This document shows positions 1-42,358 of a stretch of DNA of 42,358 nt, in pieces. The stretch lies in contig JAUVDT010000007.1 of the NCBI GenBank assembly GCA_030595185.1, positions 1 through 42,358 of the forward strand, in the 5' to 3' direction. Made by a program: the position numbers and the translations under genes. The stretch comes from Gammaproteobacteria bacterium (GTDB lineage: Bacteria > Pseudomonadota > Gammaproteobacteria > SZUA-229). A model generated the notes under the pieces. That model saw nothing but the letters and a program-made list of their open reading frames with translations. It did not search any database and was not told where the DNA came from. The first letter of the stretch is position 1. Every line of letters starts with the position of its first letter.

Positions 1-2
1 GT

Positions 3-3000
3 GTAAACGGCTTGGGTGGTGATGATGTATTCAATATTAATGTAAGCAATGCTGCCGCTAGTTTTAATGGTGGTGCCGGTTTAGATACATTTAATGTTAG
101 TTTTTCTGATCAATCAATCAATATTGATGGTGGTGCAGGTGTTGATACCATTAAATTTAATGGTTCGACTGTTGATTCTTCAATGGCTGTACTGAATACT
201 AATAATGTAACCTTTACACATGATGATTCTACTTCAGGTGACACTCAGGTTACTGTAGTTACTACTGTCGAAAAAGTTGAAGATTACACGGCTTCAACTG
301 TATCGTCCTTAATTGGTTCATCGAATTCAGATACATTTGGTTTGTTTAATGAGGCAGATTTTAACTTGGCTGTTAATGTAACACCTGAACTTAATGTTTA
401 TTATGATGTGATTAATAACCTATCTATAGATATGGGAGATGGTGCAGACTTTGTAAATATTGATTCTGATACGTCGTTTAATGGTGTGTTAAATATTACT
501 TCTGAATCTATTGCAAGTACGAATGATTCTACCTTGCTTGCTTTAGCTATTATTTTGAATGGGTTTGATACGGTAGGGGCGTTAGATAATGGTCTAAACA
601 TAGGTTCAGTTGTTACTGATGGTACTCTGCAATTGACGTTAGATAACACTTCAGTCATTCAACCTACAAATGTATATTTTTATTTTGTTGATAATACTGA
701 TTTAGTAAGGGCATCAATCGTAGAAGATTTAAATATAAGTACTATCGCAAATATTACAGCGTCAGGTATTGTGGATGTTGCTGGTGCAATAAACATAAAT
801 GGTAATAGTTCAGTTAATGTTGATTTAAATAATGCTGCGAATGATTTTTCAAATATTTCTCTTAATAATTTAGGTTCTGTTTCATTAATTAATACCAATC
901 CTATTTTGCTTTCCAATGTTTCAGTTAATAATTTAACCATTGATACTGTGGGTGATATTTTATCAATTACAGATATTAGTGTTACAGGTAACTTATCACT
1001 TGATACAAGTAATAACGTTTCTGATATATCACTAACTAGTAATGGTAATACAATAAATAGTTTAGATATACTTCAGGCAAATAATGCAACAATTAGTAAT
1101 TCAGGCGCGCTCATTTTAGGTGATGTTAATCTTACTGGTGATCTTTTATTGACCTTGGATGGTGCTCTTACACAAACAGGAGTTATTAATGCTTCTACTT
1201 TAAATGTGAGCTTAACCGGTGTATATGATGTTGATTTGATGAGCTTAAATGACTTCGATAATTTGGTGGTGACCAACGCTGGTGTTCTGTCAATTAATGA
1301 TATTGGTGGTTTGTCGATTGGTGTTATAGATGCGACCAACGCATTGATACAAACGACAGGATCTATTGAGCAAACTGCATCATGGTCTATTGATAATGGT
1401 CTTACTGTTACAATGAACCCAGGTGATTCTTTAATATTAACGGACGTTGGTAACGTAATTAATGGAAATGTTACATTTAATACAACGGTTCAAGATGGAT
1501 TCTTCAATGATTTAAGGTTTTATAATGATGGTGATATTGTTTTAGGTTCAGTTAATGTTACTAATACATTGGATATTCAGTCTAATGGTGACTTGTCTGT
1601 TATTGGTGATATAAATATTGGCCTTAATGGTAGTGCAAGCTTTGATGCTGACCTTGATAACTCAGGTGATTTCTTTAGCGTTTCATTAACTGGTGATAAT
1701 TCATTATCAAACTTAATAGTCACTAATGCTTCTTCATTAGATGTTAACAATAGAGATTCGCTGACAATTGAGAATATAAATATTTCTGGTGATTTGAATC
1801 TTCAAATAAATCCTGATAATGCAGTTGCTAGTTATACTCTTGATAATTCTGGGAATATATTTGTGGGTGGTGATACTACCATTACAATGTCGAATAGTGA
1901 TGTTATTAATATTGGAAATTCGTTTGCTATTAACCTTGTTGGTGATACGAGTTTCAATGTACAGTCCGGTACATTGGAATCTTTAAACTTTACTTCATCA
2001 AATACATTAAATTTAGGCAACTCATCACTTATTACAGATAATGCATTAAATATTAACTCTGACTTAATGCTGGATTCTGATACATTATTACAAAGCAATA
2101 CATCAAGTGTAACTCATGTTGGAAGTATAGACGGTTTTGTAAATCTGACAGTCAATGCTTTACAGGGAAATATTGAATTCAGTAATTCTATGATTGGACA
2201 GTCAATCGTTCTTGATACTGTTAATATGACAGCTGAAATAATTAATGCAGGAAAAATAAATACAATCAATGGAATAACAATGCTGAGTAGTGTTGGGGGG
2301 ATTACATTTGATCAATTATCTTCTGAGTCAATTATTGACTTGACGTCTGCTGCAAATATTACAAGCAGTACTTTTGAAACGACTCTCAATTATGCTGACA
2401 TTACAGCTGCTAAGCTTGTCACAAATAGTGTTAATGGGGTGTCTGGCTTAAACGGTGATTTGCACACTGCTGTTAATGAATATGCGGGTGTTATTACGGG
2501 TTCTGGTGATCTTCAAATTAATAATAACGGTACGATTGAACTTAGTGGAATTGATGTGTTTGATGGTGATATCTCAATAACAGCTAGTGGCTCTATTAAT
2601 CAAACTGGAGATATTATAATTCAGCAGGGGACTCATAATCTGTCTCTTGTAGCAGGTAATGAAATAACAATGTTTGAACCAGCTGTATCTGTTCTTAATC
2701 ACGGTAATATCGTATACGAAGCCGAAAATACAATTACTATCAGTGAATTAACTGTTACAGGTGGTGATGGTGTTACTTCCGATAGTATTTATATAAAGTC
2801 AAACTCTGGTGATATAGCAACAACTAATAATATTATTTCTTTAGATGACCCTGATGTAACGGCTAATATAGTGACATTTGTAGCTCTAGGGTCTCTAGGT
2901 GTTGGGGCACAGCAGTTTGTTATTAATGCTGATAACGAAGTGACAATTGCTGCAGCTTTCAGTAATCAGCCATTGTATGTGGTGACGCCAGAAAATGGTG

Positions 3001-3185
3001 TTAGGGACACTAGTACTGTTATTAGTCCATCAGATACTTCATCTTTATTAGGTGGTGATCAAAGAACACAATTTTCTGAACTTAGTACGGTTGACCCAAC
3101 AATATTTACAGAAGTAAGAAACTTCGAAGAAGATGAAACTGCGATCCTGTTACCAGAAGATCAACTTTATTCGGCTAAGTTGTAG
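3..3185 (+). CDS. Large repetitive beta-helix exoprotein, C-terminal part (TpsA/filamentous-haemagglutinin-like)
   Basis: The frame is open to the left edge, so this is only the C-terminal ~1060 residues of a larger protein. A TTG at 12 is not a convincing start, because in-frame codons before it read V-N-G-L-G-G-D-D and belong to the repeat. The chain is rich in Asn, Asp, Ser, Gly, Ile and Val and almost free of Cys. It is built of short beta-strand repeats such as (N/S)-L-x-V-T-N-A near residues 420 and 570, and G-D-(L/T)-x-(L/F) turns, as in beta-helical secreted adhesins. The first ~50 residues carry GGAGxDT turns that resemble RTX-like repeats. No C-terminal membrane barrel is seen; the end is an acidic non-repetitive tail. 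Its stop overlaps the next gene's GTG start by one base. A two-partner-secretion substrate is inferred from repeat style and from the TpsB gene 31 kb downstream; the diagnostic N-terminal TPS domain lies outside the window. Confidence 0.75.
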   Translation, partial: VNGLGGDDVFNINVSNAAASFNGGAGLDTFNVSFSDQSINIDGGAGVDTIKFNGSTVDSSMAVLNTNNVTFTHDDSTSGDTQVTVVTTVEKVEDYTASTVSSLIGSSNSDTFGLFNEADFNLAVNVTPELNVYYDVINNLSIDMGDGADFVNIDSDTSFNGVLNITSESIASTNDSTLLALAIILNGFDTVGALDNGLNIGSVVTDGTLQLTLDNTSVIQPTNVYFYFVDNTDLVRASIVEDLNISTIANITASGIVDVAGAININGNSSVNVDLNNAANDFSNISLNNLGSVSLINTNPILLSNVSVNNLTIDTVGDILSITDISVTGNLSLDTSNNVSDISLTSNGNTINSLDILQANNATISNSGALILGDVNLTGDLLLTLDGALTQTGVINASTLNVSLTGVYDVDLMSLNDFDNLVVTNAGVLSINDIGGLSIGVIDATNALIQTTGSIEQTASWSIDNGLTVTMNPGDSLILTDVGNVINGNVTFNTTVQDGFFNDLRFYNDGDIVLGSVNVTNTLDIQSNGDLSVIGDINIGLNGSASFDADLDNSGDFFSVSLTGDNSLSNLIVTNASSLDVNNRDSLTIENINISGDLNLQINPDNAVASYTLDNSGNIFVGGDTTITMSNSDVINIGNSFAINLVGDTSFNVQSGTLESLNFTSSNTLNLGNSSLITDNALNINSDLMLDSDTLLQSNTSSVTHVGSIDGFVNLTVNALQGNIEFSNSMIGQSIVLDTVNMTAEIINAGKINTINGITMLSSVGGITFDQLSSESIIDLTSAANITSSTFETTLNYADITAAKLVTNSVNGVSGLNGDLHTAVNEYAGVITGSGDLQINNNGTIELSGIDVFDGDISITASGSINQTGDIIIQQGTHNLSLVAGNEITMFEPAVSVLNHGNIVYEAENTITISELTVTGGDGVTSDSIYIKSNSGDIATTNNIISLDDPDVTANIVTFVALGSLGVGAQQFVINADNEVTIAAAFSNQPLYVVTPENGVRDTSTVISPSDTSSLLGGDQRTQFSELSTVDPTIFTEVRNFEEDETAILLPEDQLYSAKL

Positions 3186-4477
3186 TGAGATTTTTTTTCT
3201 TAATTATTTTATTAATAGTTGTCTATTCATCTCACGCAAATGAATTTGTAGAAATAGACAAGACTATTGCCTCTTCAATTTCATTTTGGTTGGATACTAA
3301 TAATACAGATCAGTCGGGTAGTCAGGAATCTTGTCATTCCACTAGCATTTCTTTGAAATCATTAAAATCATGTCATCGTTATATTGAAGGTGTATATATA
3401 ACAGACGATATTGACTCATATATGGCTTATGTTAACCAATTATTATATTTTGGTGTGAAAGTTCAGAATTTTCCTGTTTTCAATAAAGTTATCGATGCTC
3501 AGTATGAAGAGATAACAAGTAAACTTTATTTCAATATTGCATATTCAGCGTATGAAAATCAAAGATATGAAGAGGCATTAAATTATCTTAAGAAAATAGA
3601 TGATAGTTTAGATGATGATTCTGTCTATCATGCGCTTTTAATTTATGGTCTTATTTATTTTGAACAAGAGGATTACGAAAAATCTAAGTTTTATTTAAAA
3701 CGAATTGATAAATCCTCAAAGTATTATTCATCATCACAATATAATTTAGGACTAATCAGTATGAAGGCATATTGGTGGTCTGAAGCAGAAGAGCATCTAA
3801 ATAAGGCAATTAGTACTTTTGATATTAAAGATGTAAGCGAATATCAGTCGTATGTTATGGATAAGTTATACCTTACACTTGGGTATTCGCAAATATCGAG
3901 GAAAAACTTTAGGTCATCAAAGGCATCATTTTCTAATGTTTCACTTAAGAGTCCAATTAAAATGCGGGCTCTTATGGGAATAGCATTATCTGAAATTGGC
4001 CTGGGTCGCCTTGGTAAGGCGGCTACTATTTTAAAAATAATTAAGAACAAGAGCCAATCGTCAGTAAAGTTTGATGCTTTAGTTACCTTGCCACAAGTTT
4101 ATCAGAGAGCCGGGAATATTAAAGAAACTGTTGAGTACTATAAAACAGCAATTTCTGAAATGAGCGTTATCTCTGACGTAATCAAACATAGAGATAAGAC
4201 TTTAGTGTCAAAGATGCAGTTACTAGGTGAGGGTGATGAGTGGAAAACCAGTAATATAGTTGTGAGAAAAGCTATTATTGATGATTTGCTAAAATATAGA
4301 TTAGTAAATAGAAAATTCGGGCCTCTATTGAAAAGTAGTCTGTCGCAGCTTGAAAAAATAAAAGATAAATATACAGTATCTAGATCAACTTATTTATCTG
4401 AATTATTAAACAACTACATTAAGCAAAGCAAATATGCTTTAGCTGTTATATATGACCAATCGGTTGTTATGAAATGA
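3185..4477 (+). CDS. Secreted TPR-repeat protein
   Basis: A 430-residue protein with a signal peptide: hydrophobic residues 3-13, then S-S-H-A before a likely cleavage at residue 18/19. The mature part is mainly paired helices of the tetratricopeptide type, for example around residues 115-150 (Y-x-x-A-L-N-Y-L-K-K) and 165-235, so a periplasmic scaffold or protein-binding role is likely. The GTG start shares one base with the stop of the exoprotein gene, and its stop overlaps the next ATG by four bases, which suggests translational coupling and one transcript. No catalytic motif is seen. Function is not known; the context suggests a role in secretion, assembly or anchoring of the exoprotein. 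Confidence 0.8.
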   Translation: MRFFFLIILLIVVYSSHANEFVEIDKTIASSISFWLDTNNTDQSGSQESCHSTSISLKSLKSCHRYIEGVYITDDIDSYMAYVNQLLYFGVKVQNFPVFNKVIDAQYEEITSKLYFNIAYSAYENQRYEEALNYLKKIDDSLDDDSVYHALLIYGLIYFEQEDYEKSKFYLKRIDKSSKYYSSSQYNLGLISMKAYWWSEAEEHLNKAISTFDIKDVSEYQSYVMDKLYLTLGYSQISRKNFRSSKASFSNVSLKSPIKMRALMGIALSEIGLGRLGKAATILKIIKNKSQSSVKFDALVTLPQVYQRAGNIKETVEYYKTAISEMSVISDVIKHRDKTLVSKMQLLGEGDEWKTSNIVVRKAIIDDLLKYRLVNRKFGPLLKSSLSQLEKIKDKYTVSRSTYLSELLNNYIKQSKYALAVIYDQSVVMK

Positions 4478-7176
4478 TTAGGTCACTGATTTTGTTTTTT
4501 ATATTTATATTTTTGTCGGCATGTAATTCTGAAATTAAAACCACAAGAAGTACTTTGTCTGATTTTGTTATACAAGAAGAAAATATAGTAAAAAATAAAA
4601 AAATTGAAGTCAGTAGTGAAGATGCCGAAAAATCATACAAGTCATATTTATTATCTGAAGGTGTTAATAATGAAAATAGAAAAAATGCCTTACAAAGGTT
4701 AGCTGAAATACAACTGGATATAACGGTTTCTAAACCTGTTGATTCAAAATCTGGCTACACTAAGAATAGTATTAATGTATTTAAAAAGAGATTGAAAGAT
4801 TATCCAAAGGATAAAAATAATGACAGAATCTATTATCAATTAGCTAATGCGTATGCAATTACAGGTGATGACAGAGGAAAAGTGTCGACACTTGAAAAAT
4901 TAACGGATAATTATCCGGAATCTAAGTATTATATTGAGAGTATGTTTAGATTGGGTGAGAGTTATATAACAAAATCACAGTTTGTAGATGCTGAATTGGC
5001 ATTAACATCGGTGATTGCTGAAGATGAAACTAGTAAATTTAGAAAAAATGCTCTCTTTAAAAGAGCGTGGTCTCGATACAAACAACTTCAGTATGAAGAA
5101 GCGCTTGATGACTATAACAAACTTCTTGCATTCTATCCTAGCGGTAGTTCATCAAATAGGGCTGATCAAGAATTTTTGAATAATATCTATAAGGTTTATG
5201 GTGTCTGTGTTAGTTACCTGGGAATAACAGATACTCTTTCATCATTAAGTGATTCGATAAAAAGTGATGACACGCGTTATTATATCTATTCTAATCTATC
5301 AAAATTATTATCAAAACAAGACAGGTCTTTAGAGGCCGCCTCTGTATTAGAAATATATTTAAAAAATGAAAATAACACACATGCTAATAATGTGATTACC
5401 TCTTTATCAAATATTTGGTTGAAATATAGGAATAGAGAGTTTGCGATGAATAAACTTTTATCTTTAGAGTTTAATAGTGCTGAAAAAGCTAAAGACCTCG
5501 GTTTAAGTAAGTCTACGCTTGGTGTATTGACTAATAATTTGGTTTTGGTTTCTGAGTTTTATCATTCAATTTATCAAAAAGTAAAGAAAGAAAATAAAGG
5601 TGTTTATTTGAATAATGCGATAAAAGCTTACTCACGACTTATCAATAATTATAAATATAAGAAAATAGATAAGTACCATTTTCTTTATGCTGAGCTTTTA
5701 AATGAATCTAAGTCATTTATAGAGGCTATTACGGTATATAAACAAGTTATTTCTCAATATAAAGGTAGTTCGTATAAGAATAAATCTGCATATTCATTGT
5801 TGTCCCTTACTAATAAGTTATTTAGGAATAATAAAATTACAAAACAAGAATATACAGATCTCAATAATAATTATTTAAAATATTTATCTAATAAGAAAGC
5901 GTATGGTCTTTTGTTATCTTATTCTGAATACCTATATAACAATTCCCTGTATTTACAGGCTGTCGCCATAATTGAAGAAGTTAAGGTTGGTAAGAAAAAT
6001 AATTTATCTAAATTAATGTTTATTCATGCAGCATCATATTTTGAAATAAAAGAATATGCTCTTTCCGAAAAAAATTATCGTCTTATTAAGAATATGAAAG
6101 GGCGACATAAAAATGTAGATAAAAGATTAGCTTTAGCAATTTTTAAACAAGCTGACATGCACAAGGAAAAGTTATTGTTTGACTTGGCTATTAGAAAATA
6201 TGACGAAATTTATAAAAACCGTTTAGATACTGAAACAATATTATTATCCAAGCTTGAAATGAGTGGTTTATATATGCGAATAGGAAAATGGGGTGCTGCA
6301 GAAAAACAACTAAATTTCATTCGAAATACTTATAAAAAATCAAAATTTAGCAATGATATTACTCGTATGTTATCAATTGTTTATTTAAATAGTAATAAAT
6401 ACAAATTAGCGGCTGCTGAGTTTGAGAGTATTCATAGTTTTGGTGCATCACAACAGCTTCAGAAGAGTGCTTTGTGGCAATCTGCAGAATTATATGAAAA
6501 AGGTGGTGACTATTGGTCATCCGTGCGTACATTTAAGCGATATATTAAGCGTTATAAACAACCTATTTCTTTAAATGTTGAAGCTCAGCATAAATTAACA
6601 GAGGTTTACGCTAAATTAAACTTGAATAATAAAAGGCAATATTGGTTAAATAAGATAATTAAAACGACAGATAATAGTGGAAGTAAATCAACAGAACGCA
6701 TGAAATATCTTGCTTCAAATGCGAGTATTGTAATTGCACGAGAAGAATACAAACATTTTTCGAGTATAAAGTTGACGATTCCACTCAAAGTTTCACTAAG
6801 AAAGAAGAAAAAAGTGCTTAAGAGCGCTATCGCATCGTTAAAAAATGTTAATAAGTATAAAAGATATGACCATATTTCAGAGTCAATCTATTGGATTGCT
6901 GAAACATATTACACCTTTAGTGAAAATTTAATGAAATCTGACCGCCCTAAGAACTTATCTGAGGTTGAATTAGAGCAATATAATATATTATTGGAAGACC
7001 AGTCCATTCCTTTCGAAGATCAGGCGATTAGATACTTTATTCAAAATACTAAATCATCTACTAACGAAGTTTATAGTGAATGGAAGAATAAAAGTTTTGA
7101 AAAACTTTCGACTATTTACCCGACAAAATATATGAGAGCAGAGAAACTGGATACTCAGGTTAATTCATTTTTCTGA
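4474..7176 (+). CDS. Large TPR lipoprotein
   Basis: A 900-residue protein whose first 16 residues are a lipoprotein signal with the lipobox L-S-A-C (Cys17). The residue after the Cys is Asn rather than Asp, which favours sorting to the outer membrane. The rest is a long array of helical TPR-like repeats. Clear examples lie at about residues 110-220 (A-x-x-G-D-x-x-K, Y-P-E-S-K-Y) and 640-720, similar to the outer-membrane assembly and YbgF-type TPR folds. The ATG sits in an ATGA overlap with the preceding gene. Codon use is extremely AT-rich (Lys, Asn, Ile, Tyr). It probably forms a periplasm-facing scaffold with the 430-residue TPR protein; no enzyme motif was seen. Confidence 0.8.
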   Translation: MIRSLILFFIFIFLSACNSEIKTTRSTLSDFVIQEENIVKNKKIEVSSEDAEKSYKSYLLSEGVNNENRKNALQRLAEIQLDITVSKPVDSKSGYTKNSINVFKKRLKDYPKDKNNDRIYYQLANAYAITGDDRGKVSTLEKLTDNYPESKYYIESMFRLGESYITKSQFVDAELALTSVIAEDETSKFRKNALFKRAWSRYKQLQYEEALDDYNKLLAFYPSGSSSNRADQEFLNNIYKVYGVCVSYLGITDTLSSLSDSIKSDDTRYYIYSNLSKLLSKQDRSLEAASVLEIYLKNENNTHANNVITSLSNIWLKYRNREFAMNKLLSLEFNSAEKAKDLGLSKSTLGVLTNNLVLVSEFYHSIYQKVKKENKGVYLNNAIKAYSRLINNYKYKKIDKYHFLYAELLNESKSFIEAITVYKQVISQYKGSSYKNKSAYSLLSLTNKLFRNNKITKQEYTDLNNNYLKYLSNKKAYGLLLSYSEYLYNNSLYLQAVAIIEEVKVGKKNNLSKLMFIHAASYFEIKEYALSEKNYRLIKNMKGRHKNVDKRLALAIFKQADMHKEKLLFDLAIRKYDEIYKNRLDTETILLSKLEMSGLYMRIGKWGAAEKQLNFIRNTYKKSKFSNDITRMLSIVYLNSNKYKLAAAEFESIHSFGASQQLQKSALWQSAELYEKGGDYWSSVRTFKRYIKRYKQPISLNVEAQHKLTEVYAKLNLNNKRQYWLNKIIKTTDNSGSKSTERMKYLASNASIVIAREEYKHFSSIKLTIPLKVSLRKKKKVLKSAIASLKNVNKYKRYDHISESIYWIAETYYTFSENLMKSDRPKNLSEVELEQYNILLEDQSIPFEDQAIRYFIQNTKSSTNEVYSEWKNKSFEKLSTIYPTKYMRAEKLDTQVNSFF

Positions 7177-7187
7177 TTAGGAATATC

Positions 7188-7433
7188 ATGAAATACTTAT
7201 TTAATACTTTTATTATTTTAATTCTATCTTTAAATTCAATATCATTATTTGCGAAATCAGACATCGTGATAAAGAAGGATATTATTAAAGGAAATAGTGA
7301 ATTACCAAAGGTGATGTATATCATCCCATGGCAAGCAACAGTGACTGAAACTAAATTTAAAGGGGTTCAGCTTGATAATTATTTTGAGTCGCTTTTAAAG
7401 CCATTTCACCCTCATAGAGTCCATCTAAAATAA
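7188..7433 (+). CDS. Small secreted conserved protein of unknown function
   Basis: An 81-residue protein starting 11 bases after the TPR lipoprotein gene, with a weak AGGA ribosome site. Residues 1-22 form a signal peptide ending in L-F-A-K. The mature part is about 59 residues and has the segment L-P-K-V-M-Y-I-I-P-W. From memory, a closely similar L-P-x-(V/I)-L-Y-I-V-P-W-K motif occurs in small secreted proteins beside TPR and ExbB/TonB-like genes in other gammaproteobacteria; this was not searched. It is the last gene of the exoprotein/TPR unit, since a 165-base gap with a likely promoter follows. Function unknown. Confidence 0.7.
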   Translation: MKYLFNTFIILILSLNSISLFAKSDIVIKKDIIKGNSELPKVMYIIPWQATVTETKFKGVQLDNYFESLLKPFHPHRVHLK

Positions 7434-7533
7434 TGAAATATAGTTGTTTTATGATCTTTTTCTTGGCTTCTTTATTTCGTAAAAAAATAACTTAGAATAT
7501 ACTAATATTTTTGCATTTATTTGCTAAATTACC

Positions 7534-7562
7534 TTGAAATTTAACTCTAAATTGTTTATCTT
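7534..7562 (+). promoter_or_regulatory. Candidate sigma70-type promoter of hcp
   Basis: TTGAAA at 7534-7539 and TATCTT at 7557-7562 are 17 bases apart, 36 bases before the hcp start. This matches 5/6 and 4/6 of the consensus hexamers. It lies in the only sizeable gap upstream of hcp (7434-7598), which is otherwise AT-rich and shows no other clear signal. No sigma54-type GG-N10-GC element was found there. Confidence 0.4.
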
Positions 7563-7598
7563 AAGCGTGTCATTTTAAACAACATATAAGGGATTGTC

Positions 7599-8081
7599 AT
7601 GGCGATATATATGCAGTATGAAGGACTTAAAGGGAATGTGACGGCAGAAGGTTACACTGATCACATTGACATTCAGTCAATGACTTTTGGTGTGGGTCGT
7701 GGTATCTCTATGGATCCAGGTAACCTAGCAAATCGTGAAGCTACTCGTCCTTCAATTAGTGAAATTACAGTTACTAAATTGATGGATAACTCAACAACGA
7801 GTTTATTCAAAGAGTCTGTTACAGGTTCAAATGGTAAAAAAGTTTTAATTAAGTTTGTTCGTACAGGTGCGGATAAAGTTAATGAATTCATGAACTATGA
7901 GCTAGAAGATTGTTTAGTGAGCGGCTATAACGTATCAAGTAATGGTGACTCACAACCAATAGAAACAATTACTTTAAGCTTTTCTAAAATCTTAATTAAT
8001 CACACTGATAATGATGCAACTAACAAGTCTGGTTCTCCAGCTAGAGTTGGTTATGATTTAGGTGCTGCTAAACCATTATAG
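7599..8081 (+). CDS. hcp: Hcp, T6SS inner-tube protein (TssD)
   Basis: A 160-residue protein of normal Hcp length. It forms hexameric rings that stack into the inner tube, is secreted, and carries small effectors. Recognisable features are the N-terminal M-A-I-Y-M-Q-Y-E-G-L-K-G and the segment S-M-T-F-G-V-G-R-G-I. Further hallmarks are the R-P-S-I-S-E-I-T-V-T-K strand near residues 50-60 and the late E-T-I-T-L-S-F-S-K-I strand. There is no C-terminal effector extension. The ATG has an AAGGGA site seven bases upstream. It has its own likely promoter, and a series of hairpins separates it from vgrG, consistent with a higher expression level than its neighbours. Confidence 0.97.
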   Translation: MAIYMQYEGLKGNVTAEGYTDHIDIQSMTFGVGRGISMDPGNLANREATRPSISEITVTKLMDNSTTSLFKESVTGSNGKKVLIKFVRTGADKVNEFMNYELEDCLVSGYNVSSNGDSQPIETITLSFSKILINHTDNDATNKSGSPARVGYDLGAAKPL

Positions 8082-8100
8082 TAAATAGTTTTTTACTATA
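8077..8100 (+). repeat. Inverted repeat spanning the hcp stop codon
   Basis: A perfect 9-base inverted repeat: TATAGTAAA at 8077-8085 and TTTACTATA at 8092-8100, with a 6-base loop. The left arm contains the hcp stop codon. It is AT-only apart from one G/C pair per arm, so it is weak as an RNA stem alone. Confidence 0.5.
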
Positions 8101-8101
8101 A

Positions 8102-8134
8102 ATAGTTGCTCTGATTAAATATCAGAGTAACTAT
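8102..8134 (+). terminator. Stem-loop after hcp (partial terminator or mRNA 3'-end stabiliser)
   Basis: The arms ATAGTTGCTCTGAT (8102-8115) and ATCAGAGTAACTAT (8121-8134) form a 14-pair stem with a single G-U pair and a 5-base loop. No T-run follows (ATTATCTTG), so full rho-independent termination is doubtful. Attenuation, or protection of an abundant hcp transcript, is more likely. Confidence 0.6.
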
Positions 8135-8144
8135 ATTATCTTGT

Positions 8145-8169
8145 GAACCAAGGATGAATTTTTTGGTTC
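8145..8169 (+). repeat. Third hairpin between hcp and vgrG
   Basis: GAACCAA (8145-8151) pairs with TTGGTTC (8163-8169) across an 11-base loop. A further small hairpin, AACCT (8182-8186) with AGGTT (8191-8195) and a 4-base loop, overlaps the likely vgrG ribosome site (AGGTT, seven bases before the ATG). Confidence 0.45.
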
Positions 8170-8200
8170 TATCTCAAATAAAACCTTATTAGGTTGTTTT

Positions 8201-10027
8201 ATGAGCCATATTTCACAGGATAACCGTCTTCTTTCTATAGAGTCTCCTCTAGGTAAAGACGAGTTATTACTCGTATCATGTAATGGTAGCGAATATATAT
8301 CTGATATATTTGAGTACCAGCTTGATTTGTTATCTAATAATCTTGATATAAAGCCTCAAGATATTGTGGGTAAGCAAGTCACAATTAAAATTAATACCCC
8401 TGAAGTTCGTTACATAAATGGTCATATCAATAGTTTTACTCTAGGTGATTTAGCTACTGATTTTGATGGGCTTCGAACTTATAATGCGACATTAGTTCCA
8501 TGGTTCTGGTTTTTAACTAAACGCAAAGATTGTCGTATTTTTCAAAAGAAGTCGGCTATAGATATTATTAAATCTGTTATTTCAGACACTGGATATACTG
8601 ATTTTAAAATTCAAACAACGGGTACCTATCCAGTACGAGATTATTGTGTGCAATATAATGAAACAGATTATGATTTCATTAATAGATTGCTTCAAGAAGA
8701 AGGTATTTCATACTATTTTACCCATACATCATCAAAACATACTTTGTTATTTATAGATGCAAATACTGGCTATGAGGCCTGTAAAGAAAAAAATATAAAA
8801 TACAGTCGTGGTTCATTAATGGAGTCACATATTGATGACTGGTCTAGAACTTATCAGTTTTCATCTGGTAAGGTAACTACAACTGATTATGATTTTGAAG
8901 CACCGACTAAAAAGCTTGAAACCACATCACCATCGCTAGTTAATTTGCCTAAAATTAAGGACTATGAAATTTATAGTTATCCTGGTGAATATATAGATGC
9001 TAGTGATGGTAATCGTTTGTCGAAGAATCATATGGAAATGCTAGAGCAAGCTTACGATACTGTTCAAGGCAGTAGTAGTTGTGGTAGCTTTTCAGCCGGT
9101 TATACGTTTGATTTAGTTGAGCATGAGTCTTCTAGTGAGCAAGGAAAATATCTTTTGCATGAACTTCATATTGATGCAACCGATACTGGTTTTGGCTCGG
9201 GTAGTGATGGTGATTCTAATTACTCAAACTCATTTCTATGTGTACCAGAGAGCATTAAAGTTCGTCCAGTACATGTATTGCATAAAAATAGAATGTCTGG
9301 GCCACAAACCGCTATTGTCGTTGGCCCTCAAGGTGAAGAAATATACCTTGATAAGTTTAATAGAATTAAAGTTCAGTTTCACTGGGATCGTTTAGGTAAA
9401 AACGATGAAAATAGTTCTTGTTGGATTCGTGTATCAGAATCTTTTAGCGGTAAAAAGTGGGGGACCCATTTTATACCAAGAATTGGTCAGGAAGTAATAG
9501 TTGATTTTATTGATGGCGATCCTGATAAACCGATTATTTCTGGCGCTGTTTATAATGGTGATAATGCACCGCCTTATACTTCAAAGACTCAAAGCGGGAT
9601 TAAAACGCACTCTAGTCTGAATGGTGGAACATCAAATTACAATGAACTTAGGTTTGATGATAAAAAGGGTGAAGAAGAAGTCTATTTTCAAGCTGAAAAA
9701 GACTCTCGTCGTTTAGTAAAAAATGATGAAGAGGCAGAGATTCAAGCCAATCAAACATTAAAAGTTAAAGATAATAGAACTATTACGGTTACTGACGGTA
9801 ATGAAAGTACCACTGTATCTAAAGGAAGCCATACTTTAACTGTCAAGCAGTCTAGTACTACAAAAGCTCAAAAGATTCTTATTCAGGCAGATCAGTCAAT
9901 AGAGTTAAAAGTGGGTGGTAGTAGCATAAAAATGACACCTGCAGGCATCGTTATAAAATCAACAAAGATAGACGTTAAGGGTAGTGGAATGGTTATTATC
10001 AAAGGCGGTTTAACAAAGATTAACTAG
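8201..10027 (+). CDS. vgrG: VgrG, T6SS spike protein (TssI)
   Basis: A 608-residue protein that forms the trimeric spike on top of the Hcp tube. Domains in order: a gp27-like hub (about residues 10-330, with Y-C-V-Q-Y-N-E-T-D-Y and E-E-G-I-S-Y-Y-F typical of the family), and a gp5-like OB fold (about 375-455, including V-Q-F-H-W-D-R, W-I-R-V-S and G-D-P-D-K-P-I-I-S-G). A triple-stranded beta-helix spike follows, ending in I-K-G-G-L-T-K-I-N. The chain stops right after the spike, so there is no fused effector domain, and cargo must bind through the tip protein, an adaptor or Hcp. The next gene begins seven bases downstream. Confidence 0.97.
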   Translation: MSHISQDNRLLSIESPLGKDELLLVSCNGSEYISDIFEYQLDLLSNNLDIKPQDIVGKQVTIKINTPEVRYINGHINSFTLGDLATDFDGLRTYNATLVPWFWFLTKRKDCRIFQKKSAIDIIKSVISDTGYTDFKIQTTGTYPVRDYCVQYNETDYDFINRLLQEEGISYYFTHTSSKHTLLFIDANTGYEACKEKNIKYSRGSLMESHIDDWSRTYQFSSGKVTTTDYDFEAPTKKLETTSPSLVNLPKIKDYEIYSYPGEYIDASDGNRLSKNHMEMLEQAYDTVQGSSSCGSFSAGYTFDLVEHESSSEQGKYLLHELHIDATDTGFGSGSDGDSNYSNSFLCVPESIKVRPVHVLHKNRMSGPQTAIVVGPQGEEIYLDKFNRIKVQFHWDRLGKNDENSSCWIRVSESFSGKKWGTHFIPRIGQEVIVDFIDGDPDKPIISGAVYNGDNAPPYTSKTQSGIKTHSSLNGGTSNYNELRFDDKKGEEEVYFQAEKDSRRLVKNDEEAEIQANQTLKVKDNRTITVTDGNESTTVSKGSHTLTVKQSSTTKAQKILIQADQSIELKVGGSSIKMTPAGIVIKSTKIDVKGSGMVIIKGGLTKIN

Positions 10028-10034
10028 GTTCTTT

Positions 10035-10592
10035 ATGGAAAAGATACAGACTAAATTAGCTAAAAATGTAACTAAGCATTTCGAACTAAATGATGTTGGA
10101 ATTAATTTGCTTAAAGATGATCTAGAGACGACTGAGTTCTTAGATCTTTTAATTTCAAATGAATCATATTCTGATGCTATAAATCTACTTTCACACTCAC
10201 TACCTAAGCGTGAAGCTGTTTGGTGGGCATGTATTTGTGCTAAACAGAATGCAGAGCAATTAAATAATGAGCTTTATGATGAAACTTTAAAAATTGCTGA
10301 AAAATGGGTTTATGATCCTAGTGAGAAAAATCGTCGTCTTGCTGAATTTTATGCAGAGAAAGGCAAATATGAAACTGCAGCTGCCTGGGTTGCAGCAGCT
10401 GCATTCTGGTGCGGGGATAGCATAGTTGCTGAAAATGAACCTAAGATTGCCCCGGATGAGTATTTATATGCTCATGCAGTATCAGGATCAATTCTTACTT
10501 CTGTATCTATGGAGTCTGATGAAGATATGTCAGAAATATTTAAAAAATATATTGAACATGGGATTAATATTGCTAAAGGAGGTAATGGTTAA
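10035..10592 (+). CDS. T6SS-associated helical protein between vgrG and PAAR (possible adaptor)
   Basis: A 185-residue, largely helical, soluble protein with no signal peptide or membrane segment. Visible features are W-W-A-C near residue 58 and an Ala-rich helix A-A-A-W-V-A-A-A-A-F-W-C near 115-126. Its position between vgrG and the PAAR gene, with a 1-base overlap with the latter, is where cargo adaptors or chaperones (for example DUF4123 or DUF1795 proteins) are usually found, but it does not read as either of those. It resembles, from memory and with low certainty, the DUF6931 family seen at this position in other T6SS loci. An adaptor role is inferred; a cargo effector is less likely, because no immunity-like gene follows. 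Confidence 0.65.
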   Translation: MEKIQTKLAKNVTKHFELNDVGINLLKDDLETTEFLDLLISNESYSDAINLLSHSLPKREAVWWACICAKQNAEQLNNELYDETLKIAEKWVYDPSEKNRRLAEFYAEKGKYETAAAWVAAAAFWCGDSIVAENEPKIAPDEYLYAHAVSGSILTSVSMESDEDMSEIFKKYIEHGINIAKGGNG

Positions 10593-10879
10593 TGGGTAAA
10601 CCAGCTGCACGCATAGGAGATATGCATGTTTGTCCAAAAGTAACCTCTAAAGTGCCTCATGTAGGTGGTCCTATTGTGTTAGGTGCTTTTACTGTCCTAA
10701 TTGGAGGATCACCAGCCGCTAGAGCCGGGGATATGGCTATTTGTATAGGTCCGCCTGATAAAGTAGCAGCCGGTTCATCATCTGTTATTATTTCTGGTAA
10801 GCCAGCAGCGAGATTAGGTGATTCAAGTGGTCACGGTGGGAAAATTGTAGCGGGTTGTCCAACTGTTTTAATAGGGTGA
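10592..10879 (+). CDS. PAAR-domain tip protein
   Basis: A 95-residue protein made almost only of the PAAR fold, which caps the VgrG spike as a sharp cone. Characteristic repeats are K-P-A-A-R-I-G-D near the N-terminus, S-P-A-A-R-A-G-D in the middle and K-P-A-A-R-L-G-D late, with His/Cys residues (H12, C14, C52, H80, C89) that could hold the tip metal. There is no toxin extension. A near-perfect ribosome site AAGGAGGT lies at 10576-10583, eight bases before the ATG, which overlaps the preceding stop as TAATG. It is the last gene of this + strand unit and is followed by a terminator. Confidence 0.95.
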   Translation: MGKPAARIGDMHVCPKVTSKVPHVGGPIVLGAFTVLIGGSPAARAGDMAICIGPPDKVAAGSSSVIISGKPAARLGDSSGHGGKIVAGCPTVLIG

Positions 10880-10924
10880 TATTTGTTAGGAGTATTGCTA
10901 ATGTTACTCTTAATAATATAGTTT

Positions 10925-10955
10925 AAAAAGGCGAAGTTATTTACTTCGCCTTTTT
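10925..10955. terminator. Bidirectional rho-independent terminator
   Basis: A 13-pair perfect stem: AAAAAGGCGAAGT at 10925-10937 and ACTTCGCCTTTTT at 10943-10955, with a 5-base loop and a T-run on each strand. It lies between the converging PAAR gene and clpV, ending six bases from the clpV stop, and should stop both transcripts. Confidence 0.92.
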
Positions 10956-10960
10956 TATTA

Positions 10961-13612
10961 CTAATTTATAGTATATGAAAAATCACCTGTATCATTTACA
11001 TTAATATGAATGCTATTGATATCCTTGCTTTCAGATATTCTTCCGAGACATTCAGTTGCTAGTGATGGCAATAATGTTTTGTTAATAATGTTTTCAATAT
11101 TTCTTGCACCGGTATCAACTTCCTGGCTTCTTGCTACTATGTGTAAAGGAACATCCTCATCATAACTAAATTCTGCCGCATAGTTTTCTTTGACTCTGTC
11201 ACTAATTCGTTTCATATTGAGCTCACAAATCTTGATTAATATCTCATCTGCAAGAGGGTAATATGGAATAACCTGAGTTCGTCCTAAAAATGCGGGTCGG
11301 AAATGTTTTAATAAAGCAGGTCTAAACATTTCTAAAAGATCTTCATATTCAGGAATTTCTTCTTCTTGTTCGCATATGTGTCTTATGGTTTCTTCACCTG
11401 CATTAGATGTCATGATAATAATAGTATTTTTAAAATCTATATCCCTACCTTCACCATCTTTTATAGTGCCTTTATCGAACATCTGATAAAAGATGTCTTG
11501 TACACCTGGATGAGCTTTTTCCATTTCATCAAGTAAGATAATGCTATAAGGTTTTCTTCTTGCTGCTTCAGTTAATACACCACCTTCACCATAACCTACA
11601 TATCCTGGAGGAGATCCTAAAAGCATTGAAACTTTGTGTTCTTCTTTAAATTCAGACATGTTGATAACAGTAATATTTTGTTCGCCACCATACATTATGT
11701 CTGCAAGTGCCATTGCAGTTTCTGTTTTACCAACACCACTAGGCCCAACCATCAAAAATACGCCTATGGGTTTTCTAGGGTCTGTTAAGCCTGCACGCGA
11801 TGTTTGAATTGATTTTGAAACTAAATCCAGAGCATGAGATTGACCGATAACCCTTTTTTCAAGTTGACTGGTTAACTGTAGTACTGAACTTATTTCATCA
11901 TTAACCATTTTTCCGACGGGAATACCTGTCCAGTTAGCAATCACTTCTGCTATGGCCTGGGCATCAACATCTGGTTGCATCAAAGGTGTTTCTTTTTGAA
12001 CACCTGTTAATTTATTGGTTAATTCAAGCAATTTAGATTTAAGGTTATTGACTTCATCATCAGTTAATAATTCTTTATCGGATGATTTATCGTCACGTTT
12101 GTTATTGAAATTATTTTCAAGCTTATCTTTTATTGTTTTTATACTTTTTATAAAGTCTTTTTCTTGATTCCATTGTTCATTTAAGGTTTGATGCTTTTCC
12201 AGGCAATTTTCTTTATGTGAGATTATTTGACTAATCTCATCTTCTATATCACCACCAAAGGCTAATTCTTTTTCAAGTCGTTCAATATTTAATTCTGATT
12301 GATTAATTGTTCGTTGAAGGTCTTCAATATGCGAAGGAGTAGTGCTTTGACTAAGTGAAACACGTGCACATGCTGTATCAAGCAAACTTACAGATTTATC
12401 AGGTAATTGTCTGCCTGGCATATATCGCGCTGATAGTTTTACTGATTCAATAATTGCTTCATCTAATATATGTACTTTGTGATGTTCTTGTAAACTGGTA
12501 GCGATACCGCGCATCATTTCGATTGCTGTTGCTTCATCTGGCTCATCAATTTTTACAACCTGAAAACGTCTGGTCAGAGCAGGGTCTCTTTCAAAGTATT
12601 TTTTATACTCAGCCCATGTTGTTGCTGCAATTGTGCGCAGTTCACCTCTAGCCAAGGCAGGCTTTAATAAATTAGCGGCATCTCCTTGTCCCTCTTTACC
12701 ACCAGCACCTATTAAAGTGTGAGCTTCATCTATAAACATAATAATAGGGATAGGAGATGATTTAACTTCTTCTATGACTGATTTTAAACGGTTTTCGAAC
12801 TCACCTTTTATACTTGCTCCGGCTTGAAGTAGCCCTAAGTCAAGCACATGTATTAATACTCCCTTTAAAGGAGTTGGAACATCACCATTAGCAATGCGAA
12901 GTGCAAAACCTTCTACAACTGCAGTTTTACCCACACCGGCTTCACCGGTGAGAATAGGGTTATTTTGTCGTCGTCGTGTAAGAATATCAATAATTTGACG
13001 TATTTCCTGGTCACGTCCTAATACTGGATCAATTAAACCTTGTTGTGCTTTTTCAGTTAAATTTACTGTGTATTTTTTTAAGGCATTACCTGTAGAAATA
13101 GCAGGAGTTTCTGAGCCGCCGGCTGAGTTTTGTTGTGACTCAGCTGTAGTTCCAAATGTATCGAGTATTGCTTCTTTAATGCTCTCTTCAGTAATTTTAG
13201 ATAAGGAAGGAATACTAGGTATGAATTGACTTTTTAATTTATCATCAATGATTAATGCACCGATTATATGAGCAGATGAAATGATCTGATGTTCAAACTC
13301 AATTGATGATACTACCCAGGATTGTTTTATTAAATTAACCAGTTCCAGAGAAAGAGCGGGTGGTTTTACATTACCTGTTTGAAGTTTATCCAATGATGAA
13401 TTTAATTCGGTTTTTAATATGTCAGGGTTTATTGAAAGTATATTAAGTATTTTTTGTATATCTGTTGTACTTTCATCAAGTAACTTAAATAAGAAGTGTT
13501 CAATTTCTACATTGTAATGACCTCTATTCATACAATAGCCTGCCGATGATTCAAGTGCAGATTTAGTAATCGGGTTCATCTTGTTAATTAATGCTTTTAA
13601 ATTTAGTTCCAT
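10961..13612 (-). CDS. clpV: ClpV, T6SS sheath-recycling AAA+ ATPase (TssH)
   Basis: An 883-residue ClpB-like ATPase that disassembles contracted TssB/TssC sheaths. Order of domains: Clp N domain (about 1-150), first AAA+ module with Walker A G-E-A-G-V-G-K-T at 223-230 and Walker B M-F-I-D-E-A-H, a coiled-coil middle domain (about 425-560), and a second AAA+ module with Walker A G-P-S-G-V-G-K-T near 625 and Walker [11 protein letters not shown]-terminal small domain follows. The helical N-terminal segment and the linker differ from housekeeping ClpB and fit the T6SS type, as does its place as last gene of the sheath/baseplate operon, 30 bases after tssG. An AGGGAA ribosome site lies nine bases upstream. 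Confidence 0.96.
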
Positions 13613-13642
13613 AATTTTATTCCCTGCATGTTTTCTTGTTTA

Positions 13643-14731
13643 TTACTTAATTTTTAAAGTATATTCAGTTGGATTATTAGATTTTTTTGTTGCCTGACTC
13701 ATGAGCCATGTATTCCAGCCTAAAGTTAAATTTTCAGAGCGACCAAAAGCGACTGGTTGAGGTTTTTTTGGAAATATGACTTTTAGATAGACATCAAACT
13801 TATGCTCTGGGCCTATATATAATTTTGTAAGGTCATATAGTTTTTTTATATTGTCTGAGTCGGGTGAAAAGTCATCAATTTGATCATAGTTAACGGGGCC
13901 AACATGAATACTAAATTTAGACTGAGGTATGTTTGCATACCCACCTAAAACAACTGTTTTTCCTAATTCTGTATTATTACCCTTTTTATCAAATTTACTG
14001 GGCAAATAAGTACGAGACTCATTTAATAACTGGCACCATCCACCAGTAAATTCTTCTATTCGTACAGGTACGTCGAAGTAATCACTTAAAATAGACTTTA
14101 ACCCGTATTGAGTACGGTTTGTTTGACTGAATAGTCCACTGTAGTATGCAATAGATAAATCATTTAGAAACATTCTATTGCGTGTTTTTTCAGTTCCTAG
14201 GCCACATAGGGACAATAGGGCATTAGTAAAAGTATCATTAATGTTATGAAAGTCTTGATTTCGTCTCTCAAACTCAATTGGGTAATTGTATTTAACGGAT
14301 GCCTGGTAAAAAAGAGAGATAGTACGGTGATTAAAGTAATCAAAGAATGTTTTTAAAGCGTAATCTTTTTGTTTAGTTCTCTCGTTAACTAATTCGCTGT
14401 AATGATATGGCAGAATACCTGAAGGACCTGTTAGACCCATAAAACTTATTTGTATTTCCCATTTGTCATTAACACCAGTTTTTATTTGTTTTATATTGCT
14501 AATATCTGTTTCAGGAAATATTAACTTTTGGATAGTTGAAAATCTAATAGGCTCTAAATGAGGAGGCGTGTTTAAATTAATAAGGTCGTAAATATTTATA
14601 TTCTTGGTTGAGTAATTGTGCACGTAGTGGCATTCAATCAGTTTTACAGATTGAACGAAGGAAAAGTTCTTTGATTCAGACTGTAAAGCCTGAATTACAG
14701 AAGTCTTTTTGATCCGCTTTGTGGTAAGCAT
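13643..14731 (-). CDS. tssG: TssG, T6SS baseplate protein
   Basis: A 362-residue baseplate wedge protein that acts with TssE, TssF and TssK. The N-terminal stretch S-V-I-Q-A-L-Q followed by F-S-F-V-Q-S-V-K-L-I-E matches the family opening, and G-P-S-G-I-L-P-Y-H-Y near residue 137 is a strong TssG signature. The start lies 37 bases inside the end of tssF. It is supported by an AAGGA ribosome site 11 bases upstream and by the family-typical residues that begin right after it. Length is normal for the family. Confidence 0.93.
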   Translation of the reverse strand: MLTTKRIKKTSVIQALQSESKNFSFVQSVKLIECHYVHNYSTKNINIYDLINLNTPPHLEPIRFSTIQKLIFPETDISNIKQIKTGVNDKWEIQISFMGLTGPSGILPYHYSELVNERTKQKDYALKTFFDYFNHRTISLFYQASVKYNYPIEFERRNQDFHNINDTFTNALLSLCGLGTEKTRNRMFLNDLSIAYYSGLFSQTNRTQYGLKSILSDYFDVPVRIEEFTGGWCQLLNESRTYLPSKFDKKGNNTELGKTVVLGGYANIPQSKFSIHVGPVNYDQIDDFSPDSDNIKKLYDLTKLYIGPEHKFDVYLKVIFPKKPQPVAFGRSENLTLGWNTWLMSQATKKSNNPTEYTLKIK

Positions 14732-16524
14732 GTTTTTAATAATCCTTCTTTACCTTTTATTTTTGTTGTGCAGCGAACAAATGAATTTATGGGACAATAT
14801 AACTTAAAGAAACTTTCTAATACGCTTGCTAATAAATAACCACTACTACCAGAGAGGAACTTCTGATCCAACTCTATTGTTATATCAAGCCCATTGCATA
14901 ATGCTGATTTGTCATTAATTTTTAGCGGTGCAGTTGCTTGTTTCACAGTAATACAGGTAATAGATTCAATAATTAGTTTGGTGCTTCTTCTATCGGTGAA
15001 ATCGTAAAGCTGTAATATTTCTTTAAGAGCAGAAGCTGAGTTATCATCTGAAGTAAGTGATAAGTGATTAAGGTTTAAATGAGATAGTAGACGCCATCTT
15101 GCTTTGTTTTTTAATGGTGGATATATAGTGGTACTGGGTTGATGTAGAAACTGTATGCTTTTAGTTGGTGGTGAGTTGCTAACACAATAAAGATCTGACT
15201 GGTCCGATCCAATAGAGATAATACTAGGAAGATCATGGTTACAGCATGTGGTTTCGACCAGTAAAACATGATTGTTTTCAGCAGCAGGATTAAAATTAAT
15301 ATCCGATAAAGAAATACTGGTCATTGTTTTAGGGGAATATTTATTTTTATTGCTATTTTTAATCTGGCGATTTGAACTCCAAAATACAGTGTCCTTAGAT
15401 AAATCATGTTCTTTTCCATAAAAGGGCGTGTATTGATTGATGTTGCCACTAGGATCGCTCACGGATACCGTATCTATTGAATAAACTTCAAGAGAATTGT
15501 ATTGCCTTAAATCAGGTATCACTTCATAAGAGTTTTCATAGTGTGTAAGCTTTATGGGTTCTGCCTGCATCTGAAATAGATTAATAACAGGAGTGCAGCC
15601 AAGTAATAAATTATCTATGGATATATTTCTTTCGAGCTCCATATCGGCACTGTCTAGATAAATATAAATATTGAGTTCTTTTTTGTAATTCTCATTAAAA
15701 TTGGAAGATATGTCATTAATATCAATGAACATAAATTTTTCTGGAAATACAAAAAATTCAGTCAGTAATCTATAGCCAATAAATGATTGATTCGGATAGG
15801 GTAATAAACCTTCATCTTCATTGAATCCAACTTGCTGTATAGATGATTTATCAAGATATATAGGCTTCAAATCATCTTCACTGTGTGTCATTACAACGCC
15901 GTGACAGTTTCTAAATAATAGTTCATAGAAAGGATGGATATATTGAGGTTGTCCCTTTAAATAAAATCTAAGTTGTTTGAAATTAAGCTCGTGTATCTCG
16001 AAATCATCGTTAATGGGTTTGAGTTGAATATGAAGAACAGAACCTGCACCGCGAGCATGTTTAGATCCTGGAGTTGAAAAAGGGCGTGATTTTATCTGTG
16101 CTTTAGTGACTTCAAGTGGGACCATTTCAACGGGATACACCGTCTTAAATCGACATTGTGTACTGTTAAATTTAGCGGTGTCTAAGTAAACATGCTTAGA
16201 AATATTAGAAACTGAATCAGCTTTAGTCTCATCTGCATTAAATTGTATAACAGAGCAAGACGGTATCTGCCTTAAATAATGAGGGTAAAGTACATTTAAA
16301 AAGGCATCGCTTATTTCAGGGAAATCATCTTCCAGCTTATATTGAATACGGGCGTTAAGATAAGCAAAGCTTTCTATTAGACGTGATACATGTGGATCTT
16401 CTATCGTGTCGTCAGCGATTCCTAATCGAGAAGCAATTTTTGGGTGTTGCTCAGAAAACTCTTTACCAAGTTGTCGTATATAGGCAAGTTCTTTTTCATA
16501 GTAGGGAAGTAGATCATCAGACAT
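14695..16524 (-). CDS. tssF: TssF, T6SS baseplate protein
   Basis: A 609-residue wedge protein that pairs with TssG in the baseplate. The N-terminus is the family hallmark: L-L-P-Y-Y-E-K-E-L-A-Y-I-R near residues 5-17, then P-K-I-A-S-R-L-G and D-P-H-V-S-R-L-I-E-S-F-A-Y-L. L-Y-P-H-Y-L-R-Q-I-P-S follows near residue 95. Typical length. The start follows the tssE stop by one base, with a GAGGA ribosome site inside the end of tssE. Confidence 0.95.
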   Translation of the reverse strand: MSDDLLPYYEKELAYIRQLGKEFSEQHPKIASRLGIADDTIEDPHVSRLIESFAYLNARIQYKLEDDFPEISDAFLNVLYPHYLRQIPSCSVIQFNADETKADSVSNISKHVYLDTAKFNSTQCRFKTVYPVEMVPLEVTKAQIKSRPFSTPGSKHARGAGSVLHIQLKPINDDFEIHELNFKQLRFYLKGQPQYIHPFYELLFRNCHGVVMTHSEDDLKPIYLDKSSIQQVGFNEDEGLLPYPNQSFIGYRLLTEFFVFPEKFMFIDINDISSNFNENYKKELNIYIYLDSADMELERNISIDNLLLGCTPVINLFQMQAEPIKLTHYENSYEVIPDLRQYNSLEVYSIDTVSVSDPSGNINQYTPFYGKEHDLSKDTVFWSSNRQIKNSNKNKYSPKTMTSISLSDINFNPAAENNHVLLVETTCCNHDLPSIISIGSDQSDLYCVSNSPPTKSIQFLHQPSTTIYPPLKNKARWRLLSHLNLNHLSLTSDDNSASALKEILQLYDFTDRRSTKLIIESITCITVKQATAPLKINDKSALCNGLDITIELDQKFLSGSSGYLLASVLESFFKLYCPINSFVRCTTKIKGKEGLLKTCLPQSGSKRLL

Positions 16525-16525
16525 A

Positions 16526-17017
16526 TTAGGCTTCCTCGATACTAATGTTTCTGGTTATAGGTTCTAAAATGGAATCAAATATTATTTTTTCAGGCATTGG
16601 CTCTGCATATAATACTGCCTCTATTCTGAATCGTAATGTTCTGTCAGTGCGGTCCATATTTTCAAGGTATTTAACTTTTACAGATTGAAATCTAGGTTCA
16701 AAATACTTAATCGTTTTTTCAATGTTTTTACAAAAGTCTGATCGTTTATCAATATCTATCATGTTGATAGTAGCAAGATCTGGTAATCCATAGTTTACCA
16801 ATGATTTTTCTACTTCTTTCAATTCACTAGGGAATTCACTAATTCGATACCTCGAGTTAAAAAGACTTTCAAGATCTCTACGAACGCTACTTTTTAGATG
16901 ATTTAAGTTAAACTTTTCATCGCTCTGGTTTTCTTTTTTATTTGTTTCTGGCGAGTCATCAATAATCCTATCAAGGATTGATGGTCTCAACTTATGTTTT
17001 ATAGATATATTTTGCAT
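16526..17017 (-). CDS. tssE: TssE, T6SS baseplate gp25-like protein
   Basis: A gp25-like protein that starts sheath polymerisation at the baseplate. The conserved opening P-S-I-L-D-R-I-I-D-D lies just after the ATG at 17017, and the gp25 core includes S-V-R-R-D-L-E-x-L-F-N-S-R and L-x-x-Y-G-L-P-D. An upstream in-frame start at 17092 would add 25 residues and overlap tssC2 by 65 bases. I prefer 17017 (163 residues) because it gives family-like length and places the start 10 bases after the tssC2 stop. An AGG lies at the usual side but with a long 13-base spacing. Confidence 0.88.
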   Translation of the reverse strand: MQNISIKHKLRPSILDRIIDDSPETNKKENQSDEKFNLNHLKSSVRRDLESLFNSRYRISEFPSELKEVEKSLVNYGLPDLATINMIDIDKRSDFCKNIEKTIKYFEPRFQSVKVKYLENMDRTDRTLRFRIEAVLYAEPMPEKIIFDSILEPITRNISIEEA

Positions 17018-17027
17018 TAAATAATCG

Positions 17028-18536
17028 CTACCTTGAAGAATAAGTACTTGCCAGTTCGGTGACAAGTTCAAGTTCTGAAACCATATTATCAAGTTGATAG
17101 TGTGGTTTTAAATGTATGACACAAATAAACTGTCCCGGGTTGGATTGTTTTTCACGTACACTTACTCGGGCTTCTCTTAATGGGTAACGTGCTTGCTCAT
17201 CCCACTCAAGATCTTCTCGTCCGGTTGTGTATTTGTGTAACCAGTCTTGTAAATAACGTTCACACTCGTCCGCTGTTAAAAATGAGCCGACTTTATCTCT
17301 AATCATTACTTTTAAATAGTGAGCAATTCGTGAGCCACAAAATATGTGTTGTAACATGGTCGATAATTTAGAATTTACCTGACTTTTATCACTGCCTGAA
17401 CCTGCGATAGACTGCACGGACTGATTACTATAAAAGGCAGAATATATAGTGTTGTAACACTGGCATAATGGCATAAACCCTAAGTCACTTAATCGCCTTT
17501 CAAGGCTGTCTGTTATTAGAATATTGGTGTTTATTTTTACGGCAATATTTTCAGCATCAGTGTTGTGACTATCACGAACTAAACTGGTTACCAAACCACC
17601 AGCTTTGTGACCACGAGGTACGCCTCTGATATGACCAAACCAACCAACATTAATGAATTCACGAATTAAAATTCCACCAAATATAAAACATGCATTGCCC
17701 CATAAATAATCACTGGCATGATTATTATTGAGCGTTTCATTAAATATAATTTTTTGCTTATCTAAGATTAAGTTTTTGTGGGGCGGTCTTACTAAGTAAT
17801 GAGGTAAGGTGAGGCCTATAAAGCGAGAATCGGGTCGTTGTCTAAAACGATTCCACTTTATATATTCAGTTGTTTTAAAGGATTGTTCAAATTTAATATT
17901 GGAAGTTAATTCTGTATAGTTATCTAAACCAAACAATTGAGATGTGGCTGATGATATAAAAGGTGAAAAAGCGGCTGCACAGATTGCAGCAATTCCTTCT
18001 AAGGTGGCAATGTCATCATAAGGGTGGTCTTTACTTGGCTGATGAGAAACTTCGTAGTCTCCTAATATTACGCCATAAGGTTCACCACCGGGTAAGCCGT
18101 ATTCTTCCGAATATATTTTAGTGAATAATGTGCTTTGATCAAATTCAATCGCTTTACTGATATCTTTAGAAACTTCCTTCCATGTGATATCAAGTAGTTT
18201 TATTTTTACTCGCTTATTATAGCTACATTCGTTTACTAAATAATGTAATCCATGCCAGCTGGCTTCGAGTTTTTTAAATTTTTCTGAATGAATTATGGTA
18301 TTTATATGTTCATTAATAAGTTCATCAATACTACTAATAATCCATTGAATACTGGCTTTTATTTGTTGTTTTTGGATGAGTTTATTATTCTTGTTTAATT
18401 CTTTAATCCAATGTTTTAATAAATCATTGAATATAGTTGTTGATTTTTGACCATTCAAGAATTGATCAACAATAGACTCTAATATTTCAGAGTTATCATT
18501 GTAGTCAGGTGTTTTAGAGTAAGTAAGTTGAGGCAT
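17028..18536 (-). CDS. tssC2: TssC paralogue (second sheath large subunit, ImpD-like)
   Basis: A 502-residue homologue of the sheath large subunit next to it. Shared landmarks are K-L-E-A-S-W-H-G-L-H-Y-L-V, F-D-Q-S-T-L-F-x-K-I-Y, G-G-E-P-Y-G-V-I-L-G-D-Y-E, S-P-F-I-S-S-A, L-P-H-Y-L-V-R, S-R-I-A-H-Y-L-K-V-M-x-R-D-K-V-G-S-F. Tandem TssC-type genes are known, for example impC-impD of Rhizobium. The paralogue differs at the C-terminus (H-Y-Q-L-D-N-M-V-S-E-L-E-L-V) where TssC1 keeps the standard [13 protein letters not shown] chose the ATG at 18536 over the TTG one codon before. The ribosome site is weak, and a hairpin lies between it and tssC1, so lower expression than TssC1 is likely. A modified-sheath, cap or baseplate role is possible but not known. 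Confidence 0.9.
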   Translation of the reverse strand: MPQLTYSKTPDYNDNSEILESIVDQFLNGQKSTTIFNDLLKHWIKELNKNNKLIQKQQIKASIQWIISSIDELINEHINTIIHSEKFKKLEASWHGLHYLVNECSYNKRVKIKLLDITWKEVSKDISKAIEFDQSTLFTKIYSEEYGLPGGEPYGVILGDYEVSHQPSKDHPYDDIATLEGIAAICAAAFSPFISSATSQLFGLDNYTELTSNIKFEQSFKTTEYIKWNRFRQRPDSRFIGLTLPHYLVRPPHKNLILDKQKIIFNETLNNNHASDYLWGNACFIFGGILIREFINVGWFGHIRGVPRGHKAGGLVTSLVRDSHNTDAENIAVKINTNILITDSLERRLSDLGFMPLCQCYNTIYSAFYSNQSVQSIAGSGSDKSQVNSKLSTMLQHIFCGSRIAHYLKVMIRDKVGSFLTADECERYLQDWLHKYTTGREDLEWDEQARYPLREARVSVREKQSNPGQFICVIHLKPHYQLDNMVSELELVTELASTYSSR

Positions 18537-18556
18537 CAATCTATAAATCTTAAATT

Positions 18557-18583
18557 AGGCAAGTACCAAAGTGATACTTGCCT
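18557..18583 (-). terminator. Hairpin between tssC1 and tssC2 (likely attenuator or processing site)
   Basis: A perfect 9-base inverted repeat: AGGCAAGTA at 18557-18565 and TACTTGCCT at 18575-18583, with a 9-base loop, in the 56-base gap between the genes. On the minus-strand transcript only a short weak T-tract (TAATTTAAG) follows, so it probably reduces rather than ends read-through from the strongly needed tssB-tssC1 part. Confidence 0.6.
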
Positions 18584-18592
18584 TTTGGACCT

Positions 18593-20080
18593 CTAGCCGC
18601 CAGAACTAGGGATAGTGGCAACCATGCGAAGAGAAGCAGTAAGTTCTTCCATTTGTAGCCATGGACGCAACCATGCAATAGCACTGTATGCACCAGGCGA
18701 ACCAGGAATTTCTTTAACTTCAATTTTGGCTTCCGCAAGTGGGAATTTAGCTTTCATATCAGCGCTTGCATCAGGGCTGCCATTTACATACGTACTAATC
18801 CAGCGATTGAGCCATTCTTCGCCTTCTTCGACAGTCATGAATGAGCCAATTTTGTCTCTAGCCATTACTTTCAAAAAGTGAGCAATTCTTGATGTCGCCA
18901 TGATGTATGGAAGGCGTGCAGAAATCATTGCATTAGCCGTTGCATCTGGGTCATCATATTGTTTTGCTTTTTGTGTTGTTTGAGCACCAAAAAAGACAGC
19001 GTAATCAGTATTTTTATAGTGACATAGAGGTAGGAATCCCATTTTACTTAATTCAGCTTCACGACGGTCAGTGATACCGATCTCAGTAGGGCATTTTTGA
19101 TCCAGGTCGCCATCATCAGATACAAATACATGACTCGGTAGGCCTTCAACTTTACCGCCATTTTCTGCACCACGAATAGCAGTACACCATCCATTTTCTG
19201 CATAGGCTTGAGTTAATGTTGTACCCATTGCATAAGCTGCATTCATCCAGCAATATTCATCATGGTCTTTCTTAGTATGACGACCAGAGTTATCAAGAGA
19301 TGCTTCTTCGTAGTTGAAACAATCAATTGGTTTAGTTGCACTGCCATAAGGTAGACGTGCTAACACGCGCGGCATTACTAATGTAACAAAACGCGAATCT
19401 TCACTGTCACGGAAACTACGCCATTTAATGTATTCTTGAGATTCAAATATCTTTTCAAGGTCACGCGGCTTAGATAACTCTTCAAAGCTTTCAAAACCAA
19501 ACATGTCTGAACCTGCAGCAGATATGAATGGGCAAAAACCTGCTGCCGAAACATTAGACATGTTAGATAGCAAATCAATATCATCCGGGTGACTAGAGAA
19601 TTCATAATCACCAATTAATGCTGAATAAGGTTCACCACCAGCTGTACCAAACTCACTTTCGTATATCTTTTTAAATATTTGGCTCTGATCAAATTCAACT
19701 GCTTTATCAAGGTCTCTAAATAGTTCTTTTTTAGAAACGTTCATGAGGCGAATTTTTAGCTGTGAACCTGTTTCTGAATTCATTACTAAATGGTTCAAAC
19801 CGCGCCAGGAGCCTTCAAGCTTTTGGAATTTTGAAGATTTCATGACCGCTGAAAGCTGTTTAGACATGATTTGGTCAATTTGTTCGATTGCTGAATTAAT
19901 AGTGACTGATAAGTTTTTATTCCAGCTAACTGTTCCACCAAGAGCTTGTTTTGTGAGTTCTTTTAAAAGATCTTCAGTTTCATCTTTTGGTGTTTGTTTA
20001 GTTGCGCTTATTGCTTGTTCAAGCAAACTTACGCTCTCTGCTTCTTCAACTACTGCATCTGTTTGTTCTTCAGTACTCAT
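18593..20080 (-). CDS. tssC: TssC, T6SS sheath large subunit (VipB)
   Basis: A 495-residue canonical sheath large subunit, which joins TssB to form the contractile sheath around the Hcp tube. Landmarks are [67 protein letters not shown] and the standard C-terminal [16 protein letters not shown]. The ATG shares one base with the tssB stop (TAATG) and has an AAGGTG site, so tssB and tssC are translationally coupled as expected for equimolar partners. Confidence 0.97.
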
Positions 20081-20598
20081 TATTCGTCACCTTCTTTACC
20101 GTCTTCGTCGCTACCTAATTCATCGGATAATGACTGTAATGCTTCTGTATTACTCAAAACATCTTCTAGAATGTTTTCAAGTTCTTCAGATCTGTCTGCT
20201 TTTGTTAGTAGATCGCGTAGTTTGTTACGAGTTTCTAATAAGCTTTTAAGAGCAGGGACCTGGTCTACAATTTTATGGGGTTCGAAATCTTCCATATTTT
20301 TGAACTGGAGTTCTACGCCTGTTTCAGTGTCATCACCTGCGATGGTGTTTTCAACTTTTAATTCTAGTGAAGGGGATACCTTACCTAGTATTTCATTGAA
20401 GTTATCTCGATCAATTTGTGCAAACTTTCGCTCTTTTAATGCTTTTTTATCAGCGTTATCACCAGAGTAATCGCCCATTACACCAACAACAAATGGCAAT
20501 TCTTTTTCAACAATTGCGCCGTTTGTTTCAACGTCATAGGTGATGTGAACACGTGGTTTCCGTACTCTTTTTAGTTTGTCATGGATACTTTCTGACAT
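20080..20598 (-). CDS. tssB: TssB, T6SS sheath small subunit (VipA)
   Basis: A 172-residue sheath small subunit. Family features are [22 protein letters not shown] at the N-terminus, [13 protein letters not shown] near residue 35, [15 protein letters not shown] and the helix near residues 110-160 that holds the ClpV-related and TssC-contact regions. The tail is very acidic (D-E-D-G-K-E-G-D-E). A clear AAGGTAGGA ribosome site precedes the ATG. It overlaps tssC by one base. Confidence 0.97.
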
Positions 20599-20654
20599 AG
20601 CTTCCTACCTTCTTAAATACATTCTGGTGAATGGTTTGTGGTTAAAATTTATAT

Positions 20655-21740
20655 TTAGTACTGTTCATCATTATTGATGACACCAGTCAATTCTCTATAG
20701 TGTTCACGAGAAGAGTTGTCTGGGATTAATTCTTGTATTAATTGATCTAATGGCATATTTCCCCATTTAACAGCGCGTTGTAAAATAGCTGGAATAGGTG
20801 AGTGTGGTTCTGTTTTTTTGAAAAAATCAGAAATTCTCAATAGTTGTTTGAAAGCATCTTCTCGAGAATTAATAGCACTACTGTTTGATGATAGTGATTG
20901 AGTTGTTTCGGTATTTTCATCGGACTCAGTTTCTGATTCCATAGCATCGTTAGCTTCCAAAACATCACCGGCCAAGTGTTTTACAGCAGATAAACATTCT
21001 TCGAGTACATTGATAATGTTTCTTGAAGGAGGAGAAATATCTAAGCCGCAGTGTCCATCGAGCATGTCGCTTATACTTTTATAATCTTCAATACAAGCAT
21101 TTAAATCATCAACAATTTTTATAAAAAATTCATTGTTAGTGTCGCTAACAGAATGTTGTATGTCGGTAAGGCTGAAACCAGCAGCATCAATACGGCTTTG
21201 TCGATCATTTTCGTCGTGTATTTTTTGTATTTCTAAAGCTTGTTGATATTGCCATAAGCTATACGAGTCATGGCCACTACTATCTGTGAGTTTTACATTA
21301 CGGATAGGAGATATTAATACGCCTTCTGCGCCAGATCCATTAAGGCCTGTAAGAGGGGCAACACGTGTTTCTAGTCCATCTTCGTCTGGTAGAGGATAAA
21401 GTTCATCCCAAAACTCTTCGATAAGGCCGCGAATTAATTCAAAGCCTTGTTTAAGCCCGCTAAAGCCATTATTTCGAATAAGTGCTTCGGTGTACCAGCA
21501 ACAGATTTCAAGATCTTTTGTTTGTTCGCATAAAACTTGAGGAGCTTGATTTAAGATAGTCAACCATTCAGAAATTTCTGAATTATTACTATCAAAAATA
21601 TTTGAACGTTCAGCGGCACGTGCATTTGTGCGTGCATCTTTTAGTGTGTAATAGTTTTGTGTGATCTCGGAATCTACACGGGCATCTGCACCGGTAGGTT
21701 GAGAATCAGAAATTGGGGCGAGTAAAGTATCAATATCCAT
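20655..21740 (-). CDS. tssA: TssA, T6SS assembly/cap protein
   Basis: A 361-residue ImpA-N domain protein that helps tail assembly at the baseplate or sheath end. Typical features are L-L-A-P-I-S-D-S-Q-P-T-G-A-D-A-R at the start, W-D-E-L-Y-P-L-P-D-E-D-G near residue 110-122 and L-T-G-L-N-G following it. The C-terminal segment reads E-P-H-S-P-I-P-A-I-L-Q-R-A-V-K-W-G. The length fits the short TssA class rather than the long VasJ-type. It is the first gene of the minus-strand operon. Its own ribosome site is weak, and a 10-codon reading frame with a better site ends across the tssA start (21730-21762), so coupling is possible. Confidence 0.95.
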   Translation of the reverse strand: MDIDTLLAPISDSQPTGADARVDSEITQNYYTLKDARTNARAAERSNIFDSNNSEISEWLTILNQAPQVLCEQTKDLEICCWYTEALIRNNGFSGLKQGFELIRGLIEEFWDELYPLPDEDGLETRVAPLTGLNGSGAEGVLISPIRNVKLTDSSGHDSYSLWQYQQALEIQKIHDENDRQSRIDAAGFSLTDIQHSVSDTNNEFFIKIVDDLNACIEDYKSISDMLDGHCGLDISPPSRNIINVLEECLSAVKHLAGDVLEANDAMESETESDENTETTQSLSSNSSAINSREDAFKQLLRISDFFKKTEPHSPIPAILQRAVKWGNMPLDQLIQELIPDNSSREHYRELTGVINNDEQY

Positions 21741-21762
21741 GATTTAAACGAAATCCATTCAT
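21730..21762 (-). CDS. Possible 10-codon leader ORF overlapping the tssA start
   Basis: On the minus strand an ATG at 21762 is preceded by AAAGGA five bases upstream. The frame encodes M-N-G-F-R-L-N-H-G-Y and stops at 21730-21732, inside the tssA coding start and +1 to its frame. tssA itself has no good ribosome site, so ribosomes ending here could restart at the tssA ATG eight bases back. No homologue is known to me; this may be chance. Confidence 0.3.
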   Translation of the reverse strand: MNGFRLNHGY

Positions 21763-22051
21763 CCTTGTCCTTTTGTCTTCCATGAGTTTTAACGTCGACG
21801 TTCCTTATCAACGGTTAATAACATACACAACTCTTTCATGGAGTTCAATTCATTTTCTGTAAATCCATGATTATTTATTAAGTTAGCGAAATTGTTGAGT
21901 TTTTTTATTATATTTTGTGAGAATTATCCTACAAAAATAATTTTTGCTGAAAAGTAACTGGATAAAAAAACCTTGTGTGATTAGAATGCAGAATATGGAA
22001 CAGGCATTATTGGAATGATATGCCTGTCAATTGTTTGATTTTAAACGAGTG
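21741..22051. promoter_or_regulatory. Divergent intergenic region between tssA and the FHA operon
   Basis: This 311-base AT-rich gap must hold the promoters of both large T6SS operons. For tssA, a sigma70-like pair lies on the minus strand at 21820-21848: TTGAAC (21843-21848) and TATGTT (21820-21825), with 17-base spacing. Downstream of it, in the leader, is a perfect 12-base palindrome AACGTCGACGTT (21791-21802), a possible operator. CATGGA/TCCATG pairs occur at 21838 and 21864. For the FHA operon no convincing promoter was found; the A/T-rich stretch 21890-21960 is the likely area. No sigma54 element was found on either strand. Confidence 0.5.
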
Positions 22052-23602
22052 ATGGATATCTTGTTATTTACAATTGTTAAGTCTCCCGGAGCGGTGACAC
22101 TTACTGAACCTACCAAAAAAATCAGTAAGGACGGAGGAAGTATAGGGCGTGGTAGCGCGAATTCTTGGGTTTTACCTGATCCAGAACGCTATCTGTCGTC
22201 TGTTCATACTGAAATAATCTACAAAAATGATAAATTCTACGCAATAGATCAAAGCACTAACGGTACATTCTATAACGACATCTCAAAAGAAATTGGTAAA
22301 GGCAATGAAGTTGAGTTGCAGGATGGTGATCGTTTAATTATTGGCGATTATGAAATAGAAATATCATTATGGCAGGAAAATGACGATAGCCTTGCCTTAG
22401 ATGGCCCATTTGCCGTTTCAAATCAGCCGGCTCCAGTTCCTGATATACCTCTTGAACCCATGAATATTCCACTGGGTGATGATTTAATTCCAATGAACGA
22501 TTCACCATTATCTATGGGCGTGAGTCAACAATTATCAAATGATCATCCCATATTACAAGAGGAAGCCATTCTGGATCCTTTATTAGCTTTTAAATCTTCA
22601 GAAGCTATTGATGATGTTTTTCCTGTAGGGACTCAGGGTGATGTTGGTAATATTATGAGTCACGCTGTTCAATTTCCTGAAATGATTCCTGATAACTGGT
22701 TTGATTTACCTTTGCCAGGTTTAGACGAAGAAGTTGAAGTGATAGATTCACCTGTTACAGAAATGGAAGCTACTCCTCAGTCTATTTTAAGAAATAAACT
22801 AACCTCTGAAATTGGTATCGGAAGAGAATCAAGCCTTTATGTAAATGATGCTAATGATTACCAAAGACCAAAACCCGGGGCAGTAAAAAAGCATTCAAAG
22901 TCAGCAGAACCAATAAAGAGAAGGTCTTCTTCGACACAGACAAAGCAGAAAAGTAAGGCAAAAAAAATAAAGAATTCAAATGCCAACAGTAGTCCAGTAA
23001 TCTCAGCAAATGAAGACCTAATCGCTGCACTTGGTTTAAATGTTGCTGACATGAATGATGAACAAATTAATGAAATTAATGATGTAGTTGGTGAATTTAC
23101 CCAGATTGCAGTAAAAGGTTTAATGCTGATATTAAAGTCTCGTAGCAGTTTGAAAAGTGAGTTTAGAATGAACGTGACAACGATTCAATCGGCTGAAAAT
23201 AATCCATTAAAATTCTCGCCGACATTAGAAGATGCAATGTTTAATATGTTTGTACGCGGTGGCAATGCATATAAAGACCCCGTTACAGCGGTAAAAGAAG
23301 GTATTGAAGGTGTTGCAGATCATCAGTTTTCAGTCTTCGCTGGTATGCGATCAGCGTTTAATTTTTTATTAGAAAGGTTTAATCCCGAAATATTGCAGGC
23401 AAAGTTTGATAAACATAAATCTTCAAGCCTGTTATCGAGTAAAAAAGCGAAAAATTGGGATCTATACACCACTTTCTATCAAGACATTATTAAAGATCGT
23501 GATGATTCATTTCAATATTTATTTGGCGATGAGTTTGTGCAAGCGTATGAACAACAGATGCAACAATTAAAAATAACAAGAGCTAACAGCAAAGAGCAAT
23601 AG
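22052..23602 (+). CDS. tagH: FHA-domain T6SS regulator/scaffold (TagH/Fha type)
   Basis: A 516-residue cytoplasmic protein with an N-terminal FHA domain, which binds phosphothreonine. The contact residues are present: S-I-G-R-G (Arg33), S-S-V-H (49-52) and S-T-N-G-T (Asn70). A low-complexity Pro/Asp-rich linker and a basic K/S-rich stretch (about 275-320) lead to the helical T6SS-FHA C-terminal domain (about 325-510). An in-frame TTG at 22031 is possible, but the ATG at 22052 begins where the family begins and is preferred; its ribosome site is weak. It is the first gene of the + operon that ends with phosphatase and kinase, so it probably reads out PpkA phosphorylation and triggers assembly. 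Confidence 0.92.
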   Translation: MDILLFTIVKSPGAVTLTEPTKKISKDGGSIGRGSANSWVLPDPERYLSSVHTEIIYKNDKFYAIDQSTNGTFYNDISKEIGKGNEVELQDGDRLIIGDYEIEISLWQENDDSLALDGPFAVSNQPAPVPDIPLEPMNIPLGDDLIPMNDSPLSMGVSQQLSNDHPILQEEAILDPLLAFKSSEAIDDVFPVGTQGDVGNIMSHAVQFPEMIPDNWFDLPLPGLDEEVEVIDSPVTEMEATPQSILRNKLTSEIGIGRESSLYVNDANDYQRPKPGAVKKHSKSAEPIKRRSSSTQTKQKSKAKKIKNSNANSSPVISANEDLIAALGLNVADMNDEQINEINDVVGEFTQIAVKGLMLILKSRSSLKSEFRMNVTTIQSAENNPLKFSPTLEDAMFNMFVRGGNAYKDPVTAVKEGIEGVADHQFSVFAGMRSAFNFLLERFNPEILQAKFDKHKSSSLLSSKKAKNWDLYTTFYQDIIKDRDDSFQYLFGDEFVQAYEQQMQQLKITRANSKEQ

Positions 23603-23613
23603 AAGGAAGTAGG

Positions 23614-24207
23614 ATGAAGTATAAAACAGGGGTAGTTTTGAATATTAATTGCATATCTAAAATATTAGTTATTGTAATGAGCAGTTTAGTATTTGCATCA
23701 TGCAGTAATGTGGCAAGTGTGCTGAATCTGGATGCGGATCTGGAATTAAGTATTGTTGCTAAAGGTGATATTAATCCTGATGATACTGATACAGCGTCAC
23801 CTTTAGTTATTCGTTTATACGAATTAAAAGATAAAAAGAAATTTGAAGAAATCGAATTTTATGATCTTTATGCAAACGATAAAAAAATATTAGGTAAAAA
23901 CTTAATAGACAGGCATAGATTAAAACATTTTGTTCCAGACTCAAAAAGAAAAAAGATGTTTGTTTTGGATAAAAACACTAAATATATAGGCTTATTTGCG
24001 GAGTTCTCACAATATAAAGATTCCGTTTTTAGAGCTGTAATTGAGATAGATCCTCATTTTGATAGAAAAGTAGATGTTGTTCTTACAGGTACGGTGTTAC
24101 AAGTTAACTTTAAGAAAAATGACTTTTTAATGGATTTAGATTCAACAGATGGTTCAGATGATTTTGATAAAATGAAATCGGCAACTGAAAGTATACCGGG
24201 CGCATAA
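23614..24207 (+). CDS. tssJ: TssJ, T6SS outer-membrane lipoprotein
   Basis: A 197-residue lipoprotein that anchors the TssM C-terminus at the outer membrane. The signal segment (about residues 13-29) ends with F-A-S-C, a lipobox variant with Phe at -3; Cys30 is the likely lipid site. The mature beta-sandwich shows the family-like P-L-V-I-R-L-Y-E-L-K-D, F-Y-D-L-Y and Y-I-G-L-F-A-E-F strands. The start has a good AAGGAAG site seven bases upstream. The gene lies 11 bases after the FHA gene and 24 bases before tssK. The acidic tail beyond residue 170 is longer than in small TssJ proteins. Confidence 0.9.
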   Translation: MKYKTGVVLNINCISKILVIVMSSLVFASCSNVASVLNLDADLELSIVAKGDINPDDTDTASPLVIRLYELKDKKKFEEIEFYDLYANDKKILGKNLIDRHRLKHFVPDSKRKKMFVLDKNTKYIGLFAEFSQYKDSVFRAVIEIDPHFDRKVDVVLTGTVLQVNFKKNDFLMDLDSTDGSDDFDKMKSATESIPGA

Positions 24208-24231
24208 GTCGTTTTTGCAGGGAGATAAAAC

Positions 24232-25566
24232 ATGGCAGTTAATAGTAAAGTGATTTGGTCTGAAGGCATGTTTTTAAGCCCTCAACACTTCCAACAACAA
24301 GACCGGTATTTTGAACGTTATATTGAAAATAGGTGTTCAGCATTTTCGGGCTATGGTTGGGGAGTAAAAAGTCTTGTTATTGATCGCCAATTGCTAGGCT
24401 TGGGTAAAATATCTTTTGTATCAGCAGAAGGTATTTTTCCTGATGGAACACCCTTTAATTTCCCAGAAGTTGATGAATCTCCTGCAGTATTCGAACTTCC
24501 TGAAAATACACATAACTGTGTTGTTTATTTGGGCATTCCACTCAGAAGAACAGGCTCATTAGAAGTTCAATCTGAAGGAAGTACTACATCATTGGCTCGT
24601 TATGAAGCGAGTGAACATGCTATTCATGATGCTGTTTCAGATGAAGGTGATACACGTCAAATTCAGATAGGCAAATTAAGAATCAGGCTGCTACTAGAAA
24701 CTGATGACCTTAGTGGTTATGCATGCATCGCTATCGCTAGAGTGGTTGAAAAACACGAAGACAAACAAATTTTATTAGATAAAAATCATATTCCATCGAC
24801 AACTGATGTTAGAAGCTCTGAAGTGTTAAAAGGGTTTTTGTCTGAACTAGTCAGTATGTTAAGTCACCGTGCGGAGTCTATTGCCGGCCGGTTGGCAGAT
24901 GCCAGAAGAGCGGGTACAGCAGAAGTTTCTGACTATATGCTGTTACAACTTATTAACAGAGTTGAGCCATTGATTACGCATTACACGCAAATTCGAGGTT
25001 TACATCCAGAAACTATTTATACATTCTTAATTCAATTGGCTGGAGAAATGGCAACATTTACTTCACCAACAAAAAGAGCACCCAAGTTCTTATCATATTT
25101 ACATGATGATTTAGAAAAAACCTTTAAACCCGTCATTCAATTTCTAAGAAAGAGTTTTAGTACTGTTTACGAGCAGAGTGCAATCGCAATGACATTCGTT
25201 GAACGTAACTATGGTATTCGCGTAGCAGAGATTAGTGATCGTAGCCTGATTGAGACATCTATCTTTGTTCTTGCGGTTAAAGCTGATGTTTCAACAGATG
25301 TCATATTAAATCGTTTTGGTGCACAAGTTAAGCTTGGCCCTGTAGAACGTATAAGACAATTAGTTAATGCGCAAATGCCGGGTATTGTTCTTAAGCCATT
25401 GTCTGTAGCACCACGGCAAATTCCATTCCATTCTGGTTTTACCTACTTCCAGTTAGAAACTAACAGTCCTTATTGGAAAGAAATGAAACAGTCAGGAGGC
25501 TTTGCATTGCATGTGGGCGGAGAATTCCCCGGTCTTGAAATTGAGTTCTGGGCAATAAGGGAGTAA
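24232..25566 (+). CDS. tssK: TssK, T6SS baseplate-membrane complex connector
   Basis: A 444-residue protein of family length that links the baseplate to TssL and TssM. The N-terminus carries the classic V-I-W-S-E-G-M-F-L-S-P-Q-H-F-Q-Q-Q-D-R-Y. Further signatures are R-Y-E-A-S-E-H-A-I-H-D, G-L-H-P-E-T-I-Y-T-F-L near residue 260 and the C-terminal P-R-Q-I-P-F-H-S-G-F-T-Y-F-Q-L. Its ribosome site is GGGAGA seven bases upstream. It precedes tssL by six bases. Confidence 0.97.
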   Translation: MAVNSKVIWSEGMFLSPQHFQQQDRYFERYIENRCSAFSGYGWGVKSLVIDRQLLGLGKISFVSAEGIFPDGTPFNFPEVDESPAVFELPENTHNCVVYLGIPLRRTGSLEVQSEGSTTSLARYEASEHAIHDAVSDEGDTRQIQIGKLRIRLLLETDDLSGYACIAIARVVEKHEDKQILLDKNHIPSTTDVRSSEVLKGFLSELVSMLSHRAESIAGRLADARRAGTAEVSDYMLLQLINRVEPLITHYTQIRGLHPETIYTFLIQLAGEMATFTSPTKRAPKFLSYLHDDLEKTFKPVIQFLRKSFSTVYEQSAIAMTFVERNYGIRVAEISDRSLIETSIFVLAVKADVSTDVILNRFGAQVKLGPVERIRQLVNAQMPGIVLKPLSVAPRQIPFHSGFTYFQLETNSPYWKEMKQSGGFALHVGGEFPGLEIEFWAIRE

Positions 25567-25572
25567 TGAATA

Positions 25573-26571
25573 ATGAGCGATACTCCAGATAAAACAATTA
25601 TACGATCTTCACGTAAAACATCAGCTGCTGATAAGACGGTTATTAGGCCATCTCCAGGTAGGCGTGCAGCTCAAACTCCCAGACAATCTCCCGGGCAAAC
25701 AATCCCTTCAGATAATTTTGATTTGCCAGTTATGCAAGCTCAAGAGCGAGCAGCGCCTCAACATATAAATCCGGATGTAATTGTTCAACATATTGGGCCA
25801 AATGTTAATGATCTTATTAGCTGTGCAGCAACGTTGATAGGTGTTTACAGCCAACTAAAAAATACAATGGCTCATAATGATGAAAATGGATTGTATTCTC
25901 GATTACTAAATGAAATAAAACTGTTTGAGAAACACAGTAAAGAATTGATGATAAAACCAGAAATTGTATTAGCTTCTCGATACATACTCTGCACAATGTT
26001 AGATGAAGCTATCATGAATACTCCTTGGGGAAGTTCTGGTCAGTGGTCACAACATACTTTATTAAGTACATTTCACAATGAAACAGCTGGTGGAGAAAAG
26101 TTCTTTTTATTACTGGATAGAATGCGTGAAACACCAGCAGAAAATATAGAAATTATTGAATTAATGTATCTCTGCTTAAGTATTGGATTTGAAGGGAAAT
26201 ATCGTGTTATTTATAACGGTAAAGAGCAAATAGAATTAATTCGTGATGATTTATTTATTTTAATTAGAAATTTTCGCGGAGAGTTTGAAAGAGACTTATC
26301 TTTTGGTTGGACAGGTCAATTGGGTAAAACATCAACATTAACTGAGTACTTGCCAATTTGGGTGGTTGCCAGTGTGTTTTCAATGATTATGTTTTTTAGC
26401 TATTTAGGTTTCCACCTGTGGTTATCCGAATCATCAACAAACGTAATGGATAGAATAGATAAGATTACAACGATTATGGATGAAAGCAAACAAGTTAAAA
26501 AAGCATCTGCTTTTGAAAGAAATAATGAAAGAGATACAGATAATATCTTTAAAAGAAGAGGAGCTAACTAA
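25573..26571 (+). CDS. tssL: TssL, T6SS inner-membrane protein with phospho-motif N-terminus
   Basis: A 332-residue DotU/IcmH-like protein of the T6SS membrane complex. The cytoplasmic helical domain spans about 80-250 (S-R-Y-I-L-C-T-M-L-D-E-A-I-M-N-T-P-W-G and G-F-E-G-K-Y-R are family marks). One membrane helix follows near residues 257-277, then a short periplasmic tail; the OmpA-like peptidoglycan-binding extension found in some TssL proteins is absent. The first 50 residues are a disordered tail with two copies of D-K-T-[IV]-I-R (Thr8 and Thr22). In Agrobacterium, PpkA phosphorylates the TssL N-terminus at a Thr and the FHA protein binds it; these repeats look like the same type of site. 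The stop overlaps the tssM start (TAATG). Confidence 0.93.
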   Translation: MSDTPDKTIIRSSRKTSAADKTVIRPSPGRRAAQTPRQSPGQTIPSDNFDLPVMQAQERAAPQHINPDVIVQHIGPNVNDLISCAATLIGVYSQLKNTMAHNDENGLYSRLLNEIKLFEKHSKELMIKPEIVLASRYILCTMLDEAIMNTPWGSSGQWSQHTLLSTFHNETAGGEKFFLLLDRMRETPAENIEIIELMYLCLSIGFEGKYRVIYNGKEQIELIRDDLFILIRNFRGEFERDLSFGWTGQLGKTSTLTEYLPIWVVASVFSMIMFFSYLGFHLWLSESSTNVMDRIDKITTIMDESKQVKKASAFERNNERDTDNIFKRRGAN

Positions 26572-29500
26572 TGAGTAAGTTAGTTTCCATTTTTAAAGAT
26601 AAACGATTTATTACCGTAATAGGCTTGATTTCATTGGCGTGCCTTATTTGGTTTGCTGGTCCCTATATTCGATTTGGCGAGTCAAGTTACACACCGTTAG
26701 AGTCAAGCACCGCTCGTTTGGTTTTTATAATAATCATCTTAATGATTTGGGGTTTAAATAATTTACGTCATCAATACGTTACTAATAAAAAGAACAATGA
26801 ATTTATAGAAGATATAAATAGTAATAATGAAAGTTTATCAAATGATAAAATCCAAAGCGTTGAAGAACTAAAGGTTTTAAGTGAACGGTTTAGTAATGTG
26901 CTTGATACATTAAAGAAAATAAGAATAAAAGGTAAATATAATAATTCGAAAGCAATCTATGAACTGCCCTGGTATATCATTATTGGACCACCAGGGTCAG
27001 GTAAAACAACGGCTCTTATTAATTCAGGTTTGGAGTTTCCATTAGCAGAACAAACGGGTTCTGCATCATTACAAGGCATTGGTGGAACTAGAAACTGTGA
27101 TTGGTGGTTTACTAATGATGCCGTGATGATCGATACGGCAGGGCGCTATACAACTCAAGATAGCCATAGAGGTGTTGATAGTTCGGCATGGAATGGTTTT
27201 CTTAAACTATTGAAAAAGAATCGCCCAAGAAGACCAATCAATGGTGCGATTATTGCAATTAGTGTTCAGGACCTACTGCTTCAAACAGAAGAAGAACGTT
27301 CCTGGCATGCAAAAACGATTAGAAATCGTATTGATGAGTTGACCTCAAACCTAGGTGTTAAATTCCCTGTTTATATTATGTTAACTAAGTGTGACCTAAT
27401 TTCTGGTTTCACTGAATTTTTTAATGACTATGGTCATTATGACAGAGAAGATGTTTGCGGTATTACTTTTCCTCTGGAAGAAGATAGAGCAACTGACTTT
27501 GATTGGTGGAGTGGTGAATATGACAATCTCGTTAATAGGATGTTTGATAGAGTCTTAGGGCGTATTCATCAAGAACGAGATATACAAAGACGAACTAAAA
27601 TTCAATTATTTCCCCAGGAACTGGCGAACTTAAAATCATCGATTGAATCATTTTTACGACAGACTTTTTCATCAAGTCGTTATCATGATATGCCTTATTT
27701 ACGAGGTGTGTATTTCTCAAGTGGAACACAAGATGGAACGCCTATTGACAGGATGATGACATCGATATCTCAAAACTATGGCATGAACCCTTCGGTTGTG
27801 CAGTCAGCACCTGGGCAGGGTAAAAGTTATTTCATAAGTCGATTGTTTAAAGAGCTGATATTTAGTGAATCAGAATTGGTTGGTACTAATAAAAAGACAG
27901 AAAAGATATATAAATGGGGAAGAAAATCTGCCTACATTACATTGCTAGGAATGTTTTTTGGTAGCCTTGCTGCATGGACGGGGAGTATTGCAAGTAACCA
28001 ATTATTATTAAGTGATATCGATGCATATATTACAAAATATGAGAGTGAGAATCGTCGCATTAAATCATGGAATACTGATCTTAGAAGAGTGCTGCCTACA
28101 TTAAATGCATTGCATTCAGCTAGTCTTGTATATGATAAAAATGAGCATCCCTGGCTTAGTAATTTTGGCTTGTATAATGGGTCTGTTGACCAAAGACTGG
28201 ATGAGTTATATTTATCTAATCTAAATCATTTATTTGAACCAAGAATTACTAAATATCTTGAAAAAGATTTAAGAGCAGCTAAAAATGAGCCGGGTGTGTT
28301 GTACGATGATTTAAAAACGTATCTTATGTTTCAAGATTCAGAGCATTATGACAAACAACATTTATTAAATTGGTATAAAAGTTCATGGAAAAATGAATTT
28401 AATAATAAACTCGTTGTTCAAAAACAGCTAAATACTCACCTTGTCGCGTATCTTGATGATTACGTAGGTGATACAAAGTTAGATAAGTTACTAATTCAGT
28501 CATCTCGAAATCACTTAATGCGTATTCCAGTTGCAACTAGAATATATGAACGCATTAAAGCAAATGAAGAGTATTCAACTCGAATTAATATTGGTAATTA
28601 TTTAGGGGAATCATCATACGATATCTTTAAATATAATAATAAAGCCTTAGCCAGTTTTACAATGCCTTATCTGTTTACAAAGAATGCTTATGAAGAATTA
28701 GATTTTAGTTCTGAATCACCTTACTTAAATGCAATTTTAAGTGATGACTGGGTGTTGTCATCAAGTAATCGTATGTCAAATAGCAGAATGAATTTGAATT
28801 ATGATGATAGTCAACTTGAAGAAATTGGTGATAGGGTTAAGTCTTTATACCTGGCTGATTATGCCCAGCACTGGAACAGGTCTTTAAGTCAGCTTGATCT
28901 TAAGGGCTTTTCTTCGCTTTCAATTGCCTCTAAACGTTTATCTGAATTATCAGATGCAGTTTATTCTCCTATTACCAGGATGCTTGAAGTAACGAGTGCT
29001 AATACTCAGTTATCTCCCTATGTTCCTGTTGAAATACCCGGAGCTGGTGATAAATCTGCGAAGGGAAAATTATCTGCTGGGCTAGGCAGTATGCTTGCAT
29101 CAACACTGGGTAGTAATAAAGTTGATAAACAGTTTAGTAAACTTAATAAACTCAGTCGTGAATCTAAAAGCAAACCTGCACCTATTGGTTCTACATTATT
29201 ACTCTTAGGCGAATTGTATGCTTACGTTAATGAAATATTAATCTCACCTGAACCAAATGAGGCCGCTTATAAAGCAGCTAAAAGTAGATTTTCTGGATCT
29301 AGTAGTGATGTGTTTAGAAAAATACAAGTTCATGCTGCGGGTTTACCTCAGCCAGTACGTGAGTGGGTTCTGCATTTGTCTTCACAGTCATGGAATGTGG
29401 TACTTGCCTCGGCTAAGAGTTATATCCAGCAGCAATGGCGAATTCAGGTTTTGAATAACTATAAAGTCGGTATTAAAAATAAATACCCAATATATGGTGC

Positions 29501-30116
29501 ATCAAAGCAAGAATTAGAGCTGTTTGACTTCACTGAGTTTTTCAAAGCTAAAGGTCTCTATAAAGATTTCACAGCACAATATTTATCACCTTTCATAAAG
29601 AAAGGCAGGAAATGGAGTCTTAAAAGAGTTGATGGTAGAACAATAGGTCTTAAATCTACATCAGTTGCTCAATTACAGCGCGGAAATTTAATTAGTGATG
29701 TATTCTTTAAGGCTAACCCAGAGCAGCCATCATTTAGTTTCCAAAGTCGCCCATCTAAAATGTTAAAAACGGTGTCACGTTTTGTTTTAGACATGGGTGG
29801 AAAGAAATATGAATATTCACATGGCCCAAAGTTTTGGACACCACATATATGGCCGGGTGGTGTTGATGCTCAACGCGTCAGTATTTATTTTGAAAAGTTA
29901 GATAGTGAAGTATTAACTCGCGATTACGAAGGTGCGTGGGCATGGTTTAAATTGTTAGATCACTCACGTTTAACTTCAACCTATCAATCGAATAAATACA
30001 GTGTTATTTATTCGATGGCAGACTCAGAAATTAATTACGATTTAAAAGCAAGTAGTGCGGTTAATCCATTTACTAGCGGCTTACTAAGTAAATTTCGCTG
30101 TCCAGAGGTGCTTTAA
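26571..30116 (+). CDS. tssM: TssM, T6SS inner-membrane trans-envelope protein
   Basis: An 1181-residue IcmF-like protein that spans the envelope and contacts TssL inside and TssJ outside. Two membrane helices lie at about residues 14-30 and 49-62. A cytoplasmic NTPase domain follows with Walker A G-P-P-G-S-G-K-T (139-146) and D-T-A-G-R-Y near residue 187. A third membrane helix sits near 460-480, then a long periplasmic part ending in the beta-rich TssJ-binding region. Both Walker motifs are intact, so ATP/GTP binding is possible here, unlike in some TssM proteins. The start overlaps the tssL stop by one base, and tagF starts directly after its stop. Confidence 0.96.
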   Translation: MSKLVSIFKDKRFITVIGLISLACLIWFAGPYIRFGESSYTPLESSTARLVFIIIILMIWGLNNLRHQYVTNKKNNEFIEDINSNNESLSNDKIQSVEELKVLSERFSNVLDTLKKIRIKGKYNNSKAIYELPWYIIIGPPGSGKTTALINSGLEFPLAEQTGSASLQGIGGTRNCDWWFTNDAVMIDTAGRYTTQDSHRGVDSSAWNGFLKLLKKNRPRRPINGAIIAISVQDLLLQTEEERSWHAKTIRNRIDELTSNLGVKFPVYIMLTKCDLISGFTEFFNDYGHYDREDVCGITFPLEEDRATDFDWWSGEYDNLVNRMFDRVLGRIHQERDIQRRTKIQLFPQELANLKSSIESFLRQTFSSSRYHDMPYLRGVYFSSGTQDGTPIDRMMTSISQNYGMNPSVVQSAPGQGKSYFISRLFKELIFSESELVGTNKKTEKIYKWGRKSAYITLLGMFFGSLAAWTGSIASNQLLLSDIDAYITKYESENRRIKSWNTDLRRVLPTLNALHSASLVYDKNEHPWLSNFGLYNGSVDQRLDELYLSNLNHLFEPRITKYLEKDLRAAKNEPGVLYDDLKTYLMFQDSEHYDKQHLLNWYKSSWKNEFNNKLVVQKQLNTHLVAYLDDYVGDTKLDKLLIQSSRNHLMRIPVATRIYERIKANEEYSTRINIGNYLGESSYDIFKYNNKALASFTMPYLFTKNAYEELDFSSESPYLNAILSDDWVLSSSNRMSNSRMNLNYDDSQLEEIGDRVKSLYLADYAQHWNRSLSQLDLKGFSSLSIASKRLSELSDAVYSPITRMLEVTSANTQLSPYVPVEIPGAGDKSAKGKLSAGLGSMLASTLGSNKVDKQFSKLNKLSRESKSKPAPIGSTLLLLGELYAYVNEILISPEPNEAAYKAAKSRFSGSSSDVFRKIQVHAAGLPQPVREWVLHLSSQSWNVVLASAKSYIQQQWRIQVLNNYKVGIKNKYPIYGASKQELELFDFTEFFKAKGLYKDFTAQYLSPFIKKGRKWSLKRVDGRTIGLKSTSVAQLQRGNLISDVFFKANPEQPSFSFQSRPSKMLKTVSRFVLDMGGKKYEYSHGPKFWTPHIWPGGVDAQRVSIYFEKLDSEVLTRDYEGAWAWFKLLDHSRLTSTYQSNKYSVIYSMADSEINYDLKASSAVNPFTSGLLSKFRCPEVL

Positions 30117-30887
30117 ATGTCTGGCTGTAAAATGGGTTTATATGGAAAGCTACCATCACATGGTGATTTTGTAGCGCGTGATTTGCCACCTTCATTTATA
30201 AATATATGGGACGAATGGTTGCAGCGAGGTATGTTATGTTCGCAAGAAGAGTTAGGAGACAAATGGTTAGAGATCTATTTAACTAGTCCAATCTGGCGTT
30301 TTTCATTATCACCTGGTGTTATTGATAATAATAACTGGGCCGGGATTATGATTCCGAGCGTCGACAGGGTTGGTCGATATTTTCCTTTTACATTATTAGC
30401 TCAATTGCCTGTTGAATATAATGGAATGGATATAATATCTTCAGAAGCAGGCTGGTTTCGTGAGCTTGAGAATTTAGCTTTAGAAGGCCTGGATGGTCAC
30501 TTAGATGTCGATGAAATTTATGCTGAACTTTTATCTCTTAAAATGTTAAATGCAGCTTTATATCAAACTAATCTTCAGCCTGGTCAATCTTCTTCGTCAC
30601 ATTTATCCATTGAAATGGATTTTGATGAACAACTACCATCTTCAGTTTACCCTGCATTGATTGATTATCTTCTTCGACGAGATGGTCAAAGTTATAGTGT
30701 GTGGCACAGTTTAGGTTCTGAAATTGTACAGCCTTGTGTTCTTTTATCTAAAGGCTTGCCTCCTGCAAGAGGTTTAACGGCTCTAATTGATGGGCAATGG
30801 CAACAACACAATTGGTTTATGCCGATAGAAGCATTATTACCATCGTCTGATCAGAACAAACAATTAATCCCAGAAGAAATATTCTAA
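30117..30887 (+). CDS. tagF: TagF, T6SS post-translational regulator
   Basis: A 256-residue protein of the TagF family (DUF2094), which in other systems represses T6SS assembly, in some cases by binding the FHA protein. The opening G-L-Y-G-K-L-P-S-H-G-D-F-V, the W-D-E-W-L-Q segment near residue 32 and P-S-V-D-R-V-G-R-Y-F-P-F near residue 80 are the family signature. The start follows the tssM stop with no gap and its stop shares one base with pppA. In Pseudomonas aeruginosa H1-T6SS the homologue acts apart from the PpkA pathway, so two layers of control are likely here. Confidence 0.94.
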   Translation: MSGCKMGLYGKLPSHGDFVARDLPPSFINIWDEWLQRGMLCSQEELGDKWLEIYLTSPIWRFSLSPGVIDNNNWAGIMIPSVDRVGRYFPFTLLAQLPVEYNGMDIISSEAGWFRELENLALEGLDGHLDVDEIYAELLSLKMLNAALYQTNLQPGQSSSSHLSIEMDFDEQLPSSVYPALIDYLLRRDGQSYSVWHSLGSEIVQPCVLLSKGLPPARGLTALIDGQWQQHNWFMPIEALLPSSDQNKQLIPEEIF

Positions 30888-31639
30888 TGCTCCAGTTTGC
30901 ATCAACAGAAGTAACACACGCAGGTTCTGTCAGAGAAGTAAATGAAGACTCTGTTTTATCTAAAAAAGAGAGTGGCTTATGGGTAGTTGCTGATGGTATG
31001 GGAGGATACGAGGCTGGTGATGTTGCAAGTAAAATGCTTGTTGATGCTCTGGATGAAATCACACTAGGGGATAGCATTACATCAAATATTGAAAATATTG
31101 AACAAACGGTATTAGATGTAAACCAACGAATTATAGATCACTCTAATTTGGTTTTTGAAGGAAGAGTCTTTGGTAGTACTGTCGTACTTGTTTATCTCTA
31201 TGAAAATTTAGGTTTTGTATTTTGGGCTGGCGATTCTCGTTTATATAGACTCAGAGATAATGTATTAAAAAAAATCACACGTGATCATAGTCAGTTACAA
31301 GAAATGTTAGATAGTAATCTTCTTTTGCCTGAGGAAGTTGAAAACTATCCCGATCACAATATCATTACAAGAGCTGTTGGCGCAGAAGAAACATTAATGC
31401 TTGATTTTTTAGCATTTAAAATTGAAGAAGATGATAAGTTTTTATTGTGTAGCGATGGTTTATATAATTCTGTCAATGATAATCAAGTTCAAGCAATACT
31501 AAATAACGGCAGTATCCATTTGAATTCTAAACAACTAATTGAAGCAGCTTTAGAAAATGGTGCTAGTGATAATGTGTCTTTTATTTTAATACAAGATAGT
31601 AATGGCGAAACAATTACAAATGTGAAGTTCAGAAGTTAA
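30887..31639 (+). CDS. pppA: PppA, PP2C-type Ser/Thr phosphatase
   Basis: A 250-residue PPM/PP2C phosphatase that should remove the phosphates set by PpkA. The metal-binding and catalytic motifs are intact: G-S-V-R-E-V-N-E-D-S (13-22), V-A-D-G-M-G-G (34-40), A-G-D-S-R near residue 110, C-S-D-G-L near 183 and D-N-V-S near 222. No membrane segment is seen. It overlaps the tagF stop (TAATG-like junction) and ends one base before the ppkA start, so the opposing enzymes are made together. Confidence 0.95.
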   Translation: MLQFASTEVTHAGSVREVNEDSVLSKKESGLWVVADGMGGYEAGDVASKMLVDALDEITLGDSITSNIENIEQTVLDVNQRIIDHSNLVFEGRVFGSTVVLVYLYENLGFVFWAGDSRLYRLRDNVLKKITRDHSQLQEMLDSNLLLPEEVENYPDHNIITRAVGAEETLMLDFLAFKIEEDDKFLLCSDGLYNSVNDNQVQAILNNGSIHLNSKQLIEAALENGASDNVSFILIQDSNGETITNVKFRS

Positions 31640-31640
31640 T

Positions 31641-34175
31641 ATGGAAACAATAATAAAAAATAAAGGACCTGGTAAAAATAATCAACCATCTGAACACTCA
31701 GATGATGCTACTGTTTTTAAAAACATTAAACGAACATTGCCTAATAAACAAATTCCCTTAACTGATGAACCTACAAGAGTGAGATCTGGTGTTAATAAAG
31801 CAGCTGCTAAGACTTCAAATAATCAGGCTGCAGTATCCTCAGCAGCTAACCGTGGTGCAAAGAAAACCCCGAGAATATTACAGAAGAGATTTAAGTTAGA
31901 AAAGGTTCTGGGTGTTGGCGGTATGGGTGTTGTGTATAAGGCTATTGATTTACGTAAAGTTGAAGCTAAAGATAGAAACCCATATGTTGCAATTAAAGTC
32001 TTAAATGACGACTTTAAAAATCACCCGGACTCATTGATTGCATTACAACGAGAAGCAAGAAAGTCACAAAGTATTGCGCATCCCAATATTGTAAACGTAC
32101 ATGACTTTGATAGAGATGGCGATATTGTTTTTATGACAATGGAGTTCCTTGATGGTTTGCCATTGGATAAAGTAATAAAACAATATCAATATATTGGCTT
32201 GCCTATGAATCAGGCATGGACAGTTTTAAAAGGTATATGTGACGCATTAATCTATGCGCATCAAGAGAATATAGTACATTCTGACTTTAAACCAGGGAAT
32301 ATCTATCTAACCTCAAAAGGTGTCGCCAAGGTTTTTGATTTTGGTATTTCTCGCGCAGTTTCAGTCTCAGATTTAAAATCAGATTCAGACTCAGGTGATA
32401 AAACAATATTCGACGCAGGTACATTAGGTGCTTTAACACCAGCTTATGCCAGTTTGGAAATGTTAAACGGCGCAGCCCCTGATGAGCGTGATGATATATA
32501 TGCATTAGGTTGTGTTGCATATGAAATATTTAGCGGGGAGCATCCTTTTGGCAGGTTATCAGCCGAAAAGGCAATGTCTAAAAAGTTAAAACCTAAAAAG
32601 TTACAAGAATTATCTAGCACTCAATGGAATACGCTTAAAAAAGCTTTATCTTTTAAGAGAAAAGATAGAATTTCTTCAGTTGAAGAATTCTATAGTTTAA
32701 TGTTTGTTGAAAAATCAGCAGGAAAAAAAGTAGTTATTGGTCTTTCTGTTGTTATAGCTGTAATGATATCTACGGCCATATATTATGGTTTATATAAAGA
32801 ATCAAACGTAGTTCTTCAGTCCGGAGTTAGCCAGTCAGATATAAAATCATATAAAGACGATATAGAAAACCTGGTGAAATCACCAAATTTCACTTCTATT
32901 CAATGGCACGACGATCTTTGGCATGCGTTTAAATTACTATGGAAAGTAATACCTGAAAATGATAGTTGGTCCTATACGGCAGAAAACGAAGTAATAAAAC
33001 TTTACGTCACCGAAATTAATAGTCTTTTAAAATATAATAAAACTAATGAGGCAGATATACTTCTTTCAGAGGCAATTAAGTATTCTGATAATGATGGGCT
33101 TTTACAGGGTGTAAAGCGATCAATTCAAGAGTTGAGAAATAAAGTAGGTTCTGAAGAAATTGCTAAATTAAAGCTGCAGCAATATGAGCAACAAAAGCGG
33201 TTTGACTTACAAAGAGCGAATTTGAGAAAAAGTATATTAAATGAGCAGAAATACGATACAGCTGAAATTAAAAGAAAATATAATTTAGCGCTAAATGATG
33301 TCAGTAAGCATTTGCTTTGTCGAGATGGAATAAATGTAAGGCTGTTTGGTAAATCGTTAAAGATGCTTAGTTTAATTGATGTGAAACGATATAAAAAACA
33401 AAAACAGGGGTTAATAGGTTCGACAATTTCATGTATTAATAAAATCTCAGTGGATAGTCAAAGTAAGGCTGAAAAACTAAAAAAATATGCAATGCAATAT
33501 TTCCCTACTAGTACACTATTAAAACAACTTGAAATAGGCTTGATTGATTTATGTAAGTCAGCGTTTGCAGGTAAAGCCGCTAAAAGTTCTCGGTCAGTAT
33601 GTCAGGATTCTTTGGGTAAGGGTGTTATTGGGCCTAAAATGGTTGTGGTAAAACCAAATAGAGATACAATTTATTATGCTATAAGCAAATATGAAGTTAG
33701 TAATAGGGATTTTAATTATTATTGTGAGTCAACGGGTAAGTGTAAATCTAAAACAAAAAAACTAGATTACCCGGCAAATAACGTTTCAATTTTACAGGTT
33801 AATAATTATATTTCCTGGTTGAGTTCAACGAGTCAGAAAAAGTACTCGCTACCATCTCATTATCAATGGCTTCAGGCGGCTAGAGCTTCTTCAAATATAT
33901 TAGACCCTAATCGTAATTGTTCAATGAATTCAAGGGGAATTCTTAAAGGTGTGTCATTGGTTTCAGTGACATCTGGCAAGCAAAATGATTGGGGCTTAGT
34001 CAATGCCGTGGGTAATGTTCAAGAGTGGGTAGTAAAAGGTCGTGATCAAGAGCTATATGTAGCTGGTGGATCTAGAGAAGATGATTTTTCAAGTTGTAAT
34101 ATTAATAGCTTGAACAAACACTCAGGTAAAGCAAATGAGTTAACAGGGTTTAGAGTAGTGAGAGAAATCATATAA
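31641..34175 (+). CDS. ppkA: PpkA, membrane Ser/Thr kinase fused to an FGE/SUMF1-like sensor domain
   Basis: An 844-residue kinase. Order: disordered N-terminus (1-78) with D-D-A-T-V-F-K at 21-27; kinase domain (about 83-355) with the glycine loop G-V-G-G-M-G-V-V at 91-98, Lys119 in A-I-K, H-S-D at 213-215, Asn220 and D-F-G at 233-235; one membrane helix (about 364-384); a periplasmic helical and coiled-coil region (about 395-640); and a C-terminal FGE-sulfatase/SUMF1-like domain (about 660-843; I-S-K-Y-E-V-S-N-R-D-F, A-V-G-N-V-Q-E-W-V, G-F-R-V-V). The catalytic loop has Ser in place of the usual Arg of HRD, so it is a non-RD kinase. The activation loop contains D-K-T-I-F (Thr255). In P. aeruginosa a separate SUMF1-like protein, TagR, controls PpkA; here the domain is fused. 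The stop overlaps the next ATG. Confidence 0.94.
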   Translation: METIIKNKGPGKNNQPSEHSDDATVFKNIKRTLPNKQIPLTDEPTRVRSGVNKAAAKTSNNQAAVSSAANRGAKKTPRILQKRFKLEKVLGVGGMGVVYKAIDLRKVEAKDRNPYVAIKVLNDDFKNHPDSLIALQREARKSQSIAHPNIVNVHDFDRDGDIVFMTMEFLDGLPLDKVIKQYQYIGLPMNQAWTVLKGICDALIYAHQENIVHSDFKPGNIYLTSKGVAKVFDFGISRAVSVSDLKSDSDSGDKTIFDAGTLGALTPAYASLEMLNGAAPDERDDIYALGCVAYEIFSGEHPFGRLSAEKAMSKKLKPKKLQELSSTQWNTLKKALSFKRKDRISSVEEFYSLMFVEKSAGKKVVIGLSVVIAVMISTAIYYGLYKESNVVLQSGVSQSDIKSYKDDIENLVKSPNFTSIQWHDDLWHAFKLLWKVIPENDSWSYTAENEVIKLYVTEINSLLKYNKTNEADILLSEAIKYSDNDGLLQGVKRSIQELRNKVGSEEIAKLKLQQYEQQKRFDLQRANLRKSILNEQKYDTAEIKRKYNLALNDVSKHLLCRDGINVRLFGKSLKMLSLIDVKRYKKQKQGLIGSTISCINKISVDSQSKAEKLKKYAMQYFPTSTLLKQLEIGLIDLCKSAFAGKAAKSSRSVCQDSLGKGVIGPKMVVVKPNRDTIYYAISKYEVSNRDFNYYCESTGKCKSKTKKLDYPANNVSILQVNNYISWLSSTSQKKYSLPSHYQWLQAARASSNILDPNRNCSMNSRGILKGVSLVSVTSGKQNDWGLVNAVGNVQEWVVKGRDQELYVAGGSREDDFSSCNINSLNKHSGKANELTGFRVVREII

Positions 34176-34378
34176 TGGCTTTACAAAAAGAAATTATAGA
34201 AGAATTAAATGACTTATCTATGCAATATTCAAGATGGTTTATTTCTTATGATGATTTTAAAAGCAAACGACGTGAGTTATTAGAAAAACTAGAGCAGGGA
34301 GATAGTCAGCTTGCTTCCACTCAATCCGTTATTAAAGACATGGTCAATACGTTTTCTGACCTGATTAAACGAAGTTAG
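34175..34378 (+). CDS. Small helical T6SS-operon protein of unknown function
   Basis: A 67-residue, highly charged helical protein that starts in a TAATG overlap with ppkA, so it is co-translated with the kinase. The segment S-R-W-F-I-S-Y-D-D-F-K-S-K-R-R-E-L-L-E-K-L loosely resembles short SHOCT-like oligomerisation helices. No signal peptide or membrane span. It could bind PpkA or PppA, but nothing in the sequence fixes a role. Confidence 0.65.
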   Translation: MALQKEIIEELNDLSMQYSRWFISYDDFKSKRRELLEKLEQGDSQLASTQSVIKDMVNTFSDLIKRS

Positions 34379-34391
34379 TCGCAGGATTAGT

Positions 34392-36263
34392 ATGAATTGT
34401 AGGAAATGTTTCTTTTTAGTTTTGATATCGTTCGCTCATAATACATGGTCAATTACTTTAAATATCCCTGAAAAAGTGAATGAAAGGGATTTGAAGTACA
34501 AGAATGTAGTCGTAAAAGATAAAAATATACCGGCTGTTAGCAAACGTAATCCAGATCCTTCTAAAGGCCCGAGAATACCGGTAAAAGAGTTTAAGATACA
34601 AGGTGTTAAATCATATCCTGATTTGTCTATCAGTAAAACGGAACTTGATAAACTGATTGAAGAGAAGCGTTATGGAATGATGGATGAAGCTTTTTTACAA
34701 AAAAGCGGTTATACAATTAAAGAGTTGCTTGAGCTAGCAGAAACTTTATCTAAGATTGGTGCGACTAATGATGGTGATTATGTTGAATTACCTGATGTTC
34801 AAAAACTTATCTGGTTACTTAAAGAGCAAAAAAATAACCGTGGTTTAACCATTGGTGAAATAGAAGAAATTGCAGATGCAATAACAACTTATTATCGTTC
34901 ACATGGTTTCTTTTTAGCGAAAGCTTTTGTGCCTAAGCAAGATGTACGAGGCGGTATAGTTGGCCTAACAGTTCTTGAAGGTGTTTTAGGGAAAGTAACG
35001 GTTGCCAGTAATGATTTATATGATTCGAATTTTCTTGTTGGTTTATTTGATGATTTAAAGAATAAACCTGTTATATATGAAAACATAGAGCAAAAATTAT
35101 ATTTACTTAATGACTATCCTGGACTCAAAGTATCAGGGTATTTTAATCCGGGTGATCAGATAGGTGATACACACCTTAACCTTAATATTCTTAAAGAAGA
35201 TTCCTCTAATTCCTTAATTCGACTGGATAATCATGGTTCAGAGTTTACAGGGCAGAATCGTCTTTATTTTCAACATCAATTTAATACGCCTGTCGGTTAT
35301 GGTGATCAGTTAACAATAGGTGTGATGCAAACATCGACTCCTGATAATACAACTTACAGTTCTTTGAGCTATCGTATCCCCGTGATTAACGAAAAAAACT
35401 ATGTGTATTTTTCTATAAGTAATAACCAGTTTGTTATTGACCCAACACAGGGTAATATAATTACGGGGCAAGGTTTAAATGGTACAACAGAAGTTAGTAA
35501 AGTGTCTTATGAGCACGTTATAAGACGAACGAGAAAAAATTCTAAAAATATAAGGTTTGATATACAGAAAAGTGTCTCAGATGTTAATAATGATATATCT
35601 AATTTAGATAGGTATAACAGTATAGATGCTTTTATTGCTTCATATTATTACGACAAGCTGTCAGAAACAGGTAAGAGTCTTAATAATGGTAAAGTACTGG
35701 TGACTATCGGTGATTCATTAGAGATTTTACCAAATACGTCTGATACAGATGAAAGTATAAGTAAGATAAATTTCTCACACACTTATCTTAAATTTAGTCA
35801 TATCCCTTTTACCAGTCAACCAGTGCGATATATTGTAAAAGCAAATATGCAATGGACTGATGAAAGATTGCCCTCTATAGAACAAGTCCCATTAGGAGGC
35901 CCAGATCATGTAAGAGCTTTCCTTGTGACGGACTATTCTGCTGACGTAAGTACGCATATTGGTATGGAAATGCATTTTAACTATCCAAAGTGGATGAATT
36001 TTAAAATTGGCAACAAACTTAAAATGTCTAATATTGCTAATCCATATTTATTTGCAGATATTGCCTACGGAGAGCAATTAGCCGCTAATGATAATCAAAC
36101 AGCTGAGTTTCGTGGTTGGGGAATAGGCTTAGAGTTTAAGTATAAAAGCTCTGTAACAGGTCATTTAATATTTGCTAAGCCTACTTATCTGCGCGATTCG
36201 TATACGTCTAGTGAAATAGTAAAGGAAAATAAAGTTATATTTGATATGCAGTATAGTTTTTAA
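34392..36263 (+). CDS. Two-partner-secretion outer-membrane transporter (TpsB, ShlB/FhaC family)
   Basis: A 623-residue Omp85-superfamily transporter. A signal peptide (1-20, ending T-W-S) and a linker lead to POTRA1, whose first strand is at 64-71. An insert of about 58 residues (92-150) follows, and the POTRA resumes with A-I-T-T-Y-Y-R-S-H-G-F-F-L-A-K-A-F-V-P-K-Q-D (163-184), a TpsB hallmark. POTRA2 spans about 200-275. The C-terminal 16-strand barrel follows, with V-P-L-G-G-P-D-H-V-R-A-F near 500 (the conserved loop-6 motif) and a terminal Phe after Q-Y-S. The start has AGGA six bases upstream and lies 13 bases after the 67-residue gene, with no terminator between, so it probably shares the T6SS transcript. 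Its likely cargo is the exoprotein at the left end. Confidence 0.9.
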   Translation: MNCRKCFFLVLISFAHNTWSITLNIPEKVNERDLKYKNVVVKDKNIPAVSKRNPDPSKGPRIPVKEFKIQGVKSYPDLSISKTELDKLIEEKRYGMMDEAFLQKSGYTIKELLELAETLSKIGATNDGDYVELPDVQKLIWLLKEQKNNRGLTIGEIEEIADAITTYYRSHGFFLAKAFVPKQDVRGGIVGLTVLEGVLGKVTVASNDLYDSNFLVGLFDDLKNKPVIYENIEQKLYLLNDYPGLKVSGYFNPGDQIGDTHLNLNILKEDSSNSLIRLDNHGSEFTGQNRLYFQHQFNTPVGYGDQLTIGVMQTSTPDNTTYSSLSYRIPVINEKNYVYFSISNNQFVIDPTQGNIITGQGLNGTTEVSKVSYEHVIRRTRKNSKNIRFDIQKSVSDVNNDISNLDRYNSIDAFIASYYYDKLSETGKSLNNGKVLVTIGDSLEILPNTSDTDESISKINFSHTYLKFSHIPFTSQPVRYIVKANMQWTDERLPSIEQVPLGGPDHVRAFLVTDYSADVSTHIGMEMHFNYPKWMNFKIGNKLKMSNIANPYLFADIAYGEQLAANDNQTAEFRGWGIGLEFKYKSSVTGHLIFAKPTYLRDSYTSSEIVKENKVIFDMQYSF

Positions 36264-36362
36264 TCCTCATTGCTTTATCAATTGATGTATTTAATTAGTT
36301 CTGTTCTATCAGAGTGCAATTGGCTACAATAACGCCATATTCTCTCTGCTTTGAATGATTAA

Positions 36363-37358
36363 GTGAACCAAAAAAGTATCAATCTTGTATTACCCGGCCT
36401 GTTTCAGTCGTTTCAACAATCTGAAATTGATGAAAACTGCTTTCCTCAGTTTAATTTAATACAGTCATTTATATCAAAATCTAACTATATCTCATCTAGT
36501 AATACTGAAATACCAGTACTTTCTGTGGATTATTATAAAAATTTTCCATTGGCTTTTTATGAGAATTCTGAATCGTTATCTGACGATAGTATTATCTTTT
36601 ATGCTGAGCCTATATCAATAGAGGTTAAATCAGATCATATAGTAGCTTTTCCTGTTTCTATTGATTCAGCGGATTATCATATGCTTGACAATATAATCAA
36701 TAAATTTAATCAGCATTTTTCCCCTGATGGATTGACTTTGAAATGTTTGCCATCAGGAAATATTGTTTGTCAGTCTAGTGCTCATAATCTTCCTAAAATG
36801 ACAGCAGTTTATTCAGTCTATGGGCGTGATATCAAGCATTTTTTGCCTCAAGGAGATGAAGCAAAGTTTTGGTTGCGTGTTTTTAATGAAGTGCAGATGT
36901 TTTTGCATGAATATATAGAAGAAGAACAGCGTGTATTTAATAATCAATTGTTAAATGGGTTTTGGTTTTGGGGGGAAGGTAATAAAACTACTGTTGAATC
37001 TAATCAAGGTTGCTTTATTGGTGATACTTATTGGTTAGATGGTTTTTGTTCTCAAAATAAAACTAAACGATATGAAATATCTGATATAGAAAATTCAAAT
37101 GAAGACTGTATTCATATTGTTGATGAATCCTTATTGCGTGCATCATCATACGGCAATATGGACTCATGGCTAGAAGGCCTAAAAAAAATAGAAACTAAAA
37201 TATTGACTCCTTTAAATCAATTGTTAAAAAGGGGCGTTATTAGAGAAATAAATATTCAAGATACTCCAGATTCACATTACCAACTTAAAAATATGCATCG
37301 TTATCGTTTTTACCGTAAAAATATTTCTTTAAATGAAATTTGTGTGATAAGTGAATGA
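36363..37358 (+). CDS. RpfE-type conserved protein (phosphoglycerate-mutase-like annotation)
   Basis: A 331-residue protein starting with GTG, right before the conserved-looking I-N-L-V-L-P-G-L. There is no nearby in-frame ATG. The late motif L-N-G-F-W-F-W-G-E-G (about 198-207) and overall length match the RpfE-type family, often annotated as 'regulatory protein RpfE type' or as a phosphoglycerate-mutase-related protein. In Xanthomonas rpfE likewise lies near recJ, which fits the 4-base ATGA overlap with recJ here. Its biochemical role is not established, and no catalytic motif of true phosphoglycerate mutases is seen. Confidence 0.75.
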   Translation: MNQKSINLVLPGLFQSFQQSEIDENCFPQFNLIQSFISKSNYISSSNTEIPVLSVDYYKNFPLAFYENSESLSDDSIIFYAEPISIEVKSDHIVAFPVSIDSADYHMLDNIINKFNQHFSPDGLTLKCLPSGNIVCQSSAHNLPKMTAVYSVYGRDIKHFLPQGDEAKFWLRVFNEVQMFLHEYIEEEQRVFNNQLLNGFWFWGEGNKTTVESNQGCFIGDTYWLDGFCSQNKTKRYEISDIENSNEDCIHIVDESLLRASSYGNMDSWLEGLKKIETKILTPLNQLLKRGVIREINIQDTPDSHYQLKNMHRYRFYRKNISLNEICVISE

Positions 37359-39085
37359 AAACAGTTTCAATATCTCGTTATCTTAATGAGGAAAAGACTA
37401 ATAAAATTGAGGGTCTTCATCCTGTACTTCAAACTGTCTACTCACATCGTAATGTAAGATCAAAGAGTGAATTAGATAATCAGCTCTCTCACTTGTTACC
37501 CTTTACTGGTTTGTTGAACATACAATCGGCTGCCGAACATATTGTTGACGCGATTAAAGAACATAAAAATATTTTAATTGTTGGTGATTTTGATGCCGAT
37601 GGTGCAACCAGTACTGCGGTTGCTGTTAGAACTCTGCGACAATTTGGTGCTAGACATGTTGATTACCTTGTGCCTAATCGTTTTGATTTTGGCTACGGCT
37701 TAACAGTTGATCTTATTAAATATGCGAAAAATTTAAACCCGGAATTAATTATTACTGTTGATAACGGAATATCCAGTATTGATGGTGTTAACTATGCAAA
37801 TGAACAGGGTATTGATGTTGTTGTTACCGACCATCACATAGCAGCAGAGCAATTACCTAATGCAAAATCGATCGTAAATCCTAATCAACCTGGCTGTTCT
37901 TTTGAAAGTAAATCAATCGCAGGTGTTGGTGTTATTTTTTATGTAATGATGGCTGTTCGTTCATCATTACGAGATAGTGGCTGGTTTTCTGATGGGCGTA
38001 TTGAACCTAATCTTGCAGAAGTGCTGGACTTAGTGGCGCTTGGAACGGTTGCTGATGTTGTGCCCTTAGACAAGAATAACCGTATTTTAGTTGATCAGGG
38101 GTTAAAGCGTATACGTGCAGGACGATGCTGTTCTGGCATAAGTTCGATTTTAAAAATTGCGGGTCGTAATCAAGCTAATTGTGTGGCTTCTGATTTAGGA
38201 TTTTCAGTTGGACCGCGACTTAATGCAGCTGGTCGATTAGAAGATATGTCGCTAGGCATAGAGTGTTTGTTAAGTGATGATATTAAATACTGTGGACAAA
38301 TTGCTGAGCAATTACATGATTTAAATAGCCAAAGGCGTTCAATTGAAACAGATATGCTCGAACAGGCATTAGTTTTATTGGACGATATTATTTCAACGCT
38401 TGATGAAAGTATAATTCCTAGTGCAATAGTAATTTACCATGAAGAATGGCATCAAGGTGTAATTGGGATTTTAGCTTCACGCATTAAAGAAAAGTTTCAT
38501 CGACCGGTACTTGCTTTTGCAAAAGCTGATAATGGCGAAATTAAAGGCTCGGCTCGTTCGATCAAAGGCTTAAATATACGTGACGCACTTGATGTGGTCG
38601 ATAAAAGAGACCCTTCCATTATTCATAAGTTTGGTGGTCATGCAATGGCTGCTGGTTTGACGATGAATGAAAATAGTTTTGAAAAATTTAAACATAATTT
38701 TATTGATGTTGTTAATGAATTATTATCAGAAGATGATTTGGTAAATGTACTCTATACAGATGGGGAATTGAATGTTGCAGATTTCAATATGCCATTAGCT
38801 GAATTGTTACGCTATTCAGGGCCGTGGGGGCAACAATTCCCGGAACCATTATTTGATAATATTTTTGATGTTATTGAATGGAGAATAGTGGGCGAAAAAC
38901 ATTTAAAATTAAAATTGCGGACTGAGGCTGGAGAATCAGTGATTGATGCAATTGCATTCAACACAACAAATGAACAGTTAGGTCAAAATAGCGATAAAAT
39001 ACGCGCGGTTTATAAACTTGATGTAAATGAGTTTAGAAATAATAAAACATTACAGTTAATGATTGAATATTTGGAGCCAGTCTAA
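37355..39085 (+). CDS. recJ: RecJ, single-strand-specific 5'-3' exonuclease
   Basis: A 576-residue DHH-family nuclease used in recombination and mismatch repair. The metal-binding motifs are present: V-G-D-F-D-A-D-G (76-83), V-D-N-G near 135-138, T-D-H-H (158-161), and the DHHA1 motif G-G-H-A-M-A-A-G near 427-434. The C-terminal OB-like domain follows (about 460-576). Length is normal. It overlaps the upstream gene by four bases and pyrD by one base. Confidence 0.97.
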   Translation: MKTVSISRYLNEEKTNKIEGLHPVLQTVYSHRNVRSKSELDNQLSHLLPFTGLLNIQSAAEHIVDAIKEHKNILIVGDFDADGATSTAVAVRTLRQFGARHVDYLVPNRFDFGYGLTVDLIKYAKNLNPELIITVDNGISSIDGVNYANEQGIDVVVTDHHIAAEQLPNAKSIVNPNQPGCSFESKSIAGVGVIFYVMMAVRSSLRDSGWFSDGRIEPNLAEVLDLVALGTVADVVPLDKNNRILVDQGLKRIRAGRCCSGISSILKIAGRNQANCVASDLGFSVGPRLNAAGRLEDMSLGIECLLSDDIKYCGQIAEQLHDLNSQRRSIETDMLEQALVLLDDIISTLDESIIPSAIVIYHEEWHQGVIGILASRIKEKFHRPVLAFAKADNGEIKGSARSIKGLNIRDALDVVDKRDPSIIHKFGGHAMAAGLTMNENSFEKFKHNFIDVVNELLSEDDLVNVLYTDGELNVADFNMPLAELLRYSGPWGQQFPEPLFDNIFDVIEWRIVGEKHLKLKLRTEAGESVIDAIAFNTTNEQLGQNSDKIRAVYKLDVNEFRNNKTLQLMIEYLEPV

Positions 39086-40104
39086 TGCTTTATAATTTAA
39101 TACGTCTGGTACTTTTCAGATTTGATGCAGAGAAATCACATAATTTGGCATTAAAGGCAATGAGCCTATTGGCTTCATTTGGCCTTTTAAAAGTGCTTTT
39201 TAAGCCTGTTGTTGATTCACCTGTTACCGTTATGGGTTTGGAATTTAAGAATAAAGTTGGGCTAGCTGCCGGTTTAGATAAAAATGCTAAACATATTGAT
39301 GCTTTAGCTCAAACAGGTTTTGGTTTTATTGAAGTAGGGACTGTGACACCTAAAGGGCAAGCTGGTAATGAAAAACCTCGTTTGTTTAGATTACCTGAAT
39401 CAAATGCGATTATAAACCGTATGGGCTTTAATAATGAGGGTGTTGAAAGTTTAATAAAGTCAGTAAAAAAATCTAATTACAAAGGCATTATTGGAATAAA
39501 TATAGGAAAGAACTTTTCAACGCCTGTTGAAAAAGCCGTTGATGATTATCTTATTTGTTTGGAAGCTGTTTATGATTTAGCCGACTACGTTACGATTAAT
39601 ATCTCTTCACCTAACACCCCTGGATTGAGGTCATTGCAGCATGGGGAAGCCCTGGTTGATTTATTGACTCAGCTTAAGCTAAAACAAAAAGAATTAAGTA
39701 ATATTAGTCAGCGTTATGTGCCTTTGGTTGTAAAAATAGCGCCTGATTTAACTGATGATGAAATTAAAGAGTTGGCTGATACCTTTATTAAAACAGAAAT
39801 TGATGCCGTTATAGCGACTAATACGACGAGTTCTCGCAATGGTGTTGAGGGTTTACGTTATTCTACAGAACAAGGTGGTTTAAGTGGTGCGCCAGTAATG
39901 GCTTCTTCTACTGCTGTCGTTAAGGCGTTTTGTGAATTGTTTGACGGGAAAATACCCGTGATTGCAGCTGGTGGTATTATGTCTGCAGACGATGCATTGG
40001 AAAAAATCAAAGCAGGTGCTGCATTGGTTCAAATATATTCTGGCTTTATTTATAAAGGCCCTGAACTTGTATACCAATGCGCACGAGCATTATCAGAGGA
40101 TTAA
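39085..40104 (+). CDS. pyrD: PyrD, dihydroorotate dehydrogenase (quinone), class 2
   Basis: A 339-residue FMN enzyme that oxidises dihydroorotate to orotate in pyrimidine synthesis and passes electrons to quinone at the inner membrane. The N-terminal ~40 residues form the amphipathic membrane-binding helices of class 2. Signatures: G-L-A-A-G-L-D-K-N, G-F-I-E-V-G-T-V-T-P, N-R-M-G-F-N-N, N-I-S-S-P-N-T-P-G-L-R near residue 170-180 (with the catalytic Ser) and A-T-N-T-T. The stop overlaps that of the opposing DUF302 gene within TTAA (40101-40104). Confidence 0.97.
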   Translation: MLYNLIRLVLFRFDAEKSHNLALKAMSLLASFGLLKVLFKPVVDSPVTVMGLEFKNKVGLAAGLDKNAKHIDALAQTGFGFIEVGTVTPKGQAGNEKPRLFRLPESNAIINRMGFNNEGVESLIKSVKKSNYKGIIGINIGKNFSTPVEKAVDDYLICLEAVYDLADYVTINISSPNTPGLRSLQHGEALVDLLTQLKLKQKELSNISQRYVPLVVKIAPDLTDDEIKELADTFIKTEIDAVIATNTTSSRNGVEGLRYSTEQGGLSGAPVMASSTAVVKAFCELFDGKIPVIAAGGIMSADDALEKIKAGAALVQIYSGFIYKGPELVYQCARALSED

Positions 40105-40562
40105 TCTACAACTGATGTTAATGTGAATATTTTTTCGATATCTTTAGCCCATTGTGTAAAGTAATGTTTGGGTATCTTCTTGAAATAGCTACGCATTACT
40201 AATGGGTTGTTAGTCGTTATAATTGTCTCATTGTTTTCAGCAAAAATAGATATCTTTAGAGGTAAATAAGGAATGATATCTGGGTGCTGTTTGGCAAGTC
40301 TATTTAATTCATCTGCTTTCCCAAAAAAAACAACTCGATATTTATCTGTCTTGAATCCAGACATTGTTAGACCAATATCAACTCGCTGCACTCGTGATAC
40401 GGTATAGCCTGCTGTTTTAATGGCGCTTTGCAAACTGACCATTGTTTCAGGAAAATTTTGTTTTACCCGTGCCATGATTAAATCGCCAGCGTGAGCTGTC
40501 ATTATATTTAGTAAAGTACCGAGAACTATTACAGTTTTTAAAATCATTTTTAAATTCTTCAT
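40101..40562 (-). CDS. Secreted DUF302 protein
   Basis: A 153-residue protein with a signal peptide (1-25, ending T-A-H-A) and a DUF302 domain in the mature part: an N-terminal helix, a strand with G-F-K-T-D-K-Y-R-V-V-F-F-G, then L-P-L-K-I-S-I-F and I-I-T-T-N-N-P-L. DUF302 function is not known. It starts directly after the stop of the cytochrome-DUF302 gene (no gap), so the two DUF302 proteins are co-expressed and probably act together in the periplasm. Confidence 0.85.
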   Translation of the reverse strand: MKNLKMILKTVIVLGTLLNIMTAHAGDLIMARVKQNFPETMVSLQSAIKTAGYTVSRVQRVDIGLTMSGFKTDKYRVVFFGKADELNRLAKQHPDIIPYLPLKISIFAENNETIITTNNPLVMRSYFKKIPKHYFTQWAKDIEKIFTLTSVVD

Positions 40563-41597
40563 TTACATACTAGCCTCTTCTAATAACTCACTATAGATTT
40601 CATACATTTCTTTGCACGCTTCAGTTAACTCATTGTTATTGAAAATGTCTGCTAACTTTAGAGGGTTAGTTGTCATGATAGTAACTTTGCCTTTTTCTTG
40701 AACAATAGTGACTCGGCAAGGCAAAAACATTCCAACACGAGGATCTATAGCTAATGCTTTATATAAAAAGTTAAAGTTACAGAAATAAATAATGATTTGC
40801 TGTTTGTTTTCTGTTCCTTCTTTAACCAGGCCTTTGTTTAATTCTTGTGTACGAATGATCTTAAAGTTTTTTCCAATAATGGCATCTTTAACATTATTGA
40901 CTGTTTCTTCTAAGCCGTAAGGTGATTCAACTTTTAAAATTGCCGATTCATTATCATAATCTTCATAGGGATACGGGCCACCTTCAAAGTCTCTAATGTA
41001 CTTTACTAGATTGTTAATGTCTTTTTCACTTAAGCCGTGTGCTCTGTAAGACATCATTGGTGTACCAGCTCTACCATTCATTAATGTTTCTTTAATGAAG
41101 CTATCTTCAACTGATGAAAGAAAGCCCGGGTTATTTAAAGATGGAGCAATAATGGCAGCATCACGTGGTCGTGAAAAAGTAACCCCTGTACCAACGCCAC
41201 CTGTGCCTCCAGTATTGTGACAAGCAACGCAGTATTGATTGAATAACTTTTTACCGGCTTTTGAATTACCTTTGATGCGCTTTTTGCTGTATGTTTTACC
41301 TTTATTACCAGTCCAAGTTCTCATGTACTGAACGACACTGAGTATTTCGTTGTCTGATAGGTTATTGAATGATGGCATAACTCGGCCCGGTCTACCGTAA
41401 CGTATCGTCTTTCTTAGGTAATTATCACTAACCGAGTCAATGAAGGACGGCAGTGATATTGGAATACCAACGCCACCTTGGCCGTTTGTGCCGTGACAAG
41501 CGGAACAATTCTTTTCAAATAAAGTTCGCCCATTTGGTGCGGCGTTAATGAGAGAAGGAGTTAGTATTAATAAAAGAATGGTTATTAGTTTATTCAT
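40563..41597 (-). CDS. Dihaem cytochrome c fused to DUF302
   Basis: A 344-residue periplasmic protein. After a signal peptide (1-19, ending I-N-A) come two class I cytochrome c domains with haem sites C-S-A-C-H (31-35) and C-V-A-C-H (123-127). Their likely Met ligands are in R-V-M-P-S-F (Met74) and T-P-M-M-S-Y (Met181 or 182). A linker leads to a DUF302 domain (about 220-344) with Y-F-C-N-F-N-F and M-T-T-N-P-L. Such fusions occur, to my knowledge, in sulfur-oxidising gammaproteobacteria. An electron-transfer role is clear from the haem motifs; what the DUF302 part binds is unknown. A GGAAAG ribosome site precedes the ATG. Confidence 0.92.
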   Translation of the reverse strand: MNKLITILLLILTPSLINAAPNGRTLFEKNCSACHGTNGQGGVGIPISLPSFIDSVSDNYLRKTIRYGRPGRVMPSFNNLSDNEILSVVQYMRTWTGNKGKTYSKKRIKGNSKAGKKLFNQYCVACHNTGGTGGVGTGVTFSRPRDAAIIAPSLNNPGFLSSVEDSFIKETLMNGRAGTPMMSYRAHGLSEKDINNLVKYIRDFEGGPYPYEDYDNESAILKVESPYGLEETVNNVKDAIIGKNFKIIRTQELNKGLVKEGTENKQQIIIYFCNFNFLYKALAIDPRVGMFLPCRVTIVQEKGKVTIMTTNPLKLADIFNNNELTEACKEMYEIYSELLEEASM

Positions 41598-41619
41598 TTC
41601 TTTCCAGTACGGGGTTGGG

Positions 41620-41660
41620 TTACTGATATATTAGTGCTTCCTAATATATATTTACTGATA
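41620..41660. promoter_or_regulatory. Palindrome flanked by direct repeats in the divergent nudF/cytochrome gap
   Basis: ATATATTAG (41626-41634) and CTAATATAT (41641-41649) form a perfect 9-base inverted repeat. It lies between two copies of TTACTGATA (41620-41628 and 41652-41660). It lies midway in the 89-base gap between two divergent genes, so it is a possible regulator site. It is very AT-rich and could be chance. Confidence 0.35.
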
Positions 41661-41686
41661 CAAATCAATTTTATAGCAGAGTTACT

Positions 41687-42274
41687 ATGGACTGGAAGAT
41701 AATTTCTAAAAAAATACGATATAAAGGCTTTTTATCAATTGATGAATATACTTTGAAACATGATCTTTATGCCGGTGGTGAGTCTGGAGTTATCACCAGA
41801 CAATTAATGGAAAGAGGGCATGCCGTCGCTATTTTATTGTTTGATCCTGATCTGGATAAACTGGTTTTAATAGAACAGTTTAGAATTGGTGCAAAAGATG
41901 ATGAAGAATCCCCCTGGTTACTTGAGCTAGTGGCTGGAATGATAGAAGAGCATGAATCTGCTGAGCAAGTGGTTGTAAGGGAGTGTATGGAAGAAGCCGG
42001 TGTTGAAGTTAAAGGTGTACGAGAATTATTTACCTATTATGCAAGTCCCGGTGGTTGCAGTGAAAAGATAACGCTTTATTATTCCGAGGTTGATAGTAGT
42101 AAAGCTAATGGTATTCATGGGCTTGATTCAGAAGCTGAAGATATAAAAGTGATTGTATTAGATTATCACGATGCCGTTAAGCGTTTAGAGAATGGAGATA
42201 TAAACTCAGCAACACCGATACTTGCCATGCAATGGCTGCAGTTACACCATGCTGAGTTGGTTATGAATGAGTAG
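41687..42274 (+). CDS. nudF: NudF, ADP-ribose pyrophosphatase (Nudix hydrolase)
   Basis: A 195-residue Nudix enzyme that splits ADP-ribose into AMP and ribose 5-phosphate. The Nudix box G-x5-E-x7-R-E-x2-E-E-x-G-x is complete (G-M-I-E-E-H-E, then R-E-C-M-E-E-A-G-V, about residues 85-107). The preceding L-V-L-I-E-Q-F-R and the following Y-Y-A-S-P-G-G-C-S-E fit the ADP-ribose subfamily, in which the S-P-G-x-x-x-E segment is typical. It is divergent from the cytochrome gene. The 84 bases after it to the window end show no further gene. Confidence 0.94.
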   Translation: MDWKIISKKIRYKGFLSIDEYTLKHDLYAGGESGVITRQLMERGHAVAILLFDPDLDKLVLIEQFRIGAKDDEESPWLLELVAGMIEEHESAEQVVVRECMEEAGVEVKGVRELFTYYASPGGCSEKITLYYSEVDSSKANGIHGLDSEAEDIKVIVLDYHDAVKRLENGDINSATPILAMQWLQLHHAELVMNE

Positions 42275-42358
42275 TATTTCATAAAAAATCTAACGGATGG
42301 CTGAAAAATAGTACTTAGCTGTTGTAAGCATTTAAAGTCAAAACCCACCACATTAGGG

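Follow-up and report, generated by a model that had tools for sequence, protein, structure and literature searches.

Locus organisation and candidate phosphothreonine sites

Pfam matches and gene order identify a T6SS operon in the window (the whole 42,358-nt stretch of DNA analysed) that encodes PpkA, PppA and Fha together with TagF, TssJ, TssK and TssL. The genes and threonine motifs relevant here are:

22052..23602 (+): Fha/TagH, FHA domain plus T6SS_FHA_C (Pfam PF00498, 1.3e-14; PF20232, 1.1e-52)
23177..23179 (+): Fha Thr376 (EFRMNV-T-TIQ), a conserved Thr in the C-terminal domain, candidate phosphosite
25573..26571 (+): TssL (DotU), whose first ~78 residues form a disordered tail (Pfam PF09850, 3.5e-62)
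25588..25605 (+): TssL site 1, DKTIIR, residues 6-11 (Thr8), read from the translation
25630..25647 (+): TssL site 2, DKTVIR-PSPGRR, with DKTVIR at residues 20-25 (Thr22), the widely conserved one (logo of 92 sites)
30887..31639 (+): PppA, PP2C phosphatase, predicted eraser (Pfam PF13672, 6.5e-12)
31641..34175 (+): PpkA, Ser/Thr kinase with an FGE-sulfatase-like C-terminal domain (Pfam PF00069, 1.3e-36; PF03781, 2e-10)
31644..31658 (+): PpkA tail ETIIK, E2-T3-I-I-K6 (Thr3), possible further site, read from the translation
31701..31721 (+): PpkA tail DDATVFK, residues 21-27 (Thr24), read from the translation and supported by tail motif enrichment
31764..31784 (+): PpkA tail DEPTRVR, D42-R48 (Thr45), read from the translation, fitting a DxTR[IVF] class
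32397..32411 (+): PpkA activation loop DKTIF, residues 253-257 (Thr255), between DFG (233-235) and LTPAY

All pThr-binding residues of the Fha FHA domain are present (Arg33, Ser50, His52 and Asn70, counting from the ATG at 22052), including the Arg33 and Asn70 already reported as intact in the first-pass annotation; a PDB sequence search with this domain gave no match at 1e-3. Thr376 is probably the equivalent of Fha1 Thr362. Of the 57 canonical Fha proteins without a gap at its position, 54 have Thr there; Fha without the Arg has mostly lost it. Some relatives, but not the window, carry a DxTL motif (e.g. VDTTLI) just ahead of the C-terminal domain of Fha. The kinase domain of PpkA spans residues ~83-350 and its catalytic motifs are intact (HSDFKPGN at 213, matching HxDxxxxN, and DFG). 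Structure models from shallow alignments (6-7 sequences) give pLDDT <50 for TssL and PpkA residues 1-76, and both N-terminal tails are modelled as unstructured.

The translations place the two TssL motifs, PpkA DDATVFK and PpkA DKTIF exactly where the earlier reading had put them; PpkA Thr3, PpkA Thr45 and Fha Thr376 had been overlooked. TssL Thr8 and Thr22 both fit the context acidic-x(1-2)-T-[VI]-[VIF] in the N-terminal tail, which is conserved across loci. D20, T22, P26, P28 and G29 are invariant in seven alpha/gamma TssL, and relatives have DKTVF[RK]Q at the site 1 position, 11-14 residues ahead of site 2, a two-site layout that the window's group keeps. That the two sites set a threshold is speculation.

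Thr255 had been proposed as a further FHA docking tag. However, the window's group keeps the loop as DxT[VIL]FDAGxLGALTPAY, and in a PDB alignment the loop aligns to the PknB activation loop with Thr255 at or adjoining the position of the autophosphorylated Thr171/Thr173. This position and the D-x-T-[VLI]-F-D conservation point to kinase activation, which suffices to account for the conserved Thr so that FHA docking is not needed. From sequence, Thr255 is most likely the activating autophosphorylation site of PpkA.

Distribution of the tail motifs

TssL tails from a survey of ~140 T6SS loci from Pseudomonadota were searched with [DE]xT[VILMQ][VILFM]; taking the first ATG as TssL start gave false misses (L051-L054, L068, L079), with the motif just upstream in frame. 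The motif is found in 53 of the 62 canonical-FHA loci, where shuffling expects 1.5, and the logo of the 92 sites reads D-[RK]-T-[VI]-[IFVL]-[RK]-P-x-P-G-G-R, with conserved flanks that extend beyond the search pattern (R/K at -1 and +3, P at +4, P and G at +6/+7). In the same 62 loci, [DE]xT[VIL][VILF] occurs 62 times in TssL tails vs 0.9 after shuffling, and mirror, Ser, Ala and Lys control patterns occur 1-2 times each. Thr:Ser:Ala in this context is 62:1:2 for TssL tails and 63:1:2 for PpkA tails. FHA domains read pThr, not pSer, and Thr, hardly ever Ser, at the motif is the signature of FHA reading. DxT[VIL][VILF] is not over-represented in PppA, TagF, TssM or TssJ; TssK has 26 vs 9.5 expected.

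PpkA tails of the 62 canonical-FHA loci contain DxTR[VILF] 53 times vs 0.3 expected from shuffling and DxT[VIL][VILF] ten times vs 1.2 (63 vs ~1.5 for both classes together), in arrays of up to seven copies among the window's relatives. For Thr24, what is conserved there is the motif class and not one fixed position; tail motifs are lacking in many PpkA (e.g. Pseudomonas H1-like, with a tail of 7 residues). The +1 residue is mostly Arg in the PpkA-tail motifs and Val/Ile in TssL, so the same FHA pocket may not read the former.

The TssL motif follows the state of the FHA pocket: 53/62 canonical-FHA loci carry it vs 1/57 loci with no FHA or an Arg-lost FHA and no kinase (Fisher 4e-23), and 18 named loci kept aside as a test set give 8/10 vs 0/8. 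None of the 14 Arg-lost FHA loci has the motif, the kinase being absent from the same loci too; where the FHA His is changed to Gln, the kinase is kept and only one locus of seven has the TssL Thr motif. Correlated evolution on the TssL tree is supported (LR 30, p 5e-6), with only ~6 independent FHA-state changes behind the co-occurrence. Seven of the nine canonical-FHA misses have Thr motifs of a looser or different form (GRTVVRP, NQTIIRP, NRTVIRP and, in four loci, a Rhizobium-form LPT[IV]VEL that resembles the proven Agrobacterium site), and an eighth (L062) has DVTVVK in the PpkA tail. Some canonical-FHA loci have no kinase inside ~10 kb; named genomes scanned for the PpkA kinase gave, for the most part, PpkA-like kinases of Burkholderiales without a nearby TssL, with 6/80 loci usable.

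The TssL and PpkA threonine tags, almost confined to loci with a working Fha pocket, are thus very probably kinase-written Fha-docking marks. Of the network outlined in the first-pass annotation, in which the kinase writes and Fha reads, the TssL part is supported, the Thr being conserved in orthologues and tracking a competent FHA, and related motifs are over-represented in PpkA tails; the loop Thr255 as a docking tag, Thr24 as a fixed position, the GarA parallel and the two-site threshold do not gain the same support.

Proposed mechanism and alternatives

The best explanation, which we hold with good though not full confidence on sequence grounds, is that PpkA marks the TssL tail threonines and the FHA domain reads them, which recruits Fha. 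PpkA would phosphorylate TssL Thr22, plus Thr8 in the two-site group, the FHA domain would read the pThr, and TssL-bound Fha would bring the remaining machine to the TssL-TssM membrane complex, with PppA predicted to remove the mark. Once autophosphorylated, the PpkA tail of the window's group would probably bind Fha too, gathering it near TssL. By analogy with characterised systems, this organism may carry out the same reactions at the residues named here, and two sites or arrays would allow multivalent binding. Weighing against this explanation are the weak binding of the isolated Agrobacterium peptide, the small number of independent FHA-state changes, the canonical-FHA loci with no kinase nearby, the Arg at +1 in most PpkA-tail motifs and the His-to-Gln FHA group, which keeps the kinase but mostly lacks the TssL Thr motif.

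The TssL motif might instead be a mere PpkA substrate or kinase-docking sequence, the phosphate altering TssL charge or TssM conformation while Fha reads elsewhere (e.g. its own pThr376). Conservation of that Thr in canonical Fha agrees with this, as does the Agrobacterium TssM structural transition, which requires TssL phosphorylation and not FHA pThr binding (PMC3953482), but direct FHA-pTssL binding has been demonstrated in Agrobacterium, plain kinase recognition would not require Thr in place of Ser, and the motif is missing from every Arg-lost FHA locus, although the kinase is also missing there; we consider this explanation unlikely. A phosphorylation-independent contact (e.g. with TssK or TssM), retained by subtypes that keep FHA and kinase, would fit the conservation of the PxPGGR half as well, which remains without Thr in some Burkholderia-type loci (GGFVPPNPGG). 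It is less probable still, given that the correlation holds in the tree test, the same kind of motif reappears in PpkA tails and motif losses follow FHA pocket changes. Disordered tails can yield short patterns randomly, but coincidence in a low-complexity tail rich in Pro and Ser is rejected by shuffling, control patterns and conservation and keeps a negligible probability.

Docking of Fha on kinase-written TssL threonines may be part of a general FHA-docking code of kinase-controlled T6SSs, in which PpkA would put one class of pThr tag on TssL (1-3 copies), its own disordered tail (up to seven) and Fha, joining Fha, kinase and membrane complex in a multivalent, phosphatase-reversible assembly seed; we put this forward tentatively, as a proposal that could nearly as well be right as wrong. 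If true, species classed as 'Fha target' and as 'TssL target' would share one system viewed from opposite sides, and the tail arrays would account for the dependence of PpkA-Fha binding and Fha foci on kinase activity but not on Fha phosphorylation.

Comparison with known systems

The protein targeted by PpkA has been regarded as differing between species, with Fha assigned to Pseudomonas and Serratia and TssL to Agrobacterium and V. alginolyticus; the target described for P. aeruginosa H1 and for Serratia is Fha (Thr362 and Thr438, respectively), not TssL. These systems share the kinase-phosphatase-FHA set with the window, where Fha has a conserved C-terminal Thr (Thr376), while the surveyed Pseudomonas-type loci have the TssL motif DRTQFMP and no PpkA tail array. 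The survey suggests that both targets, Fha and TssL, coexist in most kinase-controlled systems. The pathway itself is already known (Agrobacterium, V. alginolyticus); what is new is the general motif, its link to a competent FHA domain and the motif arrays in kinase tails. The motif can be recognised by eye from alpha- to gammaproteobacteria and is absent where the FHA pocket is lost, giving mutagenesis in many model T6SSs precisely defined targets.

In A. tumefaciens, PpkA phosphorylates TssL Thr14 and the FHA domain, dependent on R30 and S46, binds the peptide DLPpTVVEI, weakly when the pTssL peptide is isolated (Kd 0.5-1.6 mM), with T14 reported as conserved in Agrobacterium and Rhizobium and not in distant orthologues (PMC3953482). 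Agrobacterium and window TssL are alike in the upstream acidic residue, Val/Ile at +1 and hydrophobic +2, but the former has a single site with the acidic residue at -3 and Glu at +3, whereas the window has DKT[IV]I[R]-(P) twice and more copies in the kinase tail. This peptide is a closer precedent than GarA, with which a parallel had been drawn earlier and which is off by one in register (Thr-Ser-Val-Phe as then quoted, vs Thr-Val-Phe in the window). V. alginolyticus T6SS2 has, like the window, a gammaproteobacterial PpkA-TssL-Fha set, and according to a review (PMC10482370) TssL phosphorylation by PpkA2 leads to Fha recruitment.

For the TssW-PpkA-Fha axis of Acidovorax citrulli, which involves condensates, excerpts of the published account (PMC12607579) describe PpkA-Fha binding that is strengthened by kinase activity and reduced with kinase-dead PpkA, and Fha foci that require active kinase and not Fha phosphorylation. 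Catalytic residues are said there to stabilise PpkA-Fha, and the excerpts identify no docking motif; the PpkA-tail arrays offer a concrete possible explanation for this kinase-activity-dependent association.

Gene content of the T6SS cluster

The T6SS cluster in the window appears complete. Its plus-strand operon runs fha, tssJ, tssK, tssL, tssM (assigned by position and size), tagF, pppA, ppkA; clpV, tssG, tssF, tssE and tssA are among the genes on the minus strand:

22052-23602 (or from TTG at 22031), plus strand: fha, first gene of the operon, FHA-domain protein
25573-26571, plus strand: tssL
31641-34175, plus strand: ppkA, Ser/Thr kinase

The Fha start is ambiguous (TTG 22031, 523 aa; ATG 22052, 516 aa); the first-pass annotation's numbering of Arg33 and Asn70 matches the ATG. 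FHA residues R33, S50, H52 and N70 and the catalytic residues of PpkA are intact. A ShlB/POTRA_2 two-partner-secretion transporter (34392-36263) immediately follows ppkA, and a 1057-residue protein with DUF5649 repeats (12-3185), then two TPR proteins, lie beside the hcp/vgrG cluster end.

TssL tail motif and FHA state

The first-pass annotation proposed that PpkA tags both TssL and itself at DxT motifs and that Fha docks to both. All motifs it named, including DKTIIR (6-11, Thr8) and DKTVIR (20-25, Thr22) in the disordered N-terminal tail of TssL, are present in the translated proteins exactly as described. Thr conservation in orthologues, its suggested check, was assessed in a sample of 140 T6SS loci (each up to ~20 kb, same class and phylum as the window) plus the six named loci that a PpkA-kinase scan yielded in usable form. 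Components were located with profile models built iteratively from the proteins of the window; FHA or kinase genes more than ~10 kb away were missed. The strict TssL motif, [DE]xT[VILMQ][VILFM], was identified in 53 of the 62 loci whose FHA domain is canonical (phosphate-binding Arg and His kept), where shuffled tails predict 1.5, and in 1/57 loci with no kinase and with FHA absent or Arg-lost (Fisher 4e-23), the single case being a short contig (L110). The nine canonical exceptions, deduced by combining motif and FHA results, include three near forms (GRTVVRPRPGG, NQTIIRPKPGG, NRTVIRPNPG), four Rhizobium-type loci whose LPT[IV]VEL has the same form as DLPTVVEI, the proven site in Agrobacterium, one locus (L062) with DVTVVK in the PpkA tail instead, and one (L226) in which the motif is wholly absent. 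On a tree of TssL domains, a model in which FHA state and motif evolve dependently is favoured over independence (LR 30, p 5e-6); parsimony gives only ~6 changes for FHA and ~10 for the motif, so this support is solid but not huge.

Eighteen named loci from plasmids and chromids were examined once the pattern was fixed. The strict motif was found in 8/10 with canonical FHA (Pseudoalteromonas THAF3 and CF6-2, with two sites apiece, P. frederiksbergensis, Caballeronia, Tistrella, Leisingera, Bradyrhizobium and Qingshengfaniella), the others carrying LPTIVEL (Rhizobium K102) or the near form DQTAIVP (Skermanella). It was found in none of the eight in which the FHA Arg is lost or displaced (Thalassospira, Salinivibrio, Photobacterium, Rhizobium acidisoli), FHA is SRLQ-type (Burkholderia stagnalis, Pantoea) or FHA was not found (Enterobacter, B. 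ambifaria). V. cholerae TagH, with binding residues named as Ser38 and Lys54 and no PpkA reported (PMC8993066), fits the Arg-lost class.

A T6SS FHA subclass has SRLQ/SRVQ instead of SxxH (loci L058, L211, L212, L214, L241, L244, L250, L275, L281). These His-to-Gln loci are an unexplained exception to the pairing: the TssL Thr motif is present in 1/7 of the main set, although kinase and, where checked, the Fha C-terminal Thr are kept, and a PxPGG remnant persists in some TssL tails.

Across 92 TssL sites the logo is D-[RK]-T-[VI]-[IFVL]-[RK]-P-x-P-G-G-R, in which R/K at -1 and +3 and PxPGG are conserved independently, outside the search pattern. With Ser in place of Thr, the pattern's count falls from 62 to 1 in TssL tails and from 63 to 1 in PpkA tails; with Ala it falls to 2 in both. 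FHA domains bind pThr, not pSer, and this bias in the sequences therefore points to FHA reading beyond mere kinase preference. The window and ~15 relatives have two sites in a common layout, DKTVF[RK]Q being followed 11-14 residues later by D[RG]TV[IVL]RP; two- or three-site tails, some spaced differently, also occur in L077, L094, L098, L105 and L248.

PpkA tail and activation loop

The PpkA tail in the window additionally carries ETIIK (residues 2-6) and DEPTRVR (42-48). In PpkA tails DxTR[VILF] occurs 53 times (0.3 expected) and DxT[VIL][VILF] 10 times (1.2 expected). Relatives of the window carry arrays, that of L112 comprising DKTRIK, DPTRIA, EKTRLA, DKTRI, DKTRIA, DVTRFK and DKTRI; the window's own set is smaller, at two or three motifs, and many other tails, e.g. 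in Pseudomonas H1-like loci, are short or lack the motif. Since +1 is Arg here, unlike in TssL, a shared reader is hypothetical.

The activation loop of the window's group, D[KQR]T[VIL]FDAGxLGALTPAY, aligns within ~1 residue to the region of PknB Thr171/Thr173, the autophosphorylation positions of that kinase. Conservation and alignment make Thr255 most simply a putative activating autophosphorylation site, and its resemblance to the TssL motif would fit a PpkA preference for that sequence. In our judgement, the proposed phosphothreonine/FHA network is probably right for most of its TssL part and plausible, slightly likelier than not, for the PpkA tail; FHA docking at the activation loop is unsupported and unlikely.

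The C-terminal part of PpkA (residues ~679-799; 33675-34037) matches an FGE-sulfatase domain, follows what is likely a membrane segment around residues 365-385, and is possibly a periplasmic sensor. Burkholderiales PpkA-like kinases that have no TssL in their vicinity (L174:9647-20231; similar in L137-L209) share with PpkA an activation loop of the ATVFDP type, and their tails carry DxT-type motifs (75, 8.4 expected); close to the L174 kinase are a caspase/FGE-sulfatase protein and another protein that carries two FHA domains.

Proposed mechanism and known systems

PpkA would phosphorylate TssL at Thr8 and Thr22, Fha would bind these marks and the PP2C phosphatase PppA would remove them, while pThr24 and pThr45 in the PpkA tail could keep Fha near the membrane complex; models of tail disorder rest on shallow alignments. 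In Agrobacterium, TssL Thr14 phosphorylation depends on PpkA and FHA binds phosphorylated TssL, with weak peptide affinities (0.5-1.6 mM; PMC3953482) that would make multivalent Fha binding plausible. A PpkA2-TssL-Fha pathway in V. alginolyticus is outlined in a review (PMC10482370), and work on Acidovorax (PMC12607579) describes PpkA-Fha binding that depends on kinase activity and Fha foci that are kinase-dependent and independent of Fha phosphorylation.

Fha of the window also has Thr376 (EFRMNVTTIQ) in its C-terminal domain. This Thr of E-[FL]-R-x3-T is kept in 54/57 ungapped canonical Fha proteins, is usually replaced in Arg-less Fha and was not found in Rhizobium-type Fha. It is probably equivalent to Fha1 Thr362, since Teredinibacter Fha is reported to keep Thr362 (PMC2699552). 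Given this conservation, most kinase-controlled systems sampled have TssL and Fha sites together, whereas the literature presents the two as alternatives.
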